A DNA stretch of 56,234 bases from an uncultured Methanobrevibacter sp. (GTDB lineage Archaea > Methanobacteriota > Methanobacteria > Methanobacteriales > Methanobacteriaceae). Made by a program: the position numbers and the translations under genes. This document shows positions 1 through 56,234 of this stretch, in pieces. The stretch is from assembly GCA_902771225.1 (NCBI GenBank), contig CACXWH010000009.1, positions 1-56,234 on the forward strand. The letters run 5' to 3'. The notes below the pieces were generated by a model. The model searched no databases. It had not been told where the DNA came from and was given only the letters and a program-made list of their open reading frames with translations. The first letter of the stretch is position 1; each line of letters opens with the position of its first letter.

Positions 1-196
<196 letters not shown>

Positions 197-341
197 CTTG
201 CATTATTTTAATTTGTTAGTAGACTGGTACTGTTCTATTTATAATGGTATGGTTTAGTAGCAATTTGGTTAGGTGTTAACAGTTTGGGTGAAAGTTGCAC
301 TGATAATAATTCATTATTTTTCATTTTCATGTGTGATAGGT

Positions 342-513
<172 letters not shown>

Positions 514-530
514 CTCTATTACAATTACTA

Positions 531-553
531 CTATTTTTTTGTTATTTTATTTC
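531..553 (+). terminator. T-rich terminator after the rRNA operon
   Basis: A run of T residues interrupted by single other bases follows the 5S gene. Archaeal transcription often ends at such T tracts. It sits between the 5S 3' end and the next gene, which starts at 588. No strong hairpin is seen. Confidence 0.45.
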
Positions 554-587
554 TAATTATTTATGTTGATATTTTTTTGGTGATTTT

Positions 588-2057
588 ATGAAGGTTAAAG
601 TTTTGGACACAACTTTACGGGATGGAGAACAAACACCAGGTGTTTCTTTAAATTCTATGGAAAAATTTAGAATTGCATCTAAACTTGATGAGATTGGTTT
701 GGATTTTATTGAAGCGGGTTCTGCCATTACTTCAGAAGGTGAAAGAGAATCCATTAAAAATATTACTTCTCAAGGATTTAATGCAGAAATTTTAAGTTTT
801 TCCAGACCATTGACTGTTGATATTGATTATTGTTTGGAGTGTGATGTTGATGCAGTTAATTTAGTTGTTCCTACTTCAGATTTACATGTTTTTGATAAAT
901 TAAAAATCACTAAAGATGAACTTGTTGAGATGTCTAATTCTGCAGTGGATTACTGTAAGGATCATGGTCTTACTATTGAGTTATCTGCTGAAGATGCTTC
1001 TCGAAGCAACCTAGATTTTTTAAAGAATGTCTTTTTAAATGCTATTGACCATGGTGCTGATAGAATTTGTGTATGTGATACTGTCGGTATTTTAACTCCA
1101 TATTCTTCTTTTGAACTTTTCAATTCTTTAAGAGATATCAATGCACCAATATCTTGTCATTGCCATAATGATTTTGGTTTGGCAGTTGCCAATACTTTGG
1201 CTGCTCTTAAAGGTGGGGCTTGTGAGTTCCATTCTACAGTAAATGGTATTGGTGAACGTGCAGGCAATACTTCATTTGAAGAATCTATTGTTAGTATAGA
1301 TAGATTATTGCCGGATTTTTCAACAGATATTAAAATTAATGAAATTTATGATTTGTCTAAACTTGTTGCTCGTTTAACGGGGGTTTATATCCAACCAAAT
1401 AAAGCAATTGTTGGAGAAAATGCTTTCGCTCACGAGTCTGGCATTCATTCTGATGGGATTATTAAAAATTCTGCTACCTATGAACCTATGACTCCAGAAC
1501 TTGTTGGCCGTAGCCGCAGATTCATCATAGGTAAACATATGGGGACCCATGGTTTGAATTCCCGATTAAATGAATTGGGTTTAAATGTTGATAAAGTTCA
1601 GCTTCAACATATCTGTGACAATATTAAAGAACTTGCAGATAAGGGTAAAACAGTTACAGATGTGGATTTGCAGGCAATTGCAGAAAATGTTTTGGATATT
1701 AATTATGAAGATAGAATAAAGTTAAAAGATGTCACTGTTGTTTCCGGTAAAAAAGTAATGCCTACAGCTTCTGTTAAATTGAATATTGATGGTGAAGAAA
1801 TTTTAAATGCTGGTGTGGGTATCGGCCCTGTTGATGCAGCAATCAATGCTATAAACTCTCTTGAGATGTTTGATGATATTGATTTTATAGAATATCACGT
1901 AGACGCTATTACTGGTGGTACTGATGCACTTATTGATGTAATTATTAAGCTTCAAAAAGGAGATAGGATTATTTCTGCAAGAGGAACTGAACCGGATATT
2001 ATTGATGCCAGTGTTAAGGCATATATTTCTGGGGTAAATAGGTTACTTCAAGAGTAG
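588..2057 (+). CDS. cimA: (R)-citramalate synthase
   Basis: This 489-aa enzyme of the isopropylmalate/homocitrate synthase family most likely condenses pyruvate and acetyl-CoA to citramalate, the first step of the pyruvate route to isoleucine. The N-terminal TIM barrel shows [14 protein letters not shown] (residues 6-19), the metal-binding CHCHND near 195, NGIGERAGN near 222 and [10 protein letters not shown] near 285. The C-terminal third (about 360-489) is the LeuA-type allosteric domain, which the shorter homocitrate synthase AksA lacks. Length and the segments IEAGSAIT and VVPTSDLH resemble Methanocaldococcus CimA from memory. A GGTGA motif precedes the ATG. The alternative is 2-isopropylmalate synthase (leuA). 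Confidence 0.78.
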
Positions 2058-2065
2058 GGTTATTT

Positions 2066-2548
2066 ATGAATTTACAGATTTTAGGTTTTAAGGGTAATAT
2101 CGCTTCTGTTAGTGATACTTTAAATTATATTAATTCTATTAAAAAAGATTCAGAAGTTATTCAATTGTTAAATGCCGATGCTGTTGCTGGTAGAAGACAT
2201 GTTGAACATGGTGTTAATCAAGCTTTTCTCGCCTTTGAACGTGATGAAAATCTTGCTAATGATTTAAGTGTTGAAATATGTCTTAGATGTTCTGCTCAAA
2301 GACAGATTTCTAAGGCTTTTAATTTATTGGGTTTAAAAGAAGGTCAAATGAATTTATGTGCAATTTTAATTGATTGTGATGATTATACTTCCCAGTTATC
2401 TTCTCTATTTACTTTAGATGATAGTGTTTTACTTCCGGATGTTGATATATTAAAGGAAGTTTATGATATTGGTGAGGATGAGTTGGAAATTGTTGATGTT
2501 GAGGATATTTTAATTGATAGAATTTCTAGACTTGTTGTAGATTATTAA
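2066..2548 (+). CDS. KEOPS complex subunit Cgi121
   Basis: This 160-aa protein matches the Cgi121 family, the KEOPS subunit that binds the tRNA 3' tail and helps Kae1/Bud32 make N6-threonylcarbamoyladenosine at position 37. The family pattern is visible: NADAVAGRRHVEHGVNQA (about 50-67, the conserved NA and H positions) and SVEICLRCSAQRQISKAF (about 86-103, the E-rC-s-QI motif). It starts 8 bp after cimA and is probably co-transcribed with it. Its 3' end overlaps the convergent gene on the other strand by 23 bp. Confidence 0.85.
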   Translation: MNLQILGFKGNIASVSDTLNYINSIKKDSEVIQLLNADAVAGRRHVEHGVNQAFLAFERDENLANDLSVEICLRCSAQRQISKAFNLLGLKEGQMNLCAILIDCDDYTSQLSSLFTLDDSVLLPDVDILKEVYDIGEDELEIVDVEDILIDRISRLVVDY

Positions 2549-3491
2549 CTGCTTTAATTATTTTGTTTAAATATTCTTTTTCAAGACAATTGTAATTTAG
2601 ATTTTTAATCTCTATGGAGATTGCTTTTGTTTTTACTCTATTGTAATTTGGACATTTATTTATAAAGCCACTTTTGTTTATTGGTAATTGCTTTTTCAAC
2701 TCCCAAGTTTTTTGCTTTGCATCATCGTCGCGTATAATTAAATTAACACCTCTTTTATTGGCATGTATCACATTAGGTATATGTTTTTTTAAATAGTCTG
2801 TTGCATTTAATGTAAGTTGTAGATTATTATTAACATTTTTAAGTTCTTCATATATACCGCTTGAAATAATTTTATTAGTTTTGCTTAATTTTAATGGAAG
2901 TGATGTCTCATTAAAAAGATTTTCATCATTCGTTGCAATAAATCCTCCGCTTCCAACATTAATAATTTTAGGTTGGCCTGTTGAAGCAATAACTATATCT
3001 GAATATTTACAATTACCCATTAATCTTTTTTCATCACCAATTCCTGCTGAAGCATCTTCAATTATGGTGATTCCATGATTTCTGCAATACTTAGAAATTG
3101 ATTTTATATCTTGTTCTGCAGTATAACCTGCAAAACTAGTAAAGATTAATGCTGAATTATCTTTAAGTTCTAAATCATCCATATCTTTCGGATTAATAAG
3201 ACCAAAATCTGTTTTAAGAGTAATAATGTTTTTACCTAAAAATTTTGCAATCTGTTTAAATCCATGCCATCCTCCCTGATCGGGAATTAAAATATCTCCT
3301 TTAATAGAACTTAATGCAACAAAAATGCTGTTATTGCCACTTGAAGTGATTTTTGAAAATTCTGAATTTGTCAGTTCACAAATTTTATTTTCACATTCAT
3401 TTTCAAAATCAGTATTCTCAAGGTTTCCTGATGCCACCTCAGACATAATATGTTTGGTTTTATCGCTTGGAGTTTTAAATTCAAATGTCAT
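2526..3491 (-). CDS. DegT/DnrJ/EryC1-like PLP-dependent protein
   Basis: The 321-aa product has the fold signature of DegT/DnrJ/EryC1/StrS aminotransferases. The segment IIEDASAGIG holds the cofactor-binding aspartate, and STGQPKIINVGSGGF contains the likely Schiff-base lysine followed by the family's GxGG turn. I chose the internal ATG (MTFEFKTP) because the longer reading frame overlaps the upstream NreA gene, while this start lies 4 bp after its stop. At 321 residues it is shorter than typical sugar aminotransferases (about 370-400), and no sugar genes are adjacent, so the substrate is unknown. It overlaps cgi121 tail to tail. Confidence 0.7.
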   Translation of the reverse strand: MTFEFKTPSDKTKHIMSEVASGNLENTDFENECENKICELTNSEFSKITSSGNNSIFVALSSIKGDILIPDQGGWHGFKQIAKFLGKNIITLKTDFGLINPKDMDDLELKDNSALIFTSFAGYTAEQDIKSISKYCRNHGITIIEDASAGIGDEKRLMGNCKYSDIVIASTGQPKIINVGSGGFIATNDENLFNETSLPLKLSKTNKIISSGIYEELKNVNNNLQLTLNATDYLKKHIPNVIHANKRGVNLIIRDDDAKQKTWELKKQLPINKSGFINKCPNYNRVKTKAISIEIKNLNYNCLEKEYLNKIIKAVNNLQQV

Positions 3492-3495
3492 AATA

Positions 3496-4665
3496 TCATT
3501 TCTTAAAATACATATCAAGAGTGGTCTGTTTTGTGTGAAGCATTTCATTCAGCAATGTTCCTTGATTTACAAATTCTTTAACAGGTATTCGAAGTTTTGT
3601 TCCAGCATATCTTAAGCAATCTTCCAATGTTTCAAATTCAAGGTAAGGTCTAGACATTGCCTCTTTAATATTTTCACGAACATTAAACACACCTAATGGA
3701 ACATAATTTTCATATGCTTCTCTTAAAATTATCAACCCTGATTGTTTTTTAATTTTAGAAAGGTAATCAAGAACTACCATTTTTGCAGTGTAATAGCATC
3801 CGCCTACTCTGGAATATTCTTTCTTCCCTCCATTTGTTTCATAATCTGAAAATATTAATCTTTCATTTTTTATTATTTTAATAAATGCCTCATACCATTC
3901 ATATTGCCATTCTGTTGGGGTTAAAATAATTACATAATAAGTGTTTAGAGCTCCAAATTCAAATACTCTGTAGGTATCCAGTCTTTCAAATTTCCTTACA
4001 TCTTTTAAAAATTCATCTGCAAGTGTTGAATCACATGCTGTAATTGACCAACGTGTAGGAACTAGTTTTCTTCTATTTTTAGTACCAATCGCACCAACGG
4101 AAAATGCTTTTTGCATTGCTGTAAATGGAACATCTTTATCATGAAGATTCATTACAGCTTCTGTAGCTTTCAAGTCCGTATCGTAAAATGTTTTTTCAAG
4201 TTGCTTATCCCATCTAACTGCATCAATATCAAATTTTTCAATTACTGCACTTGGACCATGAGGTGTACTGTCTTCGGTAATCATAGATCCTGTTGGTGTT
4301 TTTCCAAAAGTAGCTTCGCTGTCAATTGATTTTGATGCTAGTGATATGTCCTGTAATTTTTCTACAAAAGGATTTTCCAAATCATCAATTTTAATTAATT
4401 GCTTTCCGCGTACAAGACTCATTCTATAGTTAATAATGTCTTCCTGCTGTTTGTTTTGGCCAATCCATGATTCAGGCGAGTCCATAATTGAAGTATCTCC
4501 GACTTCATTAACCATCATGGGTCCGGCATAAACTTTCGGATAAGACCATCTTCCAATAAAAACAGAGGGTGGTGTACTTCCTTCAAGATTTTTTCCAATA
4601 TTAACAGATTTCATTTGGATTTGTTCTGTTAATTTGGCTAAATAAGCATTTTTAGTTGTTTTCAT
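3496..4665 (-). CDS. nreA: DNA repair protein NreA
   Basis: This 389-aa protein is of the archaeal Nre family, implicated in DNA repair (in Haloferax, nreA loss causes mitomycin C sensitivity). Family motifs include [18 protein letters not shown] near 32-49 and [12 protein letters not shown] near 205-216. The last residues, QTTLDMYF at about 380-387, form a textbook PCNA-interacting (PIP) box, as described for NreA. No N-terminal zinc finger is seen, although some Nre proteins have one. The downstream PLP-protein gene follows within 4 bp and is likely co-transcribed. Confidence 0.88.
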
Positions 4666-4668
4666 AAT

Positions 4669-4700
4669 AAATAAAAAAAGTTAAGAGATATAATCTCTTA
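4669..4700 (-). terminator. Hairpin plus T tract after guaAB
   Basis: Arms TAAGAGAT (4682-4689) and ATCTCTTA (4693-4700) form an 8-bp hairpin with a 3-nt loop directly after the GMP synthase subunit B stop. On the minus strand it is followed by a run of seven T, the layout of an intrinsic terminator. It separates the gua cluster from nreA. Confidence 0.6.
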
Positions 4701-4701
4701 T

Positions 4702-5628
4702 TTAACAAAATTCGATAGTTGCAGGTGGTTTGTCACTTATTGATAAAGCAACATGTGTTACTTCGGAAATTTCAGAAGTTATCCTTTTTGATATGGTTTG
4801 AACTACATTCCAAGGTAATTCTGGAACATAAGCAGTCATTGCATCAACAGAGTTGACAATTCTTACAATAACTAAATATCCAAAGTCTCTTTGATCTCCT
4901 TTCACGCCTGTAGCTTTACTATCAGTTAAAACTGCAAAGTATTGCCATACTTCTTCGTCAAGGCCTGCTTTTTCAACTTCATCACAAACAATTTTATTTG
5001 CCTTTCTGCAAACTTCAACATTTTCTCTAGTTAAGTCTCCAATGACTCTTACGCCAAGTCCTGGTCCTGGGAAAGGTTGTCTGTAAACAGTTGTTTTTGG
5101 AAGGTCTAATTCATCACCAATTTCTCTTACTTCATCTTTGTATAAGTCGCGGATTGGTTCACATAATTCCAATTCCATTCCACTTGGAAGAGCTAAATTG
5201 TGGTGTGATTTAATTTTTCCATCACTTTCAATCCAATCTGGTGCTATTGTTCCCTGTACTAAGAATTTAGCTCCGGATTTAATAGCTTCTCTTTCAAACA
5301 CTTCAATAAATACTCTTCCGATGATTTTTCTTTTTTCTTCCGGGTCTTCAACACCAGCAAGTTGGTCCATAAATTCGTCTGAAGCATCAATAAATTTAAA
5401 GTTTAATCTGTCTTTAAATGTGTTGGTTACTTGTTCAACTTCACCTTCTCTTAAAAGACCATGATCGACAAAAACTGCAGTTAAATTATCTCCGATTGCT
5501 TCTTGAACTAAAACGGAACAAACTGAACTGTCAACCCCGCCGGAAAGTGCAATAATTGCTTTTTCATCTCCGATTTGGTCTTTAATTTTTTGAATTGCAT
5601 CTTCAATAAATTCCTTTGGACTTAACAT
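4702..5628 (-). CDS. guaAB: GMP synthase subunit B (ATP pyrophosphatase)
   Basis: This 308-aa subunit adenylates XMP and transfers ammonia from the glutaminase subunit to give GMP. The N-type ATP pyrophosphatase P-loop [10 protein letters not shown] lies near residues 28-37, and the C-terminal dimerisation half contains [12 protein letters not shown] and ends PATIEFC, as in GuaA. The start is MLSPKEF: it lies 1 bp after the stop of the upstream gene, with a GAGG motif inside that gene. The longer frame would overlap it. Archaea split GMP synthase into two genes, and the partner glutaminase lies one gene upstream. Confidence 0.93.
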
Positions 5629-5629
5629 T

Positions 5630-5887
5630 TTATTCCTCATCCTCTTCTTCGTAATCTTCAATAATCTGTTTAATCATAGCTTCCAATCCATTGTCATTAC
5701 CGGCTTCGATAGCTTCGAATATTTCATCATATTTGACGAATTTTTCTAATTTTACGGATTTAGCTCCGATTCCTGAAATTCTAAATCCATATTCTTCATC
5801 ACCAATTTCTATATTAACATATTGTCTTTTTAAACCGGCTTTGTTGTCTTGTGCTTTTTGTGCTAAGTCTTCTGCATTGTCAATCAT
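5630..5887 (-). CDS. Acidic 85-aa protein between GMP synthase subunits
   Basis: I do not recognise a family. The protein is short and soluble, and ends in a run of acidic residues (EDYEEEDEE). It has no cysteine motif and no membrane segment. It is sandwiched between the two GMP synthase subunit genes, 9 bp from the upstream one and 1 bp from the downstream one, so translation is probably coupled. A structural or regulatory role in the split GMP synthase is an inference from position only. Confidence 0.75.
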
Positions 5888-5896
5888 TATTACACC

Positions 5897-6454
5897 TTAT
5901 TTTTTACATATTTTATAGAAGTTTTCAAATATCTGTGATCCTTTTGGGGTGTGATGTACTTCTGGGTGGAACTGTATTCCATATACATCTTTGGTTTTAT
6001 GTTTAAAGGATTCAATATCACATAATTTTGAATTAGCTAAAATTTCAAATTCATTCGGAATGCTTTTAACTTCATCTTTATGTGATGACCAAACCGCCAT
6101 TTCTGGGGCCAGATTTTCAAACAAATTTTCATCATTGATAATATTGATTTGAACTTGAGCATAACTTTCAGTGTTGGAAGTTGAAACTTCCCCACCATAA
6201 CTTTTAGCAATTAACTGATGGCCTAAACATATTCCTAAAGTAGGTATGTCAAAATGTTTAATGTATTCTTCACTGTTTCCAGCACCTTCAATTGAAGGAC
6301 CGCCACCTAAAATTAATCCTGTTGGATTTTTAGATTCCATTTCTTCAATACTTAATGTATTGGGAACTAATTCGGATTCAATTTTAAGATATTGTAAACT
6401 ACGTTGAATTCTATGGTTGTATTGGCCTTTATTATTAACTACTAATATTGTCAT
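5897..6454 (-). CDS. guaAA: GMP synthase subunit A (glutamine amidotransferase)
   Basis: This 185-aa class I glutaminase supplies ammonia to subunit B. The catalytic triad is visible: Cys76 in GICLGHQ, and His163 and Glu165 in QFHPEVHH. The oxyanion-loop motif [13 protein letters not shown] lies near 48-60. The ATG giving MTILVV was preferred to an upstream in-frame codon because family members start there. It is the first gene of the gua cluster and is transcribed divergently from thg1. Confidence 0.93.
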
Positions 6455-6561
6455 ATTATGCTCCAAAATATTATGATATTATTTTTGGTTTTTTTCATTT
6501 ATTATACTTTGTATCAAAATTTATATCAACTGTTTCAAAAATTTCAAATCAACAGAGTTAA

Positions 6562-6581
6562 GGTATAAAACTCATATAAAG
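6562..6581 (+). promoter_or_regulatory. TATA elements upstream of thg1
   Basis: GGTATAAAAC (6562-6571) and CATATAAAG (6573-6581) resemble archaeal TATA boxes. They lie 60-80 bp before the thg1 ATG, leaving a leader with room for the GAGGTGA ribosome-binding motif near 6630. Which of the two is used cannot be told. Confidence 0.4.
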
Positions 6582-6642
6582 TAATTTCTTTATATTATTT
6601 ATCTATTTTAAACTAAATTATTAATCATGAGGTGAAAAATTA

Positions 6643-7407
6643 ATGCACTTCGATGATTTTGACAAGGAAATGAGAAAATACGAAGAATCAATAGACCAAT
6701 ATATTCCTGAAGACAAATATATTGTTGTTCGTCTCGATGGACGCTCATTTACTCGTTTGACTAAAAGAGTATGCAAATTCAAGGTGCCATTCGATGAAAA
6801 GTTTAGGGATTTAATGACCGATACTGTTAAATCATTAATGGAAAGTGGTTTTAAAATTGTATACGGTTATACTGAAAGTGATGAGATTTCACTTTTATTC
6901 CATCCTAGTGAGGATACTTTTTCAAGAAAGGTGAGAAAAATTAATACAACTCTTGCAGGAGAAGCCAGCGCAGCTTTTTCACTTAACATTGGACAAATTG
7001 CAACTTTTGACAGCCGTGTAGTACCGCTTCCAGATAAAAAAAGAGTAGGGGACTACTTCAGATGGAGACAGGAAGATTCCCTCAGAAACGCCTTGCAGGG
7101 ATACTGTTATTGGACTTTAAGGGATGAAGGAAAAACTGCATCTCAGGCTTCCAGAATCCTTAACCGTAAAGGTGTTAAGTTTAAAAAAGATCTTTTGGCT
7201 GAAAAGGGCATTGATTTTGACAGTGTTCCAAACTGGCAAAGATATGGGTGTGGCATCTACTTTAAAGAAATTGAAAGAGAAGGATTCAACCCAATTAAAA
7301 ACGAAAAAGTAATTGCAAAAAGAAGAGAACTCTTTGTGGATTACGAAATCCCCTATGGGGTTGAATACAAAGATTATGTTTTGGAATTTTTAGAGGATGA
7401 TGTCTAA
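6643..7407 (+). CDS. tRNA-His guanylyltransferase, Thg1 family
   Basis: This 254-aa enzyme adds nucleotides to tRNA 5' ends in the 3'-5' direction. Eukaryotic Thg1 adds G-1 to tRNA-His, while archaeal and bacterial Thg1-like proteins repair truncated tRNA 5' ends using the template strand. The metal-binding carboxylates correspond to Asp32 in VRLDGRSF and Asp80/Glu81 in YTESDEISLLF. The following KINTTLAGEASAAFS and FDSRV are family motifs. The start has a GAGGTGA motif 8-10 bp upstream. An RNA ligase lies directly downstream on the same strand, which suggests RNA repair. Confidence 0.92.
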   Translation: MHFDDFDKEMRKYEESIDQYIPEDKYIVVRLDGRSFTRLTKRVCKFKVPFDEKFRDLMTDTVKSLMESGFKIVYGYTESDEISLLFHPSEDTFSRKVRKINTTLAGEASAAFSLNIGQIATFDSRVVPLPDKKRVGDYFRWRQEDSLRNALQGYCYWTLRDEGKTASQASRILNRKGVKFKKDLLAEKGIDFDSVPNWQRYGCGIYFKEIEREGFNPIKNEKVIAKRRELFVDYEIPYGVEYKDYVLEFLEDDV

Positions 7408-7446
7408 TCAAGACAATCATCACTTTTTTTTGAATTGAATGAAAAA

Positions 7447-7458
7447 TATGTATAAAAC
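7447..7458 (+). promoter_or_regulatory. TATA box for the RNA ligase gene
   Basis: TATGTATAAAAC lies in the gap after thg1. Transcription would be expected about 25 bp downstream, near 7480. That start point places the ATG at 7486 first in the message, one reading-frame step away from the ligase frame. Confidence 0.45.
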
Positions 7459-7519
7459 TAAATTCTCTTATTAAACTAAAAATATATGCAGCAGAGTAAT
7501 TAGTTACTGTTATGAAAAA

Positions 7520-8464
7520 TTGGATGGAACTTGTCTGATATTGTACTCTCTAAAAGACCATAATGGCAATATCATCGAAATTATACCTAAAACAAGAGGA
7601 AGGGTTGTTGCCGATAGGGATTTCATTGAACTACTCAATAAGATTGACCAAACTTCGATAAATGAATATTACTCAAAAAATGACGGAATCCTAATGTTTG
7701 AATTGTATGGAAAATTGAATCCCCATTTTATTCAATATGGTGAGGATATTGATGTTAAGCTGATTGCTGTTTATGAAAATTCTCAATTCACACCAACAAA
7801 TCCTATTGAAAAGCCTGATTTGGTCTTTTCTCTTGAATATGATGGAAACTGGATAATCAATGTCAGAAGTAAAAATTTTAAAAAGTATTTTGGCAATGAT
7901 AAATACATTTTCTCCACAAATAGGGATGCAATTAATGGAATGTATCAGCTGCTGATTGATTTAAATGAAAAACATGAAAAATTGGTTGGTAAAAAAGCAA
8001 TTGAAGGTGTAATTATCAATACCTTAAACATTAACGGACACCCTAAATGGATTAAAATTAAACCTGGAATGGGAAATAAAGACAAGGTAATCATGGAAAG
8101 CAGCATTAAAAAGGAAGTGTTAAAATATTTTGATGAATACGGATCTGAAGTGCTTACACTTTACAACAATAATGAAAATCTTCATACAGAATATATCTAT
8201 CAAATGCTTGAGGAAGAATTCTCCAGAAAAGTAATTGATGAATATGCTGATAAAATAGAAGAGATTTTCATGGAATTCTGGAATAAAAGAGTCCACGAAA
8301 ATATTAACACAATCTCTGATGATTTAATTGATGAATATGCAAATTGGGGCATTGATTACTGCATGAATGTCTTTGACAAAAAATATCCTATGAAAAGGGA
8401 TGAATCTGATAAGTTGTATGCTTTACTGGAAGAGAAGATGTTGAAGTATGGATTTGATGTTTAA
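7520..8464 (+). CDS. RNA ligase of the nucleotidyltransferase superfamily, start uncertain
   Basis: The protein has the covalent nucleotidyltransferase motifs of RNA ligases: motif I KLDGT, motif III MFELYG (residues 59-64 from the TTG), motif IV IEGVIIN (161-167) and motif V WIKIKPG (177-183), then an all-helical C-terminal region. The only canonical start in frame is TTG at 7520, which codes the L of KLDGT and so drops the catalytic lysine (codon 7517-7519). The frame is open back to 7475 but holds no ATG, GTG or TTG before that lysine. An ATG at 7486 is one base out of frame. The true start is therefore a rare codon, or a one-base change disrupts the gene. The pairing with thg1 suggests tRNA or RNA repair. 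Confidence 0.75.
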   Translation: MDGTCLILYSLKDHNGNIIEIIPKTRGRVVADRDFIELLNKIDQTSINEYYSKNDGILMFELYGKLNPHFIQYGEDIDVKLIAVYENSQFTPTNPIEKPDLVFSLEYDGNWIINVRSKNFKKYFGNDKYIFSTNRDAINGMYQLLIDLNEKHEKLVGKKAIEGVIINTLNINGHPKWIKIKPGMGNKDKVIMESSIKKEVLKYFDEYGSEVLTLYNNNENLHTEYIYQMLEEEFSRKVIDEYADKIEEIFMEFWNKRVHENINTISDDLIDEYANWGIDYCMNVFDKKYPMKRDESDKLYALLEEKMLKYGFDV

Positions 8465-8603
8465 TGAATTCATTTATTATAAAAAAATGAATTGAACATA
8501 TTTCAAATAACAAAAAAATATTCATATAAATAAATTCCATATATGTTAATTAATGGTAATCTTTTTTCAGAGATTTCTAAAAAAATTAATTGGGGGAAAA
8601 TAT

Positions 8604-10403
8604 ATGGATAAAAAATTTAAAATAATCTGCATTATTGCTGTAATTCTTATATTGGGATTTGCAATATATTCTATAACTCCATTGAATCGAAGTTATAGTA
8701 TAGATAATGCAAATATGGATTTAATAATAGACAAGTATGGAAAACTGCATGTAGATGAAGTTTATGATTATTCGTTTAATGGGGAATATAATGGAGTTTA
8801 TAGGGACATACCATTAAAATATGGTGAAAGCATTAGGAATATAAAAGTTTCGGCTGAAGGGGCATATCCTGTTGTAGAGAAAAATGAAACTGGAAATTAT
8901 GAACGTTTAAAAATCTATTTATATTCTGATCAACAGCATACTCAAAAAATAAAGGATTGCAATGTGCGTGTTCATATTGGCTATGATATGAATAAGGTTG
9001 TTAAGGTATATGATGATGTTGGAGTTCTCCAATATAAGCTATGGGATAAGCAATGGGATGTTGGAGTGAAACATATGGATGTTAAAGTCCATCTTCCGGG
9101 AGATACTGGCAATTCTTATTATATCAATCCTGAAAAATTCACAAAATCAAGTTCGATGGATGGAAATACAATATCTATTGTCTCAAATGGTGTTTCTAAA
9201 GGAGAAATATATGAATTGCTTGTATTTATGCCAAGAGATGAGCTTACAAGGTCTGCATCATATGCATATCACCATAATGGTACTGGTAAGGAGATGATTT
9301 TAAATAATTTGAATAGTAGTCTTAATGAGAAAAACTTTTGGGATACATTTTGCACTATTTTTACTCTGTTGGTATTCATAGGTCCTGCCATTGTAATATG
9401 TGCTTATATAAAATATGGAAGGGAGCCGAAAGTTGATTACGATGGAATCTATGAAAGGGAATTGCCTTCAGATGATCCTCCTGAAATTGTAAATGCAATA
9501 TTTTCACAAAGTCATGTTATCGGAACACCGGATATGGAGGGATTTGAAGCATCTATTTTGAATATCATTGATAAAAAAGTATTTGAAATTAATACTCAAG
9601 AAAATGAAGATTCTGATGAGGCTGATGTTGTGTTGACTATTAAAAACGATAAGAAGGATGAATTGTCTTCAAGTGAACAAATAATATTTGAAACACTATC
9701 TCACTTTGCAACAGATGATGCTTTAAATTTATCAGATTTACGTAAAAAATTAACTAATGAAACTAATGCTAAATGGTTTATGGAACATTTCAAATCATGG
9801 AAAGATCAAGTAAAAGATGAAAATAAGGAATATTCGAAAAAATACTTTAATACCAAAGGTTCAGATATTTCATCAGCCGTAGGTCTTTTTGGATTTATTA
9901 TAGCTGTAATAGCATTTTGTTGCTGTTTAATATTTATACCACTTCAGGAAGCTAGAATATGGTGCGCTAAAATGTCAGTACTTATTGGTATAATATCTAT
10001 ACTTATCTTTTTCTTGCCTGCAGATTATGTTGGGCAGTGGACTTATGAAGGCAGGGTGCTTCATCTTAAATGGAAAAATTTCAAGAAATTTCTAGAAGAT
10101 AATAGTTTAATTGAGGAACATCCTCCGGAATCAATAGTTATTTGGAAAAAGTATCTGATTTATGGTGCTGCTTTAGGAATAGCCGATAAAGTTTATGATT
10201 CAATGAAGCTTCAGATACCTAATGTTGGTGAGTATGATGATGGTGTATTTGTATATCATTCATGTGATGGGTTTACATCTATGCATTCTGCAATAAAGAC
10301 CGGTGAATATTGGGCCAACCCGCCATCAGACAGTGATGGAGGTTCGGGCGGATCCGGTGGCTTCGGAGGAGGTTCCGGAGGTGGAGGTGGTGGAGCGTTC
10401 TAG
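8604..10403 (+). CDS. DUF2207 family membrane protein
   Basis: The 599-aa product has an N-terminal membrane segment (about 5-25) and an extracellular DUF2207 domain whose signature is YNGVYRDIPL. A membrane segment near 248-272 follows, then a cytoplasmic region with a KYGREP motif, two more membrane segments, and a C-terminal tail of Gly and Ser. The family occurs in bacteria and archaea and its function is unknown. I placed the start at the ATG at 8604, which has GGGGGAA 4-8 bp upstream, rather than an earlier in-frame ATG at 8553 without such a site. It is probably monocistronic, with its own terminator. Confidence 0.85.
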   Translation: MDKKFKIICIIAVILILGFAIYSITPLNRSYSIDNANMDLIIDKYGKLHVDEVYDYSFNGEYNGVYRDIPLKYGESIRNIKVSAEGAYPVVEKNETGNYERLKIYLYSDQQHTQKIKDCNVRVHIGYDMNKVVKVYDDVGVLQYKLWDKQWDVGVKHMDVKVHLPGDTGNSYYINPEKFTKSSSMDGNTISIVSNGVSKGEIYELLVFMPRDELTRSASYAYHHNGTGKEMILNNLNSSLNEKNFWDTFCTIFTLLVFIGPAIVICAYIKYGREPKVDYDGIYERELPSDDPPEIVNAIFSQSHVIGTPDMEGFEASILNIIDKKVFEINTQENEDSDEADVVLTIKNDKKDELSSSEQIIFETLSHFATDDALNLSDLRKKLTNETNAKWFMEHFKSWKDQVKDENKEYSKKYFNTKGSDISSAVGLFGFIIAVIAFCCCLIFIPLQEARIWCAKMSVLIGIISILIFFLPADYVGQWTYEGRVLHLKWKNFKKFLEDNSLIEEHPPESIVIWKKYLIYGAALGIADKVYDSMKLQIPNVGEYDDGVFVYHSCDGFTSMHSAIKTGEYWANPPSDSDGGSGGSGGFGGGSGGGGGGAF

Positions 10404-10416
10404 TTCCACCATTTTT
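10389..10416 (+). terminator. Hairpin terminator at the DUF2207 gene end
   Basis: GGTGGA (10389-10394) and TCCACC (10405-10410) form a 6-bp stem that spans the stop codon and is followed by ATTTTT. Confidence 0.5.
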
Positions 10417-10500
10417 CCTTGAAAACTTAAAAGTGAATTATAATCAAATAGCTTTTTGAAAGTGACAATTTATATAGTATATAAAATATAATAAATTTAC

Positions 10501-10647
10501 ATGGAAGCAAAGGATTTGGCATTTATAATTATTGCAATTTTAGTTGCGGTTGTAATTTTAAAAATATTTATGTGGTTATTGCCAGTAATTGTAGTCTTAT
10601 TAATAGCATTTTTTATTTATATTTTCTTATCTGAAAGGTATAATTAG
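10501..10647 (+). CDS. 48-aa membrane peptide
   Basis: An ATG-to-TAG frame of 48 codons encodes MEAKDLAF followed by an almost unbroken hydrophobic stretch (about 8-43) and the polar end SERYN. It would form one long or two short membrane helices. A strong TATA-like element TTTATATAGTATATAAA lies at 10469-10485, close enough that the message would be leaderless or nearly so. I know no family for it. The promoter, start and charge pattern (polar ends, greasy middle) argue for a real gene, but its short length keeps the call modest. Confidence 0.5.
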   Translation: MEAKDLAFIIIAILVAVVILKIFMWLLPVIVVLLIAFFIYIFLSERYN

Positions 10648-10728
10648 AAAACAGGTTTAATCTTGGTTGTTTAATTAGTTATCAATATTCTATTTATTTT
10701 ATTGAAAAAAAGAAAAAGTATGATGAAT

Positions 10729-12426
10729 TTAATCATCATTTTTATTATATCTTATATATCCATAACATAAAATTGCTAAAATAATTATGATTGCAATAAT
10801 GTATGGTACTGGAGATGTTATTGATTTTTTTACATTTTCATTTCTAACAATCTCATGTGCAGTTTGACCGTTATCAGCACTGTTTGGTGATAAATCTCTA
10901 TTTGCTTCACTCGTTTGTGATGGATTTTTACCAACGTCAGTATTTTGGATTACGGTTGAATTACTTACTGCATTTTCAACAAGATTTTCAAAAGAATCTT
11001 GGATTTCTATTTGTTCAACAGTATTAATTTCTGCATTTTTATTTACCACATTTGTTGTGTTTGTTTGTTGTGGATTTTCTGGTGTTGTATCTTCTTTTGT
11101 TTCTGGTATTGTAGTATTTGTTTGTTGTGGATTTTCTGGTGTTGTATCTTCTTTTGTTTCTGGTATTGTAGTATTTGTTTGTTGTTGATTTTCTTGTGTT
11201 TTTGTATCTTCTTTTGTTTCTGGTGTTGTACTATTTGTTTGTTGTTGATTTTCTGGAATTTCGTGATGATCAGGTCTTTTTTCGGGAACATGGGGAACGT
11301 TATCTGCGGGTTTAATTCTTTCTACAGGATTTTTAGTGACTATTTTTCCATTATTATCAATAAATTTAGTTGGCATTTTAATCAAATCATTTGTAATAAA
11401 TGCATTCGCCCATTCATCACTAGTGGGATTAATATCCCAGCGGTTTCCATTAAAATTAGTATCTGTTGCAGTTGTCTCATCAACATAGATTAAAGATCCT
11501 TGTTTAGCATAATTTCCTTCGATGTAGTTGTTTTCAAAAATCACTGTTGATGGGATGTGGGGTGTTTCTTCAGCAATAAATAGAACACCTCCTTTTCTAG
11601 TACCAGTATTATTAATAATATTGGAATTAGTAACTGTTAGGGGACCTGATGTAATCATAGCACCCCCTTGTGTTCCTGCATTATTATTACTAATATTACA
11701 GTTATTCACGTTTAATTCTCCAGGCCAGTTATAAAGCGCACCACCCCATTCTTTTGCAGTATTATTGTCAAAAGTACAGTTTTCAGTTGTTGTTTTTGAA
11801 TAAACACCTACGCGAAGAGCTCCTCCATCACGGTCTGCATAATTACGGCTGAAATAAGAATTATAAACATATGAGTTTCCCCAATATGTATTGAGTGCAC
11901 CGCCATCGTGGTATGCTTTGTTATTTATAAAATTACAATTTGTAGCATTTAAAAATCCATAATTCGTGAAAACTTCCCATTTTATTCTATGTTGTTCTCC
12001 ACCAATTGAAATAGCTCCACCATTAACTGTTGCAGTATTGTTGATAAAATTACAACTATCTACATATATTTGCCCTCCTAATTCGGAGTGGATAGCTCCG
12101 CCATGTTCTGGGCTGTTTCCATTGATAAAAGTAATATTAAAGAACTTTACTTGACTTACAGAATTAATTAATATGATTGAATTTGAATGATTACCATCAA
12201 TTATCACTTCATCTGCACTTCCCATTCCTTGTAAAGAAATATTTTTATTAATTTCGATACCTGATTCAACATATGTTCCGGGTGTTAAATAGATAGTATC
12301 CATGTCATTAGCATTATTTACTGTATCTTGTATTGACATAGTGTTATCTATTGTTACATTTTCAGCATTAACACATGGAATCATCAATAAACATAAAAAA
12401 ATTAATAATATAAACCTTTTTTTCAT
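10729..12426 (-). CDS. Adhesin-like surface protein, beta-helix
   Basis: The 565-aa protein starts with a signal peptide (MKKRFILLIFLCLLMIPCVNA), followed by a right-handed parallel beta-helix built of repeats such as NCNFINNKAYHDGGAL and NCTFDNNTAKEWGGAL (about 60-320). After it come a Pro/Thr/Gln/Glu repeat region with a 19-residue unit (about 385-470), a polar stretch, a C-terminal membrane helix (about 540-558) and a short basic tail. This is the layout of Methanobrevibacter adhesin-like proteins, which are thought to contact bacteria, protozoa or host mucus. The repeat stalk would lift the beta-helix off the cell wall. Confidence 0.88.
   Translation of the reverse strand: MKKRFILLIFLCLLMIPCVNAENVTIDNTMSIQDTVNNANDMDTIYLTPGTYVESGIEINKNISLQGMGSADEVIIDGNHSNSIILINSVSQVKFFNITFINGNSPEHGGAIHSELGGQIYVDSCNFINNTATVNGGAISIGGEQHRIKWEVFTNYGFLNATNCNFINNKAYHDGGALNTYWGNSYVYNSYFSRNYADRDGGALRVGVYSKTTTENCTFDNNTAKEWGGALYNWPGELNVNNCNISNNNAGTQGGAMITSGPLTVTNSNIINNTGTRKGGVLFIAEETPHIPSTVIFENNYIEGNYAKQGSLIYVDETTATDTNFNGNRWDINPTSDEWANAFITNDLIKMPTKFIDNNGKIVTKNPVERIKPADNVPHVPEKRPDHHEIPENQQQTNSTTPETKEDTKTQENQQQTNTTIPETKEDTTPENPQQTNTTIPETKEDTTPENPQQTNTTNVVNKNAEINTVEQIEIQDSFENLVENAVSNSTVIQNTDVGKNPSQTSEANRDLSPNSADNGQTAHEIVRNENVKKSITSPVPYIIAIIIILAILCYGYIRYNKNDD
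11060..11255 (-). repeat. 57-60 bp tandem repeats in the adhesin stalk
   Basis: Units start near 11060, 11117, 11174 and 11234, giving periods of 57, 57 and 60 bp. The first two units are almost identical, and the later ones are diverged. In protein terms each encodes about QQTNTTIPETKEDTTPENP. Such repeats change copy number easily. Confidence 0.85.
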
Positions 12427-12774
12427 ATTTTCACCCCCTTCATCGTTTTATGTTAGATTTATATTATATTGTTATTAATATATTTTACTATCGAAAAATT
12501 TTATTTTTTTTTTTAAATTTTTAATTTAATTTATTTTTTTTATTTTAATAATTGATTAAATTTATATATTTTAGTTAATTTTAGTTTTTATTTTTTTATT
12601 TTTAAATTATTCTATTTATTTTAGTTTTTATTTTATCGTTATGAAATATTATTTATTTTTGTATATTTTTAGTTACTAAAATTATTTAACATAGATTTTT
12701 TTGTCATGAAAAAGATGATGCTTTAAATAATGTTAATTTAAAAAAAGAATTTTTAATCTAAAAGAGATAATTTA

Positions 12775-12832
12775 GGTGTTTATTCGCACACTAAACACCT
12801 GTACTTTGAAAATTATTTGGCAGATAATTTTC
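12775..12832 (+). ncRNA. Two adjacent hairpins, possible structured RNA
   Basis: GGTGTTTA (12775-12782) pairs with TAAACACC (12792-12799), 8 bp with a 9-nt loop. GAAAATTAT (12808-12816) pairs with ATAATTTTC (12824-12832), 9 bp with a 7-nt loop. All pairs are Watson-Crick. They could be part of a small RNA, a terminator for transcripts running in from the AT tract, or protein-binding sites in DNA. No family is recognised. Confidence 0.35.
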
Positions 12833-12901
12833 ATCATGTTTATTAAATCAGCAATTGTAAGAACTAATTTAATAATTTGAAGAGTTATATGAACAATAAT
12901 A

Positions 12902-12933
12902 TATATAAGCAATGTTTTTTAGGTCATCCTAAA
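12902..12933 (+). promoter_or_regulatory. Promoter 1: TATA box and TTTAGG-N4-CCTAAA operator
   Basis: TATATAA at 12902-12908 is followed by the inverted repeat TTTAGGTCATCCTAAA at 12918-12933. Its position just downstream of TATA suits a repressor that blocks transcription initiation. The TTAGG-N4-CCTAA pattern resembles operators of metal-dependent DtxR/MntR-type repressors. Confidence 0.55.
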
Positions 12934-12968
12934 TTTTACATTACTTGTTATAATGTTGGAGTTTATCA

Positions 12969-13004
12969 TATATAAAACTTCCTATTTTTTTAGGCGAACC
13001 TAAA
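12969..13004 (+). promoter_or_regulatory. Promoter 2: TATA box and TTTAGG-N4-CCTAAA operator
   Basis: TATATAAAA at 12969-12977 is followed by TTTAGGCGAACCTAAA at 12989-13004. Both arms equal those of the first operator, and only the four central bases differ. The centres are 71 bp apart. The peroxidase ATG follows at 13087, so this is the nearer promoter of the peroxidase/reductase operon. Confidence 0.6.
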
Positions 13005-13086
13005 TATTAAATTATTTATACTCCTCATTTTAATACTAATAACAAGCTTAACTTAGTTAAGTTTTTTACATATTGTAGGTGATAGA

Positions 13087-13626
13087 ATGTCCATATATGA
13101 TTTTGAAGTAAAAGATGGTGAAGGAAATACAGTTTCTCTAAGTGAATACAAAGATAAAGTATTGTTAATTGTTAATTCTGCAATAAAATGTGGTTTCACT
13201 CCACAATACACAGAATTAAATGAAATTTATGCAGAATTTAACGAACAGGGTTTTGAAATCTTGGATTTTCCATGCAATCAATTTGGTAAACAGGCACCAG
13301 GTTCAACTGAAGAAATTACCGAAGTTTGCCGCAACAAATGGTTGGTGCCTTATAAAATATTTGATAAAATTGATGTAAACGGTGAAAATGCAGATCCATT
13401 ATATGAATATCTTAAAAACGAACAACCATTCACTGACATTACAGGAAAAGGTGCAACAAAACTTAAAATAGTTTTAAAAGCAATGGACAGACATTACAAG
13501 GATAACAACGATATTAAATGGAACTTTACCAAATTTTTAGTTGACCGTCAAGGAAATGTTGTTCGACGATTTGAACCGACTGAAGATTTAAATGATGTTA
13601 AAAATGCAATTAAAGATTTATTATAA
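13087..13626 (+). CDS. Glutathione peroxidase family (thiol peroxidase)
   Basis: This 179-aa peroxidase has the GPx active site: Cys35 in SAIKCGFTPQY as peroxidatic residue, Gln69 in FGKQAPG, and Trp/Asn in KWNFTKFLV. Cys81 in TEVCRNK is placed like the resolving cysteine of thioredoxin-dependent members, and methanogens lack glutathione, so it probably takes electrons from thioredoxin. It would detoxify H2O2 or lipid peroxides in an anaerobe. A thioredoxin reductase gene follows 28 bp downstream. The sequence looks bacterial, and transfer from gut bacteria is plausible but inferred. Confidence 0.92.
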   Translation: MSIYDFEVKDGEGNTVSLSEYKDKVLLIVNSAIKCGFTPQYTELNEIYAEFNEQGFEILDFPCNQFGKQAPGSTEEITEVCRNKWLVPYKIFDKIDVNGENADPLYEYLKNEQPFTDITGKGATKLKIVLKAMDRHYKDNNDIKWNFTKFLVDRQGNVVRRFEPTEDLNDVKNAIKDLL

Positions 13627-13654
13627 TCTTTAATTTTTTTTAGGGTATGTTAAT

Positions 13655-14572
13655 ATGGAAAAATATGATATTATTATTGTAGGTGCTGGACCCGGAGGAC
13701 TTACTGCAGGAATTTATGCCGGCCGTCAGGGAACAAGGAATTTGATTCTTGATAAGGGGTTTGCCGGAGGATTAGGCCGCGAAGTTCCTGAAATGGAAAA
13801 TTATCCTGGTTTTGACAATATTTCTGGGATGGAGTTAATTGATAAAATGAAGTCTCAGGCTATAAAAAACTGTGAACTTCATGAAAATGAAAATGTCCTT
13901 GAAATAATTAAAACGGATGATGAATACAGATTCACCATCAAAACAGATAAAAATTCATATTTAAGTAAAACTATTATTTTAGCAACAGGAAGCTCACACA
14001 GACAACTCAATGCTAAAGGGGAAGAAGAGTTTAAAGGAAAAGGTGTCAGCTACTGCGCTACATGTGATGGATTTTTCTTCCAGGGAAGAGATATCATAAT
14101 GGTGGGCGGAGGAAACAGTGCCCTTCAGGAAGCTTTATATCTAGATAACTTGGGAGCAAATGTTACATTGGTTCACAGAAGAGATGAATTCAGAGCTCAA
14201 AAACACTTGCAGAATCAAATTAAAGAAGAAGGTATTAATGTAATTTATAATGCTGTTGTTGAAGAAATAAAAGGTGACATGCTTGTCGAATCAGTTGTTT
14301 TAAAAGACACCCAAACGGGTGTATTAACTGACCTTCCAATAAATGGAATATTCATAAGCATAGGTTATATTCCCCACACGGAACTTGCAAAACAATTGGG
14401 TGTTAATTTAGATGAGTCAGACCATATTATAATTGACAAAGAACAAAAAACCAATATTGATTATGTATATGCAATCGGTGATGTCTGTGTCGGCCTAAAA
14501 CAGTGGGTTGTGGCATGTGGTGAGGGTGCAGTTGCAGCAACTTCAGCATACCATGATTTAAAAAATAGTTAA
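13655..14572 (+). CDS. trxB: Thioredoxin reductase
   Basis: The 305-aa flavoprotein has an N-terminal FAD site (GAGPGG, 10-15), the redox-active CATCDG (Cys134, Cys137), the second dinucleotide fold GGGNSALQEA and the HRRDEFRA motif typical of NADPH binding. The C-terminal FAD motif YAIGDV is also present. It reduces thioredoxin, here most simply to feed the peroxidase encoded just upstream. HRRDEFRA argues for NADPH over the F420-linked methanogen enzyme, but that is not certain. Confidence 0.92.
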   Translation: MEKYDIIIVGAGPGGLTAGIYAGRQGTRNLILDKGFAGGLGREVPEMENYPGFDNISGMELIDKMKSQAIKNCELHENENVLEIIKTDDEYRFTIKTDKNSYLSKTIILATGSSHRQLNAKGEEEFKGKGVSYCATCDGFFFQGRDIIMVGGGNSALQEALYLDNLGANVTLVHRRDEFRAQKHLQNQIKEEGINVIYNAVVEEIKGDMLVESVVLKDTQTGVLTDLPINGIFISIGYIPHTELAKQLGVNLDESDHIIIDKEQKTNIDYVYAIGDVCVGLKQWVVACGEGAVAATSAYHDLKNS

Positions 14573-14593
14573 AACTCTCAAAAGGAGAGTTTT
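14571..14593. terminator. Shared hairpin between convergent trxB and gatE
   Basis: AAAACTCTC (14571-14579) pairs with GAGAGTTTT (14585-14593), a 9-bp stem with a 5-nt loop. It overlaps the last bases of both genes, filling the 19-bp gap, and has A or T runs at both ends, so it could terminate both transcripts. Confidence 0.7.
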
Positions 14594-16457
14594 ATATTAA
14601 TTTTTGAATTTCTTCACGTACAATCTTATTAACCATACCACCATCAGCTTTACCTTTAAGTTCTTTCATACACATTCCCATTAAAGGTCCCATAGCTCCC
14701 ATTTGACGTTCTTTAACCATTCCTTCATTTTGAGCTACAATATCTGCTATGATTTTAGTCACGTCATCTTCACTCATCATGGTTAAATTGTTTTTCTCTG
14801 CTATTTCAGTTATTTCAACATCTGGTGTTTTAATTGTTTCAACTGTTAATTTACGTACACTGTCTTTTGCAATTTTACCTTTTGCCAATAAAGTAAATAT
14901 TCCTTTAAAGTGATTTAGAGTTAGCACATCAATATCGTAGCCTTCCCTTTTGATTTCACGCAAATCATATGCAAGAAGTGATGCTACAGGTGTTGCATCT
15001 GCATCAGTGTCAGCTAAAATTGCTTCAAACATATCTGCTTCCTGTCTTTTAACGAGCTGTGTTGCCAAATCTTCACTTAATTTGTATTCTTCAATAATTC
15101 TAGCCTGTTTTACATCAGGCAACTCAGGTAAATTATTGGCAATTGGTTCAATTCTATCTGAAGTAATCTTGAATAATGGTATATCAGTTTCAAGATACAT
15201 CCTGTTTGCTGTTGGAAGAGGTCTCATATATTCGGTGTTACCGTCATCCAATGCTTTACGGGTTTCTTCAACAACACCATCAAGACCTAAAGCAGCTCTT
15301 CTTTTAACTTCTTCTAATGCTGATATTGCAATATCCTCATCATGAGCTACAATGATAAATGCATCATCTTCGCCAATATTTAAGAATTCTGAGACTTTAT
15401 CAACTTCTTCTTGAGTAATACCATAAGCAGGCAATTCATCTGAGTGGAAAATACCGGAAACTCCACGTTTTTTAGCATAACTTGCAATTTCAGTACCAAA
15501 TCTTCTGCCAGGTTGTACTTCACGGCCGATTAATCCAGAATATCCTTTCAATACAACAGCTTTAATGCTTTCAGCTGACTTTAAAATTTTAGATTCAGTA
15601 TCTGTAAATAATTCGTCTAAATCATGAATTTCTTCTAAAACACATGCGTTTCTACTTTCAAGTTTTTCTTTAATGTCAATTAATACTAGCTGCCTTTGAA
15701 CTTCACGTTCTACAATTTCTGCCATTAAATCTAAATCTTGAACACCTTTTATTTCAACACGAGCACCTTTTGCAATAGAAATGTTTAAATCTTGTCTTAT
15801 AGTTCCGAGTCCTCTTTTTACATTAGTGCTTCTTAAGATTTGTCCAAGCATGTATGCAACTTCGCGAACTTGGGCAGGATCATGCATGGAAGGGTCTGTT
15901 GTAATTTCAGCTAAAGGTATTCCTAATCTATCTAATCTGAATTCAGTAAATCCGTCTTGGGTTTCAATTCTTCTTGCAGCATCTTCTTCCAAACCTAAAC
16001 TTTCAATAACAACTCTTCCATAAGGCGTATCTAAATATCCGTCTGTTGCCACCATACCTGTTCTTTGAAATCCTCCAGTATTACTCCCATCAATAACCTG
16101 TTTTCTCATTGTATGGAATTCATCTACAATATGCATATTCATTAAGCATGCAATTGTAATACAAATGTCAAGTGCTTCTTCATTCAAACTGTGAGGCGGT
16201 TCATCATCATTTTCAACAAGACAAGTGTGTTTTTCAAAGTTTTCATATTTGAAATTAAGGCCTCTTAAGGATTCTTGCAGTGCAGCCCGGTCGATTTCCC
16301 CAAGTTCTGATTGGGTTGGTCTTAATTTTCGTTGAATTAATTCAGTGTAATCGTCATCTACAAGCTCTGTTTTACATGGACAGAATAATTTATGCTCACT
16401 GTTTAACTGTTGGTGAATTTCAAGTCCCATTTTTAATCCTAATTCGTTATAATCCAT
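14592..16457 (-). CDS. gatE: Glu-tRNA(Gln) amidotransferase subunit E
   Basis: This 621-aa archaeal subunit binds misacylated Glu-tRNA(Gln), activates the glutamyl group and amidates it with ammonia from GatD. The N-terminal GatB/E catalytic domain starts [13 protein letters not shown], with CPCKTE and [11 protein letters not shown] motifs. An AspRS-like insertion (roughly 280-400) marks GatE as against GatB, and a YqeY-like tail ends [17 protein letters not shown]. It lies 9 bp after gatD in the same operon. This is the only route to Gln-tRNA in most archaea, so it is essential. Confidence 0.96.
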
Positions 16458-16466
16458 ATTATCACC

Positions 16467-17777
16467 TTAATTTAAGAAATCTTTAATTGATGATTTAACA
16501 CCAAATTCACCTGCAATGTTAGTTTGCATAATCTCTTTTATTTTATTGTAATCGTCACTTTGACCTAATGCCCAACTTAATTTTACATATGTGGTTTCAG
16601 GAGTCATATCTAGTGCAGAAATTACTCCAGCATCAATTATATTACGTCCTGTTGAGTAAACATTCATGTTAACTCTTCCATATAGGCATTGGGATGTCAT
16701 AACTATTGGTATGTTTTCATCTTTTGCCCTTTTAAATGAATCAACCAATTCATTTGGAACATGTCCAAGTCCAGTTCCTTCAATAACAAGACCTTTATAA
16801 CCTTTATCAATATGATATTCAATAAAGTCTTTTGAAATCCCCGGAAAAATTTTTATAAATCCAACTTTTTCTTCAATATCAGTATTGAGTTCCAATTCAT
16901 TTTCTCCACGTTTAGTATACGCATAATCTGGATTAATGTTAATTTTTTTATTTTGAATTTTAGCTATTGGTTGAGCATTAATGCTTCTAAAGGTATCTCT
17001 TCTTGAAGTATGCATTTTTCTTACTTTTGTACCTTTGTGCAGGTAAGTGTACTCATCATTTAAACTTCCGTGCATACAGACACAAACTTCTGCAATATCT
17101 GATTTTGCAGCAATAACTGAATCAATTAAATTGATGTTGGCATCACTTGAAGGTCTGTCTGAACTTCTCTGCGCACCTGTAATTATTATAGGCACGGGTG
17201 TTTTCAACATGAAACTTAATGCGGCTGAAGTATAGTGCATTGTATCAGTACCATGAGCTATTACAACTCCATCAGCACCATTGGAAATGTCATTTGCAAT
17301 TTCTTCAGCAGCCTTAACCCAGTATTCTGGTTTCATGTCTTCACTTAAAATATTATATAATGCCTTAACATTGTAGTTAGCATAATCTAATAATTCAGGA
17401 TTGGCCTTTACTAAATCTGATGCAGTAAATGCTGGGTGCACTGCCCCTGTTCTATAATCAATAACAGATGATACTGTACCTCCTGTAGATACAATTGAAA
17501 TGTTTTGTTTGGAGGGGTCGTTTGGGATTTCAGTTTCTCCAAATCCAATTTTTGGTTTTTCTCCTTTTTCAACGAGTTCAGCAGTAGTATCTTCAATAGC
17601 TATGCCAATGTTATAACCGCTGGATAATTTTAAAACTAAATATCCATCCTCAGCATCTTCAGGTCTATCAAGTAAAATTCCAGTATAGGAGATATCTTTT
17701 TTATTAACTTTGATTGTATCTCCTATTCCTAAATTGTAATTTTCTATATATTTTTTAGTATTTTCTTTATATGTCAT
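16467..17777 (-). CDS. gatD: Glu-tRNA(Gln) amidotransferase subunit D
   Basis: The asparaginase-type glutaminase (436 aa) supplies ammonia to GatE. The catalytic threonines are in [12 protein letters not shown] (near 91-102) and [14 protein letters not shown] (near 172-185). A small N-terminal beta-barrel domain precedes them (1-75), as in archaeal GatD. The start is the ATG giving MTYKENTKK, 9 bp after the vorA stop. A TTG immediately upstream is less likely. Its position right behind vorA suggests partial read-through from that operon. Confidence 0.95.
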
Positions 17778-17786
17778 CAAATCACA

Positions 17787-19232
17787 CTATGAATTGTTTT
17801 TAATCCATTCTGCTCCAGCTTTCAATACTTCAATATTCACGTCTATAACTTTTGGTTTAGAAGCAAACATTTCACGGATAGCATTTTCATAAGATTCACG
17901 TTTTAAAACATCACCTAACTCAGTTAAAGCACCTAAAAGTGCAGTATTGGCAGTTCTTGCATTTCCATGTTCTTCAGCAATATCTACACAAGGCATTGCA
18001 ATAACTTTCACATCCTTATCAGTTTCAAACTCACCTATTTTTGCATCGTAAAGTATAACTCCTCCATCCTTAACATCTTTTGAGAATTGTTCAAGGGAAG
18101 GTTTATTTAAAGCAATGAGGATATCAATATCATCAACAACGGGAGTTCCTATTGTTTCGTTTGAAATTACAACAGAACAATTGGATTTTCCTCCTCTTTG
18201 TTCTGGTCCATAACTTGGATACCAGGATACATGTTTTCCTTCAGCACATGCTGCTTGTGCTATTGTAAGTCCTGCGCTTAAAACTCCTTGTCCACCAAAT
18301 CCGGAAACTTTTATACTTAATGGATTAATATCATCATCAACATAGCCAGAATCACCGCTTCTATTAACATTAAATATTTTATCTAATGATTCAGTAGAAA
18401 AGTCGCTAGCTGGTCTTTGAATTGGTTCTCTTTTATATAAATCATTTCTGAAGTTTTTGACAGGGAATTCTTTTTCCATTTGTTCTTCAATAAATTTTTG
18501 TGCACTTGTCACATCTTGTTTTAAGTTTGTAGGACATGGAGATAATATTTCTATAAATGAATATCCTTTTCCTTCTTTTTGAACAGTCAATGCCTGTTTA
18601 ATTGCAAATTTTGCTAGCCTAATTTTTAAAGGATTAGCCAGGGAAACCCTTTCAATATATACTGGAGCTTTTAAAGTATTAATTAACTCACACATGTGGG
18701 TAGGATGTCCGGTATAGTTAGGATCTCTTCCAGTTTGACAAGTTACTGTTTTTTCTCCGATTAATGTTGTTGGAGCCATTTGTCCACCTGTCATTCCATA
18801 AACTGTATTGTTTATGAAGAATACTGCAATTTTTTCTCCCCTGTTTGCAGCCTGTAATGTTTCATTTAATCCGATGGATGCTAAATCCCCATCTCCTTGG
18901 TAGCTCATTACAATTGCATTATCTTCAGCTCTTGAAATGCCTGTTGCTACTGCAGGTGCTCTTCCATGTGCAGTTTGGAAGTTTCCACAGTTAAAGTAGA
19001 AATATGCATATACTGAACATCCTACAGGAGATATCATAACACATCTTTCTTGAATTCCAAGTTCGTCCATACACTCAGCTATTAATTTATGTATAATTCC
19101 ATGTCCACAACCAGCACAATAATGGGTTGATTGAATATTTGTTCCTTTTCTAGGATATTCTTCTAAAAGGGATTGTGGATTTCTACGTATTTGTAATTCA
19201 TAATCTTTATTATTTAATTCTTGTTCACTCAT
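17787..19232 (-). CDS. vorA: 2-oxoacid:ferredoxin oxidoreductase, fused beta-gamma subunit (VorA)
   Basis: The 481-aa protein joins two usual subunits. Residues about 30-290 are the thiamine-diphosphate beta subunit, with HYCAGCGHG, the cofactor motif GDGDLASIG and the partner residues [11 protein letters not shown]. Residues about 310-480 are the gamma subunit, with [12 protein letters not shown] and [13 protein letters not shown]. This fusion, together with VorB and a small ferredoxin subunit VorC, matches ketoisovalerate oxidoreductase of Methanothermobacter. In methanogens it likely runs towards reductive carboxylation of branched acyl-CoA. Substrate identity is inferred from gene layout. 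2-oxoglutarate is less likely. Confidence 0.85.
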
Positions 19233-19244
19233 TTTTCCACATCC

Positions 19245-20354
19245 TTAATCGATTATATTTTGACTGGCTTTTTCTTCACTTCTTTCAGTGTCTATGTTTT
19301 CATCTTCAAAGCCAGCTATTTCATAAATCTTTGCAAGCACATTTTTTAGCTCGATTAAATTTCCACCCATTCTGTTAACTAGATAGGTGTTTTCTTTTCT
19401 TAAAGCCGCAAATTGAACATCTTCTAATAGTTGACCATTACTCATTTCAACAGATATAAAACTAACTCCTTTTTCAGATAGCTCTTTAATTCTATCAACA
19501 GGGAACGGTGATAATGTAATCGGTCTTAACAGTCCAACTTTTATGCCATTTTCTCGGCTTTTATCGACGGCTGATCTTGAAATTCTTGAACTAATTCCAT
19601 AGGATACCAAAATGATTTCTGCATCTTCAACTTGATATTCTTCTAGAATAACTTCTTCAGCATCAATTTTTGCATATTTTTCTTGAAGTTTATAGTTGAA
19701 ATCTTCCAAATCATTAAAATCATTAAAAATAGAAGTAATTAAATTATCCATTGTGTTTTTATTTCCTTTCACCACCCAATCTTTATCATTTGGTTCAATA
19801 GCTTTTTCAGGAAATACTAAGGGTTCTGCCATTTGACCTAATGTACCGTCTGCTAAAACTACAACCGGATTTCTCCATTTATCAGCTAGTTCAAATGCTT
19901 TCATTGTTAAATCACACATTTCTTGAACACTGTTTGGAGCTAAAACTATATTTTTGTAGTTCCCATGACCTCCACCTTTAACAATTTGATTATAATCTCC
20001 TTGTTCTGGCCCAATATTTCCAAGTCCTGGTCCTGCTCTCATAATATCGACAATAACTGCAGGCAACTCCGCACCAGCAAGGAATGTAAATCCTTCTTGC
20101 ATTAAACTAATACCTGGTCCTGAAGAAGAAGTCATAACTCTATGTCCGGTACCTGATGCACCATAAACCATATTGATTGATGCTTCTTCACTTTCTGCTT
20201 GAACAAAGTTTCTACCAACCATTGGGAAGTATTTTGATGCTTCGTGTAAAATTTCACTTGCAGGAGTAATAGGGTATCCAAAGAAACAATCACATCCAGC
20301 ATACATTGCACCAATGACAATTGCAGTATTTCCTTTAATCAGGTGATTACTCAT
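19245..20354 (-). CDS. vorB: 2-oxoacid:ferredoxin oxidoreductase alpha subunit (VorB)
   Basis: This 369-aa alpha subunit has the pyrimidine-binding domain of thiamine-dependent oxidoreductases ([18 protein letters not shown], about 20-37, and [14 protein letters not shown] near 75-88), then the transketolase C-terminal-like domain that begins near 220. It directly follows vorC with GGAGGTAA as a strong ribosome-binding site in the overlap. It assembles with VorA and VorC to interconvert branched 2-oxoacids and acyl-CoA using ferredoxin. The 40-residue C-terminus is acidic and polar. Confidence 0.88.
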
Positions 20355-20642
20355 TTAATTACCTCCTTTATTAGCTACTTTGGCTTTAATCATTTTTCCA
20401 ACTTTATCATTAATGGTTTTTTTGTATTGATGTACTTCTAAGGCTAATGGTTCTGGACAAGTAAAATAACAGTCTTTACATCCGGTACAACCATCTCCAC
20501 TATAATATGCATATTGGTATCCTGCATCATTCATATGCTCGGAAAATAAAATTGCATGTTGGGGGCATCCTATAATGCATCTTTTACATCCTTTACATAA
20601 TTCTTGATTGATAACAGGAAAGGATATTTCTTCATTAGTCAT
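20355..20642 (-). CDS. vorC: Ferredoxin subunit of the oxidoreductase (VorC)
   Basis: The 95-aa subunit carries two [4Fe-4S] motifs: CKGCKRCIIGCP (about 17-28) and CTGCKDCYFTCP (about 52-63). It passes electrons between the thiamine site and external ferredoxin. Its stop abuts the vorB start, and it lies 9 bp after the acyl-CoA synthetase, so all are one transcript. Confidence 0.88.
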   Translation of the reverse strand: MTNEEISFPVINQELCKGCKRCIIGCPQHAILFSEHMNDAGYQYAYYSGDGCTGCKDCYFTCPEPLALEVHQYKKTINDKVGKMIKAKVANKGGN

Positions 20643-20651
20643 TGTAATCTC

Positions 20652-22319
20652 CTATTCATTTTTGTCATTATCTCTTATTTCCACTCTTCTTATTTTACCA
20701 CTGATTGTTTCTGGAATTTCATCCACATATTCAATCATTCTTGGGTATTTATATGGGGCTGTAACACGTTTAACATGATTTTGTATGTCTTTTGTAAGTT
20801 CCTCTGAAGGTTCATAGTCCGGCTGCAATATGATTGTTGCCTTTACAATTTGACCTCTGACTTCGTCGGGATAAGCAGTAATTGCACAGTTAGAAACTGC
20901 TTCATGTGATAGAACAGCACTTTCCACTTCATAAGGTCCAATACGGTAACCTGAGGATTTAATAATATCATCATTTCTTCCAACAAAGTGAACATATCCG
21001 TCTTCATCAACCCATGCTGTGTCTCCACAGTGATAATATCCATCATGAATTTGCTGTCTGTATTTTTCATCATCGTTCACATAGTCTTTAAATAATCCTG
21101 GATTTGGACCATCATTCATTTTGAAACAGAGTTCTCCTTCTTCTCCAATTTCGACTCTGTTATGGTTTTCATCCAATAATTCTAAATCAAATAACGGGGA
21201 AGGTTTTCCAATTGAACCAAGTTTAGCATCAAGCCATATGAATGTACCAATTGATAATGTAGTTTCAGTCTGACCAAATCCTTCTTTAATTCTTAAACCG
21301 GATATTTCATAGAATTTTTCTGATACTTCAGGAGGTAATGGTTCGCCTGCAGTTGTAACATATTTTAAATTGGACAAATCATATCCTGAAATGTTTTCCT
21401 TAATTAAGAATCTGTAGATTGTTGGAGGGGCACAGAATGTGTCTACTTTATATTCAATTATTTTTTCAAGTAATTTGATTCCGTTAAACCGTTCATAATC
21501 ATAGATGAATATTGAAGTACCTGCAATCCATTGGCCGTAAAGGTTACCCCAAACAGCTTTTCCCCATCCTGTATCGGCTGCCGTATGATGAATTCCATCT
21601 TCAACAACATTATGCCAATATTTTGCTGTTGGGATGTGGCCCAATGAATAAGTATGTTTGTGTGAAACCATTTTAGGATTACCACTTGTTCCGGACGTGA
21701 AATAGATTAAAAATACTTCTTCTGCATTTGTTTTATCATTTCCTGTTGGTCTTTCAAATACAGGGCTATGCTCTTCAATGGCTTTGTTGAAGTTAATCCA
21801 TCCATCTCTATTTGTTTCAATAACGAGTTTTTTCAATTCAATTCCTAAAATTTTTTCTGTTTCTTCATAATCTGGAAGAAGTGAATCCTCTTCAACTGAT
21901 ACAACAACTTTAACGTCTGCTTCTTTTATTCTGAAATCAATATCATGAAGTTTTAACATATGGGTTCCCGGAATAGCTATTGCTCCGATTTTATGCAATG
22001 CAACCATACAGAACCAGAATTCATATCTGTTTTTTAATGTAAGCATTACCTTATCGCCTTTTTTAACACCCAAACTTTTAAATAGGTTTGCAGTTCTATT
22101 GGAGTATTCTTTCATTTCCTTAAAAGTGAAAGTGTGGTTTTCTTCTTTGTCATTAGTCCAGATTAAAGCAATTTTATCAGGGTCAATTTCAGCATATTTG
22201 TCGACAACATCAAATCCAAAATTATAATCATCATTATATTTGAGCTTAAAATTCTCAAAAAAATCTTCATATGAGTTAAAATCAACTCTTTCAACAAAAT
22301 CTCCTATTACCGATGTCAT
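20652..22319 (-). CDS. Acyl-CoA synthetase (AMP-forming)
   Basis: The 555-aa enzyme has the adenylate-forming motifs in order: YFTSGTSGNPKMVSH (A3), GFGQTETTL (A5), HCGDTAWVDEDGYVHFVGR (A7-A8) and ETISGKIRR with the catalytic lysine (A10). It ligates a carboxylic acid to CoA at the cost of ATP to AMP. As the gene before vorCBA it probably makes isobutyryl-, isovaleryl- or 2-methylbutyryl-CoA from volatile acids present in gut or rumen. VOR then carboxylates these to the amino-acid precursors. Acetate is an alternative substrate. Confidence 0.88.
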   Translation of the reverse strand: MTSVIGDFVERVDFNSYEDFFENFKLKYNDDYNFGFDVVDKYAEIDPDKIALIWTNDKEENHTFTFKEMKEYSNRTANLFKSLGVKKGDKVMLTLKNRYEFWFCMVALHKIGAIAIPGTHMLKLHDIDFRIKEADVKVVVSVEEDSLLPDYEETEKILGIELKKLVIETNRDGWINFNKAIEEHSPVFERPTGNDKTNAEEVFLIYFTSGTSGNPKMVSHKHTYSLGHIPTAKYWHNVVEDGIHHTAADTGWGKAVWGNLYGQWIAGTSIFIYDYERFNGIKLLEKIIEYKVDTFCAPPTIYRFLIKENISGYDLSNLKYVTTAGEPLPPEVSEKFYEISGLRIKEGFGQTETTLSIGTFIWLDAKLGSIGKPSPLFDLELLDENHNRVEIGEEGELCFKMNDGPNPGLFKDYVNDDEKYRQQIHDGYYHCGDTAWVDEDGYVHFVGRNDDIIKSSGYRIGPYEVESAVLSHEAVSNCAITAYPDEVRGQIVKATIILQPDYEPSEELTKDIQNHVKRVTAPYKYPRMIEYVDEIPETISGKIRRVEIRDNDKNE

Positions 22320-22330
22320 ATTATTACCTT

Positions 22331-22882
22331 CTACATTAATATGGCTATGAATTTAGCCGGTTTATCATTAAGTGCAACCATCGCATGTTTATGGCTTGAG
22401 TCAAAAAATATTGAATCTCCTTCATTCAATATGATTTCATTATTATGTATGTAAATTTTAACACTTCCTTCTAATATGTAGTTAAATTCCTGACCGGGAT
22501 GTGAATTTAGTGAAGGGAGAGCGTTTTCTTTAGGATCAACAGTTACTAAGAAAGTTTCTGCTTTTTTATGAATATATTTGGAGCATAAGTTTTTGTATTT
22601 GTATTCTTTTCTTCTGTCTATTGAAACACCTTTTTCTGCACGTGTAACATCAAAGATGCTCATTCTACTTTCTTCACCAGTTAAAAGTAAATTTAAATCT
22701 ACTTGGAATATATTTGCAATTTCGTATAGAAAACTGGCTGGAATATCAATTTCTCCAGTTTCATATTGGGTGTATGTTTGTACATCAATGTTTAATTCTT
22801 GTGCGATATCTTGTACTGTAATATCAGAAAGTTCTCTCAATTCTTTAATTCTATTTCCAATATCTTTGTTATATTCATTCAT
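22331..22882 (-). CDS. HTH-cupin transcriptional regulator
   Basis: The 183-aa protein pairs an N-terminal Xre-type helix-turn-helix (about 7-62; [20 protein letters not shown]) with a C-terminal cupin (about 105-183; [17 protein letters not shown], then [15 protein letters not shown]). Such regulators often sense a small ligand of the pathway beside them. It leads the operon with the acyl-CoA synthetase and vor genes, so it probably controls them and itself. I chose the ATG with GGTG 8 bp upstream over an earlier GTG. Confidence 0.88.
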
Positions 22883-22910
22883 ACTTAACACCTTAACTCT
22901 ATAACATATA

Positions 22911-22939
22911 AAAATTATATATAATATTTTATATAAATT
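22911..22939 (-). promoter_or_regulatory. TATA-rich promoter of the regulator-vor operon
   Basis: The 30 bp before the HTH-cupin start are built from overlapping TATATAA/TATAAA elements on the minus strand (TTTATATAAAATATTATA and following). Which element TBP uses is not clear. No clean operator is seen. Confidence 0.4.
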
Positions 22940-23050
22940 TTATTAAAAATCATGATAATTCATTATAATTATTTGGGTTCATGAAAAAATTCATTTTTAG
23001 TTCACATTTATACATAAAAATTTAATATTTTTTTTAAACTAATTTTGACA

Positions 23051-23182
23051 ATGGAATTTTTAGATAAAGTCTTTATTTTAGCTAATTTTTTGGTTATTAT
23101 GATTATACTCGAATATATTGGTCTAATTGTCAATTTATTTTTACTATATTTGAAGTTTAAGTTATTTAATACATTTTTTTAA
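23051..23182 (+). CDS. 43-aa hydrophobic peptide
   Basis: ATG to TAA, 43 codons. After MEFLDKVF the middle (about 7-33) is hydrophobic with one glutamate, ending in a basic YLKFKLF segment, which suggests a single membrane helix with its C-terminus inside. A TATA-like stretch lies about 40 bp upstream. No family is recognised. In DNA this AT-rich a 43-codon frame could arise by chance. Confidence 0.3.
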   Translation: MEFLDKVFILANFLVIMIILEYIGLIVNLFLLYLKFKLFNTFF

Positions 23183-23293
23183 TAATTGAAAAATAGACTT
23201 TCGAAAATATTTTAAAAGTATCCAAATAATAAAATTATATATATTAGAAAAAACTAACTTTAAGTAACTAAAATATTTTGAGGGGTCATGATT

Positions 23294-23665
23294 ATGTCAA
23301 CTTCGGATATAGGTAATAATGTTATATTCAAAAAACAGTTAGGATTAAATTTTGAAATAGACCAAAAATATGTTGGTTTAAAAATGAAAGAAAATAATAT
23401 TTTATCTTTTAATTTCAGAGTTCCTGGTGAATTAAAAGATGAAGTTGAAGAATATTTCAAAAGATTTAAAATGGGCGAACCAATTCTTGTTGATATTGGA
23501 GGAACTGGTGATATTAGATGTGAATTTAAAGGCATTTCTCCTGTTTTAAAGAATAAAAATGAATTAGATAAATATTTTCTTTCCGCTACTTTGCAAGAGG
23601 ATAAACAGTATGATCCTTTAGAAGAAGAAAAATGTGAAACATGTAGTGGATGCGGATTCCACTAA
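23294..23665 (+). CDS. 123-aa protein with Cys-rich tail
   Basis: I do not recognise the family. The first 100 residues look like a compact alpha/beta domain without cysteines. The last ten, CETCSGCGFH, hold three cysteines and a histidine that could bind a metal or an iron-sulfur cluster. GAGGGG lies 8 bp before the ATG at 23294 and only 2 bp before another at 23288, so I chose 23294. It stands alone, 3 bp from the convergent epimerase gene end. A tail like this may dock on a partner or carry a metal. Confidence 0.75.
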   Translation: MSTSDIGNNVIFKKQLGLNFEIDQKYVGLKMKENNILSFNFRVPGELKDEVEEYFKRFKMGEPILVDIGGTGDIRCEFKGISPVLKNKNELDKYFLSATLQEDKQYDPLEEEKCETCSGCGFH

Positions 23666-23668
23666 TCA

Positions 23669-24601
23669 CTATAATTTTGTTTTAAACCAGTTGATTGTTT
23701 CTTTTAGCTGATTTTCAAAGTCATTCAAGTTGACTTTATAATCAATTTTTTTCATATTGTTTACATCAGCCAGTGAGTGTTTTATATCTCCTTTTCGTTC
23801 AGACAGGTATTTAGGTTCAATATTGGAGCCTAATGTTTCAGATATTATTTTGTAAAGTTCATTTATTGTTGTTTTTTTACCTGACGCTACGTTAATGATT
23901 CCATTATAATCGGATTCTGCTGCTTTAATGTTTGCATTCACCACATCCCGAATATAAATAAAATCTCTTGTTTGTTCACCATCTCCATATATTATTGGCT
24001 GTTCTCCTTCAAGGAGTGCGGTTATGAAATTTGGGATTACTGCAGCATATTGGGAGTTTTTATCCTGTTTCGGTCCGAATACATTAAAGTATCTTAAGCT
24101 TATGTAATTTAGACCGTATGCTTCATAATATGTTTTTAAAAATAGTTCACCACTTGCCTTTGAAGCAGCATATGGTGATTTCGGAAGAGGATATTCACTT
24201 TCCTTTAAAGGAATGTTTGTATTGTCTCCATAAACTGATGAAGATGATGAAAATATTATTTTTTTAACATTATTGTTTTTGCATGCATTTATCAATTTAA
24301 TTGTAGCGTCCATATTGTTTTCAATGCATTCCGATGGATTTTCAATGCTTAAAGGAACGCTTGCCATCGCTGCAAGATGGAATACATAATCAACATCAGT
24401 TAAAATGTCATCTAAATCAGCATCATTAAGGTCTTTTTCTATCAATGTTAAATTTTCATGATTAATATTTTGTAAATTTTCAACTTTTCCTGTAGACTTG
24501 TTGTCAATAATTAGGACTTCATTCTCATCAATTAACTCATCTGCAATGTAAGAACCTATAAAACCAAGTCCTCCCGTTATTAATATCTTTTTATCATTCA
24601 T
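23669..24601 (-). CDS. NAD-dependent UDP-sugar 4-epimerase
   Basis: The 310-aa extended short-chain dehydrogenase has the NAD motif GGLGFIG (10-16), the SSSSSVYG catalytic serine region and YAASKASGE with the Tyr/Lys pair near 143-147. SLRYFNVFGP and YGDGEQTRDFIY are typical of GalE and of UDP-GlcNAc epimerases. It would make UDP-galactose or UDP-GalNAc for surface polymers. No sugar genes flank it, so the substrate cannot be fixed. Confidence 0.88.
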   Translation of the reverse strand: MNDKKILITGGLGFIGSYIADELIDENEVLIIDNKSTGKVENLQNINHENLTLIEKDLNDADLDDILTDVDYVFHLAAMASVPLSIENPSECIENNMDATIKLINACKNNNVKKIIFSSSSSVYGDNTNIPLKESEYPLPKSPYAASKASGELFLKTYYEAYGLNYISLRYFNVFGPKQDKNSQYAAVIPNFITALLEGEQPIIYGDGEQTRDFIYIRDVVNANIKAAESDYNGIINVASGKKTTINELYKIISETLGSNIEPKYLSERKGDIKHSLADVNNMKKIDYKVNLNDFENQLKETINWFKTKL

Positions 24602-24674
24602 TTAATCACTAAAAATTTTATTTAATTAATTTGATAATATTTAACCTTTTATTTATTATTTTTAAGTAATAACA

Positions 24675-24686
24675 TTTATATATTTT
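24675..24686 (+). promoter_or_regulatory. TATA box of the eha operon
   Basis: TTTATATATTTT lies 51-62 bp before the ehaA ATG. The expected start of transcription would leave a leader of about 35 nt that contains GAGGGAGT, a ribosome-binding motif. It is the only clear promoter I see before the 22-gene run. Confidence 0.45.
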
Positions 24687-24736
24687 TTTGATTATAAATT
24701 TAAATATATTATATTATAATATGAGGGAGTCTTAAT

Positions 24737-25111
24737 ATGTTTGATTTAGTTCATCTTACCGTGAACTCACTGGCTACTGCTAATGTTTACGGTCTTGCTA
24801 ATATAACAATTAGTTATTTTGATATGATTTTAGACTATTTAGTGGCTATTGTCATATCTATCATTATTGCATTGATATTAAGGGTTCCGTTAATGCCGTC
24901 TGATAGGTATTCATTTAATGTAAGTGCGATTTTTCCAACTCCAATTATTGCAATGGGTATTTTTTCATTCTTTTTGGTTTTAAATTACACATTTACATTT
25001 AATGGGCTTTTATTAGCCGCAATTATTGGTATCTGTTCTGGTTTGTTCGTGAAATATTTATTTAATTATATATTTCCATCTCCAGAGGGAGGGGATGATA
25101 TAAATGAATGA
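24737..25111 (+). CDS. ehaA: Energy-converting hydrogenase A subunit A
   Basis: The 124-aa membrane protein has about three helices (near 28-48, 62-84, 88-110). It opens the Eha operon. The subunit is identified by position and length relative to the known ehaA-T order, not by a motif of its own. It is part of the membrane arm that couples ion flow to ferredoxin reduction. GAGGGAGT precedes the ATG. It overlaps ehaB by 8 bp. Confidence 0.85.
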
Positions 25112-25601
25112 GATTATAGGAATAATACTTGCAGCAGTTATATGTTGGTTAAATTTTGTAATTGTTGATACTTATTTCGGACTTCCCGAACAGCCTGGTG
25201 TTAAAGGGGCTCGAATTATTGGTGAATCAGTTAAAGAAAGAAAAGGAGATATTGCTGGCGGATTTTTCCAAGGAAATATTCTTTGTTCTCCGGATGCATC
25301 TGCCGGTACATTAATGGCATCTATTGGATATCTGGTTTTAGGTATCCCCGGAGGTATTATTGCTGCATTTTTAATATTTATTGGTAATAGATTATGTGCA
25401 GATCCGGGTTATGCCGGAACTACTGGAAGTTTAACTGCAACAGTACTTATTTTTATCTTTTCATTTATAGGATTAACTCCAGAAATGTTTATTGTAGGTA
25501 TGGTTATTGCAATTTTAACTATTCAAGGTATTGATCAGGTTAGGGCATCTATCATTCTTGGTAAGATAGCTGAAAAATTTAATAGACATGCTAAAGAGTG
25601 A
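25104..25601 (+). CDS. ehaB: Energy-converting hydrogenase A subunit B
   Basis: The 165-aa integral membrane protein has about four helices and a conserved loop with [19 protein letters not shown] between the first and second. The start overlaps the end of ehaA and is preceded there by GGAGGGGAT. The function is known only as a membrane component of Eha. Confidence 0.87.
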
Positions 25602-25606
25602 TATTT

Positions 25607-25855
25607 ATGTATGTGGAAATTATTGGTATAATTTTAATATTTGTTGCTTTAAGGGCATTAATTACACAAAATAGGGCAGAAAGATTATTATACCTGAACG
25701 TTATAGGTTTCGGGGTATCTGCACTTATTGCATTGGTAATTAATACGCCTTTCGCGCTTATTGTTGCAGCAGCATTCTTTATTTGTTCTACAATCAGTGC
25801 AAATGCAATTGCATATGCCTTAAAAAGATTAGATGAGGAAGTTATCTTGGATTGA
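25607..25855 (+). CDS. ehaC: Energy-converting hydrogenase A subunit C
   Basis: The 82-aa membrane protein has about three helices. The start at MYVEIIG was chosen because GTGAT lies just before it and the longer frame would overlap ehaB. The size and position recall the small Mrp-like subunits that accompany antiporter-type proteins in these complexes. Confidence 0.85.
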
Positions 25856-25864
25856 GGTGTTAGT

Positions 25865-26134
25865 ATGGAGTTTTTCGTATCTTTGATTGCAATTGCATTA
25901 ATGTTGATTGGTGCTGCAGGCATAATTTTGCTTAAAAAACCAATGGATAAAGTTATAATGTTTTCTATTCTTGATGCTGGTTTCTTGTTGACCGTAGTAT
26001 TATTTAAATACTTAGATGTGGCTTTGTTTGTTGCATTGTGCGGTCCTTTATCAACATTGGTATTTATATTGGCCATTGTTAAAATAAAAGAAATCCGGAC
26101 TAAAAAAGTAGAAAGTGGTGAGATACATGATTAG
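25865..26134 (+). CDS. ehaD: Energy-converting hydrogenase A subunit D
   Basis: The 89-aa protein has three predicted membrane helices (near 3-23, 29-49, 54-74) and a charged C-terminus ([14 protein letters not shown]). GAGGTG precedes its ATG. It overlaps the ehaE start by 8 bp. The assignment rests on order in the operon. Confidence 0.86.
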
Positions 26135-26387
26135 TGTTCAGTTATTTTTCTATTTGGGAATCTTCTTGGCTATTGTTGGTAGTTTGGCTACTGCATGGGG
26201 TCCTGGAGTAAAAGATCCTATTGTCAGAACATTCAACACTGAAGTGGCATCCATTGGTATTTGTTTGATATTGTTGTCTTATAATCATGTTTTGGCTTTA
26301 TTGACTTTGGTTGCAACAACAGTCGTTATTACTTTAATTTTATTTAGAGCTATTATTCGTTTAGAAGAAATGGGGGCAGATGTATGA
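26127..26387 (+). CDS. ehaE: Energy-converting hydrogenase A subunit E
   Basis: The 86-aa membrane protein has about three helices. The ATG of MISVQLF has GGTGA 7 bp upstream and is preferred over a GTG four codons earlier. [21 protein letters not shown] forms a polar loop between helices. The stop overlaps the ehaF start in ATGA. Confidence 0.86.
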
Positions 26388-26965
26388 AAATAGGTAAGAT
26401 TTGGAATAAGTTGGCAGACCCAAAAACTGTCCCTAGATTGTTTGCATTCTGTCTAGGTGTTATTTTGATTGTTGGATTTGTGGTTCCTATGGCTTTAAAT
26501 CCTGATCAAATTTATACAAGGCCGGCTCCTCAAGAACAAGTTGATGAAGGTCTTGCAATAGCACCTTATGATAGGGGTGGTGAGGTATTAAAATCTCCAG
26601 GTATCATTAATCCTCAGTATCCTGAAAATGCACGTGAATTGGGTATGATTACAGGCTACATGTCTCCTCTGGCACAATGGGTATCATCTATATCCCCATA
26701 CTTTGGAACATCAATTTATTCATCTCCTGGTGGGCTTATTGATGAGGTACTATACTATACTAGAGGTTTCGATACAATCCTTGAATCTTCTATCTTAATG
26801 ATGGCATTCATTATCGCTTCATGGCTTACTATAAATTATACGATGAATAAAAAAGACATTGAGAAAGACCTTAAAAAAGCTATTAACGACTCCAGTAAAG
26901 TCGCTCATGAAGTGAAAGTAAATGATGAAAAGGCTAGAGCCAAACAGTTAAGGAGGGATAACTGA
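26384..26965 (+). CDS. ehaF: Energy-converting hydrogenase A subunit F
   Basis: The 193-aa protein has a membrane helix near 22-40, a long external loop and a second helix near 128-150, then a charged helical tail rich in Lys and Asp that should lie in the cytoplasm. It overlaps both neighbours by a few bases, so translation is coupled. The identification is by gene order. Confidence 0.86.
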
Positions 26966-27660
26966 TGATGTTTATACCTCCTCATGTTCCTGCTGAATTC
27001 GTTTCAATGTATTTGCCGGCAATTTATGCTGCTCTGATTGTGGGATTCATAGGTTCAATGGCTATAGCGTTAAATCGTAGAGATATTCATATTCTCATAT
27101 TGACAGATTTAATTGGACTTGCTATGATTATCATAGTTTCTGCTGTAGGTACTGATTTGGCAGAAGCTTTGATTTTACCTGGTTTGGTAGTTGAACTGGC
27201 TGAAACCTTGGCTATTTCAGAAATATTGATTTCAAGAGAAATGCACAAAATTGATGCAAATTCAAGGGCAAATTTAACTAAATCAACTTCCTTGTTCCCT
27301 CAGCCATTTGCATTGGATATGGAAATCATGACTACCGCACCTAATTTCATAGCTTTGGTGTTGATTGCTTATGGAATATTTTTAACAGGATTTACTGGTG
27401 GTGCTATTGCCGGTGGAGGAATTGTCTTGTATGCATTATCCAAAAAAGCAAAAGGACTTCCTGTTTTAGTAGTGGATGGTATTGCTGGTGTTTCAGGTAT
27501 TTCATGGTGTTTATGGATTATTGGATTTACATTATTCTTTGTAGCTCCTAGTTTGTGGTTACTTAGTTTATTCTTGGCAGCTTGTGGTTTATTATTAAAA
27601 GTAGCTTCAAAAGTTGGTTTAATTGGACTACTTATGAAAGAGGACATTGATAGGGAGTAG
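26965..27660 (+). CDS. ehaG: Energy-converting hydrogenase A subunit G
   Basis: The 231-aa membrane protein has roughly six helices. The segment [20 protein letters not shown] holds three acids within the membrane region, which could take part in ion transfer. It starts within the ehaF stop (TGATG). The identification is by gene order. Confidence 0.87.
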
Positions 27661-27667
27661 TGGTGAT

Positions 27668-28339
27668 ATGGATTTTGCAACGCTTGGAGGAAATATATTC
27701 GGAACAATACCTTTAGGAGATATTGTATTATATATTACACCACTTAATTTGTTCTTATTTATTGTGCTTTTAGTCTTTACGCTATTAATTGCAATTAGTA
27801 AAACAGAAACACAAGTGGAAGCTACATTAATGAAACTTTCAAATACCAATGTTAAAGTTGGTAAAAGTGAGTTTAAACAAAGAAGATTTTTAGCGGTTAT
27901 TTGTGGTATTGCCTCTGCTGGAGCAATGATTACTGGAGATTTATTTAACTTCACATTATTCATGGCATTAATCGGTATTTTAAATATCGGTATTGTATCT
28001 GCAGTTAAACAAACTAGTGTTTTAAACTCAGCATATCAATATGGTTTAATTGCTATGATGTGTAGTTTACCTTTATTTGGTGGAGCAGCTATTATTCTTG
28101 CATCAACTGGAACTTTAAGCCTTGAAGTTTTATCTCAAATTCAAGCAACTCCTATGGTTGTCTTTGGTGCTATTTTAATGTTACTAGGTATTTTAGGTGA
28201 AAGTGGTGTAGCACCATTTTTCGCAAGTAAAGCTGAAATGTTTAGAACACCGGGTTCTCCATTTATTGTTATTATTCACTTAAGTTCTTTGTTTATTATT
28301 GTAAGGGCTGTTGAAATATTATTATTGGTATTATGGTAG
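27668..28339 (+). CDS. ehaH: Energy-converting hydrogenase A subunit H (antiporter-like)
   Basis: The 223-aa protein belongs to the proton-antiporter family of complex I ND2/4/5 subunits but is about half the usual length. Family-like segments are [17 protein letters not shown] and [17 protein letters not shown]. It is the likely ion-translocating channel of Eha. The start at MDFATLGG has GGTGAT in front, and the longer frame runs into ehaG. The short length is characteristic of Eha as opposed to Ehb. Confidence 0.87.
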
Positions 28340-28346
28340 TGAGAGT

Positions 28347-28562
28347 ATGGTTAATCAAAAAATTACATGTATTATATTATTAATTATATCAACAATAGCT
28401 ATTTTGGCTTGTTTATTCATAAACTTCAAAGATTGGATTGTTTATACTGTAGCTATTATTGGTATTCCACTTTGGGTTTTATCATTTGGTCTGCTTACAA
28501 TGGCCAAACCTAGAGCAGAAGATGAAGAAGAAAGGGTGAAAGAACCGTTTACTGGATATTAG
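28347..28562 (+). CDS. ehaI: Energy-converting hydrogenase A subunit I
   Basis: The 71-aa protein has two membrane helices and an acidic/basic tail ([15 protein letters not shown]). The start at MVNQKIT has GTGAGAG upstream and avoids overlap with ehaH, unlike the longer frame. The identification is by gene order. Confidence 0.84.
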
Positions 28563-28569
28563 TGGTATT

Positions 28570-29430
28570 ATGAATTTAATGGCAGAAATTTTAATAAATG
28601 TGGTTATTGCATTTCTAGCAGGAAGCTTACTTCTAGGATTGCACAGGAAAATAATGGCACGTGTTCAGAAAAGACCAGGTCCACCTATCATTCAACACTT
28701 ATTGCATTCTTTAAAATTCTTCTTTAAAGAAACGGCTTTTCCAAAAACAGTTTCAATGCCTTTTTACATTGGTATTGTATTTATTTTAGCTGCAATTTGG
28801 GTTGTAGGTGTTATTGTAGGTCCAGTTACTCATAATTCGCTTTTAATCTTGTTTGGTGTTTATGCCGTTTATAAGATTGTGGAGCATAACTCAGGATCTA
28901 GTTCCGGTTCTCCTTATGGAAAAGCAAGTTGTGTAAGGGCGGTTTTATCAGCAGCAACTGAACTGCCATTATTTGCAGCTATCGTTCTTGTTTATTTAAA
29001 AACAGGTTCGATGAATATAGGAAATATTATTAGTTATCAAGTTAACAATGGTCCATTAGCATTTTCAATACCTCTAGCAGCCATAATGTTTTTCTTGTTA
29101 TTATTATCAAAATCTCCATACTCTCCATTTGGAATAACAAAAGACAAAGCATTAATTTCAGGTTTTGAAACAGAGCATTTTGGATTTTTAAGAGGATTTA
29201 TAATGTTTTCAGAATCAATTTCATGGTATGTTATGTTATGGGTTTTCTTAACAATATTCTTTGGACCATTAACTGTTGTAGGTTATGTTATTGGAATGAT
29301 TGTAATAACGTTCATTACCGGATTTATTAATGCAGTAACTCCAATTTTAAATCCGAATCATTCTGTAATGAGTCAAATAACTATGGGAGCAGTATGTTTT
29401 GTTGGAACAATTTTAATGATATTGATTTAA
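28570..29430 (+). CDS. ehaJ: Energy-converting hydrogenase A subunit J (NuoH-like)
   Basis: The 286-aa membrane protein is homologous to complex I NuoH/ND1 and group 4 hydrogenase HycD. The signatures are [10 protein letters not shown] near 31-40 and [16 protein letters not shown] near 195-210, the glutamate-containing loop that contacts the hydrogenase module. About eight helices are present. It links electron transfer in EhaN/O to ion movement in the membrane arm. Confidence 0.93.
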
Positions 29431-29443
29431 GGATGAGGATAAA

Positions 29444-29701
29444 ATGGATTCAGAAAAAGTCATAATATATTTAACTTCATTAGTTGCAATGGGTATAATT
29501 GTCGTTGGTTTGCTTGCAACAATCCTCCATTCCACAATTTTAGCTCCAATTCCACTTTTAGGATTAATTTTACTTATCCTAATATTGTTAACTAATAAAG
29601 GTCATTTTGCACATAAAGTTGAAAGCTTAGAAAAGATAATGTTTTTCATAACATTTATAGTAATTATATGTTCATTTATATTACTTTACAAACCAATTTA
29701 A
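29444..29701 (+). CDS. ehaK: Energy-converting hydrogenase A subunit K
   Basis: The 85-aa membrane protein has three helices (near 8-30, 32-48, 62-82). GGATGAGGAT precedes its ATG. It is assigned by place between the NuoH-like gene and ehaL. Confidence 0.84.
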   Translation: MDSEKVIIYLTSLVAMGIIVVGLLATILHSTILAPIPLLGLILLILILLTNKGHFAHKVESLEKIMFFITFIVIICSFILLYKPI

Positions 29702-29711
29702 GGAGATTATT

Positions 29712-30017
29712 ATGTTAGATTATTTAATTTACTTACTTACATTTGTCATTGGTTCCATTTTAGGATTATTATATAGTTATAAGTTACATGGTGAACCTTA
29801 TGTTGCTGATGGTAGTTTAAATATTAAAATGTGCATAATCTCTATTGTTGGTTGGATTTTAGCATTAAATTCAGTTAATATAATTCTGGGAGGAATTGGA
29901 TTTCTCTTAGCTGGTTTTGTCATGGGAGAAAGACCAGGTTATGGAAGAAAAGAGACAGCTATTGGTTTAGCAATAGCCATACTTATATATTTAAATATTG
30001 CACTTAATGTGATGTGA
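29712..30017 (+). CDS. ehaL: Energy-converting hydrogenase A subunit L
   Basis: The 101-aa membrane protein has about four short helices and the loop GERPGYGRKETA. AGGAGAT lies before the ATG. It is assigned by gene order. Its end lies 5 bp before the ehaM start. Confidence 0.85.
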   Translation: MLDYLIYLLTFVIGSILGLLYSYKLHGEPYVADGSLNIKMCIISIVGWILALNSVNIILGGIGFLLAGFVMGERPGYGRKETAIGLAIAILIYLNIALNVM

Positions 30018-30022
30018 TTTCA

Positions 30023-30409
30023 ATGGAAGATGAAGAAAAATTAGAATTGATGAAGGACCGTATAGTGAAAACATATGTATGTCAAAAGGATATTATACTT
30101 CCGTTATCTGAAGATTTTGAATGTACTCCTGAAGAATTGGAACATGTGTTTTTTGATTTATTGGATATGTCTGAATTACAATCTTTGCATGCTACCTTTG
30201 AAACTTCACATTATGAATGTTTACTTAAAAAATTCCATGTTGATTTAAGATTATGTTGGTTTTCCTCAACTTTGGGATTAATATCAAAAGAAGATGGAGA
30301 TGTTCTTAAAGAAAAATTAGCAAATCAAGTAATGGATGGTAAAAATTATTCTGATGTATTAAAAGAAGGTCAAAAAGAATTATTCCAATTATTAAAAAAT
30401 TCTAGATAA
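30023..30409 (+). CDS. ehaM: Energy-converting hydrogenase A subunit M
   Basis: The 128-aa soluble acidic protein fits the DUF1959 family found at this place in eha operons. It is helical, with cysteines at scattered positions but no cluster motif. The ATG giving MEDEEKLE follows GTGATTTC and is preferred to an upstream GTG. It precedes the hydrogenase small subunit and may help assemble it, which is an inference from position. Confidence 0.83.
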   Translation: MEDEEKLELMKDRIVKTYVCQKDIILPLSEDFECTPEELEHVFFDLLDMSELQSLHATFETSHYECLLKKFHVDLRLCWFSSTLGLISKEDGDVLKEKLANQVMDGKNYSDVLKEGQKELFQLLKNSR

Positions 30410-30421
30410 ATGAGGGATTAA

Positions 30422-30871
30422 ATGTTAGATTCAATTAAGGATGTTGTGAGAAAAAGCTCAATTCATGTCTGTATTGTAAATTGTGGTGGATGTAATGGGT
30501 GTGATGTTGAATGTGTCGCATTATTATCTCCAAGATATGATTTAGAGCAATATGGTATTTATGTTCACAATAATCCTCGTGAGGCTGATGTTCTATTGTT
30601 AACTGGTGCTGTTACAGAACAATGGAGAGAAAATTTAAAAAGAGTTTATGATAAAGCTCCTGAACCAAAAATTGTAGTATCCATTGGGAATTGCCCAATA
30701 TCTGGAGATGTTTTTAATCAAGAGGGAGGTCATGTCTATGCTCCCGCATCTGATTTCGTTCCAGTTGATGCTGCAGTTCCAGGATGTCCTCCAAGACCTA
30801 GTGAAATTTTAGAGGCTATTTTGGCAGTTGGTCCTCAAGCTATTGCTGATCGTGGGAGGGAAAAGAAATGA
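30422..30871 (+). CDS. ehaN: Eha hydrogenase small subunit
   Basis: This 149-aa subunit resembles complex I NuoB and group 4 NiFe small subunits. It holds the proximal [4Fe-4S] cluster through [12 protein letters not shown] (about 20-31), [10 protein letters not shown] and PGCPPRP. It is shorter than respiratory small subunits, which carry extra clusters. The stop overlaps the ehaO ATG in ATGA. Confidence 0.94.
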
Positions 30872-31992
30872 TATTGCCTATTGGCCCTATTCATCCTGCT
30901 TTGAAAGAACCTATCAGACTTAAACTTCAAACTGAAGGAGAAAGAGTTGTTAAAGCAGAAATTGAATATGGTTATGTCCATAGAGGTATTGAAAAGATTA
31001 TTGAAGGTCAAACTTGGCAAAGAGGCATTTATTTGTCTGAACGAGTTTGTGGAATTTGTTCTTATGAGCATACTCAAACTTTTGCCGAAACAATCGAAAA
31101 TATTTGTGGGGTTCAAGCTCCTCCAAGAGCTCAATTTTTAAGAGTTATTACTAATGAATTAGATAGGATTCAAAGCCATCTTCTTGGAAACTCTACTTTT
31201 TTCAAGTCAATGGACCATGAAACTCTATTTATGAATGTTTTAGAATTAAGAGAATATGCAATGGATGCTATTGAGTTGTTAACTGGAAACAGAGTTAATA
31301 TGGGGTGGAATGTTGTTGGTGGAGTTAGGATGGATGCCGATGAAAGCCATTTCAAACCTATTTTGGAGAATATTAAAAAAATTGAAGAAGGATTTGAAAG
31401 AACTCGTGAAATCTATGCTGAAGGTCCTGCATTGGGTCTTCGTTCTAAAGGTGTAGGTGTAATGACTAAAAAAGAAGCTATTAGGGGAAGGACAGTTGGT
31501 CCTATTGGCAGAGGTTCTGGAATTAAATATGATTATCGTGAAGACCATTATACTTATAAAGATTACTTTGATTTTAAAACTATCTGGAGAAAAGAAGGAG
31601 ATAATTATGCAAGAACTTTAAATAGATTTGATGAAATTCCAGAGTCCATTAGTTTAATCCGACAAGCTATAGATAATATACCAAAAGGGGATGTTCGTGT
31701 CCCTGTAGAAATTAAATCAGGTTATGCTCAATGGAGAAATGAAGCCCCTCGTGGTGAAGTTACATACACAATTGAAACTAACGGTAATTTAATTAAACAC
31801 ATCTCTATTAGAACTCCAAGTATTCCTAATATGGATTCATGTGCAAAGTATATGATTAGGGATGTTCCAACAGTTTCTGATGCTGTTTCTACTTATGCTT
31901 CTTGTGACCCTTGTGTTGCCTGTGCAGAAAGAATTGCAGTTACAAATGAACATGGTAAAACTTATTTAACTGATATGGGTGGTGTAAAGTAA
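30868..31992 (+). CDS. ehaO: Eha NiFe hydrogenase large subunit
   Basis: The 374-aa catalytic subunit splits H2 at a NiFe site. Both metal-binding pairs are intact: [11 protein letters not shown] (about 58-68) and DPCVACAER (about 349-357). The first region also has the conserved Gly-Tyr-x-His-Arg-Gly (GYVHRG). Electrons pass through EhaN to the polyferredoxins. The protein ends only about 18 residues after the second motif, as is usual for group 4 enzymes that are not processed at the C-terminus. Confidence 0.95.
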
Positions 31993-33021
31993 ATGTCATC
32001 TTTAATGTGGTATATTTATGATTTTGCAAGAAAAGCATGGGCAGATGCATTTACAAATGCTAAATCATTACCAGAACTTGCTGAAAAGCCCGTTAGGTTT
32101 AGAGATTTTCCTAAAGTAAATAAAGAATATTGTATTGGTTGTGGTGCATGTACCGTTTCTTGTCCTTCACCAAATGCTATAAAAATTATTCGTGAAAAAG
32201 ATGATGAATCCGGGGAAGGCTTAACTTATCCTGTAATTACTCCAGGTGCTTGTATCCGTTGCGGATTCTGTGCTGAAGTTTGCCCTACTGATCCAAAAAC
32301 CTTGGAATGTGGTGAAAATCATTTAATACAACCCGAATTTAATATTATTCCATCAAAAAAACAATATATCGTTGATGATTATTTATGTATTAAATGTAAG
32401 AAATGTATGAAAAAATGTCCTGTTGGTGCAATTTCTCTTGTTAATGATAAGCTGCATGTTGACCAGCTTAATTGTATTGCATGTGGGGAATGTATTGATG
32501 TTTGTCCAGTTAATGGGGCAATGAAAGAAGTATTCGTTGAAAATTTCAATGGTCAAAAGGATTTGATTCTTCTTGCTGTGAATTATATTGAAGATTTTGT
32601 TAATTCAAAAGAGGATGATTTAAGGGCACTTGAAAAGGATAGTTTACTTCAATATGACCTTCCTTTAGATTATATTATGGGTGAAGCTCTTAAAATTATT
32701 CCTGATGAAGAAGTTTCTTTCCAAATTATTTCTAATGCAATTAATAGACTTAAAATTAGAATTATTGATTGGGATAAGGATAAATGTAAAAAATGCCAAT
32801 TATGTATTCCGGATTGTCCTACAAGTTGTATTTCATTTGATGAAGATGCAGATACTATTGTTAGAGATAAAGATAGATGTTTAAGATGCAGTATCTGTTA
32901 CCAAACATGTCCTTTCTCAGTAATTAAATACTTCATAGCTAAATTCTCTTTAGGGGATGATAGAATTATTCATGTTACTGTTAAAGCATCTAATTTAAAT
33001 GAGGAGATTTTAATGGAGTGA
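31993..33021 (+). CDS. ehaP: Eha polyferredoxin with six [4Fe-4S] motifs
   Basis: The 342-aa protein has six CxxCxxCxxxCP-type motifs: CIGCGACTVSCP, CIRCGFCAEVCP, CIKCKKCMKKCP, CIACGECIDVCP, CKKCQLCIPDCP and CLRCSICYQTCP. A cysteine-free helical insert of about 90 residues separates the fourth from the fifth. It carries electrons from the hydrogenase module. It starts immediately after the ehaO stop. Confidence 0.94.
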   Translation: MSSLMWYIYDFARKAWADAFTNAKSLPELAEKPVRFRDFPKVNKEYCIGCGACTVSCPSPNAIKIIREKDDESGEGLTYPVITPGACIRCGFCAEVCPTDPKTLECGENHLIQPEFNIIPSKKQYIVDDYLCIKCKKCMKKCPVGAISLVNDKLHVDQLNCIACGECIDVCPVNGAMKEVFVENFNGQKDLILLAVNYIEDFVNSKEDDLRALEKDSLLQYDLPLDYIMGEALKIIPDEEVSFQIISNAINRLKIRIIDWDKDKCKKCQLCIPDCPTSCISFDEDADTIVRDKDRCLRCSICYQTCPFSVIKYFIAKFSLGDDRIIHVTVKASNLNEEILME

Positions 33022-33026
33022 ATGTT

Positions 33027-34385
33027 ATGATTGATAGTTATACTAAAACTCCAAGGCCATTAAGACATGTTGATGTTGATTATTTAATTAATCAAACAAA
33101 ATGTGAAAATTGTGCTGAAAAACCATGTCTTAGTTCATGTCCTATTGATGCGATATATATGGATGATGTTGATGGTCTTGTTAAAATAAAAAATACTTGC
33201 TTTGGTTGTGTTTTATGCCGTAATGCATGTCCATATGATGCAATTTCTTTAGATGTTCAAATGGATCCTCCTATTAAAGAAGAAGTTCCAAATATTAACA
33301 TTAAATTATGTAAAGCATGTGGTGCATGTGTACAGGCTTGTAAAAATGGTTCCATTCATATTTTCAATGATGGAAAGAATCCGCCCCATAGTGAGATTGA
33401 TAAGGATACATGTGTCCGTTGCGGTTATTGTTTTAGAGTATGTCCTACTGATGCAATTAAATATGGTCAATTACTTCCTAAAACTGTTAAAGGAGGTAAA
33501 GCAATCGTTGTTAATCAGGATAAATGTATTGGATGTATGACTTGTACTAGGGTTTGTCCTTCAACAGGTGCAATTAATGTTGGAAGAACAAATAAATTGC
33601 CTTATATTAATCCGGGATACTGTGCTAGATGTGAGGAGTGTATGCATTCTTGTCCTTCAGGCGCAATAAGATATTCTTCACGTAAAAAATCATATAAAAT
33701 GTATAGTGAAATTAAATCATTTGATATTGTTTCTAGTATTGTAGATAATGACATGAAAAGATTATCTCTTGATTTAATTAGCTTAAATTCAGTTCTTAAA
33801 AAAGTTGCTACAGCAATGTCTTTAGAATTTGATGATCAAACATTTGAAAATTTCATTGAATGTAAAGTAAATGATCAAATGGAAAAGGAATTGGGTGTTG
33901 TTTTAGATTCCAGTATTGAGATTAATAATTTTGATAGGCTATTTGGTTCTTATTTAATGGATAGAAACATTGAAGTCTATTCTAAAAAATGTATTGCTTG
34001 TGGGGAATGTTATAATGTTTGTCCTGTGGGTGCAATTGAAATAAATGGCCCTAATCCAATTACAATTAATGATAATTGTGTTTACTGTGGTAAATGTGTT
34101 GAAAAATGTCAATTTGATGCTATTGGAGCTTATGATGATTATTATTATAGTAAGGATACGGATTTGTATTATGCAAGATCTTATCTTTATAAACAAAGAG
34201 AAGCGGACTTGTCTATTTCTTCCACGAAATGTCAGGCTTGCGGAATTTGTGTAAATAATTGTCCAACTAATGCTTTAAAGTTAAATGACGATAAAGTTGA
34301 ATTTGTTGAAGAGGATTGTATTTATTGTAGAACTTGTGAGGCAATTTGTCCTGTCGATTCAATAAGAATTATAAACTTTAGGTGA
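33027..34385 (+). CDS. ehaQ: Eha polyferredoxin with ten [4Fe-4S] motifs
   Basis: In the 452-aa protein I count ten cluster motifs, from CENCAEKPCLSSCP at the N-terminus to CIYCRTCEAICP at the C-terminus. Two (CKACGACVQACK and CVYCGKCVEKCQ) lack the usual proline after the last cysteine. A helical cysteine-poor section of about 110 residues separates motifs six and seven. The start ATG at 33027 has GGAGTGA upstream, while an earlier GTG lies inside the ehaP stop. Together with EhaP this gives sixteen clusters, a long electron relay. Confidence 0.93.
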   Translation: MIDSYTKTPRPLRHVDVDYLINQTKCENCAEKPCLSSCPIDAIYMDDVDGLVKIKNTCFGCVLCRNACPYDAISLDVQMDPPIKEEVPNINIKLCKACGACVQACKNGSIHIFNDGKNPPHSEIDKDTCVRCGYCFRVCPTDAIKYGQLLPKTVKGGKAIVVNQDKCIGCMTCTRVCPSTGAINVGRTNKLPYINPGYCARCEECMHSCPSGAIRYSSRKKSYKMYSEIKSFDIVSSIVDNDMKRLSLDLISLNSVLKKVATAMSLEFDDQTFENFIECKVNDQMEKELGVVLDSSIEINNFDRLFGSYLMDRNIEVYSKKCIACGECYNVCPVGAIEINGPNPITINDNCVYCGKCVEKCQFDAIGAYDDYYYSKDTDLYYARSYLYKQREADLSISSTKCQACGICVNNCPTNALKLNDDKVEFVEEDCIYCRTCEAICPVDSIRIINFR

Positions 34386-34389
34386 ATTA

Positions 34390-35436
34390 ATGTTTGAAAA
34401 ATCTTTTATTACAGACTGTGAAGGTCCACTAACACTTAATGATAATGCATTTGAATTATGTGCACATTTTATTGAAAATGGTGATGAATTATTTAAAATC
34501 CTTAGTTTGTATGATGATTATCTTGTTGATATTGTCAAAAAAGAGGGTTATAAAGCAGGAAATACTTTAAAATTAATTTTACCATTTTTTGTTCTTGAAA
34601 ATCTTAAAAATAATGATTTAATTGATTTTTCAAAAAATAATATTTATGCGGTTCCTGATTCAAAATTCCTATTAAAATATTTAAAGGAAGCTATGAATAC
34701 CTACATAGTTAGTACCAGTTATGGCCAATATATTGAAGCGTTGTCTAATTATATGGAATTTCCTTTTGAAAATACATTTTATACTGATGTGGATGTAGAT
34801 GCTTTATATTTAAATGAAGAAGAATTATCAAAAATTTCTGAATATAAGAATCAAATATTGGATAATCCCAAAAATTATGAATTATTTGATGAAATTTTCT
34901 TTTTTGAAATTCCAAAAATGAGTATTTACACAAAAATCAAAAAAATAAATGTGGTTGGCGGATTAGGTAAAAAATTGGCCATTGATACAATCATTGATAG
35001 GGATAGAATTGATAGTAATAACATTTTATACATTGGGGATAGTATTACTGATGTTGAACCTTTACAGTTTGCCCGTGAAAACGAAGGTATTTCAATATCA
35101 TTTAATGGTAATGAATATCCATTAAAAGTTGCGCAAATAGCTATTGTTTCTCCAAGTGCTATAACTACTGCAGTAATTGCTGATATATATGCTAATAATG
35201 ATAAAAATAAAGTTTTAGATTTTATAAATAAATATAATTCTTCCACTGATATTAAAGAATTATTTGATGAATTTAACATTAATCGGGGTATTAAAAATAA
35301 ATTCTTTGAGGTTTTCGATGGGGAAGATTATCCTATTATTAAAGAAATTAATGATGATAACTATAATGAAATACTGAAAAAAAGTGTTAATATGCGAAAT
35401 AATATTCGTGGAGAAGATATAGGAGGTCTTGGATAA
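34390..35436 (+). CDS. ehaR: Eha-associated HAD-like protein
   Basis: The 348-aa protein looks like a haloacid-dehalogenase phosphatase. Motif I is [10 protein letters not shown], with the nucleophile Asp kept but the usual second Asp replaced by Glu, and motif IV is [14 protein letters not shown] helical cap lies between. The unusual Asp-x-Glu makes normal phosphatase action uncertain. It occupies the ehaR position in the operon, which belongs to the less conserved end of the Eha cluster. What it does for the hydrogenase is unknown. Confidence 0.82.
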
Positions 35437-35437
35437 A

Positions 35438-36328
35438 ATGAATTATGATAAAGTTGAAGATACATTTTTTGAAGCTTTTGAAGGTAAATATGTTAGGGCA
35501 TTAATAACCGGACCAACTGAAGCTATTGTTAAAAGAGCAGCTTACGATTCCACCTCAACTCCAAGTGCAGTAATTGGTAGGGTAGAAGGTGGTGTTGAAG
35601 GATTTTTAGATAAAAATGAAACTCCTGATGGCCGTTTTGGTGCTGTTGTTCAATATTGGTTAGGTGGAGACGATAAAGAAAAATTTGCTTTTGAATTATC
35701 TTATCGTTTAAGGCAAGATGTATTGGTTAAACCATTTACACGTATATTTGACTATTCTGATAGCGAAAGTGATGATTATATTGAAATGATGGATATTGTA
35801 GGTCATTGCGGTGATGGATGGGAATGGATTGTTGAAGAATATGGTCGCCGTATGATAAATGTCCCTATTGCAGTTCCGGATTTTCAAATCGAAGAAAAAT
35901 TCATAATTAATGATGGTATAATGGGAGGTAACTTCTGGTATTTATGTGAAACTCCTGAAGCAGTTATAACTGCAGGGGATGCAATAATCAATGCTATAAT
36001 GGAAGTTGAAGGAGCAACCACACCATTTGACGTTTGCTCAGCAGCTTCAAAACCAGAAACAAATTACCCAGAAATTGGACCAACTACAAATCATTATTAT
36101 TGCCCATCTTTAAAAGAAAAATTAGGTGATGAATCAAAAGTGCCGGACAATGTTAATTATATTCCTGAGATAGTTGTTAATGCAACAAATGTGGATGCAA
36201 TGTTTAAAGCTTTAAAAGTTGGTATTGATGCAGCTATTGATGTTGATGGAGTTATTGGAATATCTGCAGGTAATTTTGATGGAAAACTTGGGGATAAAAT
36301 TTATAATTTATTGGATTTATTAAAATAA
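35438..36328 (+). CDS. ehaS: Formylmethanofuran:H4MPT formyltransferase paralogue
   Basis: The 296-aa protein is a homologue of Ftr, the second enzyme of CO2 reduction to methane. The conserved plan is visible: [19 protein letters not shown] at the N-terminus, [24 protein letters not shown], and [19 protein letters not shown] at the C-terminus. GGAGGT lies before the ATG. A second formyltransferase inside the eha operon ties the hydrogenase to the CO2-fixing step it feeds. Whether it is active or a regulatory or structural subunit cannot be read from sequence. Confidence 0.88.
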
Positions 36329-36337
36329 GGTTTTAAT

Positions 36338-37273
36338 ATGGAAATATTTGATGACGATTTAAATGCAGAAGTTATAGGATTCGGAGCTTTAAACGTAGAT
36401 AAACTATACTCTGTTGAAAACATTGCAGGAGCGGATGAAGAAAGTTTTGTTAAATCTAGTCAGGATACTCCTGGGGGTTCTGCAGCCAACACTATAGTTG
36501 GTTTATCTCGATTGGGCATATCAACTTCAATTATAGGTAAAATAGCTGAAGATGATGATGGAGAATTAATTGAATATAACTTAGCAATAAATGAAGTTTT
36601 CTCAAATAATTTAATTTATGCTGATAATGGAAGTACTGGAAAATGTTTAGGGTTTGTCGACTCTAAAGGGGACAGATGCCTTTATGTTGATCCTGGAGTT
36701 AATGATAACATTGTAATTGATGAAATTAATCCTTTAAATATTATGCGATGCAAAATAATGCATTATACTTCTTTTGTTGGTGATTCATTTAAAACTCAAA
36801 TAGAACTCCTTCAAAAATTAAATGAAGATACTATTTTGAGTTTTGATCCCGGAATGTTATATGTTCAAAAAGGCTTTGATGAAATTAAGCCGATTTTGGA
36901 TAAATGTGATATTTTGCTTATAAATGAATCCGAATTAAGATTATTATTCAATGATGATGTGTCCTCTTATAAACAATTGGCTAAAAATCTTTTAGAAAAT
37001 GGAATTAGCACTATTGTTGTTAAAAGAGGTTCTCAAGGGGTTTTTGCTTGTAATAATAATGAAGAATGTTATGTTGAAGCATTTGAATGTGATGTTGTTG
37101 ACACAACTGGTGCTGGTGATAGTTTTAACAGCGGATTTTTATATGCTTATTTAAAGAAATATGATTTGGAAAAATCATGTAAAATAGGTAATTGGGTAGC
37201 TAGTAAAGCTATTGAAGGATTTGGGATGGATAAATTCCCTAAATTGAGTGAATTAAAAAAATTTATTAATTAA
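36338..37273 (+). CDS. ehaT: PfkB/ribokinase-family kinase
   Basis: The 311-aa sugar or nucleoside kinase has the PfkB signatures: GGSAANTIVGLSRLG near 47-61 (substrate and lid) and DTTGAGDSFNSGF near 251-263 with the catalytic aspartate and anion hole. It stands where ehaT is found. The substrate is unknown. Its presence in a hydrogenase operon is conserved in Methanobacteriales but unexplained. Confidence 0.86.
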   Translation: MEIFDDDLNAEVIGFGALNVDKLYSVENIAGADEESFVKSSQDTPGGSAANTIVGLSRLGISTSIIGKIAEDDDGELIEYNLAINEVFSNNLIYADNGSTGKCLGFVDSKGDRCLYVDPGVNDNIVIDEINPLNIMRCKIMHYTSFVGDSFKTQIELLQKLNEDTILSFDPGMLYVQKGFDEIKPILDKCDILLINESELRLLFNDDVSSYKQLAKNLLENGISTIVVKRGSQGVFACNNNEECYVEAFECDVVDTTGAGDSFNSGFLYAYLKKYDLEKSCKIGNWVASKAIEGFGMDKFPKLSELKKFIN

Positions 37274-37293
37274 ATTACATAGTTGGTAATAAT

Positions 37294-38121
37294 ATGAATG
37301 TGTCGTTTATAAAGCAGATGAAAAATTTGGAACGTGAAGTTCTTTTAAAGTCTGTTGAATTAGATGATGATGGTGATGATTTCCAATTTGAATTAAATGA
37401 ATTTAGCAGTGAAGAGGAAATTATTGCTGTTGCACCAAAATGTGTAAGATGTAATACCTGTGTTGGTGAATGTCCAGTTAATGCTATTGTACCTGCTAAT
37501 ATTTTCAGGTTAGCTAAAATAACTGATAAATGTGTAAAATGTGAAATTTGTGTTCAAACTTGTCCTGTTTCAGCTATTAAATTAATTAAAAATGTTGTTA
37601 CATATAATGCTGATGATGAAAATGATTTTATAGAATACAGTTTGAATAACGTTCGTTCTTATCATAGAATAGTTCGAATGAAGAATATTGAAATTGATTA
37701 CTCTCAAGATAATAACTGGCAAGATTGTGCTGATTTATGTCCAACAAATGCATTTACATTGGAATTTAAGGAATTTTTTAATAAAAAAGGCTTAGATATG
37801 GGTATTGATTTGGATGAAGATACATTATATCCTTATATTAATAAGAAATTATGTATTGGATGCAGTGCTTGTGTTGAAATTTCAAAGAATGAAAATGCAA
37901 TTGAATTGGATAGGATGATAGGGCCTATAGTTCATAGTAGGAAAATAGTTGTTAATCATGATTCGTGCGTTAACTGTTTTTTATGTGAAGAAAATTGTCC
38001 TGTCGGGGCTATAATGCTAGAAGATGGAAAAGTTGTTTTAGATGATGATATGTGTATTCGTTGTGTTGAATGTACTAATCATTGTCCTGTTGGAGCACTA
38101 AAACGTGTAGAAATTGAATAG
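37294..38121 (+). CDS. Polyferredoxin downstream of ehaT
   Basis: The 275-aa protein has four complete motifs (CVRCNTCVGECP, CVKCEICVQTCP, CVNCFLCEENCP, CIRCVECTNHCP), plus an incomplete CIGCSACVEISK and an isolated CADLCP between them. The last two could together bind a further cluster. It follows the eha genes by 20 bp and belongs to the same run. It probably extends the electron path of the complex or passes electrons to the formylmethanofuran dehydrogenase, which is an inference. Confidence 0.85.
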   Translation: MNVSFIKQMKNLEREVLLKSVELDDDGDDFQFELNEFSSEEEIIAVAPKCVRCNTCVGECPVNAIVPANIFRLAKITDKCVKCEICVQTCPVSAIKLIKNVVTYNADDENDFIEYSLNNVRSYHRIVRMKNIEIDYSQDNNWQDCADLCPTNAFTLEFKEFFNKKGLDMGIDLDEDTLYPYINKKLCIGCSACVEISKNENAIELDRMIGPIVHSRKIVVNHDSCVNCFLCEENCPVGAIMLEDGKVVLDDDMCIRCVECTNHCPVGALKRVEIE

Positions 38122-38132
38122 GAGGTTTTGTA

Positions 38133-38768
38133 TTGAAAGCTAAAGAATTAATGGATAAAGATTTTGTATACTTAAGCTGTGAAGACAGTGTTGTAGAAGT
38201 ATCTAAAGTCATGGAGGAAATTAGACGATTTACATGTCCGGTTGTAAATGATAATAAACAACTTGTTGGTTGGATTACTTCCTTTGATATAACTCGGGGT
38301 TTAAGGGAAGGAAATGAAAAGATAAATGAAATAATGAGTTCTTATGAAGATATTATTACTATTCATGAAGATGCACCTGCAAGACTTGCTGTTGTATTAA
38401 CTGCAAATAATAAATTTGTCACCGTTCCTGTTATTAATGACGATAATCAGGTAATAGGTATGGTTCGTGCTTGTGATATAGTTGAATTATTATCTGAGCT
38501 TTATGATATTAAAGTGTCAAAATTATATAAAGCAATGCAAAATCAGCTTAAAGGTGTTACTTGGGAAGAACTGATGGATGCTTCCGCTTTGGTTTCTCAA
38601 AAAACCACCGGCATAAAAATATCTCCGGAAGATTATGAAGCAAATATTATGAATGCCACTTTTGGTGAAGCTATTTGGGCAACAGGAGGATTAGAAAAAT
38701 TTTTCGCAGGTTTAATTTCTGTTGGTGAATTAGTTATTGCACGTAGGGTAGGAAAAGCTAGAAAATAA
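38133..38768 (+). CDS. CBS-domain protein, TTG start
   Basis: The 211-aa protein has two CBS domains (about 4-58 and 66-122), which bind adenine nucleotides, then a conserved helical C-terminus (YEANIMNATFGEAIW and onward). There is no ATG near the start. The frame begins with TTG, preceded at 7 bp by a perfect AGGAGGT, which fixes the start. As the last gene of the eha run it may report cell energy state to the hydrogenase, in line with known CBS sensors; this is an inference. Confidence 0.85.
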   Translation: MKAKELMDKDFVYLSCEDSVVEVSKVMEEIRRFTCPVVNDNKQLVGWITSFDITRGLREGNEKINEIMSSYEDIITIHEDAPARLAVVLTANNKFVTVPVINDDNQVIGMVRACDIVELLSELYDIKVSKLYKAMQNQLKGVTWEELMDASALVSQKTTGIKISPEDYEANIMNATFGEAIWATGGLEKFFAGLISVGELVIARRVGKARK

Positions 38769-38798
38769 TTATTAATTTAATAATGCTGTGAAATCGAG

Positions 38799-38847
38799 TA
38801 ATATGGTTGGCCATGAAATAAATTTAAATTTCATGACAATCATATTA
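38799..38847 (+). terminator. Long two-part hairpin after the eha operon
   Basis: TAATATGGTTG (38799-38809) pairs with CAATCATATTA (38837-38847) with one G-T pair. After a small bulge, CATGAAAT (38812-38819) pairs with ATTTCATG (38828-38835) around an 8-nt loop. In all, 19 pairs lie between the last eha-run gene and tRNA-Thr. It could end the transcript, stabilise its 3' end, or be a small RNA. Confidence 0.5.
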
Positions 38848-38923
38848 TTAATGTGATAATGGAATATTTGTTTTTAGCTGAAGTATTTTTAAAGATGAAT
38901 ATTAAATTATCTTTTTATTTAAT

Positions 38924-38996
38924 GCTACTGTAACACAATTGGCAGTGTGTCGCCCTCGTAAGGCGAAGGTTGCGGGTTCAAGTCCCGTCAGTAGCT
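38924..38996 (+). tRNA. tRNA-Thr (anticodon CGT)
   Basis: The cloverleaf is complete in 73 nt. Acceptor GCTACTG pairs with CAGTAGC, the anticodon stem TCGCC pairs with GGCGA around loop CTCGTAA, and the T arm is GCGGGTTCAAGTCCCGT. The anticodon CGT at 38957-38959 reads ACG. The 3' CCA is not encoded. It lies at the border between the eha operon and a block of accessory genes. Confidence 0.95.
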
Positions 38997-39019
38997 TTCA
39001 AATTAATGAGGTTTTTAAA

Positions 39020-39370
39020 ATGAAGAGAGAAAATGTAATAATTATAATTTTAATAGCTTTTATTATTATAATTGGGGGTGTAATTCTAGTAATGGGTTTT
39101 AGTGACTTCTCACTTCCGCATAATAATGTCAATACTACTTCTAATCACACACATACTAATAATTCATCAAATGTAACTCATAATGTTAATGATGTTCAAA
39201 ATAGTGATTCTTCCAGTTCTCAAGGTTCTGGTAGTAGTGCCTCTAGTTCTCAAGGTTCTGATAGTAGTTCTTCTAGTTCTTCCAGTTCTTCTAGTTCTTC
39301 CAGTTCTTCTTCAGACTCTTTTGTTCCCGGTCAAGCACCAGGTACAGAAAATAACGGGGATTTTGATTAA
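39020..39370 (+). CDS. Membrane-anchored Ser-rich surface protein
   Basis: The 116-aa protein has an N-terminal membrane helix (about 5-28) followed by an Asn/Thr/His stretch, then a serine-rich low-complexity tract (about 60-100) and a short acidic end. The start ATG has GAGGT 8-12 bp upstream. An upstream extension of the frame would run into tRNA-Thr and was discarded. It is probably an exported, possibly glycosylated spacer on the cell surface. The serine tract is built of repeated short TCTAGT/TTCCAG units and may vary in length. Confidence 0.65.
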   Translation: MKRENVIIIILIAFIIIIGGVILVMGFSDFSLPHNNVNTTSNHTHTNNSSNVTHNVNDVQNSDSSSSQGSGSSASSSQGSDSSSSSSSSSSSSSSSSSDSFVPGQAPGTENNGDFD

Positions 39371-39506
39371 TATAATATTTTAATCCTTTTTACTTTTTTT
39401 ATATATTTTTTTGTATTGGATGCGCATTGTCTCTTTTTGTACTATAAATGATAATCTTTTTATTATATTTTAAATAAATATTATATTATCGCATTGGAGG
39501 ATTATT

Positions 39507-40628
39507 ATGAATAAAAGTGATTTGGAAAGAGATTATTACATGCTTAAGGGTCCACTTGCAAAACAAGGTTATGATTGGTGGTGGCATTCACTTACTGCAT
39601 ATAATAAGGAAACTGGGGAAGCAAAACCATTTTTTATTGAATATTTTGTCTGTAACCCTGCATTAGCTGAGGATAAACCTGTATTAGGTCAAGATCCTGA
39701 AAACAAAAAATTAGGTAAAAAACCTTCTTATTTTATGATGAAAGTAGGAACTTGGGGTAAAGATGCTAAACAAATACATAACTTTTACTCAATGAAAGAT
39801 TTTCAATGTCCTGATAATGAATTAGATATTCGTGTGGGAGACTGTTCACTATCTGAAACTCATATGTCTGGTTCATGTACGGTAACACCTGAAGATGCTG
39901 AAAATCATCCAGAATTTATGTGTGATGCTGGAGATATGAGGTGGGATTTGGATATTGATAAACAAATTGCTTTCAATGTTGGTTATGGTGCAAACGGATT
40001 ATTTAGAAAATTAAACTCTTTTGAAATGTTTTGGCATGCTGAAGGAATTAAAACTCAATACAGTGGAAGTATTTGGCTGGATGGTGTTGAATATGAAGTT
40101 ATTCCTGAAAAATCATATGGTTATGCTGATAAAAACTGGGGAGGAGACTTTACTTCACCATGGCTTTGGATTTCATCTTGTAATTTAACTAGTCTTAAAA
40201 CAGGTAAAAAATTAAATAATTCTGCATTTGAAGCAGGTGGTGGAAGACCAAAAGCTTTTGGAATATCCATTCCTCGTAAATTATTAATAGGTTTTTATTA
40301 TGAGGGAACGATGTATGAATACAATTTTGCAAGGTTTTGGAACATGGTTAAAATTGATTTTGATTTTGAAGAGGGGGACGATGTCCACACTTGGCATGTA
40401 AATGCATCTAATAAGAATTCACGTATGGAATTGGTATTGTACTGTAAACGTGATGAAATGTTACTTATTAATTATGAAGCTCCAAATGGTAAAAAACTTC
40501 ACAATCGCTTATGGAACGGTGGAAACGGTTGGGGTGAAATCAAATTATATAAAAAAGATGGTACATTAATTGATCATGTAAAAATGGAAAATACTGGTTG
40601 TGAATACGGGGAGTATGATAAAGAATGA
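39507..40628 (+). CDS. Tocopherol-cyclase-like protein
   Basis: The 373-aa protein matches the tocopherol cyclase family (PF14249 type). It is rich in Trp, with the hallmark YGYADKNWGGDF followed by SPWLWISSCNL (about 207-230) and the N-terminal YDWWWHS (about 22-28). Plant and cyanobacterial members close the chromanol ring of vitamin E, but homologues of unknown function occur in anaerobic gut bacteria. No signal peptide is visible. The stop overlaps the next gene, a phytol-kinase-like protein, in ATGA. The real substrate in a methanogen is unknown and may be an isoprenoid related to membrane lipids. Confidence 0.78.
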   Translation: MNKSDLERDYYMLKGPLAKQGYDWWWHSLTAYNKETGEAKPFFIEYFVCNPALAEDKPVLGQDPENKKLGKKPSYFMMKVGTWGKDAKQIHNFYSMKDFQCPDNELDIRVGDCSLSETHMSGSCTVTPEDAENHPEFMCDAGDMRWDLDIDKQIAFNVGYGANGLFRKLNSFEMFWHAEGIKTQYSGSIWLDGVEYEVIPEKSYGYADKNWGGDFTSPWLWISSCNLTSLKTGKKLNNSAFEAGGGRPKAFGISIPRKLLIGFYYEGTMYEYNFARFWNMVKIDFDFEEGDDVHTWHVNASNKNSRMELVLYCKRDEMLLINYEAPNGKKLHNRLWNGGNGWGEIKLYKKDGTLIDHVKMENTGCEYGEYDKE

Positions 40629-41299
40629 TTTGGTCGGATATCCTAGCATTGATTATTGTATATATTTATGTAGCAGCCATATTTGTAATATCCGAATTGG
40701 TTTTAAAAACTAAACCTGAGGTTTCACGTAAATTTTTACATATTATGGTAGGTAATATGATTTTTGCCATGCCATTTTTCTCTGATCCTTGGGTAATGGT
40801 CTGGTTTTTAACTCTCCCAATCACAATAGCATTATTCTTCTTAACCGAATACTCACCTATTAAAATTCAAAATAGCGTAACGGAATCTGGCCATGCATTA
40901 GGATTATTCTTTTATGCAGGTATTTGGACAATTTTAATTGCAATATTTGCAAATCACATATGGATTGTTGCTTTAGCGATTGTTCCGATGGTTTATGGTG
41001 ACGGTTTTGCAGCGTTAATAGGTCAAAAATTCGGTAAGGTTAAATATAAGGTATTTGGTGGTGAAAAATCTCTTGAAGGATCACTTACAATGTTTGTTGT
41101 GACAACTGTAATGAGTGTATTTGTATGGATGGTTTTCTCAACAATCGGGTATCCAATGCCTAACTTTAATTTATTTGCTATTTTAGGAATTTCTGCTGTT
41201 GCAACTATTTGTGAAGCCTTAAGTTATGGTGGAATTGATAATTTAACTGTTCCGGCTTTGACTTCAATTTTATATTATTTGGTAACTATTACAATATAG
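40625..41299 (+). CDS. Phytol/dolichol-kinase-like membrane protein
   Basis: The 224-aa protein with about six or seven helices belongs to the CTP-dependent kinase/cytidylyltransferase superfamily that includes phytol kinase VTE5 and dolichol kinase. Motifs are VSRKFLHIMVGN (about 33-44) and VYGDGFAALIGQKFGK followed by FGGEKSLEGS (about 120-147). It would phosphorylate a membrane isoprenoid alcohol. It overlaps the tocopherol-cyclase-like gene by 4 bp, so the two act together. In an archaeon it could salvage geranylgeraniol or phytol for lipid synthesis. Confidence 0.82.
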   Translation: MIWSDILALIIVYIYVAAIFVISELVLKTKPEVSRKFLHIMVGNMIFAMPFFSDPWVMVWFLTLPITIALFFLTEYSPIKIQNSVTESGHALGLFFYAGIWTILIAIFANHIWIVALAIVPMVYGDGFAALIGQKFGKVKYKVFGGEKSLEGSLTMFVVTTVMSVFVWMVFSTIGYPMPNFNLFAILGISAVATICEALSYGGIDNLTVPALTSILYYLVTITI

Positions 41300-41424
41300 T
41301 TACTTTTCACTTTCTATTTTTTGCATTTCAAATGTGTATTTTTGCATCTTAGCAAGAGTGATAATTAATCCTTTATATATTATTAATCTAACTATTATTA
41401 ACGAAATACACAGAGGTTATGTAA

Positions 41425-41691
41425 ATGAATGGATATGAAAGAGCAGCTGAAAGAGTTGACAGAAAACTTAAATTTTATAGAAATTTTATTTGTTATATTA
41501 CTGTAAATGCATTTTTAATAATTCTTAATGCAGTATATACTCCTGAATTCTGGTGGGCAGTATTTCCTGCATTCTTCTGGGGTATTGGTGTTGTTAAAGA
41601 CTTTTTAAAAGCATTTGTATTTGCAAATCTCTATACTGAAGAGTATAGGGAAAGAAAAATCGCTCAAGAAATGGAGAAAATGAAAACATGA
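41425..41691 (+). CDS. 2TM-domain protein
   Basis: The 88-aa protein has two membrane helices (about 22-40 and 44-66) between a basic N-terminal helix (ERAAERVDRKLKFYR) and a charged C-terminal helix. This is the layout of the bacterial 2TM domain (PF13239), which often sits beside LytTR regulators. It overlaps the LytTR gene by 4 bp. Confidence 0.78.
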   Translation: MNGYERAAERVDRKLKFYRNFICYITVNAFLIILNAVYTPEFWWAVFPAFFWGIGVVKDFLKAFVFANLYTEEYRERKIAQEMEKMKT

Positions 41692-42128
41692 AAGTAAATT
41701 TGTTCTTTTCAAAGGATGTTGAAGAGCCACATGCGGATATTCACACAAACGAGTTAACAGACAATATACAAAAAGCAATTAATCTTTTGGAAGATGAATC
41801 AAAAAACGACATATTTGCAGTTAAAAAAGGAAAAGATATTACTTTTTTAGAATATGGTGAAATTTTCATGATTCGTGTTGAAGATAAATCCGTTAAAGTT
41901 TATACTCAAGATGATGAATATGTGGTAAAAAAAGCATTATATCAAGTTGAAGAGTCTCTGGACGAGTCTTTTGTTCGTATATCGAAAACTACTGTTATTA
42001 ATATTAAAAAAATTGACCGTGTTGCACCTTCCTTAAAAGGTATGATGTTTATAATGATGAAGAATGGTTTGAAGGATAATATTTCAAGAAAATATTTGCC
42101 TGAATTTAAAGAGGCTTTAGGTTTGTAG
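41688..42128 (+). CDS. LytTR-family DNA-binding regulator
   Basis: In the 146-aa protein residues about 45-144 form a LytTR DNA-binding domain: YGEIFMIRVEDKSVKVYT, then SFVRISKTTVINIKKID and the final MKNGLKDNISRKYLPEFK. There is no receiver domain. The N-terminal 40 residues are short and unassigned. With the DUF3021 membrane gene downstream and the 2TM gene upstream it has the layout of LytTR Regulatory Systems, in which the membrane partner holds the regulator inactive. The family is common in Firmicutes and rare in archaea. Confidence 0.88.
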   Translation: MKVNLFFSKDVEEPHADIHTNELTDNIQKAINLLEDESKNDIFAVKKGKDITFLEYGEIFMIRVEDKSVKVYTQDDEYVVKKALYQVEESLDESFVRISKTTVINIKKIDRVAPSLKGMMFIMMKNGLKDNISRKYLPEFKEALGL

Positions 42129-42137
42129 GTGTTAATT

Positions 42138-42560
42138 ATGAAAATCACTGTTTTAATTGAAAGACTTGCATTAGGTGCATTTGTCGGTTGTTTTATCGTT
42201 TCATTAATTGAAGTATTAATAGCATTTCAGTCAGGACCGCAAAATGTTGTTTTTTCAGGTTATGATGTAATTAATGCATTTTTCGGATCAATTGTAATTG
42301 GATGGGCATTTTCTTTAAGTGGTTTAATCTATGATAAGGAAGATTTGTCTTTGCCTTTACAGGTAATGTTCCAAATGGGAATCGGGTTTATAGTATTGTT
42401 TAGTGTAGCTATTTATTTGGGTTGGCTACCGCTGACTTTTGGTATTGGTGTAATAATTGAGTGGATTATTATTGCAATTATCTTTGCATCAGTATCCTGG
42501 TTAGGTTTTTATATTTATTACTATTTGGAAGCTCGAGAAATAAATCAGAAATTACAATAA
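42138..42560 (+). CDS. DUF3021 membrane protein
   Basis: The 140-aa protein has four membrane helices and the short Firmicutes-like DUF3021 pattern, ending YYLEAREINQKLQ. The ATG at 42138 has AGGTG upstream and follows the LytTR stop by 9 bp. In streptococci, membrane partners of LytTR regulators (HdrM, BrsM) restrain the regulator. A similar role here is inferred from the pairing. Confidence 0.83.
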   Translation: MKITVLIERLALGAFVGCFIVSLIEVLIAFQSGPQNVVFSGYDVINAFFGSIVIGWAFSLSGLIYDKEDLSLPLQVMFQMGIGFIVLFSVAIYLGWLPLTFGIGVIIEWIIIAIIFASVSWLGFYIYYYLEAREINQKLQ

Positions 42561-42596
42561 AAGAGAAGTCTAGGGAGTTTAACCCTATATCTCTTT
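42560..42596 (+). terminator. Two-tier hairpin after the LytTR operon
   Basis: AAAGAGA (42560-42566) pairs with TCTCTTT (42590-42596) and encloses TAGGG (42571-42575) paired with CCCTA (42583-42587). It begins at the DUF3021 stop codon. Confidence 0.55.
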
Positions 42597-42645
42597 AATA
42601 TACATACAATGGGTGAGTAATATGAATTAGTGTATTGTTAATATA

Positions 42646-42682
42646 ATAACAATAGTGAATTCACAATTAAAACTATTGTTAT
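42646..42682. repeat. 11-bp inverted repeat between convergent genes
   Basis: ATAACAATAGT (42646-42656) and ACTATTGTTAT (42672-42682) are perfect inverse copies around a 15-nt spacer. It lies upstream of the T-rich end of the convergent flavoprotein gene and may serve as its terminator on the minus strand. Confidence 0.5.
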
Positions 42683-42723
42683 ATTTATTATTTAAATGTT
42701 TTCACTGTTTTATTAATATTATA

Positions 42724-43386
42724 TTACAGGAGATTTTTAACTAATTTAGTGCCCAAATCATATGCTGAGTCTAAATCTTTTGGAAATTGCTCTTTAAGAG
42801 TTTTAGCTTTCTTTTTTTCATCAAACATATAATTTTCATATAATGAGTAATCTTTAAACTGATATGTGTCATAAACTTTCAATGAATATGGCTTTCCAAA
42901 TGTATATTCAAGATAATTTTCAGTATTCTTAAAAACAGCATTTTCATATATTTCATCGGCAACTTCTTTTTTAACATTCATGGAATATATTATTGCATTA
43001 GGTTTTTTACTGGCCAATGATTCCCGTCCATAAACTAGTTTGGAAAACATTAAACGTTCTAAAAAGCTTCTCATCTCACCAGTAACGTCTCCAAAATAGA
43101 TTGGTGTTGCAAACACTATTCCATCACATTCATGTATTTTAGGAAGCAGTTCACGCAAATCATCTTTGATTGGGCATTCACCGTAATATTTTCCGCCAAT
43201 TTTTTTGCAGTGAAAACAGGATTTACATCCTTTATAATCCAAGTCGTATAGTCTTATGGTGTTTATATTAATCTCATTAATGTTATTTTTTGTTAATTCG
43301 TCGTTAATTCCATCATTAACTTTCTTCAGTAATTTGCTTGTATTGTTTTTCTTTCTTGGTCCACCATTAATCAAATAGAAATCCAT
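42724..43386 (-). CDS. Iron-sulfur flavoprotein (NADPH-dependent FMN reductase family)
   Basis: The 220-aa flavodoxin-fold protein starts YLINGGPRKKNNTSKLL, the FMN phosphate loop, and has the compact cysteine motif CKSCFHCKKIGG then GECPI (about 55-78) typical of Isf-type flavoproteins, which bind a [4Fe-4S] cluster. FATPIYFGDVTGEMRSFLER is the second flavin-binding segment. Such proteins pass electrons from ferredoxin and often protect against O2 or H2O2. The gene abuts the DUF3795 gene and is likely in one operon with it. Confidence 0.87.
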   Translation of the reverse strand: MDFYLINGGPRKKNNTSKLLKKVNDGINDELTKNNINEININTIRLYDLDYKGCKSCFHCKKIGGKYYGECPIKDDLRELLPKIHECDGIVFATPIYFGDVTGEMRSFLERLMFSKLVYGRESLASKKPNAIIYSMNVKKEVADEIYENAVFKNTENYLEYTFGKPYSLKVYDTYQFKDYSLYENYMFDEKKKAKTLKEQFPKDLDSAYDLGTKLVKNLL

Positions 43387-43788
43387 TTAATCACCTTCAA
43401 ATCCACATTCGCTACAGGTATTTGTTTGAAAGTGTATTACTCCACCACATTTCGGACACATCCACCTTTCACGATCCTGCACCATCATTTTTCCAATACC
43501 TGTGGTTTTAATTCTTTTAGCACTATCCAGTGTATTAAGGTCATGCCGTTTAACATATTTTTTTGAATGTTTTTTCATTAAAGGACATGGAAATTCACTG
43601 CATCGACCACAATAACTGAAATTCTTACTGTCAAAGCAAGTTTTAATTTTACATTTCAAACTAGCTTTGTTTTTACCACCATCACCAATTAAACAACCAA
43701 CACATGGGTTTTGGTATCTTTCACAACTAATACAGTTTACTCCGCAGGGAGCAAGCAATTTAGAATCAATATTATCCGGCATTTTCAT
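43387..43788 (-). CDS. DUF3795 protein with zinc ribbon
   Basis: The 133-aa protein has sixteen or so cysteines. The N-terminal part LAPCGVNCISCERY, then CVGC, CKIKTC and YCGRCSEFPCP is the DUF3795 pattern. The C-terminal part CPKCGG and CSECGFEGD is a zinc ribbon. It likely binds metals or iron-sulfur clusters, and its role is unknown. It is followed directly by the flavoprotein gene, so the two may form an electron-transfer or stress pair. Confidence 0.83.
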   Translation of the reverse strand: MKMPDNIDSKLLAPCGVNCISCERYQNPCVGCLIGDGGKNKASLKCKIKTCFDSKNFSYCGRCSEFPCPLMKKHSKKYVKRHDLNTLDSAKRIKTTGIGKMMVQDRERWMCPKCGGVIHFQTNTCSECGFEGD

Positions 43789-43868
43789 AATTTCTCTCTC
43801 ACGAAAATATTATATTAATCTATAAATAAATATTTTTTCATTGAAATTAAATTTAATCTTTGATTGAA

Positions 43869-44609
43869 ATGTCATTAATTATTCATCCCGAAGTAGAAAA
43901 ATTGAAAGAGCGGCTAAGTCAGTTGATTTTTGAATATGATTATCTTATTAACCAAATTTGCCCGAAAATTGAAATAGAATATGTTCTTGAATTTGGTTTG
44001 TTTGAGTATGAACTGTATAAACTTGAACTTAAAATTGACAAGTTAAAACGGAAAATTCAATTGATTCAAATAGAACTCAACCATGAAAATGAAATTGATT
44101 TAAATAAAATAGATGAAATACTTGCCCGTGAATTTGAAGAATATGAAAAACAGTTGCAAGCCCAAATTGATGAAATCAAATCTCTTGAAGATGTTAAAAC
44201 TAAAGAATTATCTGATGAAGAATTTAAAAAACTCAAAAAATTATATAAACACCTTATTAAAAAACTCCATCCGGATTTAAATCCTAATCAAACATTTTTT
44301 GAATATAGTTTATTTTTAAGTACGGTTAAACATTTTGAAAATGGTGATTTAAAAGGTTTGGAATCTATTTTAGCAATACTTCCCGAAGAAGAGACCGAAG
44401 AAATATCTGAAATAGATAATTTGAAAAATTTGATTGAAGAGTATGAAAAAAGGATATGTGATGTAAAAAAAGATTATCCTTATAATAAAAAAGGATTGCT
44501 GGATGATAAGAAATCCGGCAATGAATATAAGCAAATGATTATAGAACTGATTGATGACAGAAAAGATAAGATAAGAGAACTTGAAAATAAAATTGATGAA
44601 TTGATTTAA
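43869..44609 (+). CDS. Coiled-coil protein with J-domain-like motif
   Basis: The 246-aa, highly charged protein consists of two helical coiled-coil parts (about 5-110 and 185-245) around a J-like segment LYKHLIKKLHPDLNPN (about 125-140). It contains the HPD tripeptide at 134-136 that J-proteins use to activate Hsp70. The segment before HPD matches helix II of a J domain. The start at 43869 was chosen over a TTG three codons earlier. The HIRAN-domain gene starts right after its stop. The function is unknown, but the pairing suggests a chaperone-linked DNA-binding unit. Confidence 0.75.
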   Translation: MSLIIHPEVEKLKERLSQLIFEYDYLINQICPKIEIEYVLEFGLFEYELYKLELKIDKLKRKIQLIQIELNHENEIDLNKIDEILAREFEEYEKQLQAQIDEIKSLEDVKTKELSDEEFKKLKKLYKHLIKKLHPDLNPNQTFFEYSLFLSTVKHFENGDLKGLESILAILPEEETEEISEIDNLKNLIEEYEKRICDVKKDYPYNKKGLLDDKKSGNEYKQMIIELIDDRKDKIRELENKIDELI

Positions 44610-45017
44610 ATGTCTAATATTCAAAAACCCGACACAGAAATAACTGATATTATTGGTTTCATTCAAAAAGGAGGCAATGTTAAGCCTTTTTTAAAAGATA
44701 TATTTTTAATTACGGTACATGTTGCAGGACTGGATTATATTGATAATATTGATGAAATATTTCCTAAAATTAAAGTTGGCGATAAATTAGGATTATTCCG
44801 CGAAGCAGCAAATGAATATGACAAACATGCTATTTTGGTTAAATACCATGGTGAAAAAATAGGTTATGTACCTAAAAAGGATAATTATGTTTTATCTAAA
44901 TTGATGGATGGTGGAAAACACCTGTATGGTGTTGTTGACAGTATTGGTGTTGATGAGGTATATGAAAACCATCAATTTAAATTCATTAATTTCAAAATCT
45001 TTCTAAATGACTGTTAA
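44610..45017 (+). CDS. HIRAN-domain protein
   Basis: The 135-aa protein is mostly one HIRAN domain (about 30-133): FLITVHVAGLDYI, the central LGLFREAANEYDKHAILVKY and GEKIGYVPKKDNYVLSKLM. HIRAN domains in eukaryotic HLTF bind 3' ends at stalled forks. Stand-alone bacterial copies are thought to act with DNA-processing partners. It abuts the coiled-coil J-like gene with no spacing, which implies joint translation. No helicase or nuclease lies nearby. Confidence 0.82.
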   Translation: MSNIQKPDTEITDIIGFIQKGGNVKPFLKDIFLITVHVAGLDYIDNIDEIFPKIKVGDKLGLFREAANEYDKHAILVKYHGEKIGYVPKKDNYVLSKLMDGGKHLYGVVDSIGVDEVYENHQFKFINFKIFLNDC

Positions 45018-45402
45018 AAATATTTTTAAAAACTTGAAATCTTAATTAACATCTTATCTTTCAAATTGTAAATGTAGCTTTATTACTATAGTTAACTACC
45101 TAAAATGTGTTTATATGCCGTAGAATATTTCAAATAGAATGAATAAAATTATATAAAGCATTTTCTCTTATAATCATATTGACCTTTCACAATATCCAAC
45201 TCAACTTGTCTCATGTGTTAATATTTTCATTAGAAAATAAATTTGAAATCCTTAAGTCTTATGAATGTGTTCCTAAAAACATTAACTTTATAAGTAGTTA
45301 AAACAAATATTTTATTACTGTTAAAATTTTAGCAGTTTGCTTTTTTTGGGATTAGTTCCCATTGGATGTGGCTTTATAGCTGAACAAAAAAAGGTGAAAT
45401 TT
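45018..45402. other. Intergenic region before rpl15e
   Basis: This 385-bp stretch is AT-rich and has no convincing gene. CTTTATAAG near 45287 is a likely TATA box for rpl15e. The predicted leader of about 90 nt contains TGGGA (45347-45351) paired with TCCCA (45357-45361) and then AGGTGA before the ATG. The small hairpin could be an autoregulatory site, as some ribosomal proteins bind their own leaders. Confidence 0.4.
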
Positions 45403-45960
45403 ATGTATAAATATATTAGAGATGCTTGGAAAAATCCAGATGAGTCTTACGTACGTGAACTCATGTGGCAAAGAGCTCCACAATGGAGACGTCAAAAAGT
45501 AGTACAAAGAATCGACAGACCTACTAGATTAGATAGGGCTAGAAGTTTAGGTTACAGAGCTAAAAAAGGTTTTGTTTTGGTAAGAACCAGAGTAAGACGT
45601 GGTGGAAGAAGGAAATCACGTTTCAAAGGTGGTCGTAAACCTAAAAGAATGGGTGTAAACAAAATTACTCAAGCAAAATCTATTCAAAGAATTGCTGAAG
45701 AAAGAGTAGGTAAAAAATATCCTAACTTAGAAGTATTAAACTCTTACTGGGTATGGTCTGATGGTAGATATAAATACTACGAAGTTATTTTAGTAGATCC
45801 ACAAAGTCCTTCTATCATTAACGATAAAAAAATCAATTGGATTTGCTCCAAAAAACACACTAACAGAGCTTTAAGAGGCTTAACTAGTGCTGGTAATAAA
45901 GGACGTGGAATAAAATCTAAAGGAAAAGGTAGTGAACAAGCAAGAAGAAGAGATTTATAA
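45403..45960 (+). CDS. rpl15e: Ribosomal protein L15e
   Basis: The 185-aa, strongly basic protein of the archaeal/eukaryotic large ribosomal subunit starts MYKYIRDAW and includes [37 protein letters not shown] and the C-terminal basic tail. The start has AGGTGA 9-14 bp upstream. A longer frame from 45337 covers the leader and was discarded. It is followed 30 bp later by an RNA-binding protein gene, a conserved archaeal neighbour. Confidence 0.97.
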
Positions 45961-45990
45961 TCTCCTCCTCTTTACTACTCTTTAGATAAA

Positions 45991-46407
45991 ATGATACATA
46001 ACATTAAATTTAGAGTCTTTGTTTATGAAAACGAAGATGTTGATGAACTATCACAAGCTATTTTAAATATTTTGCCTGAGGCTGAAATCGAAGCAGAGGA
46101 AGCTGAAGGTTTAACAGAAGATAAAATAATAATTTTATCTGGTATTGTTTCTAAAAAAAGATACACCAAAGCTTTTTTTAATTTACTTTTGGAATCTGTA
46201 GATTTGGATAAATTGAATGATGATTTGGAACGTAAAATTGACGAAAAGGGAAATTGGTTTTTAAGATTTGATAAAGCCGATGCAATTGATGAAAAATTAA
46301 CAGTTAAAGACTCAGGCGATTCAATTCATCTCAAAATAAAAATTGCTGCTTATCCTGCTCGTAAGGAAATTGCCGTTGAAAAAGTTCGTGAAGCAATTTT
46401 AAGCTGA
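45991..46407 (+). CDS. RNA-binding protein, predicted exosome subunit (COG1325)
   Basis: The 138-aa, alpha/beta, acidic protein starts IHNIKFRVFVYENEDVDEL and has the KKRYTKAFFNLLLE segment and the C-terminal HLKIKIAAYPARKEIAVEKV of COG1325. Members have been predicted to assist the archaeal exosome. The neighbourhood with L15e supports this. There are no catalytic motifs. Confidence 0.85.
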   Translation: MIHNIKFRVFVYENEDVDELSQAILNILPEAEIEAEEAEGLTEDKIIILSGIVSKKRYTKAFFNLLLESVDLDKLNDDLERKIDEKGNWFLRFDKADAIDEKLTVKDSGDSIHLKIKIAAYPARKEIAVEKVREAILS

Positions 46408-46887
46408 TTAATATGGATTTTCAAGAAATGATTGTTTATTTTAAAGAAATTCATTATGAAAATTTTTTTGCTAATGAAATAAAAAAATAAGAAAAAATCA
46501 AGCAAGAAAATTGAAAGTTTATAATTGAAAATAATAATTATTTCAAAAAGTTTAGTAAATTACTATAATGTAAAAAATTGAATTGTAATTAATAATTTCT
46601 GCCGACACGTAATCTAAGATTATCTTAAATATTTTCACACAGAATAGGGAAAACTCATAGGATTTAGAAAACTCCTACAAAAATCGGAAAGTTTATATTC
46701 TTTTAACCTCATATATTATATAAAACTTTTGTTTTAATATTAAAGATATTAATATATTGAATTTAATTAATTGATTAATTTTAATCCTTTTAAATTAAAA
46801 ATAAATAAAATGGACTAAATAATTCATGAAAACTAGTTAAAATTTAAATCACACAAGGTTTTTGAAGAGATAAAAATAGGTGATAAA
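46408..46887. other. 480-bp intergenic region
   Basis: The stretch is AT-rich with no well-supported gene. A 25-codon frame (46412-46489) starts two codons after the previous gene but lacks other support. TATATTATATAAAAC near 46712-46726 is a good TATA box for the arginine decarboxylase gene and would give a leader of about 135 nt. The part between 46590 and 46700 is less AT-rich, with GATTTAGAAAACTCC and similar words, but I see no fold. Confidence 0.4.
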
Positions 46888-47346
46888 ATGAGAATAGCAA
46901 TTGTATCTGGAAAAGATGAAGGACCAACAAAATTAAATGCTTTTGACAATGCTTTGAGCAATGCTGGAATAGGGGATGTGAACCTAATTAAAGTATCCAG
47001 TATGCTTTCAGGAAATACTGAGATATGTGACTTACCAAAACTTAAAGCAGGAGCAATGGTAAACTGCGTATTATCAGAAATTACTTCAGACAATCCTGGT
47101 GATGAAATTACTGCAGTTGTAGGAGTTGCTATTGGAGAAGAATTGGGCTGTGTTGTTGAAACAAGCGGAATAAATAAAGATTTAAATGATCTAATTAAAG
47201 AAGCCGAAAAAATGGTTAAATATATGATGGAAAAAAGAAAAGTTGAAATTAAGGATTTGATTGTTGAATATTCCACTACACAAGTTAAAAGCATTGCATC
47301 TTGTGTCGCATCAGTTGTTTATCTAAATGATGACATTGAAGAGTGA
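46888..47346 (+). CDS. pdaD: Pyruvoyl-dependent arginine decarboxylase
   Basis: The 152-aa proenzyme makes agmatine, the start of polyamine (and in archaea tRNA agmatidine) synthesis. It self-cleaves between the two serines in IKVSSMLSGN (about 34-43), giving a pyruvoyl group at the new N-terminus. GVAIGEELGCVVE near 82-94 and the basic helix after it are family features. AGGTGA lies before the ATG. It is probably transcribed alone. Confidence 0.92.
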   Translation: MRIAIVSGKDEGPTKLNAFDNALSNAGIGDVNLIKVSSMLSGNTEICDLPKLKAGAMVNCVLSEITSDNPGDEITAVVGVAIGEELGCVVETSGINKDLNDLIKEAEKMVKYMMEKRKVEIKDLIVEYSTTQVKSIASCVASVVYLNDDIEE

Positions 47347-47441
47347 TAATGGATGATTAAAATAACTAAAGATTCTCAAATATTTATATATTCATTAACA
47401 AGTATGTTACTATCAATAAGACTTTAAATATTAGTGATTAG

Positions 47442-47987
47442 ATGAATTATATTATTCTTGCTATTCTTTTTATTCTATCTGGTTTTTTCATGAAGTATTC
47501 GGATGACTTATATGATGTTAGTCATAATCTGACTTTTTCAATATTTTTTGGTATTTTATGTGCTATTACATCTGTTACAGCTACACTTTACAATAATGAT
47601 GCAGCTTATATTTTCATTTCTATACTGATAGGTAATTTCATAGTTTTAAAAGTAGATGGAATTCATCATATAATCTCTTTGATTGTTTTTTTAGCAGTAC
47701 TGTTAGCTGTAGGAATTCCTGATTTGGAAGTAGTTATTTTGCTGATTTGTATTTTAGCTGCTATAAGTGATGAAATAGGGCATGATCTAATTCCAAATAT
47801 GACCGAAGACAGATTTTTAAATTTATTTTTTGAATACCGATTTGTGATGAAGATTGTAATATTCTTGCTTGCTGTTTGTGGTGTATTTGATATTTGGGCA
47901 TTTGTTTGCTTTATTTTGTTTGAACTGTCCTATGTAGGAGCAGAAATTGTTTTTAATAGATTCAATTTAAAAAGAATTCAGGGCTGA
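47442..47987 (+). CDS. Membrane protein, six or seven helices
   Basis: The 181-aa protein is very hydrophobic. Polar spots are MKYSDDLYD (about 17-25), LKVDGIHH (about 68-75) and ISDEIGHD (about 107-114), with repeated acids facing one side, which may form a metal or phosphate site as in prenyl or phosphotransferases. I cannot name the family with confidence. TTTATATATTC near 47387 is its likely TATA box. It stands alone. Confidence 0.75.
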   Translation: MNYIILAILFILSGFFMKYSDDLYDVSHNLTFSIFFGILCAITSVTATLYNNDAAYIFISILIGNFIVLKVDGIHHIISLIVFLAVLLAVGIPDLEVVILLICILAAISDEIGHDLIPNMTEDRFLNLFFEYRFVMKIVIFLLAVCGVFDIWAFVCFILFELSYVGAEIVFNRFNLKRIQG

Positions 47988-48366
47988 TAAAAAAGTAATA
48001 TCATGATATCAGATTGCCGAAGAATGTATTTTGCATAGTATTTGAATGTCCATATGAACTGCTTGGAGACTGCTATGTCAAAGAATAAACTGTCCGACCA
48101 TTACTTATATAATACTTAATAATGCCTTTGATTAAATAAAAAATAAATTCCTAACTATAAATTTAATGAACTTTTTTTCTAATTATCTTCAAAGGCAGTA
48201 AAAATTAATTTAATTTCAAATTCTACATATGGACGAGGCCGAAGAGGAAAGTATATTTAAAAATCAAACTTGCTTCAACTCCAGCATATATTTTTCCAAA
48301 GTAATTTTCAAATTTTGGCAATGAAAGAATAATCTTCACACTACAAAGGGTGCTGTTTTTATATTA
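47988..48366. other. 380-bp intergenic region, possibly gene debris
   Basis: No intact gene is seen. The part at 48010-48085 is open in one frame and would read LPKNVFCIVFECPYELLGD near its end, which looks protein-like but has no start. A 31-codon frame lies at 48229-48324. ATATCATGATAT at 47998-48009 is a perfect palindrome. Together with the broken gene next to it this looks like a zone of decay. Confidence 0.4.
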
Positions 48367-48711
48367 TCAGTTTTCAAATAACTCTGCTACTTTTTCTAGT
48401 TCGCTGCTGATTTCGATATGTTGTGGACATACTTTTTCACATGCACCGCAGCCAACACATTGTGATGCTTTTGCATACCTTTCAGCATAATTATTATAAT
48501 ACAAAAAGTTCAGCATCTGGTCTACATTTGAGCTCATTTCATCATTGTAAATAGAGAAATATTTTGATATTGGAATTTCCTTTTTGCAGTAGTCTGCACA
48601 GTAATCACAAAAAGTACGAGGTATTGCAGTTGAATCGTTGATAATTTCATGCACTTGAGCAATAATGTCTAATTGATTATTTTCAAGTCCGTTGAAATTT
48701 TTTACAATGCA
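48367..48711 (-). pseudogene. C-terminal remnant of a 4Fe-4S aldo/keto reductase
   Basis: The frame encodes the tail of the iron-sulfur aldo/keto reductase family (COG1453): NGLENNQLDIIAQVHEII, IPRTFCDYCADYC, and QCVGCGACEKVCPQHIEI at the C-terminus, both cluster-type motifs. Full-length members have about 370-390 residues, and the catalytic barrel of about 270 is missing. Similarity runs upstream of the only start codon (GTG at 48654), up to a TGA just beyond 48711. It is therefore a decayed gene rather than a small ferredoxin, although a short expressed product cannot be ruled out. Confidence 0.7.
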
Positions 48712-48908
48712 ATGTTTTCTTCACATGTTTTTCTTTATTCATTCCACTCAATACCAATTCGACAGATTTTAAATTCAATACATAAAATTAGGGAAAAACA
48801 CAACGATATTTCATATATGCATCTTTTCAGTAATGGAAATCCATCATATTGGACAATAGCAAGATTTAATGTTGATTATCCTGATTTAATAAAAAATGAG
48901 CTTTAAAT

Positions 48909-49304
48909 CTAATTCTTAAAGACAATCAGTTTTGAGAATATGTAGTTTAAAACTATCACGATGATTTGAACAACGATTTTTGATATTGAGCTGTCAAACG
49001 CAATAAGGTCGATGAATGCATACATCAAAAACATATCTACAACTCCAGAAAATATCCTACCTCCGAAAAAAAGAGACATTTCCTTTAGAATATTCGGACT
49101 TTTACTTTCAAACACCCATGTTCGATTGGTCACATATGCAAATAGAACTGAGAGAAACCATGCTATGGCGTTTGAAACCAGATAATTGATACCCAACAGA
49201 TTCGCAAAGAAAAAATAGCTTATGAGATTAACAAAAAATGTAAATGCTCCAAAAACTACATACAATACTAGCTCTCTATCTATCTTTATCCAATCGCTTA
49301 TCAT
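48909..49304 (-). CDS. GtrA-family membrane protein
   Basis: The 131-aa protein has four membrane helices and the GtrA pattern: YVVFGAFTFFVNLISYFFF, then AYVTNRTWVFES. GtrA-like proteins help flip polyprenyl-linked sugars or act with a GT2 partner. The start ATG (MISDWIK) has AAGGAGA 9 bp upstream and lies within the end of the glycosyltransferase gene. An ATG further up is less likely. The two genes overlap by 29 bp and are one unit. Confidence 0.87.
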   Translation of the reverse strand: MISDWIKIDRELVLYVVFGAFTFFVNLISYFFFANLLGINYLVSNAIAWFLSVLFAYVTNRTWVFESKSPNILKEMSLFFGGRIFSGVVDMFLMYAFIDLIAFDSSISKIVVQIIVIVLNYIFSKLIVFKN

Positions 49305-50220
49305 CAATGTTTGTCTCCTTAATAATAAAAATCGGACGATTTTTTGTTTCACTGTATGTGTTTCCCAAGTACTTACCTAATATTCCGATTAAAATCATTT
49401 GCATGCCTCCTAAAAACAATATTGTACACATTGTTGTTGCAAAACCCTGAACCGGATCGGAAAATATGATATATTTCACTATAATAAACATAAGGTAAAT
49501 GAATGCAAGCGTTGAAATTATGAATCCTAGAAATATTGAAGCTGAGAGGGGGAGTGTCGAAAATGCAATAATGGCTTTAACGGAATACCCAAAGAGATCC
49601 CAAACTGACCATGTGCTCTCTCCTGCAACCCTTTGAATGTTTTCATATTCAATCCATTTTGTTTCAAATCCAACCCATTGGAAAATTCCCTTTGAAAATC
49701 TGTTGTATTCGTTCAACTGTAATATCGCATCAGTAACCTGGTGTGTCATCACACGATAATCTGTTGCTCCGGCCACCAGTTTCACGTTGGAAATGGAATT
49801 GAACAATCTATAGAATAATTTGGATCCCAACGAATTGATTATAGGTTCGCCTTTTTTTGAAACTCTTTTTGCTGCTGCAACGTCATAACCTTCATGAATA
49901 GCTTCAATCATTTCCGGTAGAAGGCTTGGGGGGTGCTGAAGGTCAGCATCCATAAGACCTACCAGATCGCCTGTGGCATTAATCAGACCTGCATAAATTG
50001 CTGGTTCTTTTCCGAAGTTTCTTGAAAATGAGATATATTTGACATTTGGATTTGAATCTGCCAGATCCATAATTTTTTCCTGAGTATTATCTTGGGAACC
50101 GTCGTTGATAAATATGACTTCATAATTAAAGCCAACTAAAGTCTTTTGAATTTCATCCAAAAACATTTCGACATTTTTTTCTTCATTATAACATGGTACA
50201 ATAATACTCAGCAAATCCAT
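49276..50220 (-). CDS. Family 2 glycosyltransferase, GtrB/DPM1-like
   Basis: The 314-aa enzyme has an N-terminal GT-A domain with SIIVPCYNEEKNVE (about 5-18), INDGSQD, GLMDADLQHPP (the metal-binding DAD) and GATDYRVM, followed by two membrane helices (about 230-255 and 265-290). It loads a sugar on a polyprenyl phosphate for later transfer. GtrA next to it would help move the product across the membrane. The target is likely pseudomurein-associated or surface polysaccharide. Confidence 0.9.
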   Translation of the reverse strand: MDLLSIIVPCYNEEKNVEMFLDEIQKTLVGFNYEVIFINDGSQDNTQEKIMDLADSNPNVKYISFSRNFGKEPAIYAGLINATGDLVGLMDADLQHPPSLLPEMIEAIHEGYDVAAAKRVSKKGEPIINSLGSKLFYRLFNSISNVKLVAGATDYRVMTHQVTDAILQLNEYNRFSKGIFQWVGFETKWIEYENIQRVAGESTWSVWDLFGYSVKAIIAFSTLPLSASIFLGFIISTLAFIYLMFIIVKYIIFSDPVQGFATTMCTILFLGGMQMILIGILGKYLGNTYSETKNRPIFIIKETNIDDKRLDKDR

Positions 50221-50385
50221 ATTAAGATTTTTATCATTTTCAGTATAAATAATTTTTAATAATAATCGAATTTTGATGTAAACGAGTTTCAGACAAAAAA
50301 TATAATTTTGGATTAAAAACTTTTTTTATTGTATTGATTTTAGGGGGTTATTTTTCTCCTTTTTATTATATATTTAAATACTTTG

Positions 50386-50408
50386 AAGTTAATAAGTTAT
50401 TTTAACTT
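50386..50408. promoter_or_regulatory. Inverted repeat beside a TATA box
   Basis: AAGTTAA (50386-50392) and TTAACTT (50402-50408) flank nine bases and lie just after TATATATTTAAATA (about 50367-50380) in the gap between the divergent GT2 and deacetylase genes. The place suits an operator controlling the deacetylase gene. Confidence 0.35.
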
Positions 50409-50455
50409 AAATTTTTTGTAATGATTTAAAATTATAGATTTGGCTTAAAAGGGAA

Positions 50456-51235
50456 ATGATGATACTGTTAAGTTTTGATATTGAGGAGTTCGATGTGCCC
50501 AGGGAGCATGGGGTCGACTATTCGCTTGAGGAAGGCATGAATGTGTCTGTTGAAGGTACAAACGTCATTTTGGATATCCTTAAAAGAAATGATGTTAGAG
50601 CCACATTATTTTGTACAGCAAATTTTGCCATAAATGCTCCAAAAACAATGAAAAGAATACTAAATGAGGGTCATGAAGTTGCATCTCATGGTGTTGACCA
50701 CTTTGAGCCTAAAGAAACTGATTTTGCAAAATCTAAGGAGATTTTAGAAAAAATAACCAACACAAAAATAATGGGCTACCGTCAGCCGAGGATGTTTCCG
50801 GTTAAGGACTGTGAAATCCGGAGGGTAGGATATGCATACAATTCCTCTCTCAATCCAGCATTCATTCCTGGAAGATATATGAACCTTAATACTCCCAGAA
50901 CATATTTTGAAAAAGATGGTGTAGTTCAAATCCCGGCTTCAGTAACTCCAACAGTAAGATTTCCTCTGTTTTGGCTGTCACTGCACAATCTCCCTGAAAA
51001 TATCTATCATAGGATGGTTCGTCGCACCCTAAAAAAGGACAATTACTTCACAACATATTTTCACCCATGGGAGTTCTATGAGTTAAATAATCATCCCGAA
51101 TTTAAGATGCCTTTTATAATAAAAAGAAACAGTGGCCAGAAGATGGCTCAAAGACTGGATCATTTAATCAAGATGCTTAAAGACAGAAATCACACATTCA
51201 TAACATATGCTGAGTTTGTAAACTCCATTCGTTAA
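50456..51235 (+). CDS. Polysaccharide deacetylase (NodB-like)
   Basis: The 259-aa carbohydrate esterase of family 4 type starts LLSFDIEEFDVP with the metal/catalytic aspartates and has HEVASHGVDHF (the His pair) and GYRQPRMFP. The last part, FTTYFHPWEF, is the typical end motif. No signal peptide is seen, so it may act on a lipid-linked sugar inside the cell. Two ATG codons stand in a row and either may be used. Base use is richer in G and C than in the housekeeping genes, hinting at transfer. Confidence 0.87.
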   Translation: MMILLSFDIEEFDVPREHGVDYSLEEGMNVSVEGTNVILDILKRNDVRATLFCTANFAINAPKTMKRILNEGHEVASHGVDHFEPKETDFAKSKEILEKITNTKIMGYRQPRMFPVKDCEIRRVGYAYNSSLNPAFIPGRYMNLNTPRTYFEKDGVVQIPASVTPTVRFPLFWLSLHNLPENIYHRMVRRTLKKDNYFTTYFHPWEFYELNNHPEFKMPFIIKRNSGQKMAQRLDHLIKMLKDRNHTFITYAEFVNSIR

Positions 51236-51294
51236 AGTCAATTAAGATTAATGATGTTTTTTGTTCAAAACACTATACACTAATTTAAAAAAAC

Positions 51295-51410
51295 AACAAT
51301 TAATCTTTAGAAAACTTTTTGTATTTTTAATTCATTGAATTATTAATTTGACAACAATTCAAATTCTATAAGCATTATTTTTAAAAAATAACAATTAAAC
51401 TTTAGAAAAC
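51295..51410 (+). repeat. 21-bp direct repeat before the GT39-like gene
   Basis: AACAATTAATCTTTAGAAAAC at 51295-51315 recurs at 51390-51410 with one base changed, 95 bp apart. Only two copies exist, so it is not a CRISPR. It may be a pair of regulator-binding sites or a small duplication of promoter DNA. Confidence 0.55.
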
Positions 51411-51417
51411 ATTTAAT

Positions 51418-52965
51418 ATGTTCAATAACCAATGTAGTATTAAGGGTTTAAATATGGAATTTAACAGAAAAAATAAAGATATTATTGGAAAATTTTTTTT
51501 CGCATTGAGTGTTATAATACTTATTTACATGCTTGTAACACCACTTAACCATCTTATTCTGCATGTGGATGAGTACTTCACACTGACACTTATCAATTTC
51601 AATGTAAACGAAATGGTACGTCTCACTGCAGCAGATGTGCATCCGCCATTATATTATCTGATACTTAAGTTCGCCATGTCTGTTTTTGGTTTTTTCGGAA
51701 TCTCTTCCCATAACCTCTATGCAGTAAGGATTGTTTCTATAATTCCATATGCAATTATCATGATTATTTCATATTTTAAAGTCAGAAAAGATTATGGGTG
51801 GCTGACTGCCGGACTCTTTATGCTTTCACTCGGTGTCATGAGTCAGTTTTTCTTTTATTTCCTTATAGCAAGAATGTATAGTTGGGCAATCCTGTTCATG
51901 CTTGTAGCTTTCATATATACAAAGGAAATTTACACAAAAGGAGACTTGAAATACTGGATGATTGTTACCATTGCATCTGTACTATCCGCATATACACATT
52001 ATTTTGCAGGGATTTCCGCAGTGTGTCTGTTTCTGATTTTAATTTATTATGTTATTTTTAAAAACAGGAGCCAGATTAAGAATCTATGCATTTCTATTGT
52101 AGCGGGAGTTATTTTATATTCCTATTGGCTTTCGACTCTTTTTGCTCAATTAGGCACTATTCACCACGGATTTTGGGTTCCGCGAATTACTGTTAAATCA
52201 CTTATTGAAGACTTTGGATACTATGCATATTCTAATGACCTCTTCTTTGCAGTTATTGCAATTATAATACTTATTGCTATTATATACTTGTATAAAAAGC
52301 AACTGAATGAAAAATACAGTGTGGACAACTTTTATCTTCTAACCGGCCTTGGAGTTTATCTTGGAACAATCATATTTGCTCTTATTGTGTCTCTTGTATA
52401 CAAGCCCGTACTGCTTGCCAGATATTTAATTCCTGCTGCAGCGGTATTATGGCTTTCAATCTCAATTCTAATCAACAAGATTGAAGATAAAAAGACAATG
52501 ATGTATTCATTTGCCCTTGTATGTCTGCTTCTGATTGTGGGAACAGGATACATGATAAATTCCAACTTCACGATGTATAATGAGGGAATGGCTAAAGAAA
52601 ACCTCTTCAATGAAATCATGCAGGATGAAAATGCATCACTTATTCTGGCTAGGCCGAATGGAATAATATATTTCCTGGACTATTCTGATAGGGTGGATAC
52701 ATATTGTATCAGATATACCTATGTCTTTGATAAAACGATGAACAAGCTGCATCAGACATTCAATTTTAAAGACACGTCGGAAAAAAATATCTCGGGTCTT
52801 GTTATAAACAATACTGACAGACATTTCTACCTAGTTAATATAATGACTTGGGGAGATCTGAATTTAAGTTCACAAATCAACAAAACCACATTGCTGTCTG
52901 ATCAGGGTATTGAGATATCTCGGCTGACAGCCAAAGAACCCAAAATCAATGAAACAGTAAAATAA
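51418..52965 (+). CDS. GT39-like membrane glycosyltransferase
   Basis: The 515-aa protein has about ten to twelve helices. The first outer loop HVDEYFTLTLI (about 43-53) holds the DE pair of the GT-C fold, and VHPPLYYLIL is a common motif of the dolichyl-phosphate-mannose mannosyltransferase-like superfamily. The C-terminal 110 residues are soluble and probably outside. It would transfer sugar from a polyprenyl phosphate to a surface acceptor, perhaps using the product of the neighbouring GT2. An internal ATG at 51454 (MEFNRKNKD) is an alternative start. Confidence 0.8.
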   Translation: MFNNQCSIKGLNMEFNRKNKDIIGKFFFALSVIILIYMLVTPLNHLILHVDEYFTLTLINFNVNEMVRLTAADVHPPLYYLILKFAMSVFGFFGISSHNLYAVRIVSIIPYAIIMIISYFKVRKDYGWLTAGLFMLSLGVMSQFFFYFLIARMYSWAILFMLVAFIYTKEIYTKGDLKYWMIVTIASVLSAYTHYFAGISAVCLFLILIYYVIFKNRSQIKNLCISIVAGVILYSYWLSTLFAQLGTIHHGFWVPRITVKSLIEDFGYYAYSNDLFFAVIAIIILIAIIYLYKKQLNEKYSVDNFYLLTGLGVYLGTIIFALIVSLVYKPVLLARYLIPAAAVLWLSISILINKIEDKKTMMYSFALVCLLLIVGTGYMINSNFTMYNEGMAKENLFNEIMQDENASLILARPNGIIYFLDYSDRVDTYCIRYTYVFDKTMNKLHQTFNFKDTSEKNISGLVINNTDRHFYLVNIMTWGDLNLSSQINKTTLLSDQGIEISRLTAKEPKINETVK

Positions 52966-53047
52966 TGTAATGTGGGGTGTCTGATTTTGTTAGCGAAAAA
53001 TGGCTAAAAGAAGTTTCAGATGACTACTATCTAAATCTTTAAATCAT

Positions 53048-53078
53048 TTATATATCATTTTGTCCAGCAATAGGACAA
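53048..53078 (+). promoter_or_regulatory. TATA box with TTGTCC-N7-GGACAA operator
   Basis: TTTATATA (53048-53055) is followed 4 bp later by the inverted repeat TTGTCC (53060-53065) and GGACAA (53073-53078). The gene for the aldo/keto reductase starts 70 bp downstream. The site would overlap the preinitiation complex, so a repressor is likely. Confidence 0.45.
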
Positions 53079-53147
53079 GCGCATCTAATATTATTAAATA
53101 AGGTAATTAAAATGGAAAATCAATTTTTTTAGGATGAGAGTGTTACT

Positions 53148-54188
53148 ATGAAATATATTCAATTAGGAAATACAAATTTAAAAGTAAGCAGGGTATGTAT
53201 GGGCTGTATGGGATTTGGAGATCCTAAAAATGGGATGCATACATGGATATTACCCGAAGCAGAATCAATGGAAATCATTAAAAACGGATTGGATAATGGA
53301 ATAAATTTTTATGATACTGCAATAGGTTATCAAAATGGAACTTCTGAACAATATCTTGGAAAAACAATAAATGAATATGCTTCAAGGGATGATGTTATTG
53401 TTGCAACTAAGTTTTTGCCTCGTTCAGAAGAAGAAATTAAAAATAATATCTCAGGCCAGCAACATATTCGTAATTTTGTTGAAAAAAGCCTTGAAAACTT
53501 GAATTTGGATTATATTGATTTGTATATCTACCATATGTGGGATTATAATACTCCATTATATGATATTCTGGAAGGTTTAAATGAAGTCATTGAAGAAGGC
53601 AGAGTAAAATATATTGGAATATCAAACTGTTTTGCATGGCAGCTTGCAAAAGCAAATGCATTAGCGGAAAGTGAAGGTTTTGCCAAATTTGTATCAATTC
53701 AAGGCCATTACAATTTGATTTTCAGAGAAGAAGAACGTGAAATGATTCCATTGTGTAATGCAGACAATATTGCAACAACTCCTTACAGTGCTCTTGCATC
53801 AGGTAGATTGTCAAGACTTCCAGGAAATGATTCTAAAAGATTAAAAGAAGATTTCTACGCTAAATTAAAATACCAATCAACTGAAGTTCAGGATGAGGAA
53901 ATTATTAAAAGAGTAAATGAACTGGCGGAAAATTATGGTGTTTCAATGACTGAAGTGTCACTTGCATGGTTGCTCACAAAGGTCACTTCTCCGATTGTTG
54001 GCTCTACTAAAATGCATCATGTTGAAGGAGCTGTCAGGGCTGTTGATTTAAAATTATCTTTAGATGACATTAACTATTTGGAAGAGCCTTATGTTGCCCA
54101 TGATCTGGTTGGGGTAATGGCCGACAATAAAGTTTCAGCTTCTGATAATGAAAAAGTGTGGGCAAAACATACTAAAAATAAGATTTAG
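53148..54188 (+). CDS. Aldo/keto reductase
   Basis: The 346-aa NADPH-dependent oxidoreductase has an (alpha/beta)8 barrel. The catalytic tetrad is seen as Asp and Tyr in FYDTAIGYQNG, Lys in IVATKF and His in YIYHMWD. The C-terminal NADPH loop IVGSTKMHHVEGAVRA is also present. It lacks the iron-sulfur tail. It reduces an aldehyde or ketone of unknown identity. In methanogens such genes are often acquired from bacteria. Confidence 0.92.
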   Translation: MKYIQLGNTNLKVSRVCMGCMGFGDPKNGMHTWILPEAESMEIIKNGLDNGINFYDTAIGYQNGTSEQYLGKTINEYASRDDVIVATKFLPRSEEEIKNNISGQQHIRNFVEKSLENLNLDYIDLYIYHMWDYNTPLYDILEGLNEVIEEGRVKYIGISNCFAWQLAKANALAESEGFAKFVSIQGHYNLIFREEEREMIPLCNADNIATTPYSALASGRLSRLPGNDSKRLKEDFYAKLKYQSTEVQDEEIIKRVNELAENYGVSMTEVSLAWLLTKVTSPIVGSTKMHHVEGAVRAVDLKLSLDDINYLEEPYVAHDLVGVMADNKVSASDNEKVWAKHTKNKI

Positions 54189-54422
54189 GGTGATTTATTC
54201 TAATAAATGCCATATAAACTTATTTTACAATATATTTCTTCTTTACAATACTTTTAATTATTTTTTTTTAAATTTTAAATGACACATGATTCAATAGAAC
54301 TGGAATTAGCTATGGTGGTGTTTTTTAGTTACTTTACATTGGAGCTATTAATTTTCGTTGAATCACTCTTTGATTATTTGATGTGGGTAAGTGGGTTTCT
54401 TCATTTTATCACTTTCCAGGGA

Positions 54423-55814
54423 TTAATTTGAATTTTCAATCTTATCTTTATCATTGATAAAGATGATTGTCAAAATAAGCATGATAACATGTAAAATAAG
54501 TAGAATCAGTGAAGTTTGATTGAATGCTACAACTGAAGCGGAATTGTGGCCTATGGAACCTCCTGCCAAAATGGCTACTATAACAACTACCATTGATGAT
54601 CCGATTGCAGCAGAAATCTGTCTTAATGTATTGTTGACTGCGGTTCCGTCCTCAACTTTATCTGATACCATGGTTAAAGTCCATGTTGTGGCAGGCATCA
54701 GGGCCAAACCTACACCAATATAACGTATTGATTGAGTTATTGTCAAGAATTCGAAGGAGGAATCCTGAGTATAAAACATCATGGTTGCAAATCCTATTAT
54801 GGAAAAGATACAGCCCATAATGAGGACTTTTTTGATTCCTATTCTGTTTGTGAGTAATGGACCTACGATATTAAAGATAATTATCAATAATCCACCAGGA
54901 AGAAGTACAGAAGCGGAAAATATTGCGGAATTGTAAGCTATACCTTGCATGAATATCGGAAGAAGCCCGGTACATCCATTCAAACAGGAAAATAGGATGC
55001 AGATAAATGTTGTACCCACCAAGAAATATTTGTTTTTCAGTATGGATAGGTTAATTAAAGGCTTTTCCAATTTTGATTGACGTTTTACAAATAAGATTAA
55101 AGTTATAATTCCAATGATTATCGGTAAAATTACAAGATAATGTGTAAATCCATAATCTGCAACATTTGTAAAACCGAGCATTAATCCCGCACATCCAATT
55201 ATTGACAATACAACAGACATATAGTCAAGAGGATAATCCTCAGTAGGAGTATAGTCTTTTACAAATATTATACCTAAAACTAAAAGAATTATTGTAGCTA
55301 TTGTGAAAAATGAGAACAATTCCCTCCAGCCATATAATGCTATAACGTATCCTCCTAAAAAAGAACCGATTACCGGAGCTATTGCTATTACCAAACCGTA
55401 TAGTCCCATATATGTCTGCCATTTTTCTTCAGGGATAGTTCTCAAAAGTAAAATCTGAACATAGGGCATTATAATACCGTTTCCGATAGCCTGAAGAACC
55501 CTACCAATAATCAAAACAATTAGAGAATTTGAAAAATAACATATTATTGATCCTAAAAGAAATATGATTAATGAAAAGAAAAATATTGCTTTTGCACTGA
55601 ATCTGCGTGATATAAAAGCACTTAATGGAATCATGACTCCTACTACAAGTAGAAATGCTGAATAGGACCACTGTGCTTGTGTTGATGAGACAGAGAAGTC
55701 ACTCATCAAATAAACTAAACCTGTTGTAATAATGGATTGGGCTATGCATACCAAGCTTGAAGCTAAAATAAACAAGACCAATATCTGCATCTTATTGTTT
55801 AATTTAATATTCAT
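54423..55814 (-). CDS. MFS transporter, DHA2-type (14 helices)
   Basis: The 463-aa protein has about fourteen helices. Family motifs are GRVLQAIGNGIIMP (motif B/C region, about 104-117), FLGGYVIALYGWRELF (motif C, about 152-167) and the N-terminal QWSYSAFLLVVG. These mark the drug:H+ antiporter group 2 of the major facilitator superfamily. It probably exports a toxic or antibiotic molecule. The sequence looks bacterial. No regulator gene is adjacent. The gene ahead on the same strand encodes an O-acetyltransferase. Confidence 0.9.
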   Translation of the reverse strand: MNIKLNNKMQILVLFILASSLVCIAQSIITTGLVYLMSDFSVSSTQAQWSYSAFLLVVGVMIPLSAFISRRFSAKAIFFFSLIIFLLGSIICYFSNSLIVLIIGRVLQAIGNGIIMPYVQILLLRTIPEEKWQTYMGLYGLVIAIAPVIGSFLGGYVIALYGWRELFSFFTIATIILLVLGIIFVKDYTPTEDYPLDYMSVVLSIIGCAGLMLGFTNVADYGFTHYLVILPIIIGIITLILFVKRQSKLEKPLINLSILKNKYFLVGTTFICILFSCLNGCTGLLPIFMQGIAYNSAIFSASVLLPGGLLIIIFNIVGPLLTNRIGIKKVLIMGCIFSIIGFATMMFYTQDSSFEFLTITQSIRYIGVGLALMPATTWTLTMVSDKVEDGTAVNNTLRQISAAIGSSMVVVIVAILAGGSIGHNSASVVAFNQTSLILLILHVIMLILTIIFINDKDKIENSN

Positions 55815-55852
55815 TTTTTCACAATATTGTCTATAATTAGTTTTATATTTTT

Positions 55853-56234
55853 TTATAATTTAACATCTCTGATGTATCTTGCAGGAACTCCTCCAACGAC
55901 TGTGTTTTTTGCAACATCTTTTGTGACCACAGCTCCTGCAGCAATAATCGCCCCATCACCAATAGTTACGCCTGGAAGTATTGTAACGCTGGAACCAATC
56001 CAAACATCATTGCCGATTACTATGGGAGATGGAATTAAATTACCCCTATTTTGAGGATTTTCATTATGATTTAAAGTAGCCAGGACAACATTATGGCCAA
56101 TTAAAACATTATCTCCAATGTAAATTCCGCCTTGGTCCTGAAATCTGCAGCCGGAATTGATGAAAACATTTTTTCCAATGTGAATGTTTTTTCCAAAATC
56201 CGTTGTGAATGGTGGAAAAACCCTGAAATCATCA
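55853..56234 (-). CDS. Sugar O-acetyltransferase, hexapeptide repeat (partial)
   Basis: The frame runs off the window end, and 126 C-terminal residues are visible. They form a left-handed beta-helix of hexapeptide repeats ([49 protein letters not shown]) and end [15 protein letters not shown], as in maltose and galactoside O-acetyltransferases (Maa/LacA/NodL). The [11 protein letters not shown] segment holds the catalytic-type histidine. It acetylates a sugar using acetyl-CoA. The start lies beyond 56234. Confidence 0.88.

Follow-up and report, generated by a model that had tools for sequence, protein, structure and literature searches.

A tocopherol-cyclase-family gene overlapping a putative isoprenoid-alcohol kinase gene in gut and rumen Methanobrevibacter

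Why would two genes that look like vitamin E enzymes overlap in a methanogen genome? The question arose from a first-pass annotation of the window, by which we mean the whole stretch of 56,234 nucleotides analysed here (contig CACXWH010000009.1, from an uncultured Methanobrevibacter sp.). That annotation described a VTE1-type and a VTE5-type gene joined by an ATGA overlap, and the arrangement was confirmed: both open reading frames lie on the + strand and share ATGA at 40625-40628. The locus contains the following features.

38924-38996: tRNA-Thr, upstream of the pair
39507..40628, + strand: gene 1, cyclase-like protein of 373 aa, PF14249, predicted AttH/CrtC-type fold
39576..39587, + strand: WWWH, gene 1 residues 24-27, identical in 66/66 aligned relatives
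40122..40142, + strand: YADKNWG, gene 1 residues 206-212, counterpart of VTE1 YxEKNWG, with Asp208 replacing Glu
40625..40628, + strand: ATGA stop/start overlap of gene 1 and gene 2
40625..41299, + strand: gene 2, predicted membrane protein of 224 aa, likely CTP-dependent isoprenoid-alcohol kinase
40727..40741, + strand: RKFLH, gene 2 residues 35-39, charged clamp RKxxH of prenol kinases
40994..41023, + strand: YGDGFAALIG, gene 2 residues 124-133, YGDG in 17/17 homologues
41066..41083, + strand: KSLEGS, gene 2 residues 148-153, KSxEGS in 15/17 and KTxMGS in 2/17 homologues
41425..42560, + strand: 2TM - LytTR - DUF3021 trio (Pfam matches), downstream of the pair

The trio may serve the locus as a regulatory module. 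In 12 of 16 loci of the same type the pair is followed by LytTR, one of the remaining four being too short to judge; none of four loci of a second genus shows this.

In the profile check set beforehand, PF14249 matched gene 1 and PF01148 missed gene 2. Gene 1 scored 45.6 bits against PF14249 (cut-off 26.6, E 6.6e-12), over residues 161-368 only, and all 66 members of the gene 1 alignment (A3) matched the family. The likeness to VTE1 consists of this above-cut-off match and of an aromatic-rich core motif ending in KNWG. Cyclases of photosynthetic organisms conserve YxEKNWG and, nearby, FP+xWxW+QxNxF (VTE1; PMC4963081, in part). Gene 1 differs in carrying YADKNWG, in matching PF14249 over its C-terminal half only, and in coming from a genome in which no tocopherol pathway was found. 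The motif reads YADKNWG in 61 and YSDKNWG in 5 of the 66 relatives, with Asp in every one. The second VTE1 motif is not present in the window, which has FTSPWLWISSCN with W-x-W kept and Q and F lost; at least 53 of the 66 relatives have FTSPW[LV]W[IL]SS after the core motif. The VTE1 claim stands for the family; against orthology count the invariant Asp and the missing HPPD (below), and gene 1 is not an evident VTE1 orthologue.

An AlphaFold2 model of gene 1, built from 66 sequences, reached a pLDDT of 90.6 and predicts the two-lobed, lipocalin-like fold of the AttH/CrtC type. Its closest solved folds were CghA, Fsa2, Phm7, AttH NE1406, kievitone hydratase and 25-phosphosteroid lyase (25-PSL), with Z 18.8-23.6 over 256-295 residues; the next row had Z 9.3. 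The match spans the whole of gene 1, from residues 1-14 to 371-373, but at an identity of 6-14%. Most related solved proteins in this comparison are enzymes. Searching solved structures with gene 1 alone returned chance-level rows. With the gene 1 profile, kievitone hydratase and 25-PSL were among five rows at E 0.24-0.41, which are not significant alone given these values and the unrelated rows alongside (archaellin and two HPPD entries). When the profile was compared by hhalign with another VTE1-like type (A5), the core motifs were aligned (probability 75, E 2.6e-5). Kievitone hydratase and 25-PSL likewise have an Asp before the WG of the core motif, in alignments whose E values were not significant, and the Asp of gene 1 recalls the Tyr-x-Asp of CrtC hydratase, which requires Tyr266-x-Asp268 and is inactive in alanine mutants (PMC4717167, in part). 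Because of the core-motif Asp, the hydratase and lyase likeness and the CrtC analogy, we read 'tocopherol cyclase' as the name of a family. The likeliest common denominator would be an acid-catalysed reaction of an isoprenoid-like compound. Hydratases and pericyclases share this fold with a lyase, so the cyclised product proposed in the annotation would be one option of several. A literature search for hydroxyarchaeol as the gene 1 product found no paper on the subject.

Gene 2 is fainter. The window protein had no Pfam or NCBIfam match, PF01148 was not reached above cut-off by this protein or at this locus of the genome, and 2 of 17 gene 2 homologues matched PF01148 weakly (best E 0.0031). 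An AlphaFold2 model from 20 sequences had a pLDDT of 79, and its first four PDB rows were CDP-DAG synthetase (CdsA) at probability 0.97-1.00 and E values of only 0.025-0.08. The RKxxH charged clamp, described for a Plasmodium prenol kinase (PMC10849223, in part), is present in 16 of the 17 homologues, with RRFVH in the other; the two kinases with KTxMGS, which lack the Glu of KSxEGS, are from the second genus. The kinase profile gave nothing at E 1 against solved structures, and hhalign lent no support to a relation with the DUF92 protein of the genome (probability 4). Gene 2 shares RKxxH, and may share a CdsA-like fold, with the prenol and dolichol kinases VTE5, FOLK, Sec59 and PolK (COG0170; CdsA superfamily), from which the window protein differs in its missing profile match. 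With weak PF01148 matches in 2/17 and a marginal E for the CdsA fold, 'VTE5 type' is valid at superfamily level only: the clamp agrees with it, the fold rows lean towards it, and the family profile does not match. Gene 2 is probably a faint relative of CTP-dependent lipid kinases that would put phosphate on isoprenoid alcohols. Comparable names are in print, each source seen in part: M. smithii msm_0078 as 'putative dolichol kinase' (PMC12134362), a 'phytol kinase' in a figure legend for the M. smithii region that holds CofH (PMC10939349), and mru_0432 and mru_0460 as tocopherol cyclase and dolichol kinase, respectively (PMC7772410).

We tentatively favour, at a little under an even chance, a cassette of two genes whose products, an acid-type enzyme that modifies isoprenoids and a kinase for isoprenoid alcohols, would draw on one alcohol pool. 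It would be a cassette of gut and rumen Methanobrevibacter. Gene 1 would be a soluble AttH/CrtC-type enzyme, imported from Bacillota, whose acid, most likely Asp208, would protonate or rearrange an isoprenoid double bond or alcohol through hydration, dehydration, isomerisation or cyclisation. Gene 2 would be a membrane CTP-dependent kinase for a geranylgeraniol-, phytol- or dolichol-like alcohol, and a diverged form of the kinase that, elsewhere in the order Methanobacteriales, is accompanied by a thymidylate-kinase-like (TMK) and often a UbiA gene. Gene 1 would make or consume the alcohol or its phosphate, and gene 2 would phosphorylate the alcohol. The families, the fold, the conservation of the pair, the clade of imported genes, the shared history of the pair and its empty old slot were all computed. 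From this context and fold, on which the reading rests, we infer the chemistry: activities, substrate and order of steps, and also the direction of transfer.

The pair is conserved outside this genome. Gene 2 lies downstream on the same strand in 54 of 58 gene 1 matches in the genus of the window (g1) and in 14 of 16 in the second genus (g15). Elsewhere none of 13 matches was paired (Methanosphaera-type g18 0/9, g12 0/1, and a protein type with EKDWG 0/3). The genes overlap by 1-7 nt in all 15 window-type loci in which both were called, by 4 nt of the ATGA type in 7 of them, and are separated by 56-181 nt in g15. Conservation of the pair and of the overlap makes chance adjacency unlikely. Pairing is not obligatory: in all nine Methanosphaera-type genomes gene 1 occurs with the kinase and TMK both missing, and several genomes, including M. 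smithii, have the kinase but no gene 1. The gene 1 protein of the Methanosphaera-type genome G140 is identical to that of locus L098. We did not find the pairing in print among open-licence PMC papers.

The best-surviving alternative is that these are neighbours without joint function: gene 1 would have been inserted ahead of a kinase gene that is itself mobile, and both would have moved together from then on while doing separate jobs. It is consistent with the unpaired gene 1 of Methanosphaera-type genomes (0/9) and of bacteria, with the wider gap in g15, and with a kinase that outlives its partner, persisting where gene 1 is lost or in decay (G077, and G004, in which 39 codons of gene 1 are left ahead of the kinase). 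It is harder to reconcile with the overlap in 15/15 window-type loci, with a pair kept in 68/74 matches of the two genera, and with a kinase clade that tracks the partner and not the genus. We regard separate jobs as somewhat unlikely, though a serious competitor.

That clade belongs to a history that can be traced through the kinase's older neighbourhood. Among loci with no gene 1 beside the kinase, a TMK gene adjoins it in 21 of 22, and a UbiA gene is close in 14 of 22; this count leaves out 6 of 28 loci with a paired-type kinase or an adjoining gene 1 (L043, L201-L205), among which TMK occurs only in L203 and UbiA in none. In the single exception (L200) the TMK gene lies about 3.3 kb away, beyond the fetched stretch. 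We presume that this UbiA is the archaeal-lipid prenyltransferase. The adjacency of the kinase to TMK, and often UbiA, outside the pair is new here. The genome of the window has two PF02223 genes; the kinase-linked TMK of L044 shares 67% identity with one of them and 27% with the second, so the linked TMK is a second paralogue and not a lone housekeeping dTMP kinase. Of 151 genomes, 99 have both kinase and TMK, 3 only the kinase, 3 only TMK, and 46 have neither; the count drops the weak kinase matches G037, G143, G146 and G153 (from 106/151 to 102), and its p-values ignore shared ancestry. A natural guess is a route from alcohol to monophosphate, diphosphate and ether lipid. The annotation had seen no prenylquinone genes nearby, which does not extend to isoprenoid-type genes in relatives, where UbiA and TMK-like genes adjoin the kinase. 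It is these old neighbours of the kinase, and not the cyclase name, that carry the isoprenoid link.

The old site appears to have been vacated in the lineage of the window. The order cofH - kinase - TMK was found in five relatives, namely G011, G078, G091 and G095 of the window's genus and G042. In 30 of 30 same-genus loci, from the 30 out of 102 genomes that scored highest against the window's TMK and all near the window, TMK follows cofH directly without the kinase, with 14-97 nt between the matches. Gene 1 is carried by 27 of these 30 genomes; the other three (G077, G104, G110) are without it, and their paired-type kinase lies at another site. In G012 and G079, too, no kinase stands between cofH and TMK. 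In the kinase tree, which carries a long-branch warning, the 19 paired-type kinases of both genera formed one clade (98/99), two of them from G004 and G077, which have no intact gene 1, and a single clade of all same-genus kinases was rejected (p-AU 0.0014). The TMK tree grouped g15 (98/99) and, with weaker support, g1 apart from G012 (80/88), but a join of g1-paired and g15 sequences was not rejected (p-AU 0.114). Duplication and loss could mimic part of this pattern. In G091 and G095 gene 1 is at a distance from the old-type kinase, so it does not require the new arrangement. G065 has a diverged gene 1 (57% identity) ahead of an older-type kinase and a TMK gene, which perhaps shows how the pair arose and perhaps is an independent case.

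The annotation had treated gene 1 as an oddity in a methanogen. Its presence in one is as described, and it is not special to methanogens. A species-genome scan returned at least 598 matched stretches, at least 570 of which encode a gene 1 relative, with two patterns used so that one gene may count twice. Among the matches listed, 80 loci were kept, 27 archaeal and 53 bacterial, the latter all with Bacillota or Clostridia-type labels except two Chloroflexota and one Treponema; the closest named relative among them was a ruminant Methanobrevibacter MAG (96% identity). In 300 genomes from the family of G155, 31 had a gene 1 match, 25 of them near full length. Within the window's phylum, PF14249 was found at E 0.001 in 86 of 151 genomes, in 6 of 20 genera, all of the window's family; three of the 86 (G149, G150, G152) have the different, shorter EKDWG protein type. 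The gene 1 tree comprised 12 of the 27 archaeal and all 53 bacterial scan loci, the window and four further genome-search loci; it was built by a quick method with two faecal scaffolds as a far outgroup. Its 17 archaeal rows formed one starred clade (SH-aLRT 99) among bacterial rows. Archaeal gene 1 looks imported because the archaeal copies form one clade among Bacillota copies, and the simplest reading of these sequences would be transfer from gut bacteria to methanogens.

Plasmids gave no match to gene 1 or to a Methanothermobacter-type kinase, and an IMG/VR scan with gene 1 gave 32 pattern matches and no relatives. Phage records held two gene 1 matches (38-40% identity) on unannotated human-faecal scaffolds labelled 'Bacteriophage sp.', whose open reading frames read as bacterial chromosome.

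Among the bacterial gene 1 loci, 0 of 53 have a kinase relative (tblastn E 1e-5; some loci are short). Seven of the 53 have a short-chain dehydrogenase and an FMN ene-reductase of one type beside gene 1, and these seven are exactly one starred subclade of the gene 1 tree. The arrangement recurred in 3 of 20 further bacterial loci (L179, L180 and L182, matching none of the earlier seven) and not in the other 17. The 20 loci were taken from the 25 near-full-length matches in the G155-family genomes and are not a fully independent sample, since the contigs of L167, L168 and L171 are as long as those of L126, L132 and L151, respectively. Loose matches were excluded from these counts (L126, L150 and L167 for the ene-reductase query, 28-32% identity; L106 for the dehydrogenase query, 26%). 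An aldehyde ferredoxin oxidoreductase adjoins gene 1 in L141 and L160 and is one gene off in L122. Alcohol, aldehyde and ene chemistry of this predicted kind would suit an alcohol-type substrate in that bacterial subclade. No neighbour common to bacterial gene 1 loci at large was found, and most copies are without a shared one.

The main evidence against a two-gene cassette is that Methanosphaera-type genomes keep gene 1 without the kinase. The 0/53 bacterial loci with a kinase and their mostly unshared neighbours, the survival of the kinase after gene 1, the separate genes of G091 and G095, the missing profile match of gene 2, the two second-genus kinases that lack the KSxEGS Glu and the p-AU of 0.114 in the TMK tree count against it further.

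Joint action could also take another form, a kinase-lyase pair in which gene 2 would phosphorylate an isoprenoid alcohol and gene 1 would eliminate the phosphate to leave an alkene, e.g. phytadiene. The analogy is with anaerobic sterol breakdown, in which a side-chain alcohol of isoprenoid origin meets first a 25-hydroxysteroid kinase and then 25-PSL, an AttH-type protein (PMC11061730, in part). The fold of 25-PSL is close to that of gene 1 (Z 18.8-19.6, identity 11-12%), but it is only distantly alike and not the closest: pericyclases, AttH and kievitone hydratase all score above it. Gene 1 also exists without a kinase, and we consider this elimination improbable. A non-catalytic role, with gene 1 a lipocalin-like carrier or detoxifier of diet lipids and the kinase link secondary, would agree with the barrel-type fold and with a gene widespread in gut bacteria without fixed partners; conservation of the acid core motif and of WWWH in 66/66 and the enzymatic nature of most related solved proteins make it a poor bet.

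Vitamin E synthesis is the least credible explanation. The annotation had found no tocopherol pathway in sight, and the genome agrees: HPPD (TIGR01263) had no match in the window's genome (99.88% complete), which has a single UbiA, by eye like the UbiA adjoining the kinase in relatives. A DUF92 gene of the VTE6-type family is present (E 3.5e-59). A true tocopherol- or chromanol-type pathway with VTE1 and VTE5 function, to which the PF14249 match and the DUF92 gene might point, is scarcely credible with no HPPD match, one UbiA, the core-motif Glu replaced by Asp in 66/66 and DUF92 matched also in the control archaea M. jannaschii, H. volcanii and M. acetivorans. Tocopherol cyclase-like relatives in heterotrophic bacteria are already in print, with no assigned function in the part of the source available (PMC4963081); gene 1 differs from these, as from VTE1, in being archaeal and paired with a kinase. 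The isoprenoid alcohol suggested as substrate in the annotation is plausible: it is probably what the two-genus pair acts on, and there is no hint of vitamin E production.

The kinase has a published mobile counterpart. Vesicle DNA of M. smithii PS is enriched about 600-fold in a 2,970-bp circle that derives from 76,619-79,634; the circle spans msm_0078-0080 and holds msm_0078, cofH and comD, one border cuts the thymidylate kinase gene, and in the part of the paper available no direct repeats were noted at either end (PMC12134362). In G078 the kinase lies at 76,892-77,551 and the TMK-like gene at 76,330-76,878. Because these coordinates coincide with the published circle, G078 is almost certainly M. 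smithii PS. On the partial account of that paper, the circle carries the orthologue of gene 2 next to cofH, its interval contains the G078 kinase, and the G078 TMK gene includes one of its borders. The circle has no cyclase-like gene, and in the window's lineage the kinase is gone from that site. That such circles carried the kinase to its new site is speculation.

A wider proposal, which we regard as a long shot, is that the cassette lets rumen methanogens use plant phytol or other diet isoprenoids, with a mobile kinase gene and vesicle circular DNA as the vehicle. The borrowed gene 1 would reshape chlorophyll-derived phytol or a related alcohol, gene 2 would activate the alcohol, a TMK-like or DUF92 protein would add a second phosphate, and the activated product would be either incorporated into archaeal membrane lipids or excluded from them. 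Vesicle-packed circular DNA, as for the M. smithii orthologue, would have brought the kinase to its new site.

Both families are known and hardly studied in methanogens. The traceable history of the pair, with a bacterial import, a vacated old slot and two genera, leads to a concrete substrate class, isoprenoid alcohols, and makes the pair a comparative handle on the purpose of the circular DNA in M. smithii vesicles, which carries the orthologous kinase. Confirmation could tie the membranes of common rumen methanogens to plant phytol or to the turnover of lipids.

In the window, the pair formed by the cyclase-like gene and the predicted isoprenoid-alcohol kinase gene is flanked by the following features:

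38924-38996, tRNA-Thr, upstream of the pair
38939-39370, serine-rich open reading frame immediately upstream of the pair, its mechanically assigned start overlapping tRNA-Thr
41425-42560, trio of 2TM, LytTR and DUF3021 genes, downstream of the pair

The product of the serine-rich frame is probably membrane-anchored or secreted. The LytTR trio lies 3' of the pair in 12 of the 16 loci of the window's type, and has a bacterial look.

In a Methanobrevibacter MAG (L109, 6001-7117) the cyclase-like match has a length not divisible by three, and an intact open reading frame was not called; this is a frameshift or an assembly error. Two further genera within the family (L052, L053, and L054) encode a distinct VTE1-like protein of about 325 aa with an EKDWG core. 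The PF14249 profile scores higher for this EKDWG type, and the kinase gene of the pair was not found adjoining any of its three genes.

Ten bacterial loci (L127, L129, L134, L138, L141, L159, L160, L179, L180, and L182) revealed the cyclase-like gene clustered with short-chain dehydrogenase and FMN ene-reductase genes, which occur in both orders. An aldehyde ferredoxin oxidoreductase gene lies immediately 3' of the cyclase-like gene in L141 and L160. These clusters are candidates for a reductive pathway acting on a lipid-like substrate in gut bacteria. Two further bacterial arrangements have short gaps or overlaps between genes:

L119, 5959-7854, cyclase-like gene, then DUF362 gene
L122, 7125-11053, cyclase-like gene, then DUF362 gene and aldehyde ferredoxin oxidoreductase gene

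Two records from human faeces (L082, MT837528.1, and L083, MT838316.1) were deposited as 'Bacteriophage sp.'. Inspected by eye, their open reading frames include xylulokinase-like, LacI-type regulator and GlgD-like genes, and both read as bacterial chromosome.

Outside the pair, a cluster of UbiA, kinase and thymidylate-kinase-like (TMK-like) genes is conserved in other members of the order (L045-L050, L186-L189, L196, and L198-L199). In genome G078, the kinase-cofH-TMK locus (L190/L252) matches the site of the 2.9-kb circular DNA carried by M. smithii vesicles (PMC12134362). The TMK-like protein of the UbiA-containing cluster is a candidate for a second kinase in a putative isoprenoid-salvage route.
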